64,000 nucleotides of DNA from Jatrophihabitans cynanchi (GTDB lineage: Bacteria > Actinomycetota > Actinomycetes > Mycobacteriales > Jatrophihabitantaceae). Both the position numbers and the translations under genes were made by a program. The notes under the pieces were generated by a model, which searched no databases, was not told the origin of the DNA, and was given only the letters and a program-made list of their open reading frames with translations. The first letter of the stretch is position 1, and each line of letters starts with the position of its first letter. Location: the NCBI RefSeq assembly GCF_027247405.1, contig NZ_CP097463.1, positions 434,001 to 498,000 on the forward strand, written 5' to 3'. Below, one piece after another: positions 1-64,000 of this stretch.

Positions 1-1747
1 CGGTCTCGCCCGCCCGCTGCGCCTCGTCGGCCACGGCGCGGAGCCGCTCGGCGGCCTCCTCCGGTTGGTCGGCGCGCCGGGCGAGCAGGGCGAGTGTGGT
101 CTCGGCGTCGGCCGCGGCGCCGGGCACCCCGGCGGCCCGAGCGGTCTCGACGGCCTCGCGGGACCAGCGCTCGGCGTCGACCTCGCGGCCGAACAGGAAG
201 GCGAGCCGGCCGTGCATCGCCGCCAGGTTGGCGCGAAAGGGGGTGGGTGGCTCGGCCGGTACCAGGCGCAGCGCCTCGGCGGTGCCCTGGAACGTCTCCA
301 TGTCGACCTCACCCGCCGCGGCTGCGAGCGCGACCGCGTAGAGCACCCGCGCACGTGACTCGTCGGGCGCATCGGCGGGCAGGCCGGCCAGCGTCTCGCG
401 GGCCAGCCGCAGCGCACGGTAGCCGCGGCCGGCGGCGACGCCGGCGTCGACGAGAGCGAGCAGCAGCGCGGCCGGGTCGTCGGGCGGCTCGGGCAGCTGC
501 GCCGACAGTTCGAGTGCGGTCTGCAGGTGCTGCAGCGCCTCGCTCGGCGCGGCGACCGACATGGCGTCCTCGCCCGCGCACACGCTCGCCCGGTAGGCGG
601 TGAGCAGGTCGTGCGAGGCGCGGGCGTGCCGCGCCAGCTCGGCGGTGTGCCGGCCCGGGGCGGCCGCGAACGCCGCCGCGTATCCCGCGTGGATGCGCAC
701 CCGCTCGCCCGGCAGCAGGTCGTCGTAGACGGCTTCGGCGAGCAGCGCGTGCCGGAACGTGTAGCCGCGACCGCTCGGGGTCGGTTCCAGGATGTTCGCG
801 TCGACCGCCTCGCGCAGCGCGTACTCCAACGCGGTGGGCGTCAGTTCGATGACCTTGGCGAGCAGGTCGTGCCCGACCCGGCGGCCGCCCACCGCCGCGA
901 CCCGGACCACCTCACGCGCGTCCTGCCCCAGCCGGTCGAGCCGCACGAGCAGAACGTCGGCCAACTGCCAGGGCAACTGGCCCATGTCGCCGTACTGGTC
1001 GCTGGCGGCGGTCAGTTCCTCGGCGAAGAACGCGTTGCCGTCGGCGCGGCTGACGATGGTGCGGATCTCCGACTCGCGGATGGCACCGCCCCGGGCAGCC
1101 CGGACCAACGCCCGCACGTCAGCGACCGGTAGCGGGCCGAGGTGCACCCGATCGACGATGGGCAGCCGGGACCACTGCGCGAGGGTCGGGCGCAGCGGGT
1201 GCCGGCGGTGCAGGTCGTCGCTGCGGTAGCTCGCCACGATCGCGATCGGTTCGTCGCGTAGGCGGGTGAACAGGAAGCCCAGCAGATCGCGGGTCGCCTG
1301 GTCCGCCCAGTGCACATCCTCGACGAACAGGGCGACGGGCACCTCCGCGGCGAGCAGCGCGAGCGCCCCGAACACCGACTCGAACAGCTCGCCGCGATCG
1401 ATGCGGTCGCCCGGTGCCACCGGCTCGGTGCCGCGCGGCAGCAGCCGGGCGATCGCGGGGAATGCCGTTCGCAGCCGCTCGGACCGGGACGGATCCTGAG
1501 CGGCCAGGCGCGCGAACGCCTCGGTGAACGGCAGGTACGGCGGTGGCGCGTCACCGAGGTCGACGCAGTGGCCGATCAGGGTGAGCACGCCGCGGTCGTG
1601 CGCCTTGCGGACCAGTTCGCTCAACAGCCGCGTCTTGCCGACGCCGGCGTCGCCGTCCAGCACGACGACGGCCGGTGCCCCACCCGTGGTGTGCTCGAGT
1701 GTGCCGACGAGCGAGGCGAGCTCGGCCTTGCGGCCGACCAGAGTCAT
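1..1747 (-). CDS. LuxR-type large ATPase regulator (LAL family), 3' end missing
   Basis: About 582 residues are visible and the gene runs off the left edge, so the expected C-terminal LuxR helix-turn-helix is not seen. The protein opens with MTLVGRKAEL, then a Walker A motif (GDAGVGKTRL, near residue 30) and a Walker B-like stretch (VALFVEDVHWAD), the usual AAA/NACHT-like arrangement of MalT/LAL regulators. The later part is Ala/Leu-rich helical sequence resembling TPR repeats. Such proteins are ATP-dependent transcription activators that sense a small ligand. Start chosen at ATG 1747; an in-frame GTG at 1762 is an alternative and neither has a clear Shine-Dalgarno. A seven-codon ORF starting at 1770 ends with TGA overlapping this ATG, so the start may be translationally coupled. 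The ATPase assignment is firm; the LuxR C-terminus is inferred. Confidence 0.85.
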   Translation of the reverse strand, partial: MTLVGRKAELASLVGTLEHTTGGAPAVVVLDGDAGVGKTRLLSELVRKAHDRGVLTLIGHCVDLGDAPPPYLPFTEAFARLAAQDPSRSERLRTAFPAIARLLPRGTEPVAPGDRIDRGELFESVFGALALLAAEVPVALFVEDVHWADQATRDLLGFLFTRLRDEPIAIVASYRSDDLHRRHPLRPTLAQWSRLPIVDRVHLGPLPVADVRALVRAARGGAIRESEIRTIVSRADGNAFFAEELTAASDQYGDMGQLPWQLADVLLVRLDRLGQDAREVVRVAAVGGRRVGHDLLAKVIELTPTALEYALREAVDANILEPTPSGRGYTFRHALLAEAVYDDLLPGERVRIHAGYAAAFAAAPGRHTAELARHARASHDLLTAYRASVCAGEDAMSVAAPSEALQHLQTALELSAQLPEPPDDPAALLLALVDAGVAAGRGYRALRLARETLAGLPADAPDESRARVLYAVALAAAAGEVDMETFQGTAEALRLVPAEPPTPFRANLAAMHGRLAFLFGREVDAERWSREAVETARAAGVPGAAADAETTLALLARRADQPEEAAERLRAVADEAQRAGET

Positions 1748-1796
1748 CACGGAGCGGGGCACCCAGTCATCTTCGCGCGTTCCTACGACATCCGTC

Positions 1797-1940
1797 TCAG
1801 CCGGTGCGCCCGGAACTCCTGCGGGCGAGCCACGACCGGCGAAGCGTCCGGTGCAGTTCGCGCGCGTGCTGGTTGTCGCTGGTGCGGTGCCGGTAGGCGA
1901 CCTCGGCGGCGACGACGTCCAGGTTCTGGTTGTCGATCAT
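1797..1940 (-). CDS. Small Arg-rich protein (47 aa)
   Basis: This 47-residue ORF starts MIDNQNLDVVAAEVAYRH and has a strong ribosome binding site (AAGGAGACGGACC before ATG 1940). The C-terminal half is rich in Arg and His. No domain is recognised. It lies directly upstream of the LAL regulator on the same strand, with about 50 bases between its stop and the regulator start. Its upstream region is near-duplicated in front of the next small gene (2042-2200), so the two are probably co-regulated. The clear RBS and the paired upstream motif are the reasons to call it real. Function unknown. Confidence 0.6.
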   Translation of the reverse strand: MIDNQNLDVVAAEVAYRHRTSDNQHARELHRTLRRSWLARRSSGRTG

Positions 1941-2001
1941 GGTCCGTCTCCTTGCTTGCTGTGGTGGTGAGGTTGACTGTGCGCGGCTAAGGGGTGCGCG
2001 G

Positions 2002-2024
2002 GCATCGGGATAACTCCCTATTCG
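2002..2024 (-). promoter_or_regulatory. Promoter-like motif A upstream of the 47-aa gene
   Basis: On the minus strand this reads TAGGGAGTTATCCCGATG within a longer motif and contains the inverted repeat GGGAGTTATCCC. It ends 62 bases before the start of the 47-aa gene. A closely similar copy sits at 2258-2281, at almost the same distance (58 bases) before the 52-aa gene. The similarity continues downstream (GCGCACC.. and AGCC.CGCAC). It may be a promoter or the binding site of the adjacent LAL regulator; the role is inferred. Confidence 0.5.
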
Positions 2025-2041
2025 CCCGGCCGGCGGCCGCC

Positions 2042-2200
2042 TTACCGCTCGTGACGGCCGTTCCCGCGGGTGCTACGGCGCTCCCACCACCAGTCGTTGG
2101 CGATGGGCGGCAGGTGGCGGTAGTCGCGGGTGAGCACGGCGAGCCGGTAGTCGACCGCGGTGCGGCGCCGCGCCGGATCGGTCTGCGTGTTGCGGTACAT
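2042..2200 (-). CDS. Small basic protein (52 aa)
   Basis: This 52-residue ORF begins MYRNTQTDPARRRTAVDYR, has a Trp-rich centre (NDWWWERR) and ends in an Arg/His-rich tail. A strong Shine-Dalgarno (GAGGAGGTCGAC) precedes ATG 2200. It lies on the same strand as the 47-aa gene and the LAL regulator, and its upstream motif B matches motif A of the 47-aa gene. No signal peptide or membrane segment is seen. Function unknown; coding status rests on the RBS and on the duplicated promoter architecture. Confidence 0.6.
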   Translation of the reverse strand: MYRNTQTDPARRRTAVDYRLAVLTRDYRHLPPIANDWWWERRSTRGNGRHER

Positions 2201-2257
2201 GTCGACCTCCTCAGGCCTCGGGGACGACCTCAGCGTGCGGGGCTGAGGTGCGGCGAC

Positions 2258-2281
2258 ACATCGGAAGAACTGCCTAGTTCG
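2258..2281 (-). promoter_or_regulatory. Promoter-like motif B upstream of the 52-aa gene
   Basis: On the minus strand it contains TAGGCAGTTCTTCCGATG, matching motif A (2002-2024) at most positions. It ends 58 bases before the 52-aa gene, almost the same spacing as motif A. The shared sequence extends about 20 bases further towards the gene. Confidence 0.5.
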
Positions 2282-2496
2282 GTACGGGCGTTACGCCCGC
2301 TGACGCTTCCGACCGCTGCGGGCCGACTCCAGCCGGGCTTGTGGATCGACCCGCAGTGGTCGCCAGATCGCGGCTATCCACCCGCAAATCTCCACTCGCA
2401 GCGACGCTAGGTCCCGACCTGTGGACAACGCCGCGCCTGTCCACAGGCGCGTGCGGGCTGCCCGTTCGTGTCGCCCGGCGTCGCCAGGGTGGCGAG
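2282..2496. other. Non-coding gap between the 52-aa gene promoter and the M23 gene
   Basis: Together with 2201-2281 this makes a 296-base gap between divergent genes. Beyond motif B it holds an Arg/Ser-rich open frame in the M23 reading frame (from 2341) that looks like unused upstream sequence. No RNA or repeat was recognised. The M23 promoter should lie here but no clear -35/-10 pair was found. Confidence 0.4.
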
Positions 2497-3051
2497 GTGA
2501 TCCGCTCGCAGCTTGTCGCCGCAACAATCGCCGCCCCGGTCGCTGCCACGCTGTTGCTGGTGCTGCCCGGCGCGTCGGCAGCCCGACCCGGGGTCCATCG
2601 CCACGCGCGCGCGGCCGGCTCGCCGGCAGCGGTCTCCTATGCCCCGCCCGTGGCGCCGCTGCAGGTGGTCCGCGGCTTCGTGCCGCCGAGCACGCAGTGG
2701 GGGCCGGGGCATCGCGGGGTCGATCTGGCGACCAGCCCCGGTGAGCCGGTCCGCGCGGCCGGCGCGGGGACGGTGTCCTTCGCCGGCCGGGTCGCCGGGC
2801 GTGGCGTGGTGGTGATCGCGCACGCCGGCGGGGTGCGCACCGAGTACGAGCCGGTGACGCCGCTCGTGCGCGCGGGCGCCACGGTCCTCCGCGGCGCGGC
2901 CATCGGCCGGGTTCACGGCACGCACGGCGGCTGCGCCCCTGGCCGCTGCCTGCACTGGGGCGCGCGGCGCGGCGACGCGTACTTCGATCCGCTCGGCCTG
3001 CTGCGGCCGCTCGGGCCGGTGCGGCTATTACCGTGGGCGGATTCGCCGTGA
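2497..3051 (+). CDS. Secreted M23 family metallopeptidase
   Basis: This predicted 184-residue zinc peptidase (LytM/lysostaphin-like) acts on cell-wall peptidoglycan outside the membrane. GTG 2497 is chosen because it places a hydrophobic signal segment (VAATIAAPVAATLLLVLPG) at the N-terminus; the frame is open further upstream but that part is Arg-rich and unlike a leader. Zinc-ligand motifs are visible: HRGVDL (H and D) and LHWG near the C-terminus. In many actinobacteria an M23 gene sits next to xerC with rpsB following; the xerC neighbour is present (opposite strand, convergent) but rpsB is not in this window. The family assignment is firm; whether the enzyme is active is inferred. Confidence 0.85.
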   Translation: MIRSQLVAATIAAPVAATLLLVLPGASAARPGVHRHARAAGSPAAVSYAPPVAPLQVVRGFVPPSTQWGPGHRGVDLATSPGEPVRAAGAGTVSFAGRVAGRGVVVIAHAGGVRTEYEPVTPLVRAGATVLRGAAIGRVHGTHGGCAPGRCLHWGARRGDAYFDPLGLLRPLGPVRLLPWADSP

Positions 3052-3078
3052 CGGGCGGGCCGTCGTGCGGCGGTGTGC

Positions 3079-4026
3079 TCAGGCCCGCGGGTGGGCCTGG
3101 GTATAGACGGCACGCAGTCGTTCGACGGACACGTGCGTGTAGATCTGGGTGGTGGCCAGGCTGGCATGCCCCAGCAGTTCCTGCACGGTGCGCAGGTCTG
3201 CACCACCGTCGAGCAGGTGGGTGGCGGCCGAATGGCGCAGCCCGTGCGGGCCCAGATCCGGCGCGCCGGGTACCGCGGCGATCCGGGCGTGCACCACCGC
3301 ACGTGCCGCGCGCGGGTCCAGGCGGCCGCCGCGTGCGCCGAGCAGCAGCGCCGGGCCGCTGGACTCGCGCGCCAGCGCCGGTCGGGCACTACGCAGCCAG
3401 TCGGCGAGCGCGCGTTCGGCAGCCAGGCCGTACGGGACGGTGCGCTCCTTCGCACCCTTGCCCAGCACGCGCACGACGCGCCGCTCGCGGTCGACGTCGT
3501 CGAGGTCCAGACCGACCAGCTCGGACACCCGGATGCCGGTCGCGTACAGCAACTCGACGATCAGCCGGTCGCGGGTGGCGAGCGCGGACGGCTCGTCGGC
3601 ACCGGCCTGCATCACCGCGGCAGCCTCGTCGACGGCGAGCACCGGCGGCAGGCTGCGGTGGGCCCGCGGACTGGCGAGCAGCTGTGCGGGGTCGTTGTCG
3701 ATCAGCCCGGCGCGGTGCGCCCAGGCGCTGAACGTGCGCAGCGCCGCGGCGCGCCGGGCCAGCGTGGTGCGCGCCGCCCCGCCGTTGCGCTGGATCGCCA
3801 GCCAGCCGCGCAGCATGCCCAGATCCAGGTCGCCGACCCGCCGTCCGCCCAGCTTGGCGAGGTGATCGAGCAGCCCCACCGCATCGCCGACGTACGCCCG
3901 CACCGTGTGCCCCGAGCGGTTGCGCTCCAGGCGCAGGTACCGCTCGAACGCGTCGACGGCCGCGCCGAGTTCGCCCGGCAGCGCGGCACGGGTCGCGACG
4001 AGATCGACGCGCGCGCGGGTTGCCAC
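3079..4026 (-). CDS. xerC: Tyrosine recombinase XerC-like
   Basis: Site-specific tyrosine recombinase of about 315 residues, likely the XerC partner resolving chromosome dimers at dif. It has the N-terminal SAM-like core-binding domain ([20 protein letters not shown]) followed by the catalytic domain with the RKHRHY set: Arg in [10 protein letters not shown], Lys in [20 protein letters not shown], and [14 protein letters not shown] carrying His and the Tyr nucleophile. The GTG at 4026 gives a family-typical length. The frame extends to an ATG at 4098, which would overlap the divergent TehA-like start by two bases and is less likely. It lies in the conserved dprA-xerC-M23 neighbourhood, which argues for a housekeeping role rather than a phage integrase. 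Confidence 0.88.
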
Positions 4027-4096
4027 GACCTGACCGTGCGCGATCGCGGGCGCATGGTCAAGGCGCCACGCGCGCGAACGCACATCGGCGCACGGC

Positions 4097-5113
4097 ATGA
4101 TCGGTTCCGTGGCCGCGCGCTGGCTGACCGAGACCGACCTGCCACCCGATGTGTTCGCGGTGGTGATGGCGACCGGGATCGTGTCGGTGGCCGCCGACGA
4201 TCACCGGTACCCCCGGATCAGCGTGCCGCTCGCCGTGCTGGCCGCCGCCGCGTTCGTCGTACTGGGCATCGGTCTCGTGCTGCGTGTCCTCGCCAGGCCG
4301 CACTCGGCAGCCGGAGAGCTCACCGACCCGGACGTTGCGCTGTGCCTGTTCACCTCGGTGGCCGCGTGCACGGTGCTCGGCGTCCGGTTCGACAGCCACG
4401 GTGCGGCGGTGTGGCTGCTCGGTTCACTCGCGTTGTTCGGCTGGCTGGTTCTCACGCCGCTCGCGATCCGCGACGTGCTTTCGCGCCCGCGCACCCAGCT
4501 GCGCGATCACGCCCATGGGGCCTGGCTGCTGCCCGCCGTCGCCACCGCCGGACTGGCCATCACGGCAGCCGACCTCGCGATCCGTGCGCACGCGTCGGTG
4601 CTGCTGGTGATCGCGGCGCTGTTGTGGTTGCTCGCCCTGCTGATCTACCTGGCGGTGACCTGGCTGATCGCCTGGCGCGCGGTCGCCGGACCGATCGCCG
4701 CGGACGAGGTGACGCCCGACAGCTGGATCCTGATGGGTGCGCTGGCGATCAGCGCGCTCGCCGGGGCCCACCTGGAGGCCGGGGCGCGCGCGATGCACGT
4801 TGCCGGGTACCTGCCCTGGGTCCGACCGCTCACGATCGGCGTGTGGATCCTGGCCGGCCTGTGGATCCCGGTACTGCTGTACGCGGAGATCTGGACCGTG
4901 GAGCGGCGGCTCGGCGCGCTCCACTACACCCGGGTGTGGTGGTCGGCGGTGTTCCCGATCGGCATGTACGCGGCGGCGAACAGCGCGCTCGCCGTGCAGT
5001 TCCAGTTGCGCTCGCTGCGGACGATCTCGCTGGTGTTCTTCTGGGTCGGCTTCGTCGTCTGGCTGCTGGTTGCGGTCGGCCTGGGGCAGGCGTTCGTCCG
5101 GCAGCGCCGCTAG
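4097..5113 (+). CDS. TehA/SLAC1-type anion channel or transporter (TDT family)
   Basis: This integral membrane protein of 338 residues has about ten hydrophobic helices. The N-terminus carries the TDT/SLAC1 signature region ([15 protein letters not shown]). Family members include TehA of Haemophilus, fungal Mae1 and plant SLAC1 anion channels, which pass C4-dicarboxylates, chloride, nitrate or sulfite. The gene is divergent from xerC with almost no intergenic space and convergent with dprA, so it is an insertion into the usual dprA-xerC order. TehA was first named for tellurite resistance; a Ter island lies about 37 kb away, but no link can be shown. No clear RBS precedes ATG 4097; a GTG at 4109 is an alternative. 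Confidence 0.8.
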
Positions 5114-5161
5114 CTGCAGGTCGACGGCCGCGGTGAGCCGACGGACCGGTTGAGCGCGGAC

Positions 5162-6445
5162 TCATCCGGGGCGCCGGCGAGCAGCCACCCGGTAGCCCGC
5201 GTCACTGGTCTCGATCAGGCCGGCGAGATCCAGGGTGGGCAGGGCCCGAATCACCTCCAGCGGACTGACCCCGCTGCGCGCGGCGATCTCGTCGGGGCGG
5301 GCGAACCGGCGAACGAGCAGTCCTTCGAACACCCGTCGAGCGGTGCTGTCGAGCTGGTCGAGGTCGACCCGCAGGTCACCGGCAGCCAGCTTGGGGTCGT
5401 TATCCGGGACCGGTCGAGCCCCCTCGCCGATACCGCCGACGACGCCCAGGACGTCGTCGGAGGTGCTGACGAGGATGGCGGGGGCGACGTCGCGGCCCAG
5501 CAAGGTGTGGCAACCGGAGGACATCGGCGAGGTGACCGGGCCCGGGACCGCCATCAGCGGCCGGCCCAGCCCGACACAGTGCTTGGCGGTGTTCATCGCC
5601 CCCGAACGCGCCGCGGCCTCGACCACCACCGTGCCGGTCGAGAGCGCGGCGATGAGGCGGTTGCGGGTCAGGAATCGGCGCCGTTGCGGGGCGCAGCCGG
5701 GCGGGCTCTCCGAGAGCAGGAGGCCGGACTCGGCCACCCGTTCGAACAGCGCCGCGTTGCCCGGTGGGTACGGTCGGTCCAAGCCGCCCGCCGAAACCAG
5801 GACGGTCGGCCCACCCGCGGCCAGCGCGGCTCGGTGCGCAGCCGCGTCGATGCCGTACGCGCCACCGGACACCACCGTCACGTCGCGGGTGGCGAGCCCG
5901 TAGCCGAGTTCGGCCGTGACGTGTTCGCCGTACGCGGTCGCCGCGCGGGAGCCGACGATTCCGGCCGACCGCACGCCCAGCGACGCCAGGTCCAGCCCAC
6001 CCCGGGCCCACAGCGCGAGTGGCGGCATCAGCTCACCGGACTCGCTGTGCGTGCGGTCACCGTCGCGGTAGCGCGCCGCCCTGGCCAGCCCGGTGCGCTC
6101 GAGCGCGGCGAAGGCGAAGTGCGGCCAGCGCTCGGACTCGGGCACGACCAGTTCGATGCCGTACCGTTCGGCGGCCTCGAGGTCGGCGATCGGGTCGACG
6201 CTGTCCCGGCGAGCCTGTGTCGCCGCGGCCACGTCGCGATCAACGGCACCGTCTCGGATCGCCGCGGCTGCGGCCACCGGCCCGCACCGGCGCACCAGGT
6301 CCCACACCGGGATGCAGGCCGGCTCGCTGACCCGGCTCAGATAGGCCCGCGCGATCAGCAGTTGTGGGTCGACGGCGCCCCCAGTGGCTGCGCCGTCCAC
6401 TGCTGCGCCGTCCACTGCTGCGCCGTCCATTGCTAGGCCGCCCAT
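5162..6445 (-). CDS. dprA: DNA processing protein DprA
   Basis: DprA/Smf proteins bind single-stranded DNA and load RecA in transformation. The 427-residue protein has a Rossmann-like core with GIVGSRAATAYGEH, VSGGAYGIDAAAH, PYPPGN and SGAMNTAKH motifs, and a C-terminal winged-helix region (LDSTARRVFEGLL...RSGVSPLEVIRAL). ATG 6445 overlaps the end of comM; a second in-frame ATG is at 6430. The N-terminus is odd: it carries three near-perfect 15-bp repeats encoding DGAAV, each with a possible GTG start, so the true N-terminus is uncertain. Conserved neighbours are comM and yraN, as in most actinobacteria. Confidence 0.92.
   Translation of the reverse strand: MGGLAMDGAAVDGAAVDGAATGGAVDPQLLIARAYLSRVSEPACIPVWDLVRRCGPVAAAAAIRDGAVDRDVAAATQARRDSVDPIADLEAAERYGIELVVPESERWPHFAFAALERTGLARAARYRDGDRTHSESGELMPPLALWARGGLDLASLGVRSAGIVGSRAATAYGEHVTAELGYGLATRDVTVVSGGAYGIDAAAHRAALAAGGPTVLVSAGGLDRPYPPGNAALFERVAESGLLLSESPPGCAPQRRRFLTRNRLIAALSTGTVVVEAAARSGAMNTAKHCVGLGRPLMAVPGPVTSPMSSGCHTLLGRDVAPAILVSTSDDVLGVVGGIGEGARPVPDNDPKLAAGDLRVDLDQLDSTARRVFEGLLVRRFARPDEIAARSGVSPLEVIRALPTLDLAGLIETSDAGYRVAARRRPG
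6391..6435. repeat. 15-bp tandem repeat (3 copies) in the dprA 5' end
   Basis: The unit CGCCGTCCACTGCTG occurs at 6391-6405, 6406-6420 and, with changes, 6421-6435. Because the unit is 15 bp, copy-number change would add or remove DGAAV blocks at the DprA N-terminus without shifting the frame. The last copy overlaps the comM stop codon. Confidence 0.85.
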
Positions 6446-7968
6446 GACTCTGCCCAGCCGGTGCGGTAGTACAGCGCCTCGGCCAGGTCGCCCGCGGTGG
6501 GAGCGAGGTGCCCGGCCAGGTCGGCGACGGTCCAGGACAACCGCAGCACCCGGTCGAACCCGCGCGCGCTGAGTTGGCCGCGCTGCAGGTACCCCTCGGT
6601 GGCCCGCAGGACCTGGTGCGGCAGCGCCCACGGCGCGGCCCGCAGCACCGAGCCGGGGATCACGCTGTTGCTGCGCCAGGGCATGCCGCGCCACCGCTCC
6701 GCGGCGGCCGCCCGTGCCGTGGCGACCCGGACCGCGACCTGCGCGCTCGACTCGCGAGTGCCCACGTCGGCGAACAGTTCAGCGTGCGCGACCGGGTCGA
6801 CCTGGACCCGCACATCGATGCGATCGAGCAGCGGGCCGGACAGCCGCTGCTGATAGCGACGCCTGGCCTGGGGCGCGCAGTCGCATTCGTGCGCACGGCT
6901 GCCACAAGGGCACGGGTTGGCCGCGAGAACGAGCAGGAACCGGGCCGGATAGGTGACCGCTCCCCCACCGCGGTGCAGCACCACCACCCCGCTCTCCAAC
7001 GGCTGGCGCAACGCGTCGAGCGCGCGCGGAGAGAACTCCGGCGCCTCGTCCAGGAAGAGCACCCCGTTGTGTGCGAGCGAGATCGCCCCGGGCCGGGCCA
7101 GGTGCGAACCACCGCCGACCAGAGCGGCGACGGTCGCCGTGTGGTGCGGTGCCTGCAACGGCGGGCGGCGGACCAGCCTGGCCTGTTCCAGCAGCCGGCC
7201 GGCGACCGAGTGCACGGCGGTGACCTCCAGAGCCGCATCACGATCGAGCGCGGGCAACAGGCCCGGCAGCCGCTCGGCAAGCATCGTCTTGCCCGCCCCC
7301 GGTGCCCCGACGAAGTACAGATGGTGACTGCCCGCGGCCGCGACCTCCAGGGCGCGCTTGGCCTCGGTCTGGCCCGCGACGTCGGCCAGGTCACCGCCGC
7401 CGGGATCGGGATCGTCCGGGTCGGGCTCGGCGGCAGCCAGCGGCGGTGGCTCACCCTCACCGCGCAACCACGCGATCAGCTCGGTGAGGTCTCGGGCCGC
7501 GCGGACCTCGACGCCGTCGACGAGAGCCGCCTCCCTGGCGTTGCCCCGCGCCACGATCACGCGCGTGATGCCGCCCCGCTTGGCTGCGAGCACCGACGGC
7601 AGCACGCCTCGGATCGCGCGCAGCCGCCCGTTCAGCCCGAGCTCGGCCAGCCACGCCGTCCGGGCGAGCGGAGCGGGAGCGACCTCGCCGGCCGCCGCCA
7701 GCAGCGCCATCGCCATCGCCAGGTCGAAGCGCGAGCCGATCTTGTGCACGTCCGCGGGCAGCAGCGCGACGGTCACCTTGTGGTTCGGCCAGGCGACGCC
7801 GGAGTTCACCAGGGCGGCCCGCATCCGGTCCCGTGATTCGAGCACCGACTTGTCCGGCAGCCCGGTGAACGAGAGGCCCGGGATGCCCGCGGAGACGTCC
7901 GCCTCGATCTCGACGAGCTGCCCGGCCACCCCCGCGAGCGTCACCCCGAACGTGCTGGCCAGCGCCAT
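6433..7968 (-). CDS. comM: YifB/ComM family AAA+ ATPase (Mg chelatase-like)
   Basis: The 511-residue protein has an N-terminal Lon-protease-like domain (FTGLPDKSVLESRDRMRAAL) and an AAA+ Mg-chelatase-type domain with Walker A GAPGAGKTML and Walker B GVLFLDEAPEF, followed by the ANPCPCG motif and a C-terminal helical region. ComM promotes branch migration during recombination of incoming DNA in naturally transformable bacteria. ATG 7968 shares one base with the yraN stop (TGATG), and the gene end overlaps dprA, so yraN-comM-dprA is one translationally coupled operon. An upstream extension of the frame is rejected because it overlaps yraN. Confidence 0.93.
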   Translation of the reverse strand: MALASTFGVTLAGVAGQLVEIEADVSAGIPGLSFTGLPDKSVLESRDRMRAALVNSGVAWPNHKVTVALLPADVHKIGSRFDLAMAMALLAAAGEVAPAPLARTAWLAELGLNGRLRAIRGVLPSVLAAKRGGITRVIVARGNAREAALVDGVEVRAARDLTELIAWLRGEGEPPPLAAAEPDPDDPDPGGGDLADVAGQTEAKRALEVAAAGSHHLYFVGAPGAGKTMLAERLPGLLPALDRDAALEVTAVHSVAGRLLEQARLVRRPPLQAPHHTATVAALVGGGSHLARPGAISLAHNGVLFLDEAPEFSPRALDALRQPLESGVVVLHRGGGAVTYPARFLLVLAANPCPCGSRAHECDCAPQARRRYQQRLSGPLLDRIDVRVQVDPVAHAELFADVGTRESSAQVAVRVATARAAAAERWRGMPWRSNSVIPGSVLRAAPWALPHQVLRATEGYLQRGQLSARGFDRVLRLSWTVADLAGHLAPTAGDLAEALYYRTGWAESWAA

Positions 7969-8336
7969 CAGAACGCCGCCCGCAGGTGCCGCACCGCGGG
8001 CCCGCCGGGCGCGAGCCGGACCACCGACACCACGTCGAAGCGCAGCTGCAGGTGGCGCGGCAGGCCGCATTCGCGGTGTTCGTCCAGCCAGCGCAGCGCG
8101 AGCCGGTGGATGCGCGCCGCCTTCACCGCATGCACCGCCTCGGCCGGGTCGCCGTACCCGAGGGTGGAGCGGGTCTTCACCTCCACGAAGGCCAGCACCG
8201 CGCCCTCCAGCGCGACGATGTCCAGCTCACCGTCCGGGCAGCGCCAGTTGCGGTCCAGGACCGCCAGCCCCGCCTCGCCCAGATATCGCGCCGCGAGATC
8301 CTCGCCGTAGCGCCCCACCACGTCCTTGCTCCGCAT
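7968..8336 (-). CDS. YraN/UPF0102 family predicted endonuclease-like protein
   Basis: This 122-residue protein has the restriction-endonuclease-like fold motif of the family: GELDIVALEGAVLAFVEVKTR, containing the Asp and the ExK set. The N-terminus (VGRYGEDLAARYLGEAGL) is also typical. The cellular role of YraN is not established. It is coupled to comM by a one-base overlap. About 90 bases separate it from the DUF2469 gene upstream in the same transcriptional direction. Confidence 0.92.
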   Translation of the reverse strand: MRSKDVVGRYGEDLAARYLGEAGLAVLDRNWRCPDGELDIVALEGAVLAFVEVKTRSTLGYGDPAEAVHAVKAARIHRLALRWLDEHRECGLPRHLQLRFDVVSVVRLAPGGPAVRHLRAAF

Positions 8337-8429
8337 GCACCGAGCGTGGCGGCAGCCGGCGACGCCGCGGGCCGCGAATCAGCCGGCTGTGGACAAGTGC
8401 GCCGATGTGGACGACGCGGACGTCGAAAT

Positions 8430-8756
8430 TCAGCCGCCGAAGCCGGACTTGCCGCCCGGCAGCTCGAGGTCCGGCTTGTCCAGCTCCTCGATGTTGACGT
8501 CCTTGAAGGTCAGCACGCGCACGGTCTTGACGAACCGGGCCGGCCGGTACATGTCCCACACCCAGGCGTCGCGCAGGGTGAGCTCGAAGTACACCTCGCC
8601 GTCGGCATTGCGCGGCGTCAGCTGGACGTCGTTGGTGAGGTAGAACCGCCGCTCGGTCTCCACGACGTAGCTGAACTGGGCGGCGATGTCCTTGTACTCG
8701 CGGTAGAGCTGCAGCTCCATCTCGGTCTCGTAGTTCTCGAGATCCTCGGCACTCAT
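8430..8756 (-). CDS. DUF2469 family conserved actinobacterial protein
   Basis: The 108-residue protein begins MSAEDLENYETEMELQLYREY and ends ...LPGGKSGFGG, both hallmarks of DUF2469, a family found almost only in actinobacteria between rnhB and yraN. Function is unknown. ATGA overlap (8753-8756) couples it to rnhB. The sequence is acidic and soluble, without membrane segments. Confidence 0.93.
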   Translation of the reverse strand: MSAEDLENYETEMELQLYREYKDIAAQFSYVVETERRFYLTNDVQLTPRNADGEVYFELTLRDAWVWDMYRPARFVKTVRVLTFKDVNIEELDKPDLELPGGKSGFGG

Positions 8757-9511
8757 CCGGACACCGTCTCCAGGTTCAACGCGATTTCGCCCGCCACCGT
8801 GTCGGCGGATACCTCATTGTCCCCTATCAGCGCCTCGCCGCGCAGCGCGCGGCGGACGTTGACGTAACGGCGTCGGTGCTCGGCGCACGGGCCGTGTTCG
8901 CGCAGCGCGTCCGCGTGTGCTGCTGTCACGTAGCCCTTGTGCCGGTCGAACTCGTACTGCGGCCACCGCTCGTGCAACTCGGTCATGATCCGGTCCCGGG
9001 TCACCTTGGCCAGGATGGACGCCGCCGCGATGCAGGCCACGGTGGCGTCGCCCTTCCACACCGCGGTGGCCGGCACACCCAGCCCGGACACCGGAAAGCC
9101 GTCGGTGAGCGCGTAGTCGGCCGACGGGGTCAGCGTGCACAGCGCCCGGCGCATCCCGGCCAGGTTCGCCACGTGCAGCCCGTACGCGTCGATCTCCGCC
9201 GCCGGCACGATGATCACCGAGTAGGCAACCGCCCGCGCGCGAACCTCGTCGAAGAGCCGGTCCCGCGTCGCCGGTGTCAACAGCTTGGAGTCGGTGAGCC
9301 CGTCGATCTCGCCGCGGCGACCGCGCGGCAGCACGCAGGCCGCGACCACCAGCGGCCCGGCGCAGGCACCGCGACCGGCCTCGTCCGCACCGGCGACGTG
9401 GCTGAACCCCGCTCGCCGCAGCGCCGCCTCGTAGGCGAGCAGCCCGACGTCGCGGCGCACCAGCAGGCGCGGCGGGGTGAACGCGAGCGGGTAGGGAGTA
9501 CGTCGGGCCAT
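8753..9511 (-). CDS. rnhB: Ribonuclease HII
   Basis: RNase HII cleaves RNA in RNA-DNA hybrids and starts ribonucleotide excision repair. The 252-residue protein has the family motifs: GADEAGRGACAGPLV (catalytic Asp and Glu), LTDSKLLTPATRD, AAASILAKVTRDRIM (third acidic residue) and FDRHKGYVTAAH. About 40 N-terminal residues precede the catalytic core. It lies between lepB and DUF2469 as in other actinobacteria and overlaps DUF2469 by four bases. Confidence 0.95.
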   Translation of the reverse strand: MARRTPYPLAFTPPRLLVRRDVGLLAYEAALRRAGFSHVAGADEAGRGACAGPLVVAACVLPRGRRGEIDGLTDSKLLTPATRDRLFDEVRARAVAYSVIIVPAAEIDAYGLHVANLAGMRRALCTLTPSADYALTDGFPVSGLGVPATAVWKGDATVACIAAASILAKVTRDRIMTELHERWPQYEFDRHKGYVTAAHADALREHGPCAEHRRRYVNVRRALRGEALIGDNEVSADTVAGEIALNLETVSG

Positions 9512-9524
9512 GGCGCTGCCGACG

Positions 9525-10643
9525 TTACGCGCCCCGGCGCCACCGGCGGCGACGCCTGCGCAGCAGCCAGAGCGGAAGGGTGACCACCGCGGCGCCGCCG
9601 ACCGGGATCGCGCCGTTCACCGCGAACGCGGCCTGCTTGAACGTCGCCGGCGTGCCCAATGTCCGCCACCGCGACGGCGGCCAGGCGATGATGAAGGCCT
9701 TGCCGATGACCTTGCCGATGGGGACGGTGCTCTCTTGCGGGTCACAGGTGGCGCCGGTATTGCTGCCGCTGCCGGAGTCGTCGCAGTGGAACCGGGAGTC
9801 GGCCGAGTCGTTGCGGTGATCGCCCATCACCCAGAGCCGGCCCTTGGGCACGGTGACCGGCCCGAACGCGGCGTGCCCGTCCGTACCGTCCTCGAACACG
9901 TACGGCTCGTCCAGCTTGCGGAACTGCCCGCCCGGACCCGTCTTGGACACGTAGACGCTGCCGTCGGCGGTGCCCTTGACCGTCTGACCGCCGGTCGCGA
10001 TGACGCGTTTGACCAGCACCAGGTCATCCGGCGGGACGAAGCCGATCAGCTGTCCGAACCCGCGGACCACCTTGAGCACCGGGTTGCCGGGCACGCTCGG
10101 CCTGGGCTCGTCGTCCCAGCCCTGCGGCGCATGGAACACCACGATGTCGCCCGGATGCGGGTCACGCAGGTCGTAGATCGGCTTGTTGACCAGGATGCGG
10201 TCGCCGGAACAGCCGGGGCAGCCGTGCAGCGTCTTCTCCATCGACTGCGAGGGGATGTAGAACGGCTGCACGATGAAGGTCTTGACCAGGATCGCGACGA
10301 CGATCGCGAACAGCGCCAGCGCGGGCAGCTCCCACCACGGGGCCTTCTTGCGCTTGCGCTGCTGCTTGGCAGCTCGGCGGCGTGCGCGCCGGCCGGTCGT
10401 CGGCTGCGCGTCATCGCCGACGCGTCCGGCGTGACGGGGCTGGTGCTCGCCGGGCGCGCCTGCGGACGCGTCGGCGGTCGACCCGGCGGGTGATTCGGCG
10501 GCCGGCGCGGGCGGCGGCGGTGCGCCGTCGCTGTCCGGGACGCGCGGGTCGGTGCCGTCGTGGAGCGCCAGCTCGTCGGCCAGCCGCTCGTCGAGCGCGG
10601 AGTCGGCGGACTCGGGTTCCTCGGGCCGGGCGTCGTCGCTCAC
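9525..10643 (-). CDS. lepB: Signal peptidase I
   Basis: Type I signal peptidase, removing signal peptides at the outer face of the membrane. The 372-residue protein has an unusually long cytoplasmic N-terminus (about 115 residues, acidic and Pro-rich, then a basic cluster RRARRRAAKQQRKRKK), a transmembrane helix (LPALALFAIVVAILVKTFIV), the catalytic Ser in IPSQSMEKTLH and the catalytic Lys in VLVKRVIATGG, then box E GDHRNDSADSR. A second hydrophobic helix lies near the C-terminus. GTG 10643 (VSDDARPEE) is chosen; the frame is open upstream towards rplS but that region has no good start. It follows rplS closely. Confidence 0.92.
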   Translation of the reverse strand: MSDDARPEEPESADSALDERLADELALHDGTDPRVPDSDGAPPPPAPAAESPAGSTADASAGAPGEHQPRHAGRVGDDAQPTTGRRARRRAAKQQRKRKKAPWWELPALALFAIVVAILVKTFIVQPFYIPSQSMEKTLHGCPGCSGDRILVNKPIYDLRDPHPGDIVVFHAPQGWDDEPRPSVPGNPVLKVVRGFGQLIGFVPPDDLVLVKRVIATGGQTVKGTADGSVYVSKTGPGGQFRKLDEPYVFEDGTDGHAAFGPVTVPKGRLWVMGDHRNDSADSRFHCDDSGSGSNTGATCDPQESTVPIGKVIGKAFIIAWPPSRWRTLGTPATFKQAAFAVNGAIPVGGAAVVTLPLWLLRRRRRRWRRGA

Positions 10644-10683
10644 GCGGTACAGGCCGGCGCGGGGCAGGTCAGCGCGGGGTGGG

Positions 10684-11040
10684 TCAACGCGCGGCGGTCT
10701 CGCGCTTCTCCTTGATCTTGGCCTTCTTGCCACGCAGGTCGCGCAGGTAGTAGAGCTTGGCGCGCCGCACGTCACCGCGGGTGACGACCTCGATCTTCTC
10801 GATGATCGGCGTGTGCACCGGGAAGGTGCGCTCGACCCCGACGCCGTAACTCTCCTTGCGGACCGTGAAGGTCTCCCGGATGCCGCCGCCCTGACGCCGG
10901 ATCACAGCGCCCTGGAACACCTGCACGCGCGAGCGGTTGCCCTCGACGACTCGGACGTGCACCTTCAGCGTGTCGCCGGGACGGAAGTCGGGCACATCGC
11001 TGCGCAGCGACTCGGCGTCCAGGGTGTCGAGGGTGTTCAT
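10684..11040 (-). CDS. rplS: 50S ribosomal protein L19
   Basis: The 118-residue protein carries the L19 signatures [20 protein letters not shown] and [21 protein letters not shown]19 lies at the interface of the 30S and 50S subunits. ATG 11040 starts [19 protein letters not shown], the normal length; the longer upstream open frame overlaps trmD and is not used. A 155-base gap to trmD suggests its own promoter. Confidence 0.97.
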
Positions 11041-11195
11041 CAGTAGGTCGCTTCCTCGTAGGTCATCTCGGGCGGTGCGGGCGGCGTTCGACGCCACCGA
11101 CGGGGCGTGGATTCGCGGCGCGCGACGCGCAGCGGGCAACCCCACGATGATGCCACATCGCCCGCCGCAACCCGAAACCGGCGCCGGTGCGCCGC
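11041..11195 (-). other. trmD-rplS intergenic region (likely rplS leader)
   Basis: This 155-base gap is unusual in an otherwise overlapping operon. It probably carries the rplS promoter and 5' leader. No clear -10/-35 pair, terminator or known RNA element was recognised. Confidence 0.35.
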
Positions 11196-11909
11196 TCAGC
11201 CGAGCAGGTCCGGCCGCCGCTCGGCGGTGCGCTCGCGGGAGCGCTCGGCACGCCAGCGGGCGATCTCGCCGTGGTGCCCGGACAGCAGCACCGGCGGGAC
11301 GTCCAGCCCGCGCCAGGAAGCGGGCTTGGTGTAGGCAGGCGCCTCGAGCAGCCCGTCCGGACCGGCGGAGAAGGAGTCGTCGACGGCGGACTGCGCGTTG
11401 CCGAGGACGCCGGGCAGCAACCGGGACACCGCCTCGGCGATCACCAGGACCGCTACCTCTCCCCCGGCCAGCACGTAGTCGCCGAGGCTGACCTCGTCCA
11501 CCCGCATCCGTTGCGCCGCGTACTCGGCGACCCGGGCGTCGATACCCTCGTACCGCCCGCACGCGAACAGCAGCCACGGCTCGGCCGCGAACTCCTCGGC
11601 CAGCGCCTGGGTGAACGGCCGGCCCGCGGGGCTGGGCACGATCAGCCGTGGCCGGCCCGGGCCGTCCGGCGGCGCGACAGCGTCCAGTGCGCGCCCCCAC
11701 GGCTCGGGCAGCATCACCATGCCCGGTCCGCCGCCGTACGGGGTGTCGTCGACGGTCCGGTGCACGTCGTCGGTCCACTGCCGCAGGTCGTGCACGGCCA
11801 CCTCGACCTGGCCGCGCTCGATCGCCTTGCCGAGCAGCGACTGCCGCAGCGGCGCGAGGTAGTCCGGGAAGATGGTGATGACGTCGATCTTCAGCTGACG
11901 TGGGCTCAT
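11196..11909 (-). CDS. trmD: tRNA (guanine-N1)-methyltransferase TrmD
   Basis: TrmD methylates G37 of tRNAs using S-adenosylmethionine and prevents +1 frameshifting. The 237-residue protein starts [11 protein letters not shown] and has the trefoil-knot SAM site motifs ([29 protein letters not shown]) and the C-terminal [13 protein letters not shown]. Its ATGA start overlaps the end of rimM by four bases. Confidence 0.96.
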
Positions 11910-12421
11910 AGTTCGAACAGACCCTCGGGCGGATCGATCACCACGGCCCGGCCGGGGACGTCGACCTCGGGCACCACGGCGGCGACGAACGGGACCAGCC
12001 GCTCGGCACCCTCGACGTCCAGCACCAGGTAGGTGGCGCCGCCGGCGTGCAGCACGTCGGTCACCGGGCCGAGTTCGGCGCCCCGGACCGTGCGCGCCTG
12101 CAGGCCGATCAGTTCGGTGTCGTAGAACTCGTCGGGATCGTGCAACGGCGGCCGTTCGTCGGCCCCGATGACCAGGCGGACGCCACGCAGCGCCTCGGCG
12201 GCGGCCCGGTCGTCGACACCGGCGAAGTGGATCACCGTCTTGCCACCGGACCTGGACATCGACTCAACCGTCAGCGGGCCGGCCTCGGCCGGTTCGGTGC
12301 GCAGCACCGAACCGGCCGCGAAACGCTCCTCCGGGACATCGGTCCAGGGCTGCACGAACAGCTCCCCCCGGACGCCGCGGGGCGGCCCGATGCGGCCGAC
12401 GGTGATGTCCTCGCCCGGCAT
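11906..12421 (-). CDS. rimM: Ribosome maturation factor RimM
   Basis: RimM binds S19 and assists maturation of the 30S head. The 171-residue protein begins [20 protein letters not shown] (typical start of the N-terminal beta-barrel) and has a PRC-barrel C-terminal half ([14 protein letters not shown]...[14 protein letters not shown]). It sits between the KH protein gene and trmD, the standard actinobacterial order. Confidence 0.95.
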
Positions 12422-12432
12422 CGGCGAGGTGC

Positions 12433-12669
12433 TCAGCGGCGGTCGACGTCGACGACGTCGACGCGGATTCCCTTACCGCCGACGCCGTGGACGACCTGGC
12501 GCAGCGCCTTGGCGGTACGCCCGTTACGGCCGATCACGCGGCCCAGGTCGTCCGGGTGCACGCGTACTTCCAGGCGCTGGCCACGGCGGTTGTCGACCAG
12601 GTCGACCTGCACGTCGTCCGGGTGGTCGACGATGCCGCGCACCAGATGCTCGAGGGCTTCCTCGAGCAC
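12433..12669 (-). CDS. KH-domain RNA-binding protein (KhpA-like)
   Basis: The 78-residue protein has a KH fold with the GxxG loop in LGRVIGRNGRTAKALRQVV. KhpA-type proteins bind RNA and act in ribosome assembly or sRNA function; in actinobacteria the gene always follows rpsP. GTG 12669 (VLEEALEHLVRG) is chosen; the rpsP stop codon (12671-12673) lies one base away, so the pair is probably translationally coupled. Longer frames into rpsP are shadows. Confidence 0.92.
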   Translation of the reverse strand: MLEEALEHLVRGIVDHPDDVQVDLVDNRRGQRLEVRVHPDDLGRVIGRNGRTAKALRQVVHGVGGKGIRVDVVDVDRR

Positions 12670-12670
12670 G

Positions 12671-13162
12671 TCAGCTCGCCGCCTCGTCCGCCGGGGTCTC
12701 GGCGGCAGTCTCCGCAGGCGTCTCGGCCGGTGCGTCGGCGGCCGGTGCGTCGGCAGCGGCCGGCGGCTCGGCGGCCTTCGGTGCCCGCTTCTTCGGCGTG
12801 GTCGCGGCGACCTCGGGTTCACCACCGGCCTCGGCCAGGGCGGCGTCGAACAGGGCGCGCTTGTCCGCCTTCGGGGCAGCGAGCTTCATCGGCTCGGGAG
12901 CCGGCTCGCCCTTGAACTTCTGCCAGTCACCGGTGACCTTGAAGATCGCGGTGACCGCCTCGGTCGGCTGCGCGCCGACGCCGAGCCAGTAGGCGGCGCG
13001 CTCGCCGTCGACCTTGATGACCGACGGGTCGTTCTTGGGGTGGTACTCCCCGATCGTCTCGATGGAGCGGCCGTCCCGCTTGGTGCGGGCGTCCGCGACG
13101 ACGATGCGGTAGTGCGGCTCGCGCATCTTTCCCAGACGCATGAGCTTGATCTTGGTTGCCAC
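12671..13162 (-). CDS. rpsP: 30S ribosomal protein S16 with Ala/Pro-rich tail
   Basis: The S16 core ([19 protein letters not shown]...[16 protein letters not shown]) is followed by an Ala/Pro/Glu-rich tail of about 75 residues, making 163 in total against 80-90 in many bacteria; long low-complexity tails are known in actinobacterial S16. GTG 13162 is chosen because GGAG lies seven bases upstream and gives [13 protein letters not shown], the usual N-terminus. It heads the minus-strand operon that continues to the KH gene and rimM. Confidence 0.95.
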
Positions 13163-13496
13163 TGGTGTGGATTCTCCAGACTGTGTTCTTGGGCGGGCGC
13201 GCCGGCGGTCCGGGTGGGGTTCTCGGGTGCCGGGCGTCCAGGTGGACTGGCCGGAGGCGGGGAGAGGGTCCGCGCACCGACCGGTACTCAGCTCGCCATT
13301 CTGCCAGATCCCCGGGCGTGCGGCGTACGGCGTCCACCGGTGCCTCCGGGCCGCCCGAGCTGGTGAGTCCGTCCGGTAACCGCCTCGCTCGCCCCGCCGC
13401 CAGGCCGGGGCTTGGTTAGACTGCGGCGACTGCTCACCGTGCCGATGGTGCGGCCGCCACGAGTGCACCCGCCGATCCGCGAAGGAGCGCAGCGCC
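13163..13496. other. Divergent intergenic region rpsP / LacI-type regulator
   Basis: The 334 bases between two divergent genes must hold the rpsP operon promoter (minus strand) and the regulator promoter (plus strand). A good Shine-Dalgarno (GCGAAGGAGCG) precedes the regulator start. No confident -35/-10 pair, operator or RNA element was seen. Confidence 0.4.
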
Positions 13497-14534
13497 ATGG
13501 CGCCAGCCGACCGCCCGGACGCCCACGAGGGGCGGCCCACCCTGGAGGTGGTGGCCGCGCACGCCGGTGTGTCCCGGGCGACCGCCAGCCGGGTGCTGCG
13601 CGGGGCGTCCAACGTCAGCGAGCAGGCGCGCGAGGCGGTGCTGCGAGCGGCCCAGGAGCTGTCCTACACGGTGAACCGCGCGGCGCGCTCGTTGGTCACC
13701 CGGCGCAGCGATTCGCTGGCGTTCGTGGTGGCCGAGGACGAGCAGCGCCTGTTCGGTGACCCGTACTTCGCCGGCATCCTGCGCGGCGCGCACGCGGCGA
13801 CTGCCGAGGCCGGGCTGCAACTGCTGTTCGTGGTCGCCTCCAACGCCGGTGACCGTGCCCAGTTCGAGACGTACGCGCGCGGCGGCCACGTGGACGGGGC
13901 GCTGCTGGTGTCGCTGCACGGCGAGGACCGGTTGCCGTCCCGGCTCGAGGCGATGGGGGTGCCGACCGTCCTGAACGGCCGGCCGTTCCGGGACGACGGG
14001 TCGCTCTACAGCGTCGACTCGGACAACGTCGGCGGCGCGCGTGCCGCCACCGAACTCCTGATCGCCCGCGGGGCGCGGCGCATCGCGACGATCACCGGCC
14101 CGCTGGACATGACGGCCGGGCAGGACCGGCTGGCGGGGTACCAGCGCGCCCTCGCCGCGGCCGGGCTCGCCGCCCCGGCCTCGCTGGTGGCCGAGGGCGA
14201 CTTCAGCCACGAGGGTGGCGCCCGCGCGATGGCCCGGCTGCTCGACACCGTGCCGGAACTCGACGCCGTCTTCGCGGCGTCCGACCTGACGGCGCACGGG
14301 GCGCTGCAGGTGTTGACCGAGCGGGGCCGCCGGGTTCCGGACGACGTGGCGGTGGTCGGGTTCGACGACGTCCGGCTGGCCGAGCTGGCGATCCCGCCGC
14401 TCACCACGATCCGCCAGCCCATCGAGGAGCTCGGCCGCCGGATGGCCGAGGTGCTGGTCGCCCGCATCAACGGCGGGCATCCGGACCTGGCCACCGTGCT
14501 GCCCACCGAGGTGGTCCGGCGGCGCTCCGCGTGA
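13497..14534 (+). CDS. LacI/PurR-family transcriptional regulator
   Basis: The 345-residue protein has the N-terminal LacI helix-turn-helix ([20 protein letters not shown]) and hinge helix, then a periplasmic-binding-protein-like sugar domain ([54 protein letters not shown]). It lies 49 bases before a GH1 beta-glucosidase on the same strand, and a perfect-core LacI-type palindrome lies between them. The simplest reading is a local repressor relieved by a beta-glucoside or cello-oligosaccharide. Ligand identity is inferred. Confidence 0.93.
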
Positions 14535-14552
14535 GCGGGTGACGTTAGGCGC

Positions 14553-14566
14553 TGAAAGCGCTCTCA
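14553..14566. promoter_or_regulatory. LacI-family operator
   Basis: The sequence TGAAAGCGCTCTCA is a near-perfect 14-bp palindrome with the central CG-containing core AGCGCT typical of LacI/CebR/BglR-type operators. It lies just upstream of the -10 element at 14570, within the expected promoter spacer, so a bound repressor would block RNA polymerase. Confidence 0.8.
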
Positions 14567-14569
14567 CAG

Positions 14570-14575
14570 TACGAT
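14570..14575 (+). promoter_or_regulatory. -10 element for leaderless beta-glucosidase mRNA
   Basis: TACGAT matches TANNNT and ends eight bases before ATG 14584. Transcription would start at or within two bases of the ATG, and no Shine-Dalgarno is present, so the mRNA is probably leaderless. Confidence 0.6.
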
Positions 14576-14583
14576 CGGTCCCC

Positions 14584-16005
14584 ATGTCGACCGCCGCCGT
14601 CCCATTCCCGCCGGGCTTCCTGTGGGGCACCGCCACCGCCGCCTACCAGATCGAGGGCGCCGTTCACGAGGACGGCCGCCGTGACAGCATCTGGGACACC
14701 TTCAGCCACACGCCGGGCAAGGTGACCGGTGGCGACACCGGCGATGTCGCGGTCGACCACTACCACCGGGTGGCCGAGGACGTCGCCTTGATGGCCGAGC
14801 TGAACCTCGCCGCCTACCGGTTCTCGATCGCCTGGCCGCGCATCGTGCCGGCCGGGTCGGGCGCGGTGAACCGGGCCGGACTGGACTTCTACTCGCGGCT
14901 GATCGACGAGCTGCTGGCCCGCGGGATCACGCCTGCGGCAACCCTGTACCACTGGGACCTGCCGCAGCCGCTGCAGGACGCAGGCGGCTGGCTCAACCGC
15001 GACACCGCGGCCCGCTTCGCCGAGTACGCCGCGGTCGTGGCGCAGGAACTCGGCGACCGGCTGCCGATGGTGACGACCCTCAACGAGCCGTGGTGCTCGG
15101 CGTTCCTCGGCTACGGCACCGGCGTGCACGCCCCGGGCATCACCGGGCTGGCGACCGCGCTCACCGCGGCGCACCACCTGAACCTGGCACACGGGCTGGG
15201 CGCGACCGCGCTGCGCGCGCACCTGCCGGCTGGGAGCAAGGTGGCGCTCACCCTCAACCTGGCCGCCGTGCACGCCGCGTCCGATGCCGAGGCGGACCGG
15301 CGGGCGGCGCGGCACGTCCAGGACGTCAGCAACCGGATCTTCCTGGACCCGGTGCTGCGCGGCCGCTACCCCGAGGCGCTGCTCGCGGACCTGCAGCACG
15401 TCACCGACTTCTCCTTCGTCCGGGACGGCGACCTCGCCGCGATCGGCGTCGGCACCGACGTGCTCGGCGTCAACTACTACAGCCCGACGCTCGTCGCGGC
15501 AGCGACGCCCGAGCTTGCTGCCCGGGCCGAGCGCGGCTTCATCAACGACCCGCAGAGCGCGTCCGGGCCGATGCCGTACCCGGGCACCGACCTCGCCTTC
15601 GCGCTGCCTCAGGCCGGCCCGTACACCGCGATGGGCTGGCGCGTCGAGCCGGCCGCGTTCACCGAGCTGCTGCTCTGGGTGCACCACGAGTACCCGGGCC
15701 TGGAGCTCATGGTCACCGAGAACGGCGCGGCGTACGACGACCGGCTCGGATCGGACGGGCGCGTGCGTGACGCGGACCGGATCGCGTATCTGGACGGGCA
15801 TCTGCGCGCGGTGCACGCCGCGATCGAGGGCGGCGCGGACGTGCGCGGTTACTTCCTGTGGTCGCTCATGGACAACTTCGAGTGGGCCTGGGGATTCTCC
15901 AAGCGATTCGGCATCGTGCACGTGGACTTCGACACCCAGGTGCGCACGCCGAAGGACTCGGCGCACTGGTACCGCGACGTGATCGCGCGCAACGCGCTGG
16001 GCTGA
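14584..16005 (+). CDS. GH1 family beta-glucosidase
   Basis: The 473-residue cytoplasmic enzyme of glycoside hydrolase family 1 begins with FPPGFLWGTATAAYQIEGA. The acid/base Glu is in TLNEPWCSA (about residue 168) and the nucleophile in VTENGAAYDD (about 379); the C-terminal SLMDNFEWAWGFSKRFG motif completes the family pattern. It should release glucose from cellobiose or aryl-beta-glucosides. There is no signal peptide. It is preceded by the operator and -10 element and by the LacI-type regulator. The start at ATG 14584 fits both homology and the leaderless promoter; an upstream frame from 14539 runs through the operator and is rejected. Confidence 0.95.
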   Translation: MSTAAVPFPPGFLWGTATAAYQIEGAVHEDGRRDSIWDTFSHTPGKVTGGDTGDVAVDHYHRVAEDVALMAELNLAAYRFSIAWPRIVPAGSGAVNRAGLDFYSRLIDELLARGITPAATLYHWDLPQPLQDAGGWLNRDTAARFAEYAAVVAQELGDRLPMVTTLNEPWCSAFLGYGTGVHAPGITGLATALTAAHHLNLAHGLGATALRAHLPAGSKVALTLNLAAVHAASDAEADRRAARHVQDVSNRIFLDPVLRGRYPEALLADLQHVTDFSFVRDGDLAAIGVGTDVLGVNYYSPTLVAAATPELAARAERGFINDPQSASGPMPYPGTDLAFALPQAGPYTAMGWRVEPAAFTELLLWVHHEYPGLELMVTENGAAYDDRLGSDGRVRDADRIAYLDGHLRAVHAAIEGGADVRGYFLWSLMDNFEWAWGFSKRFGIVHVDFDTQVRTPKDSAHWYRDVIARNALG

Positions 16006-16057
16006 GAGCTGGGTGGCCGCTGCGCGTCAGCTCGGGCACGCTCGGGTAGAAAAAGGT

Positions 16058-16094
16058 GTGGGCCTCCTCGAAGTATGAGTTCGAGGAGGCCCAC
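16058..16094 (-). terminator. Strong intrinsic terminator
   Basis: A perfect 15-bp stem (16058-16072 with 16080-16094) closes a 7-base loop. Read on the minus strand the stem is followed by CACC and TTTTT, the classical Rho-independent layout. It faces transcription coming from the MFS gene or from an RNA encoded at 16095-16298; on the plus strand it may also stop beta-glucosidase transcription, though there it has no T run. Confidence 0.85.
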
Positions 16095-16298
16095 GGACGG
16101 CCCACCAATGATGGGTGAACCTGCACCGGCCCTCCCCCGAACCACCACGTCATCACCCGCGGCTTGCCACCGGGTTTCCCCGGCAACCGATCCGGCTTCA
16201 GAGCCTGTGCCCGCCCGCCTTGCGGCTGGCGTAGGCATAGTTCTACAGGCCGCCGACACCGGTGCGCAATAGGCAGTTTCACGACCTCAAGCTGAGGG
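16095..16298 (-). ncRNA. Candidate structured RNA between MFS gene and terminator
   Basis: About 200 bases separate the MFS stop from the terminator, too long for a normal 3' end. On the minus strand several stems can be drawn: CCTGT...ACAGG enclosing GCC..CGCC..GGGCGGGC, and TTGCC..GGCAA around GGGGAAACCC. No open reading frame of note fits. It may be an independent small RNA or a structured 3' UTR. It does not resemble RNase P RNA, tmRNA or SRP RNA by eye. No promoter was located. Confidence 0.25.
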
Positions 16299-17654
16299 TT
16301 ATTCCGCCTCATCCAGCTCTGGCGACAGGTCCCACCGGCGACGCACGACCGGCACCGGGACGCTCTCGCCGGCACCCTGCCGGTCCAGCGCGAACGCACG
16401 CAGCCGCAGCAGCCACACGCTCATCCGCACCGTGCCGAACAACTGCACCGCGACCGCGACGAGCACGGCGAACCGAAGCGTGTGGGCACTGGTGGAGCCC
16501 AGCGCGTCGAGCGCCCAGCCGATGCCGAGCGCGATGATCACCGTCGCGACGAACCCGCCGACGTTCACCACGCCGCTCGCGGTGCCGAGCGTGCGCGCGT
16601 GGTTGTAGTCGCGCGCGAGCGCGAACGCGGCCATCGACGCCGGGCCGCCGAGCGCCATGACCACGAACAGCACGAGCACGTATGCCCGCGGCGGATGATC
16701 GCCGAAAGCGGCGACGAGCAGCACCCAACCGGCGATCGTCACCGAGCAGATGCCGAGTGCGAGCGGCACCCGCAGGATCGGCCGGTGCCCGATCAGCCAG
16801 CCGATCAGCGGGCTGGCCAGCGCCGCGGCGATCACGCCGTACATGAGCACCGCTCCGCCACCGGCCGCGGAGAAGCCCGCCGCCTTGATCAGGTAAGTGT
16901 TGCCCCACAGCACGCCGAACGCGGTGGCCGAGGACATGCAGGCGAAGTGCACCCAGAAGCCCAGCCGGGTGCCGGGCAACGCCCACGCGGTGCGTACCCG
17001 CACGAGCACCGAACTCACCCCGTCGCGCACCTCGCGCACGCCGTGCAGTCGACGCGGTGGTGTCGCGGCGGGAAGCAGTAACCAGACGAAGGCGCCCGCG
17101 ACCAGCGAGCCGACCGCCGCGACGCCGAAGCCGACGCCCCAGCCGACGTCGTGCAGCACCACCGCGAGCGGCAGCGTGGCCAGGATGTTGCCGATCGTGC
17201 CGGCCATCGACGTCAGCGCGACCACGACCGGGTAGCGGCGCGGCGAGAAGTGCGTCGCCGAGTACCGCAGCACGCTGATGAAGGTCATCGCGTCGCCGCA
17301 GCCCAGCGCGGTGCGCGCCAGCAGCGCCACCGGATAGGACGGCACGAGCGCGAACAGCAGCTGCGCCGAGCCCATCAGCATCGCCGCGATGACGAGCAGC
17401 CGACGCGGGCCGTAGCGGTCGACCAGGACCCCGGTCGGCACCTGCATCGCCGCGTACACGCCCAACTGCAGGAAGATGAACACGCTCAGCTGCGCCGGGG
17501 TGATGCCGAAGCGTTGCTCGGCGAGCAGGCCGGCCACGCCGAGCGACGTGCGGTGCAACACCGCCAGCACGTACACGCTGACCGCGAGCAGCCAGCCGGC
17601 CACCGCCGAAGGGGTCCGCCGGCTACCGAATCGGGGCAACGCGACGGCGCTCAT
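16299..17654 (-). CDS. MFS transporter
   Basis: The 451-residue protein has about twelve hydrophobic segments. The loop motif VDRYGPRRLL between helices 2 and 3 is the major facilitator signature (D-R-x-G-x-R-R). It most resembles the general sugar/organic acid/nitrate exporter group; the substrate cannot be told. The C-terminal tail is acidic (SPELDEAE). It is transcribed alone on the minus strand, and transcription should run into the structured region and terminator at 16058-16298. Confidence 0.85.
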   Translation of the reverse strand: MSAVALPRFGSRRTPSAVAGWLLAVSVYVLAVLHRTSLGVAGLLAEQRFGITPAQLSVFIFLQLGVYAAMQVPTGVLVDRYGPRRLLVIAAMLMGSAQLLFALVPSYPVALLARTALGCGDAMTFISVLRYSATHFSPRRYPVVVALTSMAGTIGNILATLPLAVVLHDVGWGVGFGVAAVGSLVAGAFVWLLLPAATPPRRLHGVREVRDGVSSVLVRVRTAWALPGTRLGFWVHFACMSSATAFGVLWGNTYLIKAAGFSAAGGGAVLMYGVIAAALASPLIGWLIGHRPILRVPLALGICSVTIAGWVLLVAAFGDHPPRAYVLVLFVVMALGGPASMAAFALARDYNHARTLGTASGVVNVGGFVATVIIALGIGWALDALGSTSAHTLRFAVLVAVAVQLFGTVRMSVWLLRLRAFALDRQGAGESVPVPVVRRRWDLSPELDEAE

Positions 17655-17702
17655 GTCGAGCCCTGATTCTACGGGGCTGCCGGCACCGGTCCGGTCACGT
17701 CC

Positions 17703-18554
17703 TCAGCTGTCGCAGCCCATCCCTGCTGTGAACGACAGGTGCTTGCTCTTGTGATCCTGGTCGGTGAGGTTCGTGCCGGTGACGGTGGCGGCGAAGGGCT
17801 GGGCCGAGGTGACGGCAAGCGTGCCACCGCCCCCGTACATCCCGACAAGCCCACTGGTGTCCTCGCCGTAGCCGTCGCCGGAGTACATCCCGCCGAAGAA
17901 GCCGGTCATCGCCTTCAGCGCGTCGAGACCCGGCTTCACCGGTAGCACGGTGATCCCCTGGCCGCTGTCTTCGTCCATCACGAGCTTGTGCGTCCCCACC
18001 GTCGCCGGTCCGTTGACCATCACGATGAACGCGCCGGACGCGCTGCGGTACATGCCGATGTAGGTCAGCACCACGTCCGTCATGCTCGTGCCGTTCAGGT
18101 CCGGCCCGACGTGGCAGTAGAAGGTGAGCGCCTTGGCGGTCCCGGACGCGGTGAGGTCGCCGGACGACGTGATCGGCTGCTCGGCGTCGACGGTGACCGT
18201 GCCCGAGCAGGACGTGCCCGAGCCCGTCATCATCAACATCGCCGCCCGCTCGCCGTAGGTCATCGTGCCTACGTACAGCTGCGATCCCTTCTGCGGCTTG
18301 GCGAACAGCGAGATGGTCCACTGTCCCGCCTGCAGCGTGCTCAGCACCGCGGCACACGTGCGCCGTTGGAAGAAACTCACCTGCGAGCCCTTGACGGCCG
18401 CGTCGAGTTGGTCCAGACCGTACGCGTCAGGCACCGTGTCAGCGACGGTCGCGCTCTTCGCCGGGGCGGTTCGCGCGGCCGCGCCGGCCAGCGACCCGGT
18501 GAGGACCACGGCCGCACACGCCGCGAGGGCGATCGTTCGACGCACTCTGCTCAT
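17703..18554 (-). CDS. Secreted protein of unknown function
   Basis: The 283-residue protein has a clear Sec signal peptide (RRTIALAACAAVVLTGSLAGAA). The mature part has a few Cys (FQRRTCAAVL, TSCSGTV, TFYCHVG, GMGCDS) that could form disulfides, and a Gly/Tyr-rich segment (GFFGGMYSGDGYGEDTSGL). No family is recognised. ATG 18554 is preferred over 18560 because AGGAG lies six bases before it. It begins 17 bases after the 717-aa lipoprotein gene on the same strand, so the two are probably co-transcribed and may act together at the cell surface. Confidence 0.7.
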   Translation of the reverse strand: MSRVRRTIALAACAAVVLTGSLAGAAARTAPAKSATVADTVPDAYGLDQLDAAVKGSQVSFFQRRTCAAVLSTLQAGQWTISLFAKPQKGSQLYVGTMTYGERAAMLMMTGSGTSCSGTVTVDAEQPITSSGDLTASGTAKALTFYCHVGPDLNGTSMTDVVLTYIGMYRSASGAFIVMVNGPATVGTHKLVMDEDSGQGITVLPVKPGLDALKAMTGFFGGMYSGDGYGEDTSGLVGMYGGGGTLAVTSAQPFAATVTGTNLTDQDHKSKHLSFTAGMGCDS

Positions 18555-18571
18555 CGTCATCTCCTGCCGGC

Positions 18572-20725
18572 TCAGTCGAACGGGTCTTGGTAGATCGCCG
18601 TGCCCGGACAGCGCAGGTCTCCGTCGGCCGCCTCGACCGGGATCTCGGTGCCGTGGCTGAACAACGAGCCGAGCATGTTGCCGAGCACCCGGACGTCCTG
18701 CCCGCCGACGAGCCAGGAGGCGACGCCCACCTGCCGGATCCGGGTGCCCTCCTTGGCGTAGTTGCCGCCGGTCTGCAGGCCCTTGTCGATGGCATCCTGA
18801 TCCAGTTCGACGACGACGCCGTACTTGCCGAAGGTGAACTTCTGCGGCTGGCTCACCTTCTCGTTGAGCAGGAAGTGGACCTTGACGATGTCGGTGCCGC
18901 TTCCCTTCGCCTTGACGCCCAGTAGCTTGCCGGTGGCCTCCAGCAGCGGCCCGGAGGTCCCGGTGATGGCGATGGTGCCCTGCCACGGGCCGCGCAGGCC
19001 CTTGCACGAATAGAGATCGGCCTTGAGCCCGATGGTGCCCTCGAAGATCACGTTCATCGAGCCGTCGCCGAGGATCCGGTACACGTTCGAACCGTGATAC
19101 GTGACCGGGATGGTCACCACCACGCTGGGCAGGCTGAACTTCTTGATCATGTTCAGCAGGTTGTTCCACAGCACGCCTTCGATGACGTCCGGGACGCCCT
19201 CATAGCCCTTGAACAGCAGCGGGATCAGATCGGAGATGTGCGCCTCGAGCCAGTCCTTGTCCAATGACGCCTTGACCTGTTGCAGCGCGGTGGCGACGGT
19301 CTGGTCGTCGCCCTGCTTGGGCGGGTGCAGCTCGCGGCGCGGTGTCAGCTGCACGGTCGACAGGCCGGATTCGTCCAGTGCTACCGGGTGATCGAACTGC
19401 CTGTCGCCGACCGTCGCCGGCTTGAGCGCGACCCGGCCGTTCGGCAGGGTCCAGGTGATCTCGATGTCCTTGAGGTCCTTGTTGCCGGGCAGGCCGATGC
19501 CGGCGAGCGCGAAGCAGGGCCGGTACTCCTCCGGCACGGTCGCCTTGAAGTAGGCATGCGCCTGGACCTTCACGTCGTTGGCGTGCGCCGATTCGTCGTG
19601 CAGGAAGTGCGTCGTGCCCTTGCCGAGCGGGGCGACGTCGAAGCGCAGCGAGGTGACGAAGGCGATCGTCGACAGCACGTCGGTGAGCTTGTCGTAGTTC
19701 CCCCAGCCCTTCTCGAGCTTCTCGGCGGCCTCCTTGCCGATGGTCGCCTCGATGTCCTGCTTGAGGTACTCCTGCAAGGTGGCCTTGGCGTGTCCCTTCA
19801 CCGCGCCGGGGACCTCACCGTCGAAGTCACCCGCGATGTCGGCGCAGGTGCCGAAGTCGACTGCGGCGAGCGAGTGGTGGTCGGTCGGCTTCGCGCCGGA
19901 GAGCACCGACGGCACCTGCTTCACGACCGGCTTGTCGGACGCCTCGCTGTCCGCGTGCGCCGCGAGCAGCAGCAGTTGCACGGGGTCGAAGCTGACGCGA
20001 TCGGGCTCGGCGATCAGTTGGTTGTACGTGTCCAGCGGGAGTGACTCGGGCTTGTCGATCAGTGCGGCCGTCGTCTTGGCGTCGAGCACCTGCGCCGGAT
20101 CGAGCAGCTGCCCGTGCCGCGCGGCGAGCGCGCGCTCCGCGGCCCCGGCGTAGCGGGTCACGGCGGGGTCTTTCACGCCCTTGCCCCAGGCGGCGAGACC
20201 TGCCACCAACTGGCGATCGGTGAGGGCGGCCTCCGGCGCGCCGACCGCCTGCAGCATCCCGCGCACCTGATCGAGGTCGTACCCGATGCCGGTACGTGCG
20301 AGCTGCGCCAGCGAGGGCAACAGTTCAACGCCGACCGGGGCGTTGGTGATCGTGATGGCGTCCGGCATGGCGACGGGCGGGCCACCCTTGCCGCTGACGA
20401 TCGGCAGCCCGGCGCGGCGCAGCAGTTCGCCGGTCGCGGCGACCGCCGCCTTGGCATCGTCGCCGAACATCCGGTCCACGAGCGCGCTGGCCGCCTGCGC
20501 GGGATCGGCGGGCAGCCCTGCCGCCGCCTTCGTCAGCGCCGCTGCGTCCGGGATGTTCTTCGGGTCGTCGACGGCGCGTGCCGCCCGGCTCACGCCGGGC
20601 TGGGCAGACGTCCCGCCGCCGTCACGTGTCTTGTGCGGCCCCGGTTTCGAACCGCCGCCCGTGCACCCCACCACAGTGATCGCGGTGCATACCACCACAG
20701 CGACCGCATACGCGCGCCTTCGCAT
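18572..20725 (-). CDS. Large lipoprotein of unknown function
   Basis: The 717-residue protein has a lipoprotein signal (RRRAYAVAVVVCTAITVVGC, lipobox VVGC) and so is probably anchored outside the membrane. A Gly/Ser/Thr linker follows, then a helical half (ALVDRMFGDDAKAAVAATGELL...) and a second half with beta-rich stretches (SVVVTIPVTYHGSNVYRILG). No known domain is recognised. ATG 20725 is chosen because GGGAGGG lies six bases upstream; an ATG at 20731 would sit on the RBS. It forms a two-gene unit with the secreted protein at 17703-18554. Confidence 0.72.
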   Translation of the reverse strand: MRRRAYAVAVVVCTAITVVGCTGGGSKPGPHKTRDGGGTSAQPGVSRAARAVDDPKNIPDAAALTKAAAGLPADPAQAASALVDRMFGDDAKAAVAATGELLRRAGLPIVSGKGGPPVAMPDAITITNAPVGVELLPSLAQLARTGIGYDLDQVRGMLQAVGAPEAALTDRQLVAGLAAWGKGVKDPAVTRYAGAAERALAARHGQLLDPAQVLDAKTTAALIDKPESLPLDTYNQLIAEPDRVSFDPVQLLLLAAHADSEASDKPVVKQVPSVLSGAKPTDHHSLAAVDFGTCADIAGDFDGEVPGAVKGHAKATLQEYLKQDIEATIGKEAAEKLEKGWGNYDKLTDVLSTIAFVTSLRFDVAPLGKGTTHFLHDESAHANDVKVQAHAYFKATVPEEYRPCFALAGIGLPGNKDLKDIEITWTLPNGRVALKPATVGDRQFDHPVALDESGLSTVQLTPRRELHPPKQGDDQTVATALQQVKASLDKDWLEAHISDLIPLLFKGYEGVPDVIEGVLWNNLLNMIKKFSLPSVVVTIPVTYHGSNVYRILGDGSMNVIFEGTIGLKADLYSCKGLRGPWQGTIAITGTSGPLLEATGKLLGVKAKGSGTDIVKVHFLLNEKVSQPQKFTFGKYGVVVELDQDAIDKGLQTGGNYAKEGTRIRQVGVASWLVGGQDVRVLGNMLGSLFSHGTEIPVEAADGDLRCPGTAIYQDPFD

Positions 20726-20776
20726 AGCCATCCCTCCCGGTTGGCTACCGATCATGGGCTACACAGGTACCGCCTG

Positions 20777-21850
20777 TCATCCCACAACTGCGCCACGAAG
20801 CACGATGCGGCGCGGCTGGTAGATCGCGGCGAGGTCGCGGCGTGGGTCGGTGTCGAAGACGCAGAAATCTGCCGGCCCGCCCTCGTCCAAACCGGGCAGG
20901 CCGAGCCATTCCCGGCCGCGCCACGACGCCTGGGCAATCACCTCGGGCTGCGGGATCCCGGCGCCGACCAGCGCCCGGATCTCCTCGCGGACCAGCCCGT
21001 GCGGCAGCGAGCCACCCGCGTCCGTCCCGGTATAGACGGGTATTCCTGCTTCGTACGCGGCGTGGATCCGCTCGCGCGAGGTGGCGAACAGCGCGCGCAT
21101 GTGCGCCGCGTAGGTCGGGTACTTGGCGGCACCGGCGAGGGCGATCGACGGGAAGTTGTCGATGTTGATCAGGGTCGGGACGACTGCCGCGCCGCTCGCC
21201 GCGGCGGCGGCGATCAGGTCGTCGTCCAGTCCGGTGCCGTGCTCGATGGAGTCGACGCCCGCCGCGATCAGCCCCGGCAGGGCGTCCTCGCCGAAGACGT
21301 GGGCGGCGACGCGCGCGCCGAGTTCGTGCGCCTTGGCTATCGCCTCTTTGAGCACGTCGTCAGGCCACACGGGCGCCAGATCGCCGACGGAGCGGTCGAT
21401 CCAGTCGGCAGCGAGCTTGACCCACCCGTCGCCGGCGGCGGCCTGCGTCGCGACCTCGGCGACCAGTCGGTCCGGCTCGACCTCGATGCCCAGGTCGCGG
21501 ATGTAGCGGTGCGGCCGAGCGATGTGCCGCCCGGCGCGCACCAGCCGCGGCAGGTCCTCGCGCGCCTGCACCGACGTGTTGTCGACCGGTGATCCCGCGT
21601 CACGCAGCAGCAGCGCGCCGGCCTCACGGTTGAGCAGGGCCTGCGCGGCCTGATCGTCCGGATCGGGCACGTGACCGTGCAGGCCCAGCCCGATGTGGCA
21701 GTGTGCGTCCACGAAGCCGGGCAGGATCCAGCCGCCGTCGGCGACGGTGTCGGTCGCGCCGGCCGGACGGGTGAAGGTCAACCGTCCGTCGAGCACCCAG
21801 GCGTCGCGCTCGGCCTCGTCGGGCAGGAAGATCCCGCGCACATGCAGCAT
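20777..21850 (-). CDS. Amidohydrolase family protein
   Basis: The 357-residue metal-dependent hydrolase has a TIM-barrel core with the amidohydrolase metal motif FVDAHCHIGLG, a catalytic-site region VKLAADWIDRS, later His in AAHVFGED and SIEHGTG, and a C-terminal Asp in YTGTDAGGSLPHG. A small composite beta-domain surrounds the barrel (ADFCVFDTDPRRDLAAIYQPRR), as in imidazolonepropionase- and prolidase-like members. The substrate is unknown. A TAATCT -10 element lies seven bases before ATG 21850, so it probably has its own leaderless transcript although it follows the subtilase gene by 22 bases. Confidence 0.88.
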   Translation of the reverse strand: MLHVRGIFLPDEAERDAWVLDGRLTFTRPAGATDTVADGGWILPGFVDAHCHIGLGLHGHVPDPDDQAAQALLNREAGALLLRDAGSPVDNTSVQAREDLPRLVRAGRHIARPHRYIRDLGIEVEPDRLVAEVATQAAAGDGWVKLAADWIDRSVGDLAPVWPDDVLKEAIAKAHELGARVAAHVFGEDALPGLIAAGVDSIEHGTGLDDDLIAAAAASGAAVVPTLINIDNFPSIALAGAAKYPTYAAHMRALFATSRERIHAAYEAGIPVYTGTDAGGSLPHGLVREEIRALVGAGIPQPEVIAQASWRGREWLGLPGLDEGGPADFCVFDTDPRRDLAAIYQPRRIVLRGAVVG

Positions 21851-21857
21851 GCGCGCC

Positions 21858-21863
21858 AGATTA
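21858..21863 (-). promoter_or_regulatory. -10 element of amidohydrolase gene (leaderless)
   Basis: On the minus strand TAATCT is followed by seven bases and ATG 21850. No Shine-Dalgarno lies between, which fits a transcript starting at the ATG. Confidence 0.5.
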
Positions 21864-21872
21864 CGGCCCGCT

Positions 21873-24764
21873 CTACAGGAAGTAGCCGTAGAGGTCCACG
21901 GTCAGTCCGGTGCGTCCGTGGCTGTTGAAGACGCCGAACCGGCGACCGGACAGCCCGATCACCGCCGAGTCGTCGGTGATCCGATGCCGACTGAAGGTGA
22001 GGCCGGCGGACAGCCGGTGTGGCCGTCGCGAACCGGCGAACGGCGCGAGGTAGCCGGTCGAGGTGGCGCTGGTGTCGGTGAGGCCGACGAACATCGCCCT
22101 GGCGCGCAGCGGCACTCCGTTCAGGCCGGCCCCGTAGTACGTGCTCGAGCGGCCGGACCGAAGGGTCGCCGGAGGCCGGCCGCCGATGCCGCGGGCGGTG
22201 TCGACGATGCGCGTCGGCGTGAGCACCGGATGGAACCGGTAACCGCGGCGTGGCGCGAAGTATCCGACGACCTGCACCCGCGCGTCGGCACGCGTGCCCG
22301 CGAACCGCAGGCACATCCGGTTCGCCGGGTTGAGCCGCACGATCGCCAGGACGGTACGGGCGGCGGAGTTCGACGTCAGCTGGTAGGTCGTGTTCGAGCA
22401 GGCGTTGCTCAGCCCGAAGTAGCCGTGCCCGGTGACGCCGAGCGCGGTCAGGTTCACGACGGCCGCGGTAGCGGCGGCCGGCAGGTGCGGGTTGATCGTG
22501 ACCCGCGACCGGTTGCGCAGCGCCGCGTGGTGCCCGCCGACGCGGGTGCGGGTGTCCAGCACGGTACGCGGCGACACGGGCACGAACCCGGTGCTGCTGG
22601 TGGTGCGGAAGTAGCCGATCACGCTCGCCAGCACATTGACGTGCCCGCGGGCGTTGCGGATCGACACGGTGTGCCGACTGCGGTCCAGGCTGACGGTGAC
22701 GAAAGCGGTGACACTCGGATCGGCGCGGCTCAGCCTCAGGTTGGTGGTGCCCGGCCAGCCGGTGCCGCCCTGGAACACGCCCAGACTGGTCGTGGCCGTC
22801 GGCGTCAGCGCGGTGACGTTGAGCGCGACGGCGGTCGCGGTGCTCGGCAGGTGGGCGACGCGGAGCGTGAGGACGCTGCCTGGGCCGAGCTTGCGATGGT
22901 GGCCGCCGAGCCGCGTGCGGGTGTCGAGCACCTTGCGCGGACTGAGCGCCACGTAGCCCGAGCCGGGCGGCGGTGCCACGCCGGCAGTGCTGCCCAGGGT
23001 GAGCCGGCCGTAGCCGAGGGCGCGACTCGGCGGCAGCAGCGGCTTGCCCGAGTTGGCCCGTTGCTGCAGGAACGTCTCGATCTGGGTGGCGTCCATCGAC
23101 GGCCGCGCCGAGCGCACCAGCACCGCCGCGCCCGCGACGTGCGGGGCCGCAGCCGAGGTTCCGCAGAACGCTGGGTTCTCCGGGCTGCTGAACGCGGGCA
23201 GGTTCGAGCGCACGCAGTCCCAGCCGGTGATGTCCGGCTTGGTGCGGCCGTCGATCGTCGGGCCGCGCGAGCTGAACGCCTCCAGTGCACTGCGCGTGAC
23301 GTCGGCAGCGCCGACCGCGAAGGCGTACGGCGAGTTGGCCGGCTCGGTGACGCTGCCGGCGGCCGCCTGGCTGCTGTGCCAGGACGCGAGATAGGACGGG
23401 TCGGACACCTCGCCCCAGTACGACAGGTCGTAGGCGACCGACGGATAGGCCGCGCTGATCTTGATCGCGACGTCGACCCGCAGGAAGTAGCCCGGGTTGT
23501 CGACGGTCAGGCCGAGGGCGGGCACCCGTCCGGCCCGGTGCCGCACCGACTGGCTGGTCAGCAGCGTGCAGTCGTCGAAGTTGTCATCGGTGCAGGCGGA
23601 TTCGTACGCGACCAGGGTGATACCGGTGTCCGCCGAGACCGGCCACTGGTCCCACTTCAGCACGACCTCGGCCGAGCCGTAGTTCGGTGGCATGAACATG
23701 GAGTCGACCTCGGGGCAGGTCCGGCCCGAGCAGCCGATGTCGACGTGCCCGTCGCGGTCGGAGTCGGTGAGCCGGCCGGACCAGTGTTCCCTGGCGTTGT
23801 TCCCCGCCGACTGGATCCACAGCACCCCGGCGAGCCGGGCGGAGCGAACCGCACCGCTCGCGGTCGCCGAGCCGCCGGAGCCGTCGCCACGGCCGTCGGC
23901 GGGGAAACCCAGCGAGCTCGACGCGATCATGATCTTGCGCTTGACGATGTCCCGCGCGGCCGCCACGAACGCGACGGTGTCCTGCACGCAGTACAGGTAG
24001 ATGCTGGCGGCGGGCGCCATCTGGTGCACGATCTCGGCGACCGCCGTGCCGTGCTGCGAGTTCGCGCCGGAGGTACCCGCACCTGGGCAGTTGCCGGCGT
24101 TGTAGCCGGCGTAGGTGATGTGACCGGCCGCCTTCTCGGCGGCGAGGTTCGCGAACCCCGCGTCGACGATGGCGACGGCGGTGTGCGCACCCTTGTCACC
24201 GGCGGCCTGCCAGGTGCCCGCGCCGGACTTGGCCACGCCCTGGGATGTGCTGTCCTGGACGTAGGCGCGCACCGGCGGCTCGACGGCGCCGACGCCGGGC
24301 GCCGAGCCGAGCGCGCCGATCGCTGCCGGCGGCACCTCGACCGAGTTGCTCCGGCCGGCGCTGACCAGCACGCGTCCGCCCAGCTTCGCGGCCTGCGTCC
24401 GGACCGTGGCCGGGTCGCCGGTGACCGTGAGCAGCACCTGGCCGTTCGCCTCGGCGGGTACCTGGACGCTCTGGGGGTCGACGTTCGCGGGCAGCGCCCG
24501 GGACTGCGGCGTGACCGCCGGCTTCACCTGGGGCGCGACCGCGGTCGCGGCCGGCGGCCTGGCCGGCACCGAGCGCAGCGTCGCGGCGGCCGGCCCTGCG
24601 CCACGCACGGCGGCCCCCGAACCAGCCGAGGGCGCCGTGCCGGAAGGCTTCGCCGGGCTCGACGGGTTCGCCGGGGCGGCGACCGCGGGCACGCTCAGCA
24701 CCGAACCGACCAGCGCCGAGCCGACCAGCGCGATGATGGCCACGATCGTGCCCGTTCGGCGCAT
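21873..24764 (-). CDS. Secreted subtilisin-like serine protease with C-terminal VLDTR repeats
   Basis: The 963-residue protein has an N-terminal hydrophobic export signal (IVAIIALVGSALVGSVLSVP), then a Pro/Ala-rich propeptide-like region. Subtilase catalytic motifs are present: Asp in AVAIVDAGFANLA (about residue 200), His in SQHGTAVAEIV (about 237) and Ser in CGTSAAAPHVAGAA (about 535). Three related C-terminal modules follow, each opening with a form of SPRxVLDTRTRxGG (about residues 606, 725 and 843, the last as TPTRIVDTARGIGG); such repeats occur in actinomycete secreted proteins and may bind a surface polymer. ATG 24764 overlaps the HIT gene stop by one base (TGATG), so it is coupled to the thrS-HIT operon. 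Confidence 0.9.
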   Translation of the reverse strand: MRRTGTIVAIIALVGSALVGSVLSVPAVAAPANPSSPAKPSGTAPSAGSGAAVRGAGPAAATLRSVPARPPAATAVAPQVKPAVTPQSRALPANVDPQSVQVPAEANGQVLLTVTGDPATVRTQAAKLGGRVLVSAGRSNSVEVPPAAIGALGSAPGVGAVEPPVRAYVQDSTSQGVAKSGAGTWQAAGDKGAHTAVAIVDAGFANLAAEKAAGHITYAGYNAGNCPGAGTSGANSQHGTAVAEIVHQMAPAASIYLYCVQDTVAFVAAARDIVKRKIMIASSSLGFPADGRGDGSGGSATASGAVRSARLAGVLWIQSAGNNAREHWSGRLTDSDRDGHVDIGCSGRTCPEVDSMFMPPNYGSAEVVLKWDQWPVSADTGITLVAYESACTDDNFDDCTLLTSQSVRHRAGRVPALGLTVDNPGYFLRVDVAIKISAAYPSVAYDLSYWGEVSDPSYLASWHSSQAAAGSVTEPANSPYAFAVGAADVTRSALEAFSSRGPTIDGRTKPDITGWDCVRSNLPAFSSPENPAFCGTSAAAPHVAGAAVLVRSARPSMDATQIETFLQQRANSGKPLLPPSRALGYGRLTLGSTAGVAPPPGSGYVALSPRKVLDTRTRLGGHHRKLGPGSVLTLRVAHLPSTATAVALNVTALTPTATTSLGVFQGGTGWPGTTNLRLSRADPSVTAFVTVSLDRSRHTVSIRNARGHVNVLASVIGYFRTTSSTGFVPVSPRTVLDTRTRVGGHHAALRNRSRVTINPHLPAAATAAVVNLTALGVTGHGYFGLSNACSNTTYQLTSNSAARTVLAIVRLNPANRMCLRFAGTRADARVQVVGYFAPRRGYRFHPVLTPTRIVDTARGIGGRPPATLRSGRSSTYYGAGLNGVPLRARAMFVGLTDTSATSTGYLAPFAGSRRPHRLSAGLTFSRHRITDDSAVIGLSGRRFGVFNSHGRTGLTVDLYGYFL

Positions 24765-25360
24765 CAATCCTCCGCGGTGGGCGCAGTCCGCGCGGACTCC
24801 GCATGCTCGGCAGCCCATGCCGCGGCGATCACGTCCCGGGTGTCCGCGAGCAGTTGCGGAAGCACCCGGGTGTGGCCGACCACGGGCATGAAGTTGGTGT
24901 CGCCACCCCATCGCGGCACCACGTGCTGGTGCAGGTGCGCCGCGATCCCGGCTCCGGCAACGGCCCCCTGGTTGAGGCCGATGTTGAAACCGTGAGGTGT
25001 CATGGCGGTGCGCAGGGCGCGCATCGACCGTTGGGTGAAATCGGCAAGTTCGGCCGATTCCTGAGCGGTCAGCCGGTCGTAATCCGCGACATGCCGGTAC
25101 GGGACGGTCATCAGGTGCCCGGCGTTGTACGGGTACAGGTTGAGCACCGAGTAGACCAGCTCACCGCGCGCGATGATCAGCCCGGCCTCGTCCGAGCGGG
25201 TCGGCGCGAAGCAGAACGGGCACTCGGTCCCGGCCTGGTCGTGGCCGGGCTTGTTCTCGCCCTTGATGTAGACCAGCCGGTGTGGCGTCCAGAGCCGCCC
25301 GAACGAGTCCGCCTCGCCTGCCAGTTCGGCGGCGTCCTCGGCTCCGCCGTCCGAGGTCAC
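24764..25360 (-). CDS. HIT domain protein (AP4A phosphorylase-like)
   Basis: The 198-residue member of the histidine triad superfamily has a zinc-binding CPFC pair near residue 50, and the HIT motif HLHQHVVP with nucleotidyl-transfer His. Actinobacterial homologues downstream of thrS (for example Rv2613c) are Ap4A phosphorylases. ATGA overlap with thrS couples synthesis; ThrS makes Ap4A as a side product, which gives the pairing biochemical sense. In many relatives the next gene is a phosphatidylinositol-phosphate synthase; here it is a secreted subtilase. Confidence 0.92.
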
Positions 25361-27393
25361 GAGAAGGTGCCCGCCGTCGGCGACTCGTTGCTGCGGCTCG
25401 CCGCCGCCGCGACGATCTCCTCGATCGCCTGCTCGATCGCGATCGCGTTGCGCTGCGATCCGTCGCGGTAGCGGAACGACACGGCGCCCGCTTCGACGTC
25501 CTGCGCGCCCGCGAGCAGCATGAACGGCACCTTCGCCTTCTGCGCGGTGCGGATCTTCTTCTGCATGCGGTCATCCGACGTGTCGACCTCGACCCGGATG
25601 CCCTTCGTGCGCAGCCGTTTCTCGATGTCGCCCAGGTACTCGTCCTGCTCGGAACTGATCGGGATGGCGATCACCTGAACCGGCGAGAGCCAGGTCGGGA
25701 AGGCACCGGCGTAGTGCTCGGTGAGCACGCCGATGAACCGCTCGATCGAGCCGAACTTCGCCGAGTGGATCATCACCGGCTGCTTGCGGGTGCCGTCGGC
25801 CGCCTGGTACTCGAGCTGGAATCCCTTGGGCTGGTTGAAGTCGTACTGGATCGTGGACATCTGCCAGGTGCGCCCGATGGCGTCACGGCACTGGACGGAG
25901 ATCTTCGGGCCGTAGTACGCAGCGCCGCCGGGGTCGGGAACCAGGTCCAGGCCGGAGGCGACAGCGACGTCCTCGAGCACCTTGGTGGCGACCGCCCAGT
26001 CCTCGTCGCTGCCGACGAACTTGTCCGGGTGCGAGTCGTCGCGGGTGGACAGCTCGAGGTAGTAGTCGGCCAGGCCGAAGTCGCGGAACAGGCCGAGGCA
26101 GAACTGCAGCAGGTGCTCGATCTCAGCCGGCGCCTGCTCCGGGGTCACATACGAGTGCGAGTCGTCCTGGGCGAAGCCGCGGACTCGCGTCAGCCCGTGG
26201 ATCACACCGGACTTCTCGTTGCGGTACACGTGCCCGAACTCGAACAGGCGCAGCGGCAACTCGCGGTACGAGCGCCCGCGCGAGCGGAAGATCAGGTTGT
26301 GCATCGGGCAGTTCATCGCCTTGAGGTAGTAGTTCGCGCCCTCCATCTCCATGGGCGGGAACATGCCTTCGGCGTAGTACGGCAGGTGGCCGGACAGCTC
26401 GAACACGTGCTGCTTGGTGATGTGTGGCGTGCCGACGTACTCGAAACCCTCCTCCATGTGCCGCTGGCGGACGTAGTCCTCCATCACCCGCTTGATGACG
26501 CCGCCCTTGGGATGAAAGACCGGAAGCCCCGAGCCGATCTCGTCCGGGAAGCTGAACAGGTCCAGTTCGGCGCCGAGCTTGCGGTGATCGCGCTTGGCCG
26601 CCTCCTCCAGCCGGTGCAGGTGGGCCTTGAGGTCGTCCCGAGTGGCCCACGCGGTGCCGTAGATGCGCTGCAACTGCGGGTTCTTCTCGCTGCCGCGCCA
26701 GTACGCGGCGGCCGAGCGCATCAGCTTGAACGCCGGGATGCGCCGGGTGGTCGGCAGGTGCGGCCCGCGGCACAGGTCGGTCCAGACCCGCTCACCGGTC
26801 TTGGCGTCCAGGTTGTCGTACATGGTGAGGCCTCCGGCGCCCACCTCGACCGACGCGCCCTCGGCCGCACCGTCGAGGTCGCCGCTCGCGGTGGACTTCA
26901 GGCCGATCAGCTCGATCTTGAACTTCTCGTACCTGAGCTCCTCGCGCGCCTCGTCGTCGTCGATCGGACGGCGCGCGAACCGCTGGCCGGCCTTGATGAT
27001 CTCGCTCATCTTCTTCTCGATGGCGGCCAGGTCGTCCGGGGTGAACGGGCGCGAGGGCAGGAAGTCGTAGTAGAAGCCGTCCTGGATCGGCGGGCCGATG
27101 CCGAGCAGGGTGCCGGGAAACAGGTCCTGCACCGCCTGGGCGAGCACGTGCGCGGTGGAGTGCCGCAGCACGGCGAGGCCGTCCGGGGACGCGGCGGTGA
27201 CGACCTCGACGTCGGCGTCGGTCTCCGGTGCCCACGCCAGGTCCTTCAGGGTGCCGTCGGAGGCGCGGACGACGAGCGCACCGGCGGGGCCGTTGACGTC
27301 GATCCCGGCCGCGCGCAGCGCGTCGTCGGCCGTCGTGCCGGCCGCGACCCGGACGGTGGCGGCGGACGGTTGCGGCGCGGCGCTGGCGGACAC
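25357..27393 (-). CDS. thrS: Threonyl-tRNA synthetase
   Basis: Class II aminoacyl-tRNA synthetase of 678 residues charging tRNA-Thr. Visible are a TGS domain (first about 65 residues), the editing domain with [12 protein letters not shown], the catalytic core with [14 protein letters not shown] (zinc Cys) and motif 2 [27 protein letters not shown] region, and a C-terminal anticodon-binding domain ([20 protein letters not shown]). GTG 27393 is chosen because AAGGAG lies seven bases upstream; the open frame continues upstream far into the antisense of other genes and is not coding. Confidence 0.96.
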
Positions 27394-27486
27394 GGAATGC
27401 TCCTTCGCTGGCTCGGCCGCGCGAGGATGAACCGGTCCGGGCGGGGTGCTCGAGCCGACGCGGCTGATGCAAGGAATGCTAGTGCG
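27394..27486. other. Divergent promoter region thrS / CapA-like gene
   Basis: These 93 bases hold the thrS Shine-Dalgarno and must hold both promoters. No T-box antiterminator or other tRNA-sensing leader could be recognised upstream of thrS; the gap is too short for one. Confidence 0.4.
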
Positions 27487-28644
27487 GTGCCCGTACCCGC
27501 CCGACCGCATATCCGCCGGCGCCTGGCTGCGGTGATCATTGCGGTGCTCGTCGCCGGGCCGGCCGCGGTGGCAGGGTGCACCACCGGAGCCGACGCGCAG
27601 CACGCCGCGACCCGGCCGCCATCGTCCCGAGCCGTGCAGCCGACGCATGCGCCGGCTCCCCTTGCGACCGCGACTTCGCCTGCCACCGCGGCCGCGCCAG
27701 CTCCGGGGCCGTTCACGATCTCCTTCGCCGGTGACGTCAACTTCGCCGAGCGGACGGCCGACCGGCTGCGCGCGGACCCGGCGACCGTGTTCGGCCAGGC
27801 CGCCGCCGGGTTGCGCGCCGCGGACCTGACGATGGTCAACCTGGAGACGGCCGTCACCACCGGCGGCCAGGCACAGAACAAGGCGTTCACCTTCCGCGCG
27901 CCGCCGTCGGCGCTCATCGCGTTGCGGGACGCCGGGATCGACGTCGCGACGATGGCGAACAACCACGGCGCCGACTACGGCGCCGCCGGGCTGCGTGACT
28001 CGCTCGCGGCGATCAGGGCCACCGGCTTCCCCGTCATCGGGATCGGCCGGAACGACGCCGCGGCGTTCGCCCCGTACCGCATCACGCTCAACGGCACCAA
28101 GGTCGCGATCTTCGCCGCCGACCAGGTGCAGGACGAGACGACGCTGCGCCTGTTCAGTGCCGGCCCGACCAGCGCGGGGGTCGCGAACGCGTGGAGCGAC
28201 CGGCTGGTGCGCAATGTGCGTGCCGCGCACCGGGCCGGGTACGTGGTCGTCGTGTACCTGCACTGGGGCACGGAGTTCCACACCTGCCCGAACGGGGACC
28301 AGACCGGGCTCGCCGGTGCGCTGGCGGCGGCGGGTGCAGCGGCCGTCATCGGCACGCACGCGCACGTGCTGCAGGGGGCCGGCTGGCGCGCTGACGGCAC
28401 GTACGTCGCATACGGCCTGGGCAACTACCTGTGGTGGCGCTCGTTCCGCAACAACCAGGACGACAACGGCGTGCTGACGCTGACCTTCCGCGGCGGCAAG
28501 GTCGTCGCCGATCGATTCGCCCCGTCCCGGCTCGACGACCGCGGCGTGCCGGTCCCGGCGACCGGAGCCGAACGAGCCCGCATCACGGCCGAGTGGACGG
28601 CCGACCGCGCCTGCACCGACCTGACCGCAACCCCGCCGAAGTAG
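27487..28644 (+). CDS. CapA/PgsA-like metallophosphoesterase-fold lipoprotein
   Basis: The 385-residue protein has a lipoprotein signal ([22 protein letters not shown], lipobox AVAGC) and a CapA domain of the calcineurin-like fold: [34 protein letters not shown] and [10 protein letters not shown] supply the metal-binding residues. Family members take part in poly-gamma-glutamate capsule synthesis, but in actinobacteria most have no assigned role. GTG 27487 is preferred since it gives a compact lipoprotein signal; an ATG at 27427 is in frame but would add about 20 unusual residues. The frame continues antisense to thrS upstream, which is a shadow. Confidence 0.85.
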
Positions 28645-28662
28645 AGCGAAGGAGACAGCACA

Positions 28663-29196
28663 GTGGCGTTCCTGTACGAGTTCGAGGGCGTCAGCCCGAC
28701 CATCGCCGCCGACGCCTTCGTCGCGCCGACCGCGACCGTGATCGGTGACGTGACGATCGAGGCCGGGGCATCGATCTGGTACGGCGCCGTGCTGCGCGGC
28801 GACGACGGACCGATCGTGATCCGGGCCAACGCCAACGTGCAGGACGGCTCGGTGCTGCACTGCCCGCCGGGGGTCACCACCGAGATCGGGCCGGGTGCGA
28901 CGGTCGCGCACCAGTGCATCGTCCACGGCGCGGTGCTCGAGGAGGAGGCGCTGGTCGGGAACGGGTCGGTGATCCTGGACGGGGCCCGGATCGGTACTCG
29001 TTCGCTGGTCGCTGCCCTCTCGCTCGTGCAGCCCGGGGTGAGCATCCCGCCCGGCGTCCTCGCGGCAGGAGTCCCTGCGGTCGTCAAGCGGGAGCTGGCC
29101 GGCACCCCGGCCGAGATGTGGATCAAGCTGAACCCCAAGCACTACCCCGCACTCGCCAAGCGGCACATCGCGGGCATCAAGGCCATCACCGAGTAG
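28663..29196 (+). CDS. Gamma-carbonic anhydrase family (hexapeptide repeat) protein
   Basis: The 177-residue left-handed beta-helix protein has repeated hexapeptides (for example [22 protein letters not shown]). The three His of the gamma-class zinc site are present in SVLHCP and VAHQCIVHG. Related proteins are YrdA, CaiE/PaaY and Cam; enzymatic activity cannot be assumed. A strong Shine-Dalgarno (GAAGGAGACAG) precedes GTG 28663, and the gene follows the CapA-like gene by 18 bases, probably in one transcript. Confidence 0.9.
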
Positions 29197-29208
29197 CCGC
29201 CCAGGCTC

Positions 29209-29214
29209 TAAGCT
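29209..29214 (+). promoter_or_regulatory. -10 element of the DUF2510 gene (leaderless)
   Basis: TAAGCT ends seven bases before ATG 29222 with no Shine-Dalgarno in between. It lies in the 25-base gap after the gamma-carbonic anhydrase-like gene. Confidence 0.5.
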
Positions 29215-29221
29215 GTCGCGC

Positions 29222-30061
29222 ATGACCGGGCCCACGACTCCCCCAGCTCCCGCCAACTGGTACGCCGACCCGCTCGGCCGGCACGAGTTGCGCTACTTCG
29301 ACGGCACGAACTGGACCGAGCACGTCTCCTCGCACGGTCGCACCTCGGTCGACCCGCCGGTCGGCGGCGGCCACGTGCCGACGGTGCAGCGCGACACGAG
29401 CAAGGTCGTCGGGGACGTCGGCCGCGCGGGCACCGCCGGGGTCGCCGCGTTCCAGGGCACCGGCTCGATCTTCACCGAGCCGATCCTGGTGGTGAACCAG
29501 AAGGCCAAGCTGATCGAGGTCAACAACGAGTACGCGGTGTACGACCAGCAGGGCCAGCAGCTCGCTGCCGTGCGCGAGGTGGGGCAGAGCAACGTCAAGA
29601 AGGCCATGCGGGTGCTGACCTCGCTGGACCAGTACATGACGCATTCGCTGCAGGTCGTCGACATGCAGGGCAACGTGCTGCTCGGCCTGACCCGCCCGGC
29701 GAAGCTGGTGAAGTCCCGGGTGATCATCGCCGACCCCACCGGCCGGGAGATCGGCCAGATCGTGCAGCAGAACGCGATCGGCAAGATCCGTTTCGCGATC
29801 GAGGCCGGCGGTTACACGCTGGGCTCGATCAACGGCGAGAACTGGCGGGCCTGGAACTTCAACATCCGCGACCACACCGACACCGAGGTCGCCCGGATCA
29901 CCAAGACGTGGGAGGGCCTGGCCAAGACCATGTTCACCACGGCCGACAACTACGTCGTGCAGATCCACCGGCCGCTGCAGGACCCGCTGCGGCTGATGGT
30001 GGTCGCCGCGGCGCTATGCGTCGACACCGCCCTGAAGCAGGACTCGCGCGGCTTCGGCTGA
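29222..30061 (+). CDS. DUF2510 plus scramblase/LURP-one-like protein
   Basis: The 279-residue protein starts with a DUF2510 module ([20 protein letters not shown]), a short Trp-rich motif common at the N-terminus of actinobacterial membrane-associated proteins. The rest matches the phospholipid scramblase/LURP-one-like tubby fold: [22 protein letters not shown], and later [22 protein letters not shown] and [14 protein letters not shown]. Molecular function in bacteria is unknown; membrane association is likely. A -10 element seven bases before ATG suggests its own leaderless transcript. Confidence 0.82.
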
Positions 30062-30104
30062 GCCGGCTGTCATCAATGGACGCCGTTCGGCGCGGCTGCC
30101 CAGG

Positions 30105-30120
30105 GCGGCCGGCCGGCCGC
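30105..30120. terminator. GC palindrome between convergent genes
   Basis: GCGGCCGGCCGGCCGC is a perfect 16-bp palindrome in the 67-base gap between the convergent DUF2510 and DUF1810 genes. It could act as a bidirectional, T-less terminator of the kind common in actinobacteria. Confidence 0.35.
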
Positions 30121-30128
30121 GGCCTGCC

Positions 30129-30560
30129 TCAGTCGGCGAGCAGCCGTTCGGTCGCCGTGTCGGGTTGCCCCGCGAAGTAGCGCTCCAGCACCTGCTGGAA
30201 CACCGGCTCGTCCGGGTCGGCGCGGTGGAACAGCGTCATCGACGAGCGCAGCTTCACCGCGTCGATGCCGCCGAAGATCTGCTCGGCACTGCCCGCCCCG
30301 GCGGCCAGCACGGCCGCGGCGCACTCGCGCAGCCGCGGACCGAGGACCTCGTGCGTGAGGTAGGCCCGCGCCTCGGCGAGCGAGCCGATCGCGTAGTGCT
30401 GCGACGTCGCGCTCGAGCCCAGGCCCGCGTACTGCGGGAACACGAACCACATCCAGTGACTGCTCTTGCGGCCGCGGCGCAGTTCGGCCAGCGCGCGCTC
30501 GTAGGTACCGCCGGCATCCTGTGCCGCGACGAACCGGTTCAGATCGAACGGATCGCTCAC
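30129..30560 (-). CDS. DUF1810 family protein
   Basis: The 143-residue protein has the DUF1810 hallmarks: FDLNRFVAAQ, SHWMWFVFPQYAGLGSSA, YAIGSLAEARAYLTHEVLGPRL and IDAVKLRSSMTLF. Function is unknown; the family is widespread in bacteria and calpastatin-like names in databases are not informative. GTG 30560 overlaps the stop of the MobA-like gene by four bases (GTGA), so they are translationally coupled. Confidence 0.92.
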   Translation of the reverse strand: MSDPFDLNRFVAAQDAGGTYERALAELRRGRKSSHWMWFVFPQYAGLGSSATSQHYAIGSLAEARAYLTHEVLGPRLRECAAAVLAAGAGSAEQIFGGIDAVKLRSSMTLFHRADPDEPVFQQVLERYFAGQPDTATERLLAD

Positions 30561-31132
30561 GCTTCCACCGCTGTCCCACCGCTCTCCCACCGGGCGACGT
30601 CCTCGGGGGTGTCCAGATCGTCCGCGCGCCCGGGTACGGCGGTCTCGTCGACGAGGTCCGGGCGCGCGGCCAGCAGCGCCCGCGCGCCCTCGTCCGGCGC
30701 CGCGAGCGTCAGCGCCTCGCGCCACAGTTCGGCAGACATGACGGTCGGGTGCCCGCGCCGGCCGGCGTAGCAGCCCACCGCGATTCGCCCCGGCGTCCAG
30801 GCGCGCACCACCGCACGCACCGCGTCGGCGCCGATACCGGGCGTGTCGACGAGCAGCACGGCGACCGCATCGGCCGCGCCGGCCGCGTCCACCCCGAGTT
30901 CCAGCGAGGACCGCATCCCCCGTTCCGGCTCGGGGTTGACCACGCCCCGCGCCGGCTCGGGAACTCGTGCCCCGGCGCGCACCACGGCCACGATCGGCGC
31001 GCAGCCGCCGTCGGCCAGGGCCCGGACGGCACGCTCGAGCAGCGCAGCCCCGCCGACCACCAGCGCCGCCTTGGGAACGCCCATCCGGCTGCCCGACCCG
31101 GCGGCCAGCACGACACCCGCGACGCGCGACAT
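30557..31132 (-). CDS. MobA/MocA-like nucleotidyltransferase
   Basis: The 191-residue GT-A fold nucleotidyltransferase has the signature GVVLAAGSGSRMGVPKAAL (loop that binds NTP) and the metal-binding LLVDTPGIGADAV. Members attach CMP or GMP to molybdopterin. Because it sits divergently beside a MoxR-CoxE-XdhC set and near xanthine dehydrogenase-type structural genes, a role in making the MCD form of the molybdenum cofactor (MocA) is likely. Substrate choice is inferred from context. It is coupled to the DUF1810 gene. Confidence 0.85.
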   Translation of the reverse strand: MSRVAGVVLAAGSGSRMGVPKAALVVGGAALLERAVRALADGGCAPIVAVVRAGARVPEPARGVVNPEPERGMRSSLELGVDAAGAADAVAVLLVDTPGIGADAVRAVVRAWTPGRIAVGCYAGRRGHPTVMSAELWREALTLAAPDEGARALLAARPDLVDETAVPGRADDLDTPEDVARWESGGTAVEA

Positions 31133-31178
31133 GGCCCGAGACTATGCGCGGCGCGCGGAAAACAGCCATGCTCGGGGT

Positions 31179-32057
31179 ATGCAGCCACGCACCTTCACCG
31201 GACCGTCCGACGTAGCAGACGCCCTCGACGCCGCCGGTTACCTGCCGGACACCGGCGTGGCCACCGCGGCCTACCTGGCGATCGCGATGGGCCGGCCGCT
31301 GTTCCTCGAGGGCGACCCGGGGGTCGGCAAGACGGCGCTGGCGCAGGCACTCGCCGAGATCACCGACGCCCGGCTCGTCCGGCTGCAGTGCTACGAGGGC
31401 ATCGACGCCAGCCAGGCCCTCTACGACTGGGACTTCCCGCGGCAGATCCTGCACCTGCGGGCCGTGGAGGCGGCGAACACCAGCGACCTCGAGGCCAGCC
31501 TGTACCAGCGCCGCTTCCTGATCGCCCGGCCGATCCTGCAGGCGCTCGAGCACAGCCCGTCCGTGCTGCTCATCGACGAGATCGACCGCGCCGACGACGA
31601 GTTCGAGGCGTTCCTGCTGGAGGTGCTGGCCGAGAACGCGGTGAGCATCCCCGAGCTCGGGACGATCCGCGCCGAGACTCCCCCGCTCGTCGTGCTCACC
31701 TCGAACCGCACCCGCGAGGTGCACGACGCGCTCAAGCGGCGCTGCCTCTACCACTGGGTCGATCACCCGGACTTCGCCCGGGAGGTCGAGATCGTCCAGC
31801 GGCACGTTCCGGACGCCGCCGACAAGCTGACCCGCGATGTCGCTGCCGTGGTCGGCCGGCTGCGCGAGGCGGACCTGCTCAAGCCGCCCGGCATCGCCGA
31901 GTCGATCGACTGGACGCGGGCGCTGCACGTCCTCGGCGCGCGCGCCCTCACCCGTGACATCGCCGCCGCCAGCCTCGGTGCCGCGATCAAGTACCGCGAG
32001 GACCAGGTGCGCGTGGAGCGCGACCTGCTGCCTGACCTGCTGGAACGGCTCGGCTGA
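31179..32057 (+). CDS. MoxR-type AAA+ ATPase (CoxD-like)
   Basis: The 292-residue AAA+ chaperone has Walker A (EGDPGVGKTALAQAL), Walker B (SVLLIDEIDRADDEFE) and sensor 1 (LVVLTSNRTREVHDAL). With the next two genes it matches coxD-coxE-coxF. CoxD-type ATPases work with a VWA protein to mature the active site of molybdenum hydroxylases. The start at ATG 31179 has no Shine-Dalgarno; a CATGCT element six bases before it may be the -10 of a leaderless mRNA. It ends three bases before the VWA gene. Confidence 0.9.
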   Translation: MQPRTFTGPSDVADALDAAGYLPDTGVATAAYLAIAMGRPLFLEGDPGVGKTALAQALAEITDARLVRLQCYEGIDASQALYDWDFPRQILHLRAVEAANTSDLEASLYQRRFLIARPILQALEHSPSVLLIDEIDRADDEFEAFLLEVLAENAVSIPELGTIRAETPPLVVLTSNRTREVHDALKRRCLYHWVDHPDFAREVEIVQRHVPDAADKLTRDVAAVVGRLREADLLKPPGIAESIDWTRALHVLGARALTRDIAAASLGAAIKYREDQVRVERDLLPDLLERLG

Positions 32058-32060
32058 GCG

Positions 32061-33167
32061 GTGAGCGCGCCCGTCGACGTCCTCACCGGCTTTGCCCGCG
32101 CGTTGCGCGCGGCCGGGGTCGCGGCCGACCGCACCCGGCTCACGACCAGCGTCGCCGCGCTCGCGCGGGTGGATCCGCGCGACCGCGACCAGGTCTACTG
32201 GGCGACCCGGCTCACGCTCTGCTCCGAGCCGGACGACCTGCCGAAGTTCGACGCCCTGTTCGACGCCTGGTTCGGGCTGCACCGGCCGCCGTTGCCGGTG
32301 CCCTCGATGGATCGCCCGCTGCCGCAGGTCGCCGCCGTCCGCACCCTTGCCGCGGACGTGTCGGGCGAACCGGACGACACCGACGAGGACCTGTTGTGCA
32401 CCGCCGCCGCCGACACCGAGCTGCTGCGCACGCACGACATCGCCGCGCTCTCGGCCGAGGAGCGTGCCGAGGTGCACCGCATGATCGCGCTGCTCGCACC
32501 GCGGGTCGGCACCCGGCGCACGCTGCGTCTCACCCGCGGCGGGCGCAAGCGCCTGGACGTGCCGCGCACCGTCCGGCAGATGCTGCGCGACGGCGGCGAG
32601 CCCGGGGCGCTGCGCTACCAGCGGCGCCGCGACCGGCCGCGCCGCCTGGTCCTGTTGCTGGACGTCAGCGGGTCGATGGCGCCGTACGCGGACGTGCTGC
32701 TGCGGTTCGCGCACGCCGCGGTCCGGGTCGCGCCGGCGAGCACCGAGGCGTTCACCGTCGGCACCCGGTTGACCCGCGTGACCCGCCAGCTGCGGCTGCG
32801 TGACCCCGAGCTCGCGCTGCGGGCCGCGGGCGCCGCGGTACCCGACTGGAGCGGCGGGACGCGACTGGGCGAGGCGCTGCGCGCGTTCCTCGACCGGTGG
32901 GGGCAGCGCGGCACCGCACGCGGCGCGGTGGTCGTGATCGCGTCCGACGGCTGGGAGCGCGGCGACGCCGCGCTGCTCGGCGAGCAGATGGCCCGCCTCG
33001 CCCGGCTAGCGCACACCGTCGTCTGGGTGAACCCGCACAAGGGCAAGAGCGGCTTCGCTCCCCTCACGGCGGGCATGATGGCAGCACTGCCCCATCTGGA
33101 CGACCTCGTCTCGGGGCACAGCTTCGACGCGCTGCGTAACGTTGCGGAGGTGATCGCGCATGCGTGA
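32061..33167 (+). CDS. VWA-domain protein CoxE-like
   Basis: The 368-residue protein has a helical N-terminal half and a C-terminal von Willebrand A domain with the MIDAS motif DVSGSMAPYAD, a downstream SGGTRLGEALRAFL and the C-terminal LVSGHSFDALRNV. CoxE proteins pair with MoxR/CoxD ATPases in maturation of CO dehydrogenase-like enzymes. It begins with GTG three bases after the MoxR stop and overlaps the XdhC gene by eight bases, which argues for a single operon. Confidence 0.9.
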   Translation: MSAPVDVLTGFARALRAAGVAADRTRLTTSVAALARVDPRDRDQVYWATRLTLCSEPDDLPKFDALFDAWFGLHRPPLPVPSMDRPLPQVAAVRTLAADVSGEPDDTDEDLLCTAAADTELLRTHDIAALSAEERAEVHRMIALLAPRVGTRRTLRLTRGGRKRLDVPRTVRQMLRDGGEPGALRYQRRRDRPRRLVLLLDVSGSMAPYADVLLRFAHAAVRVAPASTEAFTVGTRLTRVTRQLRLRDPELALRAAGAAVPDWSGGTRLGEALRAFLDRWGQRGTARGAVVVIASDGWERGDAALLGEQMARLARLAHTVVWVNPHKGKSGFAPLTAGMMAALPHLDDLVSGHSFDALRNVAEVIAHA

Positions 33168-34281
33168 CGTGCTGGACGACCTGCTCAGCTGGTGGCAGGC
33201 CGGCGAACCGGTGGGCGTGGGAACCGTCGTCGGCACCTGGAAGTCGGCACCGCGCCAGCCCGGCGCGTCGATGGCGGTCGGGCCGGACGGCACCGCCGTG
33301 GGCAGCGTGTCCGGCGGGTGTGTCGAGGGCGCCGTGTACGAACTCGCCGAGGCCGCCCGAGCCGACGGCCGGCCGGTGCTGCAGCGCTACGGCGTCAGCG
33401 ACGACGACGCGTACTCGGTGGGGCTGACCTGCGGCGGCATCATCGACGTGTTCGTCGAGCGGGTCGACCGCACCGGTTTCCCGGAGTTCGGCGAGCTCGT
33501 GCAGGACGTCCGCGCCGGGAACCCGGTCGCCGTGGCCACGCTCATCAGCGGCGATGAGGCGCGCATCGGGCAACGCATGATCGTCCGACCGGATTCGGCC
33601 GGCGGCACGCTCGGCAGCACCCGGATGGACGACGCGGTGCGCGACGACGTGCAGGGCATGCTCGAACAGGGACGCACCGGCATCGTGCACTACGGCCCGG
33701 ACGGCGAACGCCGGGGGGACGAGATCGCGGTGTTCGTCGCGTCGTACGCCCCGCCGCCCCGCATGATCGTGTTCGGTGCGATCGACTTCGCGGCTGCCGT
33801 CGCGCGCATCGGCGCGTTCCTCGGCTACCGGGTGACGGTCTGCGACGCCCGGCCGACCTTCGCCACCAAGAAGCGTTTCCCCGACGCTGACGAGGTGATC
33901 GTGGCCTGGCCGCACAAGTATCTGGCCAAGACCGAGGTGGACGGTCGCACCGTGGTCTGCGTGCTCACGCACGACCCGAAGTTCGACGTCCCGCTGCTGG
34001 AGATCGCGCTGCGGTTGCCGCTCGCGTACGTCGGCGCGATGGGTTCGCGGCGCACCAACGAGGACCGGCTCACCCAGCTGCGCGAACGCGGCCTGAGCGA
34101 TGCGGAACTGACCCGGCTGCACGCCCCGATCGGGCTGGACGTCGGGGCTCGCACGCCGGAGGAGACGGCAGTGTCGGTCGCCGCCGAGCTGATCGCCGCG
34201 CGCTGGGGTGGCACCGGCTCACAGCTGCGCGCCACCGCCGGGCCGATACACCACGAGGTCAGCGCGGCAGCTGCGCGCTGA
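33160..34281 (+). CDS. XdhC/CoxF family molybdenum hydroxylase maturation protein
   Basis: The 373-residue protein has the XdhC/CoxI domain (LLSWWQAGEPVGVGTVVGTW, VSGGCVEGAVYELA, GLTCGGIIDVFVE) and a C-terminal Rossmann domain (RMIVFGAIDFAAAVARIGAFLGY, LPLAYVGAMGSRRTNEDR). XdhC binds molybdenum cofactor, aids its sulfuration and inserts it into the large subunit. It overlaps the VWA gene by eight bases. The structural genes lie about 3 kb further on, across an opposite-strand pair. Confidence 0.92.
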   Translation: MRDVLDDLLSWWQAGEPVGVGTVVGTWKSAPRQPGASMAVGPDGTAVGSVSGGCVEGAVYELAEAARADGRPVLQRYGVSDDDAYSVGLTCGGIIDVFVERVDRTGFPEFGELVQDVRAGNPVAVATLISGDEARIGQRMIVRPDSAGGTLGSTRMDDAVRDDVQGMLEQGRTGIVHYGPDGERRGDEIAVFVASYAPPPRMIVFGAIDFAAAVARIGAFLGYRVTVCDARPTFATKKRFPDADEVIVAWPHKYLAKTEVDGRTVVCVLTHDPKFDVPLLEIALRLPLAYVGAMGSRRTNEDRLTQLRERGLSDAELTRLHAPIGLDVGARTPEETAVSVAAELIAARWGGTGSQLRATAGPIHHEVSAAAAR

Positions 34282-34305
34282 CCAGTCGCCGGGCGGGGGC
34301 GTTGC

Positions 34306-35217
34306 TCAGCCGCCGGTCGCGGCGTTGGTGGACACCTCGGCCACCGCGCCCTCGGACACGTTCCACTCGCGCAGCACCGCCGCGTAGGTGCCGCTGGAGA
34401 TCAGCACCGACAGCGCGGCCGACACGGTCTCGCGCAGTGCCGTGTTCCCCTTGGCGATGCCGATGCCGTACAGCCCCGGCTCGTACTGCGTGGTGGTCGC
34501 CAGCTGGTAGTGCGCGCGCGTGCTCGGGTCGGTGGTCAGCGCCTCCGCGGGTGGGTAGTCCATCAGCATCGCCGCGGCCCGACCGGTGCGCAGCAGCATC
34601 AGCGCGTCGTCGTTCGTGTCGGTCGCCGTGACCTTGATGAGCTTTGCGCCGCATCGGCTCTGCTCACGCTTGAGCAGGTCCTGCTGGACGGTGCCGGCCT
34701 GGACCGCGACCCGTTGGCCGCACAGGCTCTCCAGGTCGCTGATGCCGTGCGGGTTGCCGCGCGAGACGACCACCGAGGTGCCGGCTGCGAAGTAGTTGAC
34801 GAAGTCGAGGTCCTTCTCCCGCTCGGCGGTGTCGGTCATCGCGCTGATGATCAGGTCGGCGCGCCCGGAGTTGACCAGGGCCGGCAACGTCGCGAAGTCG
34901 GCGTTGCGGAACACCACCCTGATCCCCAGCACCCGGCCGAGCGCGGCGCCGAGATCGGGCTCGAAGCCGATGTTCGTCCGGCCGTCCGCCGCGAAGCTGG
35001 ACGCGGGGGCGTAGCTCGCGTCGGTGACCACGCGCAGTTCCCCGCGCGAGCGGATGTCATCGGGCAGGTCGGCGTTGAGCTGGTGACTGACCCGCAGCGA
35101 AGCGCCCGGGTCGTCCGGTGTCCCGTGTTTGGAACTGCTCGCGCAGCCGGCGGCCAGCAGCAGCGTGGCGGACAGGGCGATGGCCGCGCCCCGGCGCGGC
35201 AGGGAATGCAGCTTCAC
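34306..35217 (-). CDS. Amino-acid-type extracellular solute-binding lipoprotein
   Basis: The 303-residue SBP family 3 protein has a lipoprotein signal (AALSATLL-like core with lipobox LAAGC near residue 25). Typical motifs are RGELRVVTDASYAP near the mature N-terminus, IGFEPDLGAALGRVLG, NSGRADLIISAMTDTAER and a C-terminal GIGIAKGNTALRETV. It resembles glutamine/glutamate-binding proteins of ABC importers, but no ABC permease or ATPase lies beside it. GTG 35217 overlaps the stop of the GGDEF-EAL gene (GTGA), so the two are co-translated. It may serve as a sensor partner of that protein rather than an importer subunit; this is inference. Confidence 0.88.
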   Translation of the reverse strand: MKLHSLPRRGAAIALSATLLLAAGCASSSKHGTPDDPGASLRVSHQLNADLPDDIRSRGELRVVTDASYAPASSFAADGRTNIGFEPDLGAALGRVLGIRVVFRNADFATLPALVNSGRADLIISAMTDTAEREKDLDFVNYFAAGTSVVVSRGNPHGISDLESLCGQRVAVQAGTVQQDLLKREQSRCGAKLIKVTATDTNDDALMLLRTGRAAAMLMDYPPAEALTTDPSTRAHYQLATTTQYEPGLYGIGIAKGNTALRETVSAALSVLISSGTYAAVLREWNVSEGAVAEVSTNAATGG

Positions 35218-37298
35218 GTTCTGACTACCTCTACGGTCTGGCGCGTTGCCGGTTCAGCCACCGCGGATCGGTGGGACGGCAGCGGGGCGAAGCGTTCGGC
35301 CAGTTCCGGCCATGGCGCCGGGCGCTGGAAGTAGTAGCCCTGGGCGGCATCGCAGCCCGCGGCGATCAGCCAGTCGCGCGAGCTCTGGTCCTCGACGCCC
35401 TCGGCAACCACCCGGACGCCGATCCCGTGCGCCAGCTCGAGCATGGCCTGCACCATCGTGCGGTCACCGGAGTTGGCCCCGAGTTCGCGCACGAAGACGG
35501 CGTCGATCTTGATCTCCTGCACCGGCATGCTGCGCAGCTGGAGCAGCCCCGTGGTGCCGGTGCCGAAGTCGTCCAGGCTGACCTGCACGCCCGCCTCGCG
35601 CAGCGCCACGATGCTGGCTTCGGTGGTCGCGTTGTCCGCTGCCAGGGCCGTCTCGGTGAGCTCGAGCAGCAGGTCCTGCGGGCGCGCCCCGAACGCGCCG
35701 ACGATCCCGAGCACCTGGGCGACGAAGCCTGGTGCCTCGAGGTTGTGCGCCGAGACGTTGACGGCCACCGGCCAGTCGAGCCCGTACCGCTGCCAGGCGC
35801 GCTGGTGCCCGAGCGCGCGGCGCAGCACCCACTCGGTGAGCGGGTGGATCAGCGTCGAGCTCTCGGCCACCGGGATGAACTCCGACGGCGGCAGGAAGCC
35901 ACGCTCGGGGTGGTCCCAGCGCACCAGGGCCTCGACGCCGCAGACCTGACCGGTGCCGAGGTCGATCTTCGGCTGGTAGTTCAGCACCAGTTCGTCGCGA
36001 GACAGTGCGTGCTGCAGCTCGGTCAGCAACACGTGCCACTGCGTGTGGGGGGTCGCGCTTTCCGGCTGCCAGACGACGGTGCGCTCGCTGCCGCGTTTGC
36101 CCTGGTACATGGCGGCGTCGGCGTGACGCATCAGCAGCGAGACGTCGGTGCCGTGTTTCGGGTACAGCGCCAGGCCGACGCTCGCCTCGACGGTGAGCTT
36201 GGCGCCGTCGATCTCCATCGGCTCGCTGAGTTGACGCTGCACCTCGCGCAACAGGTTTCGCGCGACCTCGGCCGAGGCGACCCCGGGAAGCAGCAGGCCG
36301 AACTCGTCACCGCCGAGGCGGGCGACCAGATCGTCGGTGCGCACGGCCGCGCTGAGCCGCTGGGCCACGCACTGCAGCAGTTCGTCGCCGGCGTGGTGGC
36401 CGAGGGTGTCGTTGACCTCCTTGAACCGGTCCAGGTCGACGAGTGCGATGGCGCCGCCCTGGCCGCCCTGTTCGGCGGCCTCGACGGCCGCGGCCGCCTG
36501 CTCGCGGAAGCGTGACCGGTTCGGCAGCTCGGTGAGCGGGTCGTGCCGCGCCTGATGCGCCTGGTTCGCCGCATAGTGGCGCAGCCGGCGCGTGGTCGAC
36601 CAGGAGATCAGGGCGAGCACGACATACAGCGCGCCGAGTCCTTCGGCGAGGCGCAGGTAGGTCTGGTGCTCTTCGGCCTGCACCACCTCGGCGATCGGCG
36701 CGTACGGCAGGTACAGCTCGAGCACGCCGGTCGCCTGACCGGTCGCGTTGGGCACGACCGGCTCGAGCACCCGGATCGCCTTGCCCGGGGCGCCGTCCGG
36801 GGACGCCACGACAGCGACGGTGGTGCCGCCGTGGTCGGCAACCGTCCGGAACGCCGGGTCCGAGCTCGGCACCGAGGCGGCGGCTGCGTCATCGGAGTAG
36901 GCGATGCTGCCGTCGAAGGTGCGCAGCCGGATGCCGGTGAGCGATCCCTTGTACAGCGCCAGGTCGATCGCCTGGTGCAGCCGCTGATTGACCGAGGCGC
37001 TGACCGGTCCCTGCAGGTCGCGCCGGTCCAGTGCCGGGGCGATCGCCATCTGGGTGATCACGTCGGCCTGGGCGCGGCCCTGCGCGAGGCCGCGCTCGGT
37101 GCCCGAGTGCTGCTCGTTGCGCACCAGGACGGCGCCCAGCGCCGCCACCGGGACCAGGCTGGCCGCGGCGTACACAAAGAACAGGCGCGGGCCCCCGTGG
37201 GAGGCCTGGCGCCGCCGACTCTTCACGCTCGCCCCTATCGGCAGGTGATCCAATCGAGTGAAGCCGAACCAGGAATCGGATGTGAGCGGCCTCGCCAT
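35214..37298 (-). CDS. Membrane GGDEF-EAL cyclic-di-GMP protein
   Basis: The 694-residue protein has an N-terminal membrane helix (LFFVYAAASLVPVAALGAVL), an extracellular sensor region of about 150 residues, and a second helix (LGALYVVLALISW). The GGDEF domain keeps the active site RLGGDEFG and the inhibitory RxxD site five residues before it (RTDD). The EAL domain keeps EALVRW, VAVNVS, ELTET, IKIDAVFV, DDFGTG and AEGVEDQ, so both synthesis and hydrolysis of cyclic-di-GMP are possible. The start may be ATG 37298 or GTG 37226. It is divergent from coxS and coupled to the solute-binding lipoprotein gene. Confidence 0.93.
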   Translation of the reverse strand: MARPLTSDSWFGFTRLDHLPIGASVKSRRRQASHGGPRLFFVYAAASLVPVAALGAVLVRNEQHSGTERGLAQGRAQADVITQMAIAPALDRRDLQGPVSASVNQRLHQAIDLALYKGSLTGIRLRTFDGSIAYSDDAAAASVPSSDPAFRTVADHGGTTVAVVASPDGAPGKAIRVLEPVVPNATGQATGVLELYLPYAPIAEVVQAEEHQTYLRLAEGLGALYVVLALISWSTTRRLRHYAANQAHQARHDPLTELPNRSRFREQAAAAVEAAEQGGQGGAIALVDLDRFKEVNDTLGHHAGDELLQCVAQRLSAAVRTDDLVARLGGDEFGLLLPGVASAEVARNLLREVQRQLSEPMEIDGAKLTVEASVGLALYPKHGTDVSLLMRHADAAMYQGKRGSERTVVWQPESATPHTQWHVLLTELQHALSRDELVLNYQPKIDLGTGQVCGVEALVRWDHPERGFLPPSEFIPVAESSTLIHPLTEWVLRRALGHQRAWQRYGLDWPVAVNVSAHNLEAPGFVAQVLGIVGAFGARPQDLLLELTETALAADNATTEASIVALREAGVQVSLDDFGTGTTGLLQLRSMPVQEIKIDAVFVRELGANSGDRTMVQAMLELAHGIGVRVVAEGVEDQSSRDWLIAAGCDAAQGYYFQRPAPWPELAERFAPLPSHRSAVAEPATRQTVEVVRT

Positions 37299-37353
37299 GT
37301 GAGGGTGCTCACGCTAGGTTGATTGATCCGGGACGCTCGATTCAGGAGGCGCG

Positions 37354-37848
37354 ATGACCAAGATCAACGTGACTGTCGACGGGGTCAGCTACCACGACGA
37401 CGTCGAGCCCCGAACGCTCCTGGTGCACTACCTGCGCGAGCAGGTCGGCAAGGTCGGGACGGTCGTCGGTTGCGACACGAGCAACTGCGGAGCGTGCACC
37501 GTCGATTTGGACGGCCTGAGCGTGAAGAGCTGCACCGTGCTGGCCGTGCAGGCCGACGGCAGCGAGGTCACCACGGTCGAAGGCCTGGCCGGCACCGACG
37601 GGCTGGACCCGATGCAGCAGGCCTTCCACGACAACCACGCGCTGCAGTGCGGCTTCTGCACGCCGGGCATGATCATGGCCGCCCGCGACCTGCTCAGGCA
37701 CAACCCGCACCCGAGCGAGGAGGAGATCCGCGAGGGCATCGAGGGCAACCTGTGCCGCTGTACCGGCTACCAGAACATCGTCCGCGCGGTGCAGGCCGCG
37801 GCGGGCGCGGCGGCAGGCGCGGCAGCCGGCGCCGGAGCAGCGTCATGA
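37354..37848 (+). CDS. Molybdenum hydroxylase small subunit (CoxS-like, 2Fe-2S)
   Basis: The 164-residue subunit carries two [2Fe-2S] clusters: a plant-ferredoxin-type site ([14 protein letters not shown] with a later Cys) and a second site (CGFCTPGMI and [12 protein letters not shown]). It passes electrons from the molybdenum centre to the FAD subunit. A good Shine-Dalgarno (CAGGAGGCGCG) precedes ATG 37354. The C-terminus ends in an Ala/Gly-rich tail ([14 protein letters not shown]) of unusual composition. It overlaps coxL by four bases. Confidence 0.94.
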
Positions 37849-40226
37849 CCGCCGTCAGCGACCGCCCCGAAGCCGAGATCGGCAAGGCGCGCCGGCGCAA
37901 GGAGGACCAGCACCTGATCACCGGGCGCACCACGTGGACCGACAACATGGTGCTCCCCGGGATGCTGCACCTGGCCATCCTGCGCAGCCCGATGGCGCAC
38001 GCCAGGATCACCTCGATCGACGTGTCCGCCGCGCGGACGCGACCGGGCGTCGTCGCCGCGTTCAGCGGGCAGGACTTCGCCGAGACGCAGGGCAGCCTCC
38101 CCTGCGCGTGGCCGGTGACCAAGGACATGGTCAACCCCGGTCACCCGAGCATCGCGGTCACCCAGGTGAACCACGTCGGCGAGGCGGTGGCCGTGGTCGC
38201 CGCCCGCACCAAGGCCGAGGCGCAGGACGCCCTGGAGGCCATCGAGATCGACTACGAGCCGCTGCCCGTGGTGCTGGACATGGAGGCGGCCCTGGCCGAC
38301 GGTGCCGACCTCGTCCACCCGGACAACACCTCGTCGAACAAGTCGTACACCTGGGTCTTCGACTCCGGCGAGGCCGGCACCGGCGGCAAGATGGAGGACG
38401 CGCTGTCCGGTGCCGAGGTCACGCTCACCCGCCGGTTCATCCAGCAGCGGCTGATCCCCTCGTTCATGGAGCCGCGGTCGGTGGTCGTGCAGCCGCAGGG
38501 CGACGGTGTGCTGGTCCACTCGGCCACGCAGATCCCGCACATCCTGCGCACCATGCTGGCGCTCACCGTGGGCATCCCGGAACACGCCGTGCGCGTCGTC
38601 GCGCCGGACGTCGGCGGCGGGTTCGGCGGCAAGATCCCGGTCACGCCGGAAGAGGTGCTCACCACGCTCATGGCGCGCCGGCTCGGCAAACCGTGCAAGT
38701 TCACCGAGTCGCGCTCGGAGTCGTTGATGACCGCGCACCACGGGCGCGACCAGATCCAGGACATCACCATCACCGCCAAGCGCGACGGCACGGTCACCGG
38801 CCTGGACGTGCACCTGCTGGCCGACATGGGCGCCTACCTGCGGCTGGTCGGTCCGGGCGTACCGATCCTCGGCGCATTCATGTACAACTCGATCTACAAG
38901 TTCCCCGCCTACCGTTTCGTCTGCGACGGGGTCTTCACCACCAAGACGCCGACCGACGCCTACCGCGGGGCGGGGCGGCCCGAGGCCACCTTCGCCATCG
39001 AGCGGATCATGGACGAGCTCGCGGCCGAATTGGGCATGGACCCGATGGAACTGCGCCGCAAGAACTGGATCCGGCACGAGGAGTTCCCGTTCACCACGGT
39101 GTGCGGCCTGACGTACGACAGCGGCAACTACGAGGCGGCGACCGACCGCGCGCTCGAACTCATCGGGTGGGACGCACTCCGGCGCGAGCAGGCCGAGCGT
39201 CGAGAGCGCAAGGACCCGGTGCAGCTGGGCCTGGGCATCTCCACGTTCACCGAGATGTGCGGGCTGGCCCCGTCCCGCGTGCTCGGCTCGCTGGACTACG
39301 GCGCCGGCGGCTGGGAGGCCGCGTCGGTGCGCGTGCTGGCCACCGGCAAGGTCGAGGTGGTCACCGGCGCGAGCGCGCACGGGCAGGGCCACGAGACCGC
39401 GTTCAGCCAGATCGTCGCCGACCGGCTCGGCGTGCCGTTCGAGGACGTCCAGATCATCCACGGCGACACGCAGTCCTCGCCCAAGGGCCTGGACACCTAC
39501 GGGTCGCGCTCGCTGTCCGTGGGCGGCATCGCCATCGTCAAGGCGGCCGACAAGGTGATCGAGAAGGCCCGCAGGGTGGCCGCTCACCTGCTCGAGGCGA
39601 GCGAGGACGACCTGGAGTTCGAGGCCGGTTCGTTCAGCGTGAAGGGCTCGCCCGGCTCGTCGGTCGCTCTCGGTGAGATCGCGTTCGCGGCCTTCACGGC
39701 GCACAACCTGCCGGACGGGATGGAACCGAGCCTGGACTCGGACGCCGTGTACGACCCGGTGAACTTCTCCTTCCCGCACGGCACGCACCTGTGCGCGATC
39801 GATGTCGACACCGAGACCGGCATGGCCAAGATCCGCAAGTACGTGTGCGTCGACGACGTCGGCAACCCGATCAACCCGATGATCATCGAGGGCCAGGTCC
39901 ACGGCGGGCTGGCGCAGGGCATCGCGCAGGCGATGTTCGAGGAGGCGGTGTTCGACGACGCGGGCAACCTGACCACCGGGACCTTCGTCGACTACACGCT
40001 GCCGTCGGCCAGCGACCTGCCGTCGTTCACGACCGACCGGACCGTCAGCCCGTCGACCGACAACCCGCTGGGCGTCAAGGGTGTCGGCGAGGCCGGGACG
40101 ATCGCCTCGACCCCGGCGGTCGTCAACGCGGTGGTCGACGCGCTGCGTCCCTTCGGCGTCACCGACGTGCGAATGCCGATGACGCCGGAGCGAATCTGGC
40201 GCGCGGTCCAGGGAGGTGCGCAATGA
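37845..40226 (+). CDS. Molybdenum hydroxylase large subunit (CoxL-like, form II)
   Basis: The 793-residue catalytic subunit of the xanthine oxidase family binds molybdopterin cytosine dinucleotide. Motifs include [17 protein letters not shown], the active-site loop [12 protein letters not shown] (about residues 371-380) and [16 protein letters not shown] with the conserved active-site Glu. Aerobic CO dehydrogenase form I has AYXCSFR at this loop; here it is AYRGAGR, the form II pattern, so CO oxidation should not be assumed. The substrate is probably an aldehyde or N-heterocycle. ATG 37845 overlaps coxS, and the 3' end overlaps coxM. Confidence 0.94.
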
Positions 40227-41086
40227 TCCCGGCACAGTTCGAGTACGCGCGACCCGAGTCGCTCGCCGAGGCGCTGGACTGCCTGGCCGAGGCCGGCGAC
40301 GAAGGCAAGGTGCTCGCCGGTGGCCAGTCGCTGATCCCGGTGCTGCGGCTGCGGATGGCCTACCCGTCGACTGTCGTCGACGTGGGCCGGGTGCCCGAAC
40401 TCAAGGGCGTCCGCGACGAGGGCGACGCGATCGTGATCGGTGCCATGACCACACACCACGAGGTGCTGCACGACGACCTGGTGCGCGAGCACGCGCCGCT
40501 GATCGCGCAGGCGACCGCGACCGTCGCCGACCCCCAGGTGCGGCACCGCGGCACGTTCGGCGGCGCGCTCGCGCACGCCGATCCGGCCGGTGACCTGGGC
40601 GCCGTCGCGCTCGCGCTGGACTGCGAGCTCGTCGCGTCCGGTCCGGGCGGTGAGCGGCGGATCGCGGCGGCCGACTTCTTCCGGGACTACCTCACCACCG
40701 CGCTGGCCGCGGACGAGCTGCTCACCGCTGTGCGCGTCCCGAAGCTGGGCAACGGCTGGACGTCGCACTACGAGAAGTTCAACCGGGTCGCACAGGCCTG
40801 GTCGATCGTCGGCGTGGCCGCCCTGGTGAACCGGGCCGGTGACGGCACCATCGCCGAGGCGCGGATCGGGCTGACGAACATGGGCTCGACCCCGCTGCGC
40901 GCGTCCGCCACCGAACAAGCCCTCACTGGAGCGAACACCTCGGCCGACGCGATCGGCGCGGCCGCCGAGCATGCCGCCGAGGGCAGCAACGCGCCGAGCG
41001 ACCTGTCTGGTAGATCTGATTACCGCGAGCACCTGGCCCGGGTGCTCACCCGCAGGGCCGTCCTGGCCGCGGTCGGCACCACTTAG
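40223..41086 (+). CDS. Molybdenum hydroxylase FAD-binding subunit (CoxM-like)
   Basis: The 287-residue subunit has the FAD-binding motifs LAGGQSLIPVLRLRMA and TFGGALAHADPAGDLGA (phosphate-binding loop AGGQS and TxGG). It takes electrons from the 2Fe-2S subunit. A Shine-Dalgarno GGGAGG precedes ATG 40223 within the end of coxL. The gene order here is S-L-M, rather than the coxM-S-L order of classical CO dehydrogenase operons. Confidence 0.94.
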   Translation: MIPAQFEYARPESLAEALDCLAEAGDEGKVLAGGQSLIPVLRLRMAYPSTVVDVGRVPELKGVRDEGDAIVIGAMTTHHEVLHDDLVREHAPLIAQATATVADPQVRHRGTFGGALAHADPAGDLGAVALALDCELVASGPGGERRIAAADFFRDYLTTALAADELLTAVRVPKLGNGWTSHYEKFNRVAQAWSIVGVAALVNRAGDGTIAEARIGLTNMGSTPLRASATEQALTGANTSADAIGAAAEHAAEGSNAPSDLSGRSDYREHLARVLTRRAVLAAVGTT

Positions 41087-41097
41087 GAGTCTGATCC

Positions 41098-41820
41098 GTG
41101 CAACTCGAGCATTCGTTCACGGTCCCGGTCGGCATCGACGAGGCCTGGCGCGTCCTGCTGGACATCGAACGCATCGCGCCGTGCATGCCCGGTGCCGCGA
41201 TCGACTCCGTCGACGGCGACGACTTCACCGGCACCGTCAAGGTCAAGCTCGGCCCGATCGGCCTGACCTACAAGGGCAAGGCCAGCTTCGTGGAGAAGGA
41301 CGAGACCGTCCACCGCGCAGTGATCGACGCGCGCGGCCGCGACGCCCGCGGCAACGGAACCGCGGCCGCCAAGATCACCGCGAACCTTGCCGAGGCTGGT
41401 GCCGGCACCGAGGTCAAGGTCGTCACCGAGCTGGACATCACCGGCAAGCCGGCGCAGTTCGGCCGCGGTGTGATGGTCGACGTCGGGAACAAGCTGATCG
41501 GCCAGTTCGCCGACTGCCTGGCCGGCCAGCTCAGCGGCGATGCGCCGGTGGCGGCGGCGAAGAAGGCTCCCGCCAAGAAGGTGCCGGCCAAGAAGGCTGC
41601 AGCCGGTGCGGCGGCAGCGAAGAAGGCACCGGCCACGACGGCTGCCGGTGAGACGCCGCCGGCCGAGCCGGTGGCCGCCGCGCCTGCGCGACCGGCCGCC
41701 GAGCCGGAGCCGATCAACCTGCTCGAGTCTGCCGGGCCTGCCGTCGCCAAGCGGCTCGCTCCGCTGGTCCTCGTGCTGCTGGTCCTGCTGATCATCGTGC
41801 GGCGCCGCAAGGCCCGCTGA
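41098..41820 (+). CDS. SRPBCC family CoxG-like membrane-anchored protein
   Basis: The 240-residue protein has a CoxG/SRPBCC domain (LEHSFTVPVGIDEAWRVL, CMPGAAIDSVDGDDFTG, VKVKLGPIGLTYKGKA), a Lys/Ala/Pro-rich linker (AAAKKAPAKKVPAKKAAAG) and a C-terminal transmembrane helix (LAPLVLVLLVLLIIV) with a basic tail. CoxG is thought to tether the oxidase to the cytoplasmic membrane. It starts with GTG 41098, 11 bases after coxM. Its stop codon is part of a palindrome shared with the stop of the convergent HAD gene. Confidence 0.92.
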   Translation: MQLEHSFTVPVGIDEAWRVLLDIERIAPCMPGAAIDSVDGDDFTGTVKVKLGPIGLTYKGKASFVEKDETVHRAVIDARGRDARGNGTAAAKITANLAEAGAGTEVKVVTELDITGKPAQFGRGVMVDVGNKLIGQFADCLAGQLSGDAPVAAAKKAPAKKVPAKKAAAGAAAAKKAPATTAAGETPPAEPVAAAPARPAAEPEPINLLESAGPAVAKRLAPLVLVLLVLLIIVRRRKAR

Positions 41821-42615
41821 TCAGCGGACGGCCCAGCCGCTGAGGGTGCGCACCAGCTCCTCCCCGGCGAGTGCGCCGCGGGCCGCCGTGCGCGCTACCC
41901 GTGGTGCGGACCAGCCGCGCTCGAACAGCTCGCCGTGCGCGGGATGGACGGCACGGTCGGCGGCGAGCAGCATGTCCACGTCCAGCAGCGAATCGCCCGC
42001 CGCGAGCACGCTGGTGGCACCGGCCCGAGCGGCCACCTCGGCGACCGCGGCGCTCTTGGTCAGCTGCTCGGGCACCCAGTAGAGCTTGCGCCCCTGCAAC
42101 GACGTACGCCAGCCGCGCTCGGCCGCCCAGCCCGCGACGTCGTCGGCGAACCCGGTCGGCAGCCGGTGCGGGTGCACGATCGCGTAGCAGAACAACTCGT
42201 CGGCGTTGCGCAGCTTGACGGTGAACTCGGCCCGGCACACCTGGGCCACGTAGGCCCACACCGACGACAGCGGGAACCGTTCCTTCAGCAGCCGCCGGAC
42301 CTGGCCGGACCACGACGGATCGGGCACGCCGTCGACGTAGATCACCCCGCCGTTCGCGGCGACCGCGAACCGCGCCGGCGGGCCGGGAAGCCGCACCCGC
42401 TGGTACTGGCCCGGCACTCTCGTGGTCACCGGCACGAGGACGGACCGCCGGGCCAGCTCCTCGAGCAGCTTCGCGCACTGCTCGGTCATGAAGGAGGCCT
42501 GCTTGCCGTCGCGCAACTCGACGCAGACGACGGCCGGTGGAAGCTCGCCGAGCGCCATCGCCTTGCGCGAGTAGATCAGGGTGCGATCCAGGTCGGTTGC
42601 CACCAGCACGCTCAC
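41821..42615 (-). CDS. HAD-family hydrolase of Ter metabolite cluster
   Basis: The 264-residue HAD phosphatase has motif I ATDLDRTLIYS (nucleophile and acid/base Asp) and motif IV VLAAGDSLLDVDMLLAAD. Cap insertion is of the Cof/C2 type. It forms one minus-strand unit with StiP-like, PRTase and aldolase genes; such sets occur with terD/terC operons and are predicted (Anantharaman, Iyer and Aravind) to make a nucleotide-like metabolite. GTG 42615 overlaps the StiP-like gene stop by four bases. It ends back to back with coxG. Confidence 0.88.
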   Translation of the reverse strand: MSVLVATDLDRTLIYSRKAMALGELPPAVVCVELRDGKQASFMTEQCAKLLEELARRSVLVPVTTRVPGQYQRVRLPGPPARFAVAANGGVIYVDGVPDPSWSGQVRRLLKERFPLSSVWAYVAQVCRAEFTVKLRNADELFCYAIVHPHRLPTGFADDVAGWAAERGWRTSLQGRKLYWVPEQLTKSAAVAEVAARAGATSVLAAGDSLLDVDMLLAADRAVHPAHGELFERGWSAPRVARTAARGALAGEELVRTLSGWAVR

Positions 42616-43730
42616 CGGGTGAACCCCGGCTGGATGAGCCCGACGCAGCTGTAGGCGAGGTCGTCGACGTACTCGACCGGGACGCCGCGTTCCTCGGCCA
42701 GGAGCAGCACGTGGCCGAGTTCGGCGACGCGGTCCGCACGGGCGAGAACCTTCCACGGCACCCGGCGCAGCAGTACCCGGGTGGTCTCGCCGACGCCGGG
42801 TTTGACCAGGTTCACGTCGCCGATGCGATGGGTGCGGCTGAGCTGCTCGACCGCCCGCCAGCCGGACCAGCTGGGCGCGCGGTCACCGCGTTGCACAGCC
42901 GGCCAGGCGCGCGCGACCGTGCCGGCCACCTCGGCGAATCGCTCGCTGATCGCGTCCAGGAACAGGCCGGAGACGTCGCTGCCGGCCAGCTCGGCGTAGA
43001 ACTTCGCGCCGTGGAACTGCTCCGGTCCGATCAGCGCGTCGTTGAGCACGGTGCGCGACACCAGCCCGGACACCGTCGAGTTGAGGCAGGCCGACGGGAT
43101 CAGGAAGTCGGCGCGGGTGCCGAAGCTGCGCACGCACGAACCCGGGTCGGCGAGCACGGCGAGGTCGCTGCCGAACACGGTGTCCAGCTCGGCGTTCGCC
43201 CGGTGCACAGCCGCGGCCAGCTCACGCGCGATGGCGCCCTTGCCCGTCCAGCCGTCGACGAACACGACCGTGGCCGGGTCGTGGTGCACGGCCAGGTAGC
43301 GCAGCGCGAGCGTGTCGATGCCCCGCCCGCGCACGATGCTCACCGCGTAATGCGGCAGGTCGGCCCGGTGCGCGAAGCGGGCCCACCGGCGCATCAGGAT
43401 GCCGATCGGCGTCCCGGCGCGGGCCAGCGACACGAGCACCGGTGCCGGGCCGCGCTCGGCGAGCACCAGTTCGGTGACCACGCCGACGGCCACGGCGATC
43501 CGCGCGGCCGACTCGGCGAGCGCCGCACGGAACAGCGCCTGATAGCGCGGTGTCGGCCGGTACTCCACCGGTAGCGATTCGGCGTAGTGCGCGCCGCCGG
43601 ACTGAATCGCCTCCTCGCGCTCCTCGGTCGGTGCCTCCAGCTCGACGTCGGAGAGGTCGGTGAGCAGCCACGCGACCTCGTCCGGACGATAGCTGCCGAA
43701 GCCCGGACCGCGGAGCGGATCGGGCAGCAT
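42612..43730 (-). CDS. StiP/PRTase-like family protein of Ter cluster
   Basis: The 372-residue protein belongs to the family annotated as cysteine protease StiP in databases but also described as a phosphoribosyltransferase-like domain; the loop VVFVDGWTGKGAIARELA resembles a PRPP-binding loop. Other family-like regions are VSLARAGTPIGILMRRWAR and NLVKPGVGETTRVLLRR. Which activity is real cannot be decided here. ATG 43730 overlaps the upstream PRTase stop by one base (TGATG). Longer starts overlap that gene and are rejected. Confidence 0.82.
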   Translation of the reverse strand: MLPDPLRGPGFGSYRPDEVAWLLTDLSDVELEAPTEEREEAIQSGGAHYAESLPVEYRPTPRYQALFRAALAESAARIAVAVGVVTELVLAERGPAPVLVSLARAGTPIGILMRRWARFAHRADLPHYAVSIVRGRGIDTLALRYLAVHHDPATVVFVDGWTGKGAIARELAAAVHRANAELDTVFGSDLAVLADPGSCVRSFGTRADFLIPSACLNSTVSGLVSRTVLNDALIGPEQFHGAKFYAELAGSDVSGLFLDAISERFAEVAGTVARAWPAVQRGDRAPSWSGWRAVEQLSRTHRIGDVNLVKPGVGETTRVLLRRVPWKVLARADRVAELGHVLLLAEERGVPVEYVDDLAYSCVGLIQPGFTR

Positions 43731-44986
43731 CACGCCGTCGGCCGGAAGCTCGGCAGCACCTGGACGAACAGCCGTTCGCACACCCCGGCGAGCTGCTCGA
43801 GCAGACCGCCCGGCGCGTACAACGCAGGCGTGTCGGCCACGTCGTCGAGCAGCAGCACGATGTCGCTGTAGGGCTCGGCGCCGGCCTCCGGGGCGACGTT
43901 GTAGGCATAGCGCAGGCCGGGGCCGTCAGCTGGGTCGTCGTGGGCCGGGAAGGTGAGCGCGGTGCGGATCGGGTAGCCGGGTTCGTCGATGGCGAGCACC
44001 GGCGAGCGCGTGGTCGACGAGACGCGCACGATGCGCCCCTCGTCGGCCCAGTCCGCCAGGCTTATCGCGACCAGGATCGGCGCGTGCATCAGCTCCTCGT
44101 ACCCCAGGACCAGTACCCGGTCCCCCTCGATCAGCTCCGCCAGCCGCGCGGCCACGGCACGGGCGGCGATCGAGGCCTGCCGCCGGTCCTCGTAGCGGAA
44201 CCCGTGCCGGGCGCCGTCGCGAACGCCGGCCGGCCACATCGACTCGACCAGCCGCACCTTCGCCCGCGGCGGCGCGGGCGGTGCCGGGTCGGGCTGCGCG
44301 GCGATCAGCGCGTCGGCACGCGCCACGACGTCCGGGGGAAGGTGCACCGTGCCGCCGGCCATGCGGACGGCCTGCAGTTCGATGCCGAGCGTGTCCGCGA
44401 AGGCGTGCATGGTGGCGATGTTGACGAACCCGCGCATGTCGAGGAAGCAGCCGATGACGTAGTGCCGCCGGGGCGCGATTCGCTGCAGGGCGTGGATCAT
44501 GTTCATGGCGGTTTGCCCGGTGCTCAGCTCGTCGTCGATCAGGACCAGCGCGCGGTCGGGGTCGAACAGCCTGCGGTCGTCCGGGTACAGCAGATGGCTG
44601 GTGGCGTGGCTGTGCTCCTCCAAGAAGTTACCGAACGGCGTGAGCTCACCAACGTGGCGGCGGGTGGTGTGCAGGTAGTCGACATCGAGCTCATCGGACA
44701 CCGCGGCACCGAGCGCCGTCGCCGTCTCGGCGAACCCGATCACCAGCGCCGCTTCGTCGCGCAGTACCGCTCGCACGCTGGTGCCCAGCTTCAGCGAGAG
44801 CCCGTACACGGTCCGCGGGTCGGCCGGGATGTGCTTGCCGAGAAAGTGGGACACCAGCAGGTGCGCCCGCTTCGGGTTGCGCCGCAGCGCCAGCCCGACC
44901 CACTCGGTGACGTCGACGCCCTCGATGCTGTCCAGCCGGATCCCGAGCCGATCGGCCAGCCACTGGCCGTCCCACACCGGGCTCAT
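43730..44986 (-). CDS. Phosphoribosyltransferase with C-terminal TRSP domain
   Basis: The 418-residue protein has an N-terminal PRTase fold with PRPP-loop motif LVLIDDELSTGQTAMNMIH and an N-terminal RNPKRAHLLVSHFLGKHIP. The C-terminal part carries VLGYEELMHAPILVA and SSTTRSPVLAIDEPGYPI, the TRSP motif for which the domain is named. It is predicted to form the glycosidic bond of a nucleoside-like product in Ter systems. ATGA overlaps at 44983-44986 couple it to the aldolase gene. Confidence 0.88.
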   Translation of the reverse strand: MSPVWDGQWLADRLGIRLDSIEGVDVTEWVGLALRRNPKRAHLLVSHFLGKHIPADPRTVYGLSLKLGTSVRAVLRDEAALVIGFAETATALGAAVSDELDVDYLHTTRRHVGELTPFGNFLEEHSHATSHLLYPDDRRLFDPDRALVLIDDELSTGQTAMNMIHALQRIAPRRHYVIGCFLDMRGFVNIATMHAFADTLGIELQAVRMAGGTVHLPPDVVARADALIAAQPDPAPPAPPRAKVRLVESMWPAGVRDGARHGFRYEDRRQASIAARAVAARLAELIEGDRVLVLGYEELMHAPILVAISLADWADEGRIVRVSSTTRSPVLAIDEPGYPIRTALTFPAHDDPADGPGLRYAYNVAPEAGAEPYSDIVLLLDDVADTPALYAPGGLLEQLAGVCERLFVQVLPSFRPTA

Positions 44987-46140
44987 TGCTGCAGGCTCGC
45001 ACCGAGCAGGTCGACGAAGGAGACCTCTTCCCGCGCGACGCCGAACGCGCGGGCGCGCACCATGGTGCGGCGCGCCCAGGCGGTGTGCGGCTTGCTCTCG
45101 TTCATCTTGTTCCGGTAGGCGGACGAGGCGACTCCCCCGCCGGCGGACGTCCCGAGCACGTCGGTCGCGTCCTGGAACTCCTCGTGGGTGACCACGGACA
45201 GCGCGTGTACCGCTGCGACGTGGCTCGGGTGGATGACGGTCTTGCCGGTGAGCCCGTTCGCCCGGTCGAGCGCGACCTCGCGGATCAGGCCGTCCAGGTC
45301 CTCGGCGATCAGCCGGGCGCGCAGGCGGCGCTCGTCGTGCTCGACGAAGGGCGACTCGCGCAGCTGCGGCTTGAACATCCGCTCCGAGCCGGTGAAGTAC
45401 TCCCACACCGGGCCGGTGACGACGTACCCGCCGCGCGCGCGACCGAACACGTTGACGATGTCGGCGATGACGTCGGCCACCACGCGAACGTCGTAGATCG
45501 TCAGGTCGCGGCTTCGGCGCAGCCCGTACGCGGCGGACAGGTCGGTGGCGCCGAGCCGGACCGCCAGGATGCGCTCGCGGTGCTTGTCGAGCAGTTGCCG
45601 CACCGCGTGCAGGGTCTGCGCCCGCGTCTCGGCGTGGATGATCGCGGCGGATTCCAGCACCGGCATCGCGAGCAGCCGGTGCCCGCAGCGCAGTTCGGCG
45701 TCGGCAAGGGCGTCGAGGAAGGCAGGCCCGGTCTCGTCGGAGAACTTCGGCAGCACGAACCCGGACAGCACTCCGACCGCGGGACCCAGCCCGTCGACGA
45801 TCATCGCGATCTGTTCCTGCCGGCGCACCCGGACGAACACCAGCGGGATCGCGCTGCCGTTCTCGGCCACCTGCCGCAGCTGCGTCAGGACGTTCCGCTC
45901 GGCCGCGGGCACGTCGGCGTCAGGGACGGCGTCCTCCAGGCACGCGACCACACTGACGACGCCCTCGCCGGCGCGGCGGGCGATGTCACGTGCCAGCGCC
46001 GGCCGGCTGGCCGGGCTGTACAGCGTGGCACCGAGCGCGACCGAGAGCAGCTCCAGGTCGGCGGAGGCGCTGAACGTCTCCGGCTCACGCAGGAACAACC
46101 GCTGCCGGTCGGCGGCGTCAAGAAAGTCGAAATGTCGCAT
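44983..46140 (-). CDS. HpcH/HpaI (CitE-like) aldolase of Ter cluster
   Basis: The 385-residue TIM-barrel enzyme has CLEDAVPDADV (metal-binding Glu/Asp), VFVRVRRQEQI, MPVLESAAIIHAETR and the C-terminal KTVIHPSHVAAVHAL. It is typical of the Ter-linked HpcH/HpaI group rather than citrate lyase itself. It begins the four-gene enzyme operon (aldolase, PRTase, StiP-like, HAD). The 57-base gap to the divergent terD-like pseudogene must contain promoters in both directions. Confidence 0.9.
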   Translation of the reverse strand: MRHFDFLDAADRQRLFLREPETFSASADLELLSVALGATLYSPASRPALARDIARRAGEGVVSVVACLEDAVPDADVPAAERNVLTQLRQVAENGSAIPLVFVRVRRQEQIAMIVDGLGPAVGVLSGFVLPKFSDETGPAFLDALADAELRCGHRLLAMPVLESAAIIHAETRAQTLHAVRQLLDKHRERILAVRLGATDLSAAYGLRRSRDLTIYDVRVVADVIADIVNVFGRARGGYVVTGPVWEYFTGSERMFKPQLRESPFVEHDERRLRARLIAEDLDGLIREVALDRANGLTGKTVIHPSHVAAVHALSVVTHEEFQDATDVLGTSAGGGVASSAYRNKMNESKPHTAWARRTMVRARAFGVAREEVSFVDLLGASLQQ

Positions 46141-46184
46141 CGGGCCTCATGCTTCCACGCCTGCGTGACAGGTTGTCGTTCTGG

Positions 46185-46190
46185 CAGGAT
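46185..46190 (+). promoter_or_regulatory. -10 element of the decayed terD copy
   Basis: CAGGAT ends six bases before ATG 46197. The same hexamer at the same spacing lies before the intact terD gene (47155-47160), showing that promoter and gene were duplicated together. Confidence 0.55.
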
Positions 46191-46196
46191 CCGTCC

Positions 46197-47134
46197 ATGA
46201 CGCAATGAGCATGGGCGCGAACGTCACGATCGATGCCTCCGCCCTTCGTGTCACGCTTAACTTCTCCGTCGGGCCGCAGGTTCCCGACGTCGACGCCTCC
46301 GCGCTGCTGCTCGGCCCGGACTGGCGGGTGGGAGGTGGACCTGCCCCAGGTGCCGCCGACGGTGGACCGGATCGTACTGGCAGCCTCGGCAACTGCGGGA
46401 ACATTCGGCCAGGTCTCCGGGCTGCGACTCGTCCTGGTGGATCGGGTGTCCGGTGCTGAGCTGGCCGGGTTGGCCGCCGACTTCGGCATCGACGTGGACG
46501 GCTCGGACCCGCAGACACCGGTATCGGCCGCCGTCCCGGACGCTCCGGCGCCGGTAGTCACGCCGCCACCGGCACCCGGTCCGGCCGCCGTGCCCTGCAC
46601 AGGCGAACCGCTCGCGTTGCGGCATCGGGAGCGGCGTCCGCTGGCCGCGCCGAACGGCGCGCCGCTGGCACGGCTGGTGGCCGTCGACCTGGACGCGTCG
46701 GTGGTCGCCTTCGACTCCGCGGGTAACGAGTTGGGCATCGTCTGGCAGCGGCACCTGAACGAGTTCTACGGTGCCTTGCAGCACACCGGCGACAGCCGCG
46801 AGGCACCGTCCAGGGCGACGCCGAGCGGATCCTGGTCGAGCTGCACCGGCTGCCCGAGCAGGTCGCCGCCCTGATGTTCACGCTGACCTCGTTCTCCGGG
46901 CAGTCGTTCACCGATCTGCGCAGCGCCTACTGCCGGTTCGTCGACGGCGACACGAACCTCGAGCTCGCCCGCTTCGAGCTGACCGACACCCAGCCCAGCA
47001 CGGCGGTGCTGCTGAGCATGCTCAAACGCCACGGGCCGCAGTGGTGGGAGGTGCGGACGATCGGCGAGTTCCACGACTTCCACGCGCCGAAGAAGCTGGT
47101 CCCCGCGGCAGCGCGCCACGTGCAGATGCCCTGA
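46197..47134 (+). pseudogene. Decayed two-domain TerD gene (tandem duplicate)
   Basis: Comparison with the intact neighbour at 47167-48477 shows a degraded copy. The leaderless ATG 46197 reaches a TGA after three codons because one base is lost; the old frame resumes at 46205. Near 46332 about 100 bases covering the FVFYN region are missing and the frame changes. A further in-frame loss removes the [14 protein letters not shown] region. The second TerD domain lacks its GLGWDP part, and near 46795 the GDNLTG motif breaks with a return to the first frame, in which the C-terminus (FTLTSFSGQSFTDLRSAYCR) is preserved. Several independent lesions make a sequencing error unlikely. Confidence 0.8.
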
Positions 47135-47154
47135 CCGCCGCAGAGTCCGTCTGA

Positions 47155-47160
47155 CAGGAT
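47155..47160 (+). promoter_or_regulatory. -10 element of the two-domain terD gene
   Basis: CAGGAT ends six bases before ATG 47167, with no Shine-Dalgarno. It is the twin of the element at 46185-46190 and implies leaderless transcription. Confidence 0.55.
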
Positions 47161-47166
47161 CGGGCC

Positions 47167-48477
47167 ATGACCCAGATGAGCAAGGGGAGCAACCTGCCGG
47201 TCACGCAGCGCGCTGTCCGGGCCACGCTGCAGTGGTCCGCCGGGCCGGGCGTGCCGGACGTCGATGCGTCCGCGCTGCTGCTGCAGGAGAACGGGAAGGT
47301 GGCCTCGGACGCCGATTTCGTCTTCTACAACCAGCCGCAGCACGCCAGTGGATCTGTCCGGCACGCCGGCAAGAGCCTCGGCGCGCAGGCCGCTGATGCG
47401 ATCGACATCGAGCTGGACCGGGTGCCGGCGTCCGTCGATCGGATCGTCCTCGCGGCGTCCGCCGACGGCGGCACCTTCGGCCAGGTGCCCGCGCTGCAAC
47501 TGGTGCTCGCCGACGGGTCCGGTGCCGAGATCGCGAGCTTCGCGATGAGCGCGGCGAACGAGGCCGCGTTCGTCGGCGGGGAGTTGTACCGCCGCGGCGG
47601 CAGCTGGAAGTTCCGCGCCGTCGGGCAGGGTTTCGACGCCGGATTGGCCGGTCTGGCGACCGAGTTCGGCATCACCGTCGACGATGCTCCGCCGGCCGCG
47701 ACACCTCCACCACCTCCTCCACTTCCTCCACCACCGCCTCCTCCGGCTCCCGGCTTCGTCCCGCCGCCGCCACCACCGGGCTACGTCCCGCCGCCACCGC
47801 CGCCTCCCCCACCTGGTTATGCACCGCCTGGTTACGCACCGCCTGGTTACGCACCGCCTGGTTACGCACCGCCGGCAGCATCTGCGGCCGGAACAGGCAA
47901 CCTCGACGCCGGCCGGGTGAGTCTGGTCAAGGCGCAGCGGGTCAGCCTGGTGAAGACCGGCGCCCCGCCGCTGGCGAAGGTGATCATGGGGCTCGGCTGG
48001 GATCCGGCGAAGGGCCGGCGCAACATCGACCTGGACGCGTCGTGCATCGCGTTCGACCAGCAGGGCAGCAAGCTGGAGATCGTCTGGTTCATGCACCTGC
48101 GCGACTTCGGCGGGGCGCTGCAGCACACCGGCGACAACCTGACCGGCCAGGGCGAGGGCGACGACGAGCAGATCCGGGTCGACCTGCTCGCCATGCCGCA
48201 GCAGGTGCACTCGCTGGTGTTCACGATCAACTCCTTCAGCGGGCAGAAGTTCACCGAGGTCGCTCGGGCGTTCTGCCGTCTTGTCGACGAAGCGACCGGC
48301 CAGGAGCTGGTGCGCTTCGACCTGTCCGAGTCGCAGCCGAAGACCGGCGTGCTGATGGCGATGCTGCGCCGGACCGGGCCGGCCACCTGGGAGATGCGGG
48401 CGATCGGCGAGTACCACGACGGGCGGACCGTGAAGAAGCTGGTGGATCCGGCCGCCGGGCATGCGGCTGCGCCGTGA
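47167..48477 (+). CDS. Two-domain TerD family protein with Pro-rich linker
   Basis: The 436-residue protein has an N-terminal TerD domain ([37 protein letters not shown]), a Pro/Tyr-rich linker of about 80 residues with PPGYA repeats, and a second TerD domain with the full calcium-site motifs ([29 protein letters not shown]). The first domain lacks the GDNLTG motif, so only the second is likely to bind calcium normally. TerD proteins are cytosolic calcium-binding stress proteins linked to tellurite and oxidative stress resistance. The stop overlaps the next gene (GTGA). Confidence 0.92.
47809..47868 (+). repeat. 15-bp tandem repeat (4 copies) in TerD linker
   Basis: The unit CCGCCTGGTTACGCA, encoding PPGYA, occurs at 47809-47823 (with changes), 47824-47838, 47839-47853 and 47854-47868; the last three are identical. 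Such recent identical copies point to ongoing slippage in the linker. Confidence 0.9.
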
Positions 48478-49457
48478 CGGATCTGCTTGCCGGGCCGCGC
48501 GGGCGCCGGTTGTGTTGGGCGGTGCTGGGTCTACCGGAAATCGGTCTGTTCGACGTGCCGCACGCCGACATCGAAGCCGCCGTGGACACGACGGTTCAGC
48601 GGTTGTCGGCCGCGGACGCCGCGATGGATGCGCGGTTGTTCGACGCACTGGGCCGAAGCGTGGACTTCGCGCGCTACTGGCAGGAGCCGGACGAGTGCGA
48701 CGAGGCAATCGCCGCTGAAACGGTACGCGAACTGCTGCGGCCGGTCGCTGACGCCGTGCTCGGCTGCCCGTTGACCGCGTGGTGGGCGACGCCGTTGTCC
48801 GGTCCGCAGCTGCACGTCGGGTTCGTCCTGGACGACCGGCCAACTGACCCGCCGCTCACCGGCGCGTCAGAGTCACTTCGCGACTGGCACGCTGAACAGA
48901 CCCGGCTGAACACGCGCTTCGGCAACCTGGATGCGGCGCACTGGGAGCGGACCAGCGGGACATGGTGGTCGGCGCCGTCGCATCCCGCGCGGTTGGTGAT
49001 CACGACGCGCATCCTTGAGCGCGGACCGGTGCGGTTGTCTCTCGTCGAGGACTCGCTCGGCTGGACGCGCGCGGTGTGCTCGCCGGTTTCGCCAGTGCGT
49101 GGGCCGAGGGCGTTCGAGATCGGTGGACCGGCCGACTGGGCCGACCTCGTCATGCGCTTTCCGCTCGACGTCAGCGAGTCGCGCGGACCGGACTGGTGGC
49201 GCGCGACCGGTCGGCGTGGCCGGTGGTCGATTCCGGACTGGCCGTCCGTGGCGGGTTCCTACGACGCGGTGCACCTGTCCGTGCTCGGTTACCTGACGAC
49301 GGCGGGGGCCGCGGTGCCGGTCGGCGACGCCGCGTCGGTGCTGGCCGGATGGTCCCCGGACGAGACGTACTGGCTCGCAGACGTATTGCAGCTCACCGGC
49401 TCGCCCGAGACCTGGTCCCGCGGTACCTCGGACACCCGCTGGCACCGAGTGGACTAG
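48474..49457 (+). CDS. Unknown protein coupled to TerD
   Basis: The 327-residue protein begins [19 protein letters not shown] at GTG 48474, overlapping the TerD stop by four bases. It is Trp-rich ([50 protein letters not shown]), acidic, and has no signal peptide or membrane helix. No family is recognised. Its strict coupling to terD suggests a role in the Ter response. Earlier in-frame extension lies inside terD and is not coding. Confidence 0.75.
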
Positions 49458-49503
49458 GCCGTGCGCGCTGAGGCGGACCTGTCCGGCGGCCGCTGGCGTC
49501 GGG

Positions 49504-50811
49504 TTACGCGGCGCGCTCGCCTGCCGTCCCGCTGTCGCCATCCTCCGGCTCGGCGTTGCCGTCTGGAACGCACCTGTCGAGGGTGTGGTCAACGGGGTAG
49601 GTGGCCGGTGGGACGAGGTGGTGGTGTCCGGTGGGGTCGGTCCAGTCCATGGTGCCGTCGCGGCGCCTGTGCGCGTGCCAGCCGGCTTCGTGTTTGCAGT
49701 GGTGGTTACGAACGCAGAGCGGGGTCAGGTTCTCTTTGCTGGTGGTTCCGCCGTCGACCCACGCGGTGACATGATCCAGTTCGCAGGTGTCGGCGCGGCG
49801 GGTACAGCCCGGGAAGCGGCAGGTGCGGTCGCGGGCGATCACATAGTCGCGCAGCGCGACGGGTGGCCGGTAGGTGGTACGGCCGTAGTCGATCAGGTGG
49901 CCGAGGTCGTCGGTGACCAGGCGGCGCCAGGTGCCGCTGTGGTCGAACGCCAGGTGCAACGCCAAGCTGGCCGGGATGGGCCCGTAGCCGGTCAGTTCGG
50001 CGGGTTCGTGGTCGATGCCGAGCAGCGTGGACAGGGCGACGGTGACCTGTACCGCGGGACGTAGTGGGGCGGGCGTTCCGGTGCAGTGGGCGCATCGGCC
50101 GGCCAGGACGTCCCGCGCTAGCTGTCCGAGGGCGTCTGCCCGGCGTTGCGCCTTCGTCCGGTCATCGTCCGGCTGGGCGGCCTTTGCCTGCGCGGCGAGC
50201 TGATCGAGTGCAGCGTCCAGAGCCAATCCGTCGGGCGCCGGCAGCGTGCCGCCGACCCAGGTCATGCCGTCCTCGACCGGTTTGACCGCGACCCGACGCT
50301 CGGCCATCGCCGTCGCGCGGCGTTCTTCGCTGCCGCGGGAATCGTGCTTGAGGACCTCCCGTTTCACCTTCCGGCAGAAGCCGCTGTGCTCGCGGCGGGT
50401 CTGCATGTATTCCAGTACCGCCTCCTCAACTCTCCCGGCAGCAGCATCGCTGAGGGGCCGGAGTTGGTCGGTGAGTCGCCATGCCTGCCGCGAGCTGATC
50501 ACCCCTGCCTCCAGTGCCGCCAGGCTGTCCGGCAGCCGGTGCACCAGCTCGGTGGCCATGGCGACGCGGCCGCGCACCGCGCCCATCGACTCGCCGAGGG
50601 TGGCGCGGAGTTGCTCGAGGAAGTACTGCTTGTCCAACCCCGGCGTCAACTCTCCGGCAAAGGGGTCGTCGCTGATCGCGGTGATGATCCGCTGCTGCCG
50701 TGCCGAGAGCCGGGCCAGTTCACGTTCGGAGGCGATCAACGCATCCACCCGCTGCTCGGGTGTGAGCGAGCCCGGATCCAGGTCGTAGAGGGGAACAGGA
50801 GTAGCTGGCAT
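49504..50811 (-). CDS. DUF222-HNH endonuclease family protein
   Basis: The 435-residue protein has an N-terminal DUF222 region (LTPEQRVDALIASERELARLS, AVRGRVAMATELVHRLPDSL) and a C-terminal HNH nuclease motif (FPGCTRRADTCELDHVTAW, then ENLTPLCVRNHHCKHE with zinc Cys). This is the architecture of REP13E12 proteins of mycobacteria, a multicopy, repeat-associated family. ATG 50811 is preferred; the frame continues upstream through a repeat-rich non-coding region. It interrupts the Ter island between the TerD gene and the TerA-like gene, on the minus strand, and its upstream side carries three direct repeats. Confidence 0.9.
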   Translation of the reverse strand: MPATPVPLYDLDPGSLTPEQRVDALIASERELARLSARQQRIITAISDDPFAGELTPGLDKQYFLEQLRATLGESMGAVRGRVAMATELVHRLPDSLAALEAGVISSRQAWRLTDQLRPLSDAAAGRVEEAVLEYMQTRREHSGFCRKVKREVLKHDSRGSEERRATAMAERRVAVKPVEDGMTWVGGTLPAPDGLALDAALDQLAAQAKAAQPDDDRTKAQRRADALGQLARDVLAGRCAHCTGTPAPLRPAVQVTVALSTLLGIDHEPAELTGYGPIPASLALHLAFDHSGTWRRLVTDDLGHLIDYGRTTYRPPVALRDYVIARDRTCRFPGCTRRADTCELDHVTAWVDGGTTSKENLTPLCVRNHHCKHEAGWHAHRRRDGTMDWTDPTGHHHLVPPATYPVDHTLDRCVPDGNAEPEDGDSGTAGERAA

Positions 50812-51101
50812 GCCGGGCACGTTACGGCGAGGGTCTGACAGTTTTGCGAACGCGAATCGCCTTGTGCACAAAGGTGGTTCGCCCAGTCTGAGCGCGACTC
50901 GGCCGGTCGCCGTGACGCCCGGGCGGATGTGCGTTCGGAACGACAACTCCGACTCCCGGACGAGGCCGGGCGGGATAATAGCGAGCCGACCGACCGCAAT
51001 GTGGGTTACGAACGACAACGCCAATACCCGAGCGGTAGACGGCTGGCGTGGCACCGTCTGTCACCGTGTGCATTCGGAACGACAACGCCGAGTGGCGCGT
51101 C
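50812..51101. other. Non-coding region with direct repeats upstream of the DUF222-HNH gene
   Basis: This 290-base gap carries three copies of a 24-bp repeat (see separate entry). No promoter pair was recognised. Short open frames exist on both strands but have no RBS or typical codon pattern. Confidence 0.5.
50929..51091. repeat. Three 24-bp direct repeats, about 70-bp period
   Basis: Copies lie at 50929-50952, 51001-51024 and 51068-51091. All contain CGAACGACAAC or GGAACGACAAC preceded by GTGNNTT (for example GTGCGTTCGGAACGACAAC) and end in CC(A/G)A. Start-to-start distances are 72 and 67 bases. They resemble remnants of a small repeated element or an array of protein-binding sites next to the DUF222-HNH gene. 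Confidence 0.8.
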
Positions 51102-52334
51102 TCAGTCGACGGGCGTTCGATCGTCTAGCCAGGTGATCCGGTCGTAACCGTAGGCACGACAAGCTTCGCGCACCCCACCGTTGAGCGCCTGCATCTCGGC
51201 ACGCAGCACGAACTCGCCACGCACGTTGTACAGCGACATCAGCATGGCCACGTCGCCACCCTGCAGCGATTCCAGCGGCAACTCGATGCGCGCTTTGCCG
51301 AACGTCTCGACAATCAGGCTGCCACCCCAGTTCAGCGCGGTCCGTGACTCGGAGAACGCGTAGATCGCCAGCCGCTCCAGTTCGCGGGACTGGCGCAAGT
51401 CGACCGAGATCGTCCCGAACCGCTCGTGGGCGCTGATCAGGATCGGTCGCCGTGAGCGCGGTGGCGCGAGCCGGTTGCCGCCGGTCAACTGCACGGTCGA
51501 CGACTGGCCCGAGCGCAACTGATAAGCGGCACCGATCCGAAGATCACCCACCTCGTCCGAGCAGGCAGCCTCAAAGTGCAGCGTCCCGATCGCGCTCTGC
51601 AACCGGGTGAGCGTCACGGTCGGCTCGGCGACCGTCAGGATCGTCCGCGAGCCCGCACGGACGCGTGCGTCGGCTCGGATCCGCCGGGGCGGCTCGCCGG
51701 GCGGCGTGAGCAACGGGCCGGCGGCAGCGGGAGAAGGTGCGGGAGCGGGCACAGCAGGTCGACCGGCCGCAGCTGCTCCGGCATCCAGATCGAGCGAGGT
51801 CGACGGCACAGCCGGCGGGACTGCCGCGGCGGGCGGCTGCGATGCAGCCGGTGCGGCCGGCGCGACCGGGGCGTCCGGCGCGGCCGGCGCGTCCGGCGCG
51901 TCCAGGTCGAGCGAGGACGACACCGACGGCACCGGTGCCGGCGGCACCACAGGCGGTGGCGGTGGCGGCGGCGAGGCAGGCTGTGCTGCCGTCCTGCGCC
52001 GGTCCGGGCGGTCGAAGGAGATCTTCGGTGCCGGACCGGCCGGCGCGCGGCGCGCCGGCGGCGTGGACGTGGTCGGTACAGCGCCCGTCGGCGCAGCTGC
52101 CTTCGGTGGTGGCGAGGCAGACGGCTCGGTACGCCGGCGCTCGGGACGATCGAAGGAGATCGGCCCGCTCGGAGCCGACGAACCAGCCACAGACGAAGCA
52201 GCCACAGACGAACCAGCCGCAGACGAAGCAGCCACCGAACCCGAGGGACCGGCCGTCGCCGCCTTGGGACGCCGCCGCCGGCGCAGATACGGCAGGTCGC
52301 CGCGCCGCGGTGCGAACTTCGGATCGGTGATCAC
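51102..52334 (-). CDS. TerA-like protein with long Pro/Ala-rich N-terminus
   Basis: The 410-residue protein has about 230 low-complexity residues (Pro, Ala, Ser) with repeated short cores ISFDRPERRRT / ISFDRPDRRRT and SSLDLDAPDAP / STSLDLDAGA, then a folded C-terminal domain (FGTISVDLRQSRELERLAIYAF, GGDVAMLMSLYNVRGEFVL, LNGGVREACRAYGYDRITW). The C-terminus resembles that of the TerA-like protein at 54716-55399 (NGG followed by AYG and W), so both are placed in the TerA/TerD-fold group. The repeated cores could be docking motifs. It lies three bases after... and downstream in the operon of terD (52338-52901) and closes the minus-strand Ter operon. Confidence 0.7.
   Translation of the reverse strand: MITDPKFAPRRGDLPYLRRRRRPKAATAGPSGSVAASSAAGSSVAASSVAGSSAPSGPISFDRPERRRTEPSASPPPKAAAPTGAVPTTSTPPARRAPAGPAPKISFDRPDRRRTAAQPASPPPPPPPVVPPAPVPSVSSSLDLDAPDAPAAPDAPVAPAAPAASQPPAAAVPPAVPSTSLDLDAGAAAAGRPAVPAPAPSPAAAGPLLTPPGEPPRRIRADARVRAGSRTILTVAEPTVTLTRLQSAIGTLHFEAACSDEVGDLRIGAAYQLRSGQSSTVQLTGGNRLAPPRSRRPILISAHERFGTISVDLRQSRELERLAIYAFSESRTALNWGGSLIVETFGKARIELPLESLQGGDVAMLMSLYNVRGEFVLRAEMQALNGGVREACRAYGYDRITWLDDRTPVD
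52177..52236. repeat. 15-bp tandem repeat (4 copies) in TerA-like gene
   Basis: Units of the form GACGAACCAGCCACA lie at 52177-52191, 52192-52206, 52207-52221 and 52222-52236, differing at two or three positions. They encode alternating VAASS and VAGSS blocks near the N-terminus of the TerA-like protein. Confidence 0.85.
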
Positions 52335-52337
52335 GGC

Positions 52338-52901
52338 TCAGACCGTGAGCCCGTAGTCGGCAAGGATCCCGCCCACCCCGCGCGAGTAGCCCTGCCCGAG
52401 CACCTTGAACTTCCAGCCGCCCTCGTGCCGGTACACCTCGCCCAGCGCGATCGCGGTCTCGCTCGACAGCGCCGGCGCCAGATCCTCGGAGCGGACCAGC
52501 TCGCCGTTGTCGGCCAGGTTCAGCACCCGCACCACGCACGACTTCAACTGCCCCAGGGTGCGCCGCTGAGCCGGTCCGTCATTGACGTACAGCACCACGA
52601 CGATCCGATCGACGTTCGCGGGCACGGCGTTCAGGTCGATCTCGATCTGGTCCTGATCCTCCCCCACCGCCCGTTCCAGGTCGGTGACCGAGAGGTCCGG
52701 GGAGGCGAGCTGGTTGAAGAACACGAAGTGCTTCTCCGACAGCGCCCGGTTGCTCGCGTCGCACAGCAGCGCGGCGGAAACCAGGTTGTCGGACAGTGCC
52801 GTCTCCGCCCCCGCGTTCCAGGCCATCCCGATCACGACGCCGGTCAGTCCGGGCACCTCGCGGGTCAGGGCGACGTTCGCCCCGCGCTTCATGACAGCCA
52901 T
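52338..52901 (-). CDS. Divergent TerD family protein
   Basis: The 187-residue protein has the TerD fold pattern (RGANVALTREVPGLTGVVIGMAW, HFVFFNQLASPDLSV, ALGEVYRHEGGWKFKVLGQGY, GGILADYGLTV). The calcium-site motifs are altered: where the tandem TerD pair has DLDASA this has DNLVSAAL, and the [13 protein letters not shown] stretch is replaced by LERAVGEDQDQ. Calcium binding is therefore doubtful. It ends three bases before the TerA-like gene and starts directly after the 161-aa gene stop (adjacent bases), so it is in the operon. Confidence 0.9.
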   Translation of the reverse strand: MAVMKRGANVALTREVPGLTGVVIGMAWNAGAETALSDNLVSAALLCDASNRALSEKHFVFFNQLASPDLSVTDLERAVGEDQDQIEIDLNAVPANVDRIVVVLYVNDGPAQRRTLGQLKSCVVRVLNLADNGELVRSEDLAPALSSETAIALGEVYRHEGGWKFKVLGQGYSRGVGGILADYGLTV

Positions 52902-53387
52902 CTACAGATCCAGGTCCGAACCGGTGAACTTCGTGCGCAGGAAGTTACCCTGCGACAGCAGCGAGTCCGCATCGTGTGCCTGCGCCGCCACATGCAGGTC
53001 GGTTGCCGAGGACCACAGCGCGTCCAGTTGTTCGAGCAGCGAGGCCGATGGGGTACGGCCGGACGGACGGGGAACGTCGACGATCCCCGGGTCGAGCGCC
53101 AGGTAGGTCCGCAGCGTGGTCGGCAGGTAGTCGTCCAGGATGCCCCTGATCGAGACCACCGCGTAGATGTCCAGACCGTGCTGCGGATCGGCGCCGTCGA
53201 CAACCTCGCGCACCGTGTCGGTGATCCGCCGCGCGATGACCACGGCCTCGCCCGGCAGCTTGCCCGCGTTCTGGTTGACGAAGCCGATCAGCTCGAAGAT
53301 CCGCGCCCGCAGCGCGTCAGGGCTGTCGGACTCATCGGGCGCGGCCTCGGACTGTGCCTCCTCCCGAAGGCGCCGGAACCAGGTCAT
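52902..53387 (-). CDS. Unknown conserved Ter-island protein (161 aa)
   Basis: This helical 161-residue protein has no signal peptide or membrane helix: MTWFRRLREEAQSE start, ARIFELIGFVNQNAGKLPGEAV, VVSIRGILDDYLPTTLRTYL, ASLLEQLDALWSSATDLHVA. It sits between telA and terD with no intergenic space on the terD side and 9 bases on the telA side. A partner of TelA or TerD is the obvious guess, but no domain was recognised. Confidence 0.75.
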   Translation of the reverse strand: MTWFRRLREEAQSEAAPDESDSPDALRARIFELIGFVNQNAGKLPGEAVVIARRITDTVREVVDGADPQHGLDIYAVVSIRGILDDYLPTTLRTYLALDPGIVDVPRPSGRTPSASLLEQLDALWSSATDLHVAAQAHDADSLLSQGNFLRTKFTGSDLDL

Positions 53388-53396
53388 CCCGCTACG

Positions 53397-54647
53397 TCAG
53401 GAACCGATCTGAGTCTGGTCGGCACCCTCACCGCGCCGGGTGCGCTCCAGGTACGGCTTGGCGCGCTCGATCTGACCCTCCAGCGCGGTGACCGTCTGCG
53501 CCATCGAGTCGACCGCCTGGGCCCGGAAGGTGTCCAGGGCGTCCATCGTCTGGAACACGTTGTCGAACGCGGCCTGCAGCTTGGCGATCTCGATCGTGCT
53601 GCTCGAGGCCTGCTGGTTGATCTCCGCCCCCTGGATGCGCAGCTGGTTCGACGTCGACTCGATCAGGTTGGACGTGGTCGCGTTCAGCGCGCTGATCTGG
53701 TCGAGCACCAGCTTCTGCCGCGCCAGCGCCTGCGACACGATCACGGCAGTGCGCAACGCCGCGACCGTGGTGGTCTGGGCACGGTCGACGCCCTTGATCA
53801 GCTCGACGTTGTTCTTGCGCACCAGGTCGAGTGCCATGTAGCCCTGCACGGACACGGCCATCTGGGTCATGATGTCCTGCCGCCGCTGGCGGATCGCGAA
53901 CAGCGCGTCCGACTTGAGCGTGTTGGCGTCGTCGGTCTTGCCGGCTGCCTCGAGCTCGGCGACCTTCTGCGTGATGGCCTCGTCGAGCGCGCTCGCGAGC
54001 TGGTTGTACTCGCTCAGCTTGCCCATCAGGGTCCACATGTTGGCCTTCTCGGTCTCGATGGCCGCGTTGTCCTTGCGCAGGTCGTCCTGGCCCGAGTCGA
54101 GCGACTTGATGATCGCGTTGAGGTGCGTCTGCGCCGACTCGTACTTGGCGAAGTAGCGCTGGATCTTGTCACCGCCGGGCAGCCACTTGAGGACCTTCTT
54201 GACACCGGACAGGTCCGCGCGGTTCGGGTCCAGCTCGGTGACCGTCGCGCGCAGGTCGACGAGCGTGTTCGCGACGCGTGTCTGCGCGTCGCCCCCGCCG
54301 CCGCCCTTGCTCGCCTTGACCACCGCCGCCGGGCGGTCGAGCATCCGGTTGGACACGCTGGCGACCGCGCGCATGTCCTTGTCACCCATCGAGGTGATCG
54401 CGGTGACCTTCTGCGCGAACTGCGGCGAGCGGGTGTCCAGCGAGGCGAGCTCGTTCGCGAACGCCGCGGCCTTGGCCGCCAGCTCGGTCTTCTTCGCGTC
54501 GTCGACCGGAATCGCGCCGGCGGCCTGCTCCTCCTGCACCACGGCCACCGGGGCCGGCGGCGCGAGCACCAGCGCGTTGCCGGTCGCCGCGGGTGCTGGT
54601 GCTGCGGCGGCCGGGGTGGCCACCGTACCGAGGTCCAGTTCGGACAT
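53397..54647 (-). CDS. TelA/KlaA family toxic anion resistance protein
   Basis: The 416-residue, largely alpha-helical protein of the TelA family has, after an Ala/Pro-rich N-terminus, the long helices typical of it (KVTAITSMGDKDMRAVASVS, LPGGDKIQRYFAKYESAQTHL, FAIRQRRQDIMTQMAVSVQG, VDRAQTTTVAALRTAVIVSQAL). Linked to tellurite and other anion resistance in several bacteria; mechanism unknown. AGGAGA lies seven bases before ATG 54647. The operon order terA-like, telA, unknown, terD, terA-like is visible. Confidence 0.93.
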   Translation of the reverse strand: MSELDLGTVATPAAAAPAPAATGNALVLAPPAPVAVVQEEQAAGAIPVDDAKKTELAAKAAAFANELASLDTRSPQFAQKVTAITSMGDKDMRAVASVSNRMLDRPAAVVKASKGGGGGDAQTRVANTLVDLRATVTELDPNRADLSGVKKVLKWLPGGDKIQRYFAKYESAQTHLNAIIKSLDSGQDDLRKDNAAIETEKANMWTLMGKLSEYNQLASALDEAITQKVAELEAAGKTDDANTLKSDALFAIRQRRQDIMTQMAVSVQGYMALDLVRKNNVELIKGVDRAQTTTVAALRTAVIVSQALARQKLVLDQISALNATTSNLIESTSNQLRIQGAEINQQASSSTIEIAKLQAAFDNVFQTMDALDTFRAQAVDSMAQTVTALEGQIERAKPYLERTRRGEGADQTQIGS

Positions 54648-54715
54648 GATCAGCTCTCCTCGTTCCTGCACAGTGCGTTAGCGCGCACCTCGACGGTACC
54701 GGGTGTGCGGGCCGG

Positions 54716-55399
54716 CTACTTGCGCCCCGCCGTCCAGTTCATGCCCCACCCGTAGGCCTCGTCCAGCAGCCGCTGGCCGCCGTTGATGTAGTTCACCTCG
54801 CGGCGCACGGCCAGGTCGCCGCCGGTGCTCTCCAGCATCGCCACCCCGCAGATGCGCGCGCCGTCGCGCGGATCGTCCAGGCGCACCTCGATCTGCGGGC
54901 CGGTTGCCGGGAAGAGGGTGACCACGCCGTCGGCGGCGGCCCAGTTGGCGGCGCCCTCGTAGATCAGCGCGAACACCAGGATCCGCTTGATCTGGCCGGC
55001 GAACGCCAGGTCGACGAACAGGTTCTCGCCGCCCTCGCTACGGCCGGACCGGTCGTCGGCGTCCAGCCAGATGACCCGCTGGTTCACCCCGCGCGGTGCG
55101 GCCGTGAACGCATTGCCGAGCGCCTGCACGACACCCTTGGTCCCGTCGGCGAACTCGTACAGGCAGCCCAGGTCCAGGTCGAGCGGCTTGGCCTTGCGGA
55201 ACAGGCCACCACCGCCTTCGGGGCGGGCGTTCCAGTTCAGGTTCACCCGCAGCGTGCCGCCGGCCGAACCCTGCTTGGTCAGCGACACCGACGGCGCGGC
55301 CTTGGTCAGCGTCACCTTGGACAGGGACACCGGGGCGGCGGCTGGTGCGGATTCGGGCGCGGCGGGCTGCGCCGGGCGCTTGGTGTAGTCGATTCCCAT
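54716..55399 (-). CDS. TerA-like tellurium resistance protein
   Basis: The 227-residue protein has short repeats at the N-terminus (VSLSKVTLTKAAPSVSLTKQG), then a TerD-fold region (LRVNLNWNARPEGGGGLF, LDLDLGCLYEFADGTKGVVQ, ADDRSGRSEGGENLFVDL) and a C-terminus RREVNYINGGQRLLDEAYGW. The acidic LDLDLG and DADDRSG stretches suggest calcium ligands. It lies 68 bases upstream of telA and 16 bases after the terC gene stop, in one operon. Confidence 0.85.
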   Translation of the reverse strand: MGIDYTKRPAQPAAPESAPAAAPVSLSKVTLTKAAPSVSLTKQGSAGGTLRVNLNWNARPEGGGGLFRKAKPLDLDLGCLYEFADGTKGVVQALGNAFTAAPRGVNQRVIWLDADDRSGRSEGGENLFVDLAFAGQIKRILVFALIYEGAANWAAADGVVTLFPATGPQIEVRLDDPRDGARICGVAMLESTGGDLAVRREVNYINGGQRLLDEAYGWGMNWTAGRK

Positions 55400-55415
55400 A
55401 CCTATCCAACTCCGA

Positions 55416-56537
55416 TCAGACGGCTGCTGGTTCCCGCTCGCTGTCCTCGCTCTGCTCCGAACGCTTGTTCCGCACGATCGAGGACAGGAACGCGGCGGCG
55501 ATGAAGCCCACCCCGATCAGTCCGGTGACCACCTCGGGCACCTCGTACTCGATGGTCACGAGCAGGATCACCGCGAGCGCGCCGATGGCCCACAGCGCGC
55601 CGTGCTCGAGGTACTCGTACTCGCTGAGCGTCCCCTTGCGCACCAGGAACACGGTCAGCGACCGGATGAACATCGCGCCCACACCGAGGCCGATCGCGAT
55701 GATGATCGGGTCGGACGTGATGGCGAAAGCGCCGACGACGCCGTCGAAGCTGAACGAGGCGTCCAGCACCTCCAGGTACAGGAACAGGAAGAAGGCCGCC
55801 TTGCCGACCGCCTGCACGACGCGCTTCCCGCCGGCCGCTATGTGGACGTGGCCGCCCTCCTCCTCCAGCGCGTCCTCGTCGGTGTGGAACAGCTCACCCA
55901 GGCCGTTCACCAGCAGGTAGGTGCAGATCCCGAGCACGCCGGCGACCAGCACGGTCGAGATCCGGTGGTGGTTCGCGGTGTCAGCGGTGTCACCGAGCGT
56001 GTACGCGGCGAGCGCGAGCGCGCCGAGGGCGATCACCACGGACAACTGGTCGAGCTTGCCGATGCGCGCCAGCGGCCGCTCGATCCAGCTCAGCCAGGTG
56101 AGCTCGCGCTCCTCGAGCACGAAGTCCAGGAACAGCATCAGCAAGAACATGCCGCCGAACGCCGCGATGGACGGGTGCGCCTGGTGCAGCAGGTACCCGT
56201 AGGTCCCCTTGTCGTTCGGGTCGCCCTTCTCCAGCGCGAGCCGGATCGCCTCGACCGGGTTGAGCTTGGCGGTGATCGCGACGATGACCAGCGGGAAGAC
56301 CAGGCGCATGCCGAAGACCGCGATGGCGACGCCGACGGTCAGGAAGATCTTCTGCCAGAACGGGCTCATCCGCACCAAGATGGTGGCGTTCACGACCGCG
56401 TTGTCGAACGACAGCGACACCTCGAGGATCGCCAGGATCGCGGTCAGGGCCAGGCCGGTGCCGCCGCCGTAGAGCCAGCCGAGGACGAGGCCGACGACCG
56501 CAACCCCGATGGACGCCCCGAAGGTGCGTACGAACAT
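55416..56537 (-). CDS. TerC-type integral membrane protein (DUF475)
   Basis: The 373-residue protein has eight or nine membrane helices. Two related acidic membrane motifs, EVSLSFDNAVVNA and DASFSFDGVVGAF, are characteristic of the TerC/DUF475 transporter-like family, which is proposed to move metal ions, possibly manganese or calcium, during protein secretion. A cytoplasmic loop with DEDALEEEGGHVHI could bind metal. It is the only membrane protein of the island and would link the cytosolic Ter proteins to the membrane. Confidence 0.92.
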   Translation of the reverse strand: MFVRTFGASIGVAVVGLVLGWLYGGGTGLALTAILAILEVSLSFDNAVVNATILVRMSPFWQKIFLTVGVAIAVFGMRLVFPLVIVAITAKLNPVEAIRLALEKGDPNDKGTYGYLLHQAHPSIAAFGGMFLLMLFLDFVLEERELTWLSWIERPLARIGKLDQLSVVIALGALALAAYTLGDTADTANHHRISTVLVAGVLGICTYLLVNGLGELFHTDEDALEEEGGHVHIAAGGKRVVQAVGKAAFFLFLYLEVLDASFSFDGVVGAFAITSDPIIIAIGLGVGAMFIRSLTVFLVRKGTLSEYEYLEHGALWAIGALAVILLVTIEYEVPEVVTGLIGVGFIAAAFLSSIVRNKRSEQSEDSEREPAAV

Positions 56538-56565
56538 CCGTGCCCCGTCCCGCTAGATTCTCGCG

Positions 56566-57144
56566 TCAGCCGACGTTGACGCCGAAGTCGCGCGCGATGC
56601 CGGACAGGCCACTGGTGTAGCCCTGGCCGACCGCGCGGAACTTCCACTCGGCGCCGTTGCGGTACACCTCGCCGAACAGCATCGCGGTCTCGGTGGACGC
56701 GTCCTCGGACAGGTCGTAGCGCGCGATCTCGGCGCCGCCGGCCTGGTTGACGATGCGGATGTAGGCGTTGCGCACCTGACCGAAGGACTGACCGCGCGCC
56801 TCGGCGTCATAGATCGACACCGTGAACACGAGCTTGTCACACTCGGCGGGGACCGCCGCCAGGTTCACCTTGATGACCTCGTCGTCGCCCTCGCCCTCAC
56901 CGGTCAGGTTGTCGCCGGTGTGCTCGACCGACCCGTCCGGGCTGGTCAGGTTGTTGAAGAAGACGAAGTGCGAGTCGGAGAGGATCTTTCCCGAAGTCCC
57001 GATCATCAGCGCGCTCGCGTCCAGATCGAAGTCCTGGCCGGACGTGGTGCGCGCATCCCATCCGAGGCCGACCAGGACCGCGGTCAGGCCAGGGGCCTCC
57101 TTGGTCAGCGAAACGTTTCCGCCCTTGCTGAGGCTGACGCCCAT
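56566..57144 (-). CDS. terD: TerD family calcium-binding stress protein
   Basis: The 192-residue protein matches classical TerD closely: [64 protein letters not shown] and [18 protein letters not shown]. All calcium-site motifs are present. A GAGGAAGCC Shine-Dalgarno precedes ATG 57144. It is highly similar to the next gene (57240-57815), a recent tandem duplication. Confidence 0.95.
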
Positions 57145-57239
57145 GGCTTCCTCCTGCGTTACGAGTTCCTGGCTGTGGAGCGTGGACCATCGACCCTAGC
57201 CCACCGGGCCGGAGGAATCGCCGAGTCGCGGCAGCGCTC

Positions 57240-57815
57240 TCAGACGTTCAGCCCGAAGTCGCGCGCGATGCCGGCCAGACCCGAGCTGTAGCCCTGCCCC
57301 ACCGCGCGGAACTTCCAGTCCGCCCCGTTGCGGTACAACTCGCCGAAGATCATCGCGGTCTCGGTGGAGGCGTCCTCGGACAGGTCGTAGCGGGCCAGCT
57401 CGGTGCTGTCCGCGGCGTTCATCACCCGGATGAAGGCGTTGCGCACCTGGCCGAAGCTCTGCCCGGCGGTGTCCGCGTCGTAGATCGAGACGGGGAACAC
57501 CACCTTGTCCGCCTCGGCGGGCAGGCCGGCCAGGTTCACCTGGACCTGCTCGTCGTCGCCGGCCCCCTCGCCGGTCAGGTTGTCACCGGTGTGCCGCACG
57601 GCGCCGTCCGGGCTGGTCAGGTTGTTGAAGAAGACGAAGTGCCCGGGCGAGAGCGCGGTGCCGGCGGCGTTGCAGACGATCGCGCTGGCGTCCAGGTCGA
57701 ACTGCTGCCCGTCGGTCGTGCGCGCGTCCCACCCCAGGCCGACCACCACGGCCTGCAGGCCGGGCGCCTCCTTGGTCAGCGAGATGTTGCCGCCCTTGAC
57801 GAGACTGATGCTCAC
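57240..57815 (-). CDS. terD: TerD family calcium-binding stress protein (paralogue)
   Basis: The 191-residue TerD starts with GTG 57815 (GGAGAAGCGC upstream) and has intact motifs [22 protein letters not shown] and [15 protein letters not shown]. It differs from the adjacent copy mainly in surface residues. A 95-base gap to the neighbour and a 71-base gap to the ATP-grasp gene suggest separate translation but possible co-transcription. Confidence 0.95.
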
Positions 57816-57886
57816 GCGCTTCTCCAGAGTCGAGGAATGAGTGTGTGCGTCCCGACTCTATCGAGTACCGGGCCCGCACAGGACTC

Positions 57887-58921
57887 TCACGGCAGCGCGA
57901 CGAGCGCCGCCACGGTGGTGAACCCGGCGCCGAACCGTGGACGCAACGGCTCGACGTCCTCGCCGAGGGCGAGCCGGACCGCGGCCCAGGGCAGGTTCAC
58001 CCCGGCGAGCGCGGTCTGGAACAGCCCGCCGGAGATCCGGGTGTTCAGCTCGAGCAGGTATGCACGCGGCGCAGGGTCGTCCGGCCCCTGCCAGTAGCGC
58101 ACCTGGGTGTTGGACAGGTAGCTGACCCGGTGCGTGCGGGTCAACTGCTGCGCGATCTCGCGGGCGGGGACGTCGTCGACGATCAGCCGCCGGCGCCGCG
58201 AGCGGCCGCGACCGATCGCTGCCAGCGGCTCACCCTCGGCGGTGGCCGCGACGTCGACGCTGATCTCCGGCCCGTCCAGGTACGGCATCACCATCAGCTC
58301 GTGGCACGGGTTGGCGTCGGCTTCGGCCGTGTCGAGGGCGCGGCACACGTCCTCGAGCTGGACCCGCGAGCTGACCTCGCCGGCGAAGTCGGCCAGCGAC
58401 GGCGGCGCCGTGGTGAGCCGCCGGTAGCCGTTGCCGCCCACGCCGCTCGTCGGCTTCATGCACACCCAGTCGGCGATCTTCGCGAACTCGGCGTGCGCGG
58501 CGCGCAACCCGGCCGAGTCGCGCACGACCCGATACGGCGGCACGGGCAGCCCGTCGCCGGCCGCCGCCCGGTAGGCGGCCACCTTGTCCGCGAACAGCCG
58601 GACGGCCGGCGCGTCCGCGCACAGCAGCCGGGTGCCCGCCGCGGCGAACTCGGCGCGTGCTTCGGCGAGTTCGGCCATGTGCAGCCGCGGGATCAGCAGA
58701 TCGACGCCGTGCTCGCGGGCGAACTGCAGCGCCCAGCCCACGTACTCACCTGCCGCGAGTTCCGGCTCGATCGCCCACTGGTCACAGGCCGCCAGCACCG
58801 GCGAATCCGGGTCGGGATGGGTGCCGATCACGTGCACCGCGCGGCCGCCGGGATTGGCGCGCAGCATCGCGATCACGTGGCTGTTCGTCGCATAGGTGCG
58901 GTTGAACCAGATGCGCAGCAA
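57887..58921 (-). CDS. ATP-grasp ligase of Ter cluster
   Basis: The 344-residue protein has a Rossmann-like N-terminal domain (RIWFNRTYATNSHVIAMLR), ATP-grasp lysine region VCMKPTSGVGGNGYRRL and the metal-binding YLLELNTRISGGLFQTAL. ATP-grasp enzymes of Ter systems are predicted to join an amino or carboxylate group to the PRTase-made metabolite. It lies 12 kb from the aldolase-PRTase-StiP-HAD operon, on the same strand, so the biosynthetic set is split. It heads the terD/terC operon. Confidence 0.9.
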   Translation of the reverse strand: MLRIWFNRTYATNSHVIAMLRANPGGRAVHVIGTHPDPDSPVLAACDQWAIEPELAAGEYVGWALQFAREHGVDLLIPRLHMAELAEARAEFAAAGTRLLCADAPAVRLFADKVAAYRAAAGDGLPVPPYRVVRDSAGLRAAHAEFAKIADWVCMKPTSGVGGNGYRRLTTAPPSLADFAGEVSSRVQLEDVCRALDTAEADANPCHELMVMPYLDGPEISVDVAATAEGEPLAAIGRGRSRRRRLIVDDVPAREIAQQLTRTHRVSYLSNTQVRYWQGPDDPAPRAYLLELNTRISGGLFQTALAGVNLPWAAVRLALGEDVEPLRPRFGAGFTTVAALVALP

Positions 58922-59056
58922 CGCGATGACTTTCGGCGTGGGCTCGGGCGAGCGGGGACGGGCATCGGCGGACGCGTCAATCTACCGCCTCAGTCGGTGC
59001 GCGGCCGGGCTTGTGGCCGCCCAGGCTGCATCGCGCGCACGATGGCGACAACGCGC

Positions 59057-59086
59057 GAAGGCCCGGGCCGAGCGGCCCGGGCCTTC
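59057..59086 (-). terminator. GC-rich terminator hairpin
   Basis: A perfect 13-bp stem (GAAGGCCCGGGCC with its complement) and a 4-base loop lie 15 bases after the stop of the membrane protein gene read on the minus strand. No T run follows, as is common in actinobacteria. Confidence 0.7.
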
Positions 59087-59100
59087 GCTTCGTGGGTTGG

Positions 59101-59679
59101 TCAGCTGATCGGCAGTGCCTCGTGGCTGCCGTCGAAGACCTTCTTGTCCTCACGCACGCGGTGGCTGTGCCACAGCCCGAGCGCGGAGAGCACCAGCAGT
59201 ATTCCCGCGCCGCCGAAGGCAACGATCGCGGCGATGCCGGCGATGGTGCCCATGGTGCCGAATGCGTAGGCGTTCAGGAGCAGGCCGCGCAGCGTCTCGC
59301 CCTTGAACATCGTGGCCACCTTGCCCGCGAGGGCAGTGTCGTTAGGGCTCTTCTGCGCCTGCGCGCTCAACTGCGCGTAGGTCTGCCCGCCGCCGATCGC
59401 CTTGAGGTGGTTGGCGATGAAGTGGTCGGCGTACACCTCGGCCTGCGCACCAGTCGTCAACTGCTGACCGGCGTACTGGCGAACGGCAGCGAACTCGGGC
59501 TGCTTCAGCTCCGGGTCGGCGGTCGTCGGGAAGTAGATCTTCTGCGAGGACAGCTGGTCGTGAACCTCGTTGCCGACGAAGTTGTGTGCCCAGGTGAGCA
59601 GGGAGCCGGCAACCAGCAGCAGCGCTGCCAGGGTCACGCCGACCCAACTTACGACCTTGTCGAATCTGCGCCGTTGCAT
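59101..59679 (-). CDS. Two-helix membrane protein of unknown function
   Basis: The 192-residue protein has an N-terminal helix (VSWVGVTLAALLLVAGSLLTW) and a C-terminal helix (GTIAGIAAIVAFGGAGILLVL) flanking an extracytoplasmic region of about 100 residues (QLSSQKIYFPTTADPELKQP, ADHFIANHLKAIGGGQTYA). Related actinobacterial proteins are sometimes called LigA by misannotation; nothing here resembles a dioxygenase. A strong Shine-Dalgarno (AGGAGACAGAC) precedes ATG 59679. A weak DosR-like site lies about 80 bases upstream, so it may belong to the same regulon as its neighbours. Confidence 0.85.
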   Translation of the reverse strand: MQRRRFDKVVSWVGVTLAALLLVAGSLLTWAHNFVGNEVHDQLSSQKIYFPTTADPELKQPEFAAVRQYAGQQLTTGAQAEVYADHFIANHLKAIGGGQTYAQLSAQAQKSPNDTALAGKVATMFKGETLRGLLLNAYAFGTMGTIAGIAAIVAFGGAGILLVLSALGLWHSHRVREDKKVFDGSHEALPIS

Positions 59680-59759
59680 GTCTGTCTCCTTGATCGATGT
59701 CCTGATCGCCTCGTTCGGGCGTCAGATGAATCATCGATGGAAGGAGGGGGTCGGCGCCG

Positions 59760-59773
59760 GGGCCGAACGTCCC
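59760..59773. promoter_or_regulatory. Weak DosR-like site
   Basis: GGGCCGAACGTCCC matches the DosR core GGGACTWWAGTCCC at 11 of 14 positions by eye. It lies between devR and the membrane protein gene, 81 bases before the latter's start. Confidence 0.35.
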
Positions 59774-59804
59774 GTGCGAACGCAGTAAAGGTCCCGCGCT
59801 CAGC

Positions 59805-60446
59805 TCACGGGTGCCGCAGGTCCGCGCCGTAGACGGCGGCCTGGGTGCGGCGCTGCATGCCGAGCTTGGCGAGCAGCCCGGAAACGTAGTTCTTCACCGT
59901 CTTCTCGGCCAGGAACAGCCGCTCACCGATCTGCCGGTTGGTCAGGCCCTCGGCGATCAGGTCGAGGATCTCGCGCTCGCGCTCGGTGAGCGAGGCCAGC
60001 CGCTCGTCGACCGGCGCGCCCTTGCGGATGCGGGCGAGCAGCCGCTCGGTGACGTTCGGGTCCAGCAGCGACCTGCCCCCGGCGATCTGGCGCACCGCGT
60101 CGACCAGCGAGGAGCCCCGGATCTCCTTCAGCAGGTAGCCGGACGCGCCGGCCATCACCGCCGCGAAGATCGCGTCGTCGTCGTCGTACGAGGTGAGGAT
60201 CAGGCAGCGGACGTCCGGCATCGCCGAGCGGATGTCGCGACACACGTCGATGCCGCTGCCGTCGGGCAGCCGGGCGTCGAGGATCGCGACGTCCGGTCGC
60301 ACCGCGGGGATGCGCGCCATCGCCTCGGCGTAGCTACCCGCCTCGCCGACAACCGTGATGTCACCCTCGGCCTGCAACAGGTCGCCGATACCACGCCGGA
60401 CGACCTCGTGATCGTCGAGCAGGAATACGCGAATCGATTCGGTCAT
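59805..60446 (-). CDS. DevR/DosR-like response regulator
   Basis: The 213-residue NarL-family regulator has an N-terminal receiver with acidic pair [11 protein letters not shown] and phospho-Asp in [11 protein letters not shown] (about residue 57), Lys in YLLKEIRG, and a LuxR-type HTH ([40 protein letters not shown]). The recognition helix is essentially that of M. tuberculosis DosR ([11 protein letters not shown]), including the Lys/Lys/Asn bases contacts. ATG 60446 overlaps the kinase stop by four bases; the ATG at 60464 is a weaker choice. It should bind DosR boxes such as the one at 63282. Confidence 0.94.
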
Positions 60447-62233
60447 GGCAGCGGCACCTTCCATTGCAGTTTCGTTCCCCTACGGCCGGTATCGCTCTCC
60501 GGCTGCGTCGCGTCGGTGACGCTCATCGTTCCGTGCAGTCGTTCGGCACGCAGTTTCATGTTGGCCAGCCCGCTGCGCCGCGTGCTCTCGCCGAGGCCGA
60601 CGCCGTTGTCGACGACCTCCAGCGTCAGGTCGGCACCGGCGGTGACGGTGACGGTGACGTTCGAGGCGTCCGCGTGCCTCGCCACGTTGGTCAGCGACTC
60701 CCGCGCCACCGCGAGCAGTTCGCTGATCACGTTGTCCGGCACGGTGGAGTCGACCGGACCGTCGAAATGCAGCACCGGATCGAAGCCGAGCATGTTCTTC
60801 AGGTCCTCGGCGATCTCGAGAATCCGCGCGCGGACCCCTCCGGAGTTCGGTACCAGGCTGCCGCGCAATTGGAAGATACTGGTGCGAATCTGCCGGATGG
60901 TCTCGTCGATGTCGCCGACCGCGGCGCTGAGCCGGCCGGCGTCCTGCTCCGAAGGCGCCCCCGCGGCCAGGCTCTGGATGGTCAGCCCGGTGGCGAAGAG
61001 CCGCTGGATCACGTGGTCGTGCAGGTCACGGGCGATGCGCTCCCGATCCTCCAGCAGCACCATCCGCTGACGGGTGTCGCGGGCGTCGGCCAGTTCGAGG
61101 GCGAGGGCAGCGTGGTTGGCGAAGCTTGTCGCCATGTCCAGGTCGGCCTCGTCGAAGCGGGCCCGGCCGCGCAGCCGGCCCACCACGAGGGCGCCGCGCA
61201 CCCCCTGCGAGGCAAGCAACGGCAGCACGATGACGGGCCCGACCGGTGCCGCCGCGATGAGGTGCACGTACCGCTCGGGGTCGGCCTGTACATCGGCGAC
61301 GAGGATCGGCTGGCCGGTGTCGAACGCGATCGCGGCGAGCGTGTTCTCCCGGTCGTACGTCATGCCGACGAGCGAGTCCGCGCCCGTCCCGGAGGCGACC
61401 TCGACCATCAGCCGTTCGCCGTCCGGTGTCGTCAGGACGACGCTGACCAGGTCGGCGTCGGCGACTTCACGCGCACGGCGCGCAATCAGGTGGAGCGGGT
61501 CCTCGCCGATGACCGACAGCAACTGGCGGGTGATCTGCGCGGACGCCTCCAGCCAGTCCTGCCGGCGGCGCGCCTCGCCGTAGAGCCGCGCGTTCTCGAT
61601 CGCGACACCGGCGGTGGCAGCGAGTGCGGTGACCAGCTCCTCGTCCTCGAGGGTGAACTCGCCGTCGATCCGCTCGGTGAGGTAGATGTTGCCGAAGATC
61701 TCGTTGCGTACCCGGATCGGCACGCCCAGGAAGGAGCTCATCGGCGGGTGGTTGGGCGGGAAGCCGACCGAGCGCGGATCGTCGGCGATCGTGCGCAACC
61801 GGATCGGCTGCGGATCGTCGATGAGCGCGCCGAGCAGCCCCTTGCCCTCGGGCAGGTGCCCGATCGCACGCGCCAGGTCTTCGTCGATGCCGACGTTGAT
61901 GAACTCGGCCAGGCCGCCCGCGGGCGACAGCACCCCCAACGCTCCGTAGCGCGCGTTGACCAGTTGGCAGGCCGCCTCGACGATGCGCCGCAGCACGACG
62001 GGCAGGGCCAGGTCGCCGATGATCATCCGGTTGGCGTTCAACAGCCCGCCGAGCCGGTCCTGGGCCGCGATCACCTCCTCGGCGCGCGCAACCAGCTGGG
62101 CGAGCAGTTCGTCCAGGCGCAGTTTCGGGCCGTCCGAGGGCCCGGCGACCTCGTGACGGCCGCGCGGCGGCTCGTCGTCTGCCATAGGCATCAACGCTAT
62201 TGGTTGCGCGTCGGGCGCGCCACGATCAGGCAT
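60443..62233 (-). CDS. DevS/DosS-like GAF histidine kinase (haem sensor)
   Basis: The 596-residue protein has two GAF domains and a HisKA_3 plus HATPase core (H-box [16 protein letters not shown]-box [23 protein letters not shown]). In GAF-A the proximal haem ligand of DosS (His149 in YHPPM) is matched by His162 in NHPPM, and the distal Tyr171 by Tyr184 in FGNIYLTER, so gas or redox sensing by haem is expected. The start may be ATG 62233, overlapping the nitroreductase stop by eight bases, or ATG 62191. It is in operon with devR downstream. Confidence 0.93.
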
Positions 62234-63218
62234 CCGACTCGCTCAGCACCTCCACCAGGCGCCGCCGCCGCACCGCCGGCGTCTCGGGCGCTCTGCCCAC
62301 CCGCAGCAGGATGTGCGGGTGCATCCGCAAGCCGAGCTCGATGCGCAGCATCTCGTGGGTTCGGGCCACCTCGATCACCTGGGTGAACGGGCTGACCGCG
62401 TAACCACGCCGGGTGATCTCCAGCAGCACTCGTTCCAGGCCCTCGCCGCCGCGCAGCCAGCTGGCCGCGTTGTCGGCGTCGGTGCCGAGCAGGATCAGGC
62501 ACTGGCTCGCGCTCGAGTGGGTCTCGGTCGGCAACCAGCCCGATCCGTGCGTGTCGAAGTCGCGGATCGGCACCTCGTCGCCCGAGTGCCCGGTCACGTG
62601 CGGGACGGCGGCCGCCGGCACGCCGTCGAGCCGGGTGGGGTTGTCGCTGGTCCAGGCGCGCAACTCGGCGCGGTAGGCGGGGTCGGCGTTCTCGATCCGG
62701 TCGGCGAGCTGACTCAACCGGGCGATGGTCCGGCGATGCTCCAGCCGCTCGATCGGGAACGCCTGTGTCCCCTCCGCGGCCGCAGCCGCGACCAGGGCCT
62801 GCACGACGGGGACGGGCACCGGTGTCTGGTCGAACCGGCGGCGGTTCGTGCGGCGCTTGTCGATCGCGACGTCCAGGTCGGAGATCGGGTCCCACGCCTC
62901 GGTCGTGCCCAGGATGCGCAGCCGCGCGATCAGGTCCGGCTCGGCGGGATCGGGGAAGCGCTCCACCTCGACGTCCAGGCCGGCCGCCGCGAGCGAGACC
63001 CGGGCGTTGAACAGGGCGCAACCGCAGCTGATCATCTGCTGGCGGCCGAACGGATCGAGCACCCGCAGCCGGCGCTGCTCCTCGACCCGGATCTCGATCG
63101 TGTCCGCGCCCAGCCGCAACCGCCAGGGCTGCGTGTTGTGCACTGAGGGGGCAAGGGTCGCCCGCACAGCCGCCCGGCGCAGCGCGTGGGTCAGCTTGGT
63201 CGCGGTCATGCTCGACAT
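62226..63218 (-). CDS. Acg-like nitroreductase family protein
   Basis: The 330-residue protein resembles mycobacterial Acg proteins (Rv2032, Rv3131), FMN-binding nitroreductase-fold proteins of the DosR regulon: APSVHNTQPWRLRLG, DKRRTNRRRFDQTPVPV, SASQCLILLGTDADN and HPHILLRVGRAPETP. Acg proteins may sequester FMN rather than reduce substrates. ATG 63218 is taken; ATG 63209 is also possible. The gene is divergent from a universal stress protein, with DosR-box sequences between them, and leads into devS-devR. Confidence 0.92.
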   Translation of the reverse strand: MSSMTATKLTHALRRAAVRATLAPSVHNTQPWRLRLGADTIEIRVEEQRRLRVLDPFGRQQMISCGCALFNARVSLAAAGLDVEVERFPDPAEPDLIARLRILGTTEAWDPISDLDVAIDKRRTNRRRFDQTPVPVPVVQALVAAAAAEGTQAFPIERLEHRRTIARLSQLADRIENADPAYRAELRAWTSDNPTRLDGVPAAAVPHVTGHSGDEVPIRDFDTHGSGWLPTETHSSASQCLILLGTDADNAASWLRGGEGLERVLLEITRRGYAVSPFTQVIEVARTHEMLRIELGLRMHPHILLRVGRAPETPAVRRRRLVEVLSESDA

Positions 63219-63281
63219 AGATTCGTCCGGATTCTCGTGAGGCGGCTCTTCCACCATGCCAGCGCCGTCCGGCCGCTCGCA

Positions 63282-63295
63282 GGGACTTTGGTCCC
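63282..63295. promoter_or_regulatory. DosR box (near consensus)
   Basis: GGGACTTTGGTCCC matches the DosR core GGGACTWWAGTCCC at 13 of 14 positions. It lies 64 bases upstream of the nitroreductase start and about 160 bases upstream of the universal stress protein start. Confidence 0.8.
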
Positions 63296-63354
63296 GTCCG
63301 TTGCCCGCCAAGGTCATTCGGCCCGCTCGCACGCCGCTCCTGCAGCCGGACGAA

Positions 63355-63368
63355 GGGACGAACGTCAT
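63355..63368. promoter_or_regulatory. Secondary DosR-like site
   Basis: GGGACGAACGTCAT matches the DosR core at about 10 of 14 positions. It lies between the strong box and the third site in the same divergent promoter. Confidence 0.35.
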
Positions 63369-63396
63369 CGCCGCTTCGGGACGCAGGACGGTGTCC

Positions 63397-63410
63397 GGGA
63401 CCACAGACCC
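63397..63410. promoter_or_regulatory. Secondary DosR-like site before the universal stress protein
   Basis: GGGACCACAGACCC matches the core at about 11 of 14 positions and lies 46 bases before the GTG start of the universal stress protein, a typical DosR activation distance. Confidence 0.45.
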
Positions 63411-63456
63411 GGAGAACTGTCGAGGGTGCTGATCCCGCGCCACCTCGGAGGACATC

Positions 63457-64000
63457 GTGCGTCCCAACAGCGAAGTCGTCGTCGGAGTCGACGGTTCGGC
63501 CGGCAGTGCCGCCGCGGTGCGATGGGCCGCCCATCTTGCCGAATCCAACCGGGACCTGCTTGCCATCGTGCACTCCAGCGACGCCTGTGACAGCGTGCTG
63601 GCGCAGTCGAGCGCCGTGCGCGCCGAACTGCGCGCGGCCGTACGCCCGCTGGTGGACGCGGCACGCGAGATCGCCGCGCTCGCCGAGCCGGCGCTCCCTG
63701 TTCGCAGCGAGATACTGCTCGGCACCCCCTGGCGGCAGCTCGCCGACCTGTCCCGGCGTGCCGGTCTGCTCGTCGTCGGCCGGAGCGGGCAGAACCGCGC
63801 GCGCACGGTGCTGCTGGGCTCGACGCCCACCAGGTTGGCCGCGCGCACCCCGTGCCCGCTCGCCGTCGTCCCGGCCGGCGCGATGTGGCCGCCCGAACGC
63901 GTCGTCGTCGCGGTGGGCGCGCAGCCCGAGGACGTCGAGTTGCTCCGCTACGCCGAACTCACTGCCGCCTCGATCCGCGTTCCGCTGACGGCGGTGCACG
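63457..64000 (+). CDS. Universal stress protein (tandem USP domains, 3' end missing)
   Basis: About 181 residues are visible before the right edge. The first USP domain is complete: VVVGVDGSAGSAAAVRWAAH at the start and the ATP-binding GRSGQNRARTVLLGST near its end. A second domain begins at VVVAVGAQPEDVEL, so a two-domain protein like Rv2026c or Rv3134c is expected. GTG 63457 is chosen because GGAGG lies six bases upstream. It is divergent from the Acg-like nitroreductase gene with DosR-like sites between, the arrangement seen in DosR regulons. Confidence 0.9.
   Translation, partial: MRPNSEVVVGVDGSAGSAAAVRWAAHLAESNRDLLAIVHSSDACDSVLAQSSAVRAELRAAVRPLVDAAREIAALAEPALPVRSEILLGTPWRQLADLSRRAGLLVVGRSGQNRARTVLLGSTPTRLAARTPCPLAVVPAGAMWPPERVVVAVGAQPEDVELLRYAELTAASIRVPLTAVH

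Follow-up and report, generated by a model that had tools for sequence, protein, structure and literature searches.

A probable pseudogene of an old terD paralogue beside an intact two-domain terD gene in Jatrophihabitans cynanchi

Directly upstream of an intact two-domain TerD gene (47167-48477), a stress-response gene of the tellurite-resistance family, in the soil-type actinobacterium Jatrophihabitans cynanchi lies a second, broken copy of terD (46197-47134). This copy is very probably a pseudogene of an old paralogue, here termed copy 1, that was broken later in this lineage, copy 2 remaining intact (Table 1). All positions refer to the window, the whole stretch of 64,000 nucleotides that was analysed. 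The initial annotation had described a duplication followed by loss at this locus and had called the duplication recent; as discussed below, duplication and decay both stand and the recency does not. Searches of the literature returned no title naming this locus, which does not imply its absence from print.

By blastn (E 9e-49 to 2e-5) the broken copy aligns with the region of the intact gene along four collinear stretches that are 71-76% identical in DNA, and the sequence, its repeats and a pairwise comparison together confirm that a degenerate terD copy stands ahead of the intact gene. The frame that opens at ATG 46197 is closed after three codons by a stop at 46206-46208, in agreement with the frameshift at codon 3 proposed earlier. 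With frames counted from 46185, the homology runs in frame 3 (46205-46330), then in frame 1 (46332-46799), and then in frame 3 once more (46802-47131), with changes of frame near 46203, 46331, and 46800. Two of these three changes had been recognized from the outset and hold; the other, at the first large deletion, had been missed. Deletions affecting both domains had also been claimed and were found: relative to the intact protein, domain 1 is without residues 43-78 and 122-159 (36 and 38 residues), and domain 2 is without 12 residues immediately ahead of the DLDAS motif. The homologous frame is thus interrupted in the manner of a pseudogene, by an early stop, three frame changes and three lost blocks.

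Table 1. Features of the broken terD copy and its surroundings, in window coordinates
Feature	Position	Strand	Evidence
Probable two-domain terD pseudogene, copy 1 orthologue by C domain	46197..47134	+	sequence, Pfam, alignment, C-domain tree
Piece 1: N-terminal TerD domain, start portion	46205..46330	+	pairwise comparison
Piece 2: N-domain remainder and short linker, then C domain up to its midpoint	46332..46799	+	Pfam, pairwise comparison
Piece 3: second half of C-terminal TerD domain, includes open frame 46874-47134	46802..47134	+	Pfam, pairwise comparison
Intact TerD gene of copy 2 type; 436 aa, two domains joined by a proline-rich linker	47167..48477	+	Pfam, C-domain tree
C-C bond lyase (PF15617), divergent neighbour	44983..46140	-	Pfam
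56-bp divergent region between C-C lyase gene and broken terD copy	46141..46196	.	sequence
CAGGAT, -10-like hexamer of leaderless-type start, broken copy, 6 nt ahead of ATG 46197	46185..46190	+	
CAGGAT, -10-like hexamer of intact gene, 6 nt ahead of ATG 47167	47155..47160	+	

With 294.9 bits over two stretches, the intact gene is a complete two-domain representative of the TerD family (PF02342). Parts of the broken copy also match this profile, but neither domain can be encoded there in full. At a cut-off of 25.3 bits, open frame 46233-46871 reaches 26.0 bits and the 86-aa open frame 46874-47134 reaches 35.3 bits, while a profile search with open frame 46205-46459 gave no match. The open frames of the broken copy cover positions 92-141 and 117-174 of the 187 in the profile, and a full-length domain is absent. 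A search of the complete genome with the same profile yielded 6 matches, all of them inside the window, and no further copy elsewhere, so that no intact copy 1 is seen elsewhere in the genome.

Sequencing or assembly errors in an intact copy 1 are a very improbable source of the breaks: two of the changes of frame (those near 46203 and 46800) occur without codon loss visible in the alignment and the codon signature is kept, as errors would allow, but base-level errors do not produce the loss of three multi-codon blocks, and the genome is a single contig with 99.67% completeness. Equally improbable is continued use of the pieces, in which fragment 46874-47134 or a frameshifted product would be translated and would retain a reduced TerD-like role. 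The fragment does match the TerD profile, its frame is open with G+C-rich third positions, and the promoter signal is kept. However, in the alignment ATG 46874 lands midway in a conserved stretch of the domain, and five intact copy-1 C domains read the same part inside one longer frame, making such use most doubtful. Translation from ATG 46197 would halt after three codons, and a start at ATG 46205 would yield only 84 residues, the tail of which is aberrant; the broken copy presumably lacks function.

The age of the duplication was judged from protein identities and domain trees. Where alignment columns are retained, protein identity between the two copies of the window is 50% in the C domain and 62% in the N domain, whereas the broken copy and copy 1 of G013, a member of another genus (G-numbers denote genomes of the family set), share 59% and 65%, respectively; the broken copy is therefore closer to a gene in another genus than to its own neighbour. 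In a C-domain tree of 13 rows the broken copy and the full set of five copy-1 rows form one group, with support 100/98. A sister pairing with the intact gene of the window is worse by 40.6 log units (AU p 0.00015); placement among the copy-2 rows, which do not themselves appear as one clade, is worse by 21.9 log units (AU p 0.00925). For the C-terminal part, then, the tree places the duplication before the split of the genera that bear copy 1. Summed tblastn scores on the broken DNA, in which incomplete rows score lower from missing length, are 301.8, 288.5, and 284.2 bits for the copy-1 proteins of G013, G016, and G009, 279.2 and 274.8 bits for the copy-2 proteins of G003 and G012, and 237.4 bits for the intact protein of the window.

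The reading offered initially, that the intact gene was recently duplicated in tandem and one copy then decayed rapidly, draws on the head-to-tail arrangement of the copies and on their common hexamer at identical spacing. It also finds some room in the N-domain tree (15 rows), which decides little: one of 12 inner branches is starred, a sister grouping of the window copies is not rejected (AU p 0.078), and the N domains may have undergone conversion. Recent tandem duplicates are each other's closest relatives, and for the C domain of these copies that relationship is rejected; with identities of just 50-62% as well, a recent origin was not borne out and appears highly unlikely. The shared promoter signal offers it no help, as the following comparison makes clear.

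Within the window, CAGGAT-N6-ATG has two occurrences on the + strand, exactly at the two terD starts, and none on the - strand, so the observation of an identical hexamer and spacing at both copies was correct. A leaderless-type start, also proposed at that stage, is supported by the sequence, the -10-like hexamer beginning 12 nt ahead of the ATG. A study of bacterial leaderless genes reports a -10-like hexamer about 12 bp before the start codon with the consensus TANNNT (PMC3160421); the distance is alike, whereas the hexamer here is CAGGAT. The signal is widespread among the relatives: CANNAT followed by 6-8 nt and a start codon precedes 15 of the 16 terD starts examined, both window starts included, the sole exception being the copy-2 gene of G003. 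Among the ATG and GTG codons of the window the same pattern precedes 22 of 3496, a background in which the two terD starts are also counted. The longer TGNCANNAT form is found at 12 of the 16 terD starts versus 3 of the 3496 window ATG/GTG codons, again with both window starts counted in the background. Across the whole genome, CTGRCASSAT-N6-8-RTG has 15 matches versus 3 in a reversed control, so the start signal is not unique to terD. Since hexamer and spacing are common across the family, the shared promoter cannot date the duplication; on the sequence evidence, the motif is a family-wide signal and uninformative about any recent event.

The damage itself appears to have a different age. The retained pieces have no internal stop, and G+C at third codon positions is 0.85 in the N part and 0.95 in the C part. 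The broken copy departs from invariant columns at 3 of 23 positions (N) and 5 of 37 (C), compared with 0-2 of 23-25 and 0-6 of 37-43 when intact rows are left out singly. Dividing the changes at first plus second codon positions by those at third positions gives 0.62-0.99 for its C domain (11 comparisons) versus 0.43-0.89 for the intact pairs printed, and 0.36-0.73 for its N domain (13 comparisons) versus 0.24-0.66. Invariant columns, and likewise first and second codon positions, have thus changed mildly more than in intact rows, with the codon signature largely kept. As a clock of decay the codon-position comparison was set aside, its answer being qualitative and without a date. The pattern fits a long period under constraint and then a shorter spell without it, and the breakage looks young relative to the duplication. 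With copies that parted long ago and only the breakage looking young, the locus would be a case of ordinary gene loss.

The relatives give further indications of how the locus arose. The family set comprises 24 genomes including that of J. cynanchi, many of the assemblies being incomplete, and a second genome of the source genus is absent from the genomes searched. The lyase gene was found in 16, thus in 15 others. In three of these 15 (G009, G013, and G016) an intact orthologue, a two-domain copy 1 with a long linker, stands at the same place beside the lyase. These genes share place, orientation, promoter motif, C-domain clade, and the motif DTQPSTAV with the broken copy; they are intact, with about 140-230 residues between the domain segments, whereas the copy here is broken and shortened. 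In G007 the N-terminal part of copy 1 stands beside the lyase and runs to the contig end. The search for the lyase in G012 gave no match, but one contig of that genome carries a copy-1 gene truncated where the contig ends, a gene that we take to be a methyltransferase, and a copy-2 gene, and the presence of both copies together supports the old-paralogue reading. The divergent spacer between lyase and terD measures 51-161 bp in the seven relatives measured.

That said, many of these genomes lack copy 1 next to the lyase. In 7 of the 15 (G001, G008, G011, G014, G015, G017, and G022) the search showed no two-domain TerD at that place; G015 and G017 have a copy-2 gene on another contig. A copy-2-type gene occupies the place in G019. 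In G004 a TerD fusion stands there, with two copy-1 parts at the ends of two other contigs. Adjacency to the lyase was accordingly dropped as the sole marker of copy 1, given the copy-2-type C domain in G019 and the different TerD fusion in G004. The violations of invariant columns in the broken copy, being raised only mildly over the intact rows, are a further counterpoint, as are the tblastn sums of the two copy-2 proteins (G003 and G012), which likewise exceed that of the window's intact protein.

G003 and G010 have an N-only terD gene beside the lyase, followed in G003 by the copy-2 gene. These genes (L031 5461-6192 in G003 and L043 10803-11555 in G010) represent two genera and encode an N-terminal TerD domain plus a proline linker. 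They resemble the broken copy in their place and in missing the C-terminal TerD domain; they differ from it in their open frames and their intact N domain and linker, both proteins ending in PWPPR. They are possibly a functional, conserved short form, judging from their sequences, and the N-domain tree places their domains in neither copy 1 nor copy 2. A similar N-terminal TerD domain and proline linker also occur with other C-terminal parts in L042 (G004, - strand from 9161), where that part is presumably vWA-like, and in L040 5126-6241 (G017), a fusion protein with a relative in G015.

Several features of the surrounding window were recorded as well. The gene order resembles what we take to be a Ter-associated set (terD, terC, HAD phosphatase, phosphoribosyltransferase, C-C lyase, and ATP-grasp); there is nothing new in the set itself, the members tested here by profile being the lyase and the TerD genes. 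The linker of the intact gene contains in-frame 15-base repeats (PPGYA, 47794-47883), a tract that is likely a place for length variation. Open frame 48474-49457 begins inside the last 4 bases of the intact terD, overlapping its stop, and has no Pfam match at E 0.001. It was rejected as a terD partner, having relatives in 7 other genomes among the 61 searched, on contigs apart from the fetched ter loci. A GGAACGACAAC-type repeat is present in three spaced copies (50927-50958, 50999-51030, and 51066-51097, with starts 72 and 67 bases apart). They lie around the 5' end of frame 49504-51054, the longest on the - strand and presumably a DUF222/HNH-type gene. The whole genome holds the 3 window matches to this pattern and 3 others, all at 2 mismatches, versus 1 in a reversed control.

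A simple course of events would account for the old paralogue and its later breakage. An ancestor within the family would have possessed a pair of two-domain TerD genes, namely copy 1, located next to the divergent lyase, and copy 2. In the present lineage copy 1 would have been broken by small frameshifts and in-gene deletions, the order and mechanism of which we can only infer, while copy 2 remained intact and presumably fulfils what is left of the two-domain TerD role. Copy 1 has kept its promoter signal, which lies no more than 56 bp from the start of the lyase gene and may persist by virtue of shared promoter space.

The lyase-adjacent terD has a C-terminal TerD domain that is broken or absent in G000, G003, and G010, which belong to three genera. 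This raises the idea, which we consider unlikely, the more so as the N-domain tree does not assign the G003 and G010 genes to copy 1, that the gene has been trimmed repeatedly in the family with its start region kept, the promoter or N-terminal part perhaps being selected. If that were true, the selected part might be, for example, a shared divergent promoter setting lyase expression. The significance of the locus reaches little past the locus itself, with the CTGGCACGAT-N6-ATG start type ahead of these terD genes offering a small aid to annotation. A damaged copy adjoining an intact one does not by itself show that the duplication was recent, nor can a promoter signal common to both copies serve to date it when the whole family has the same signal.
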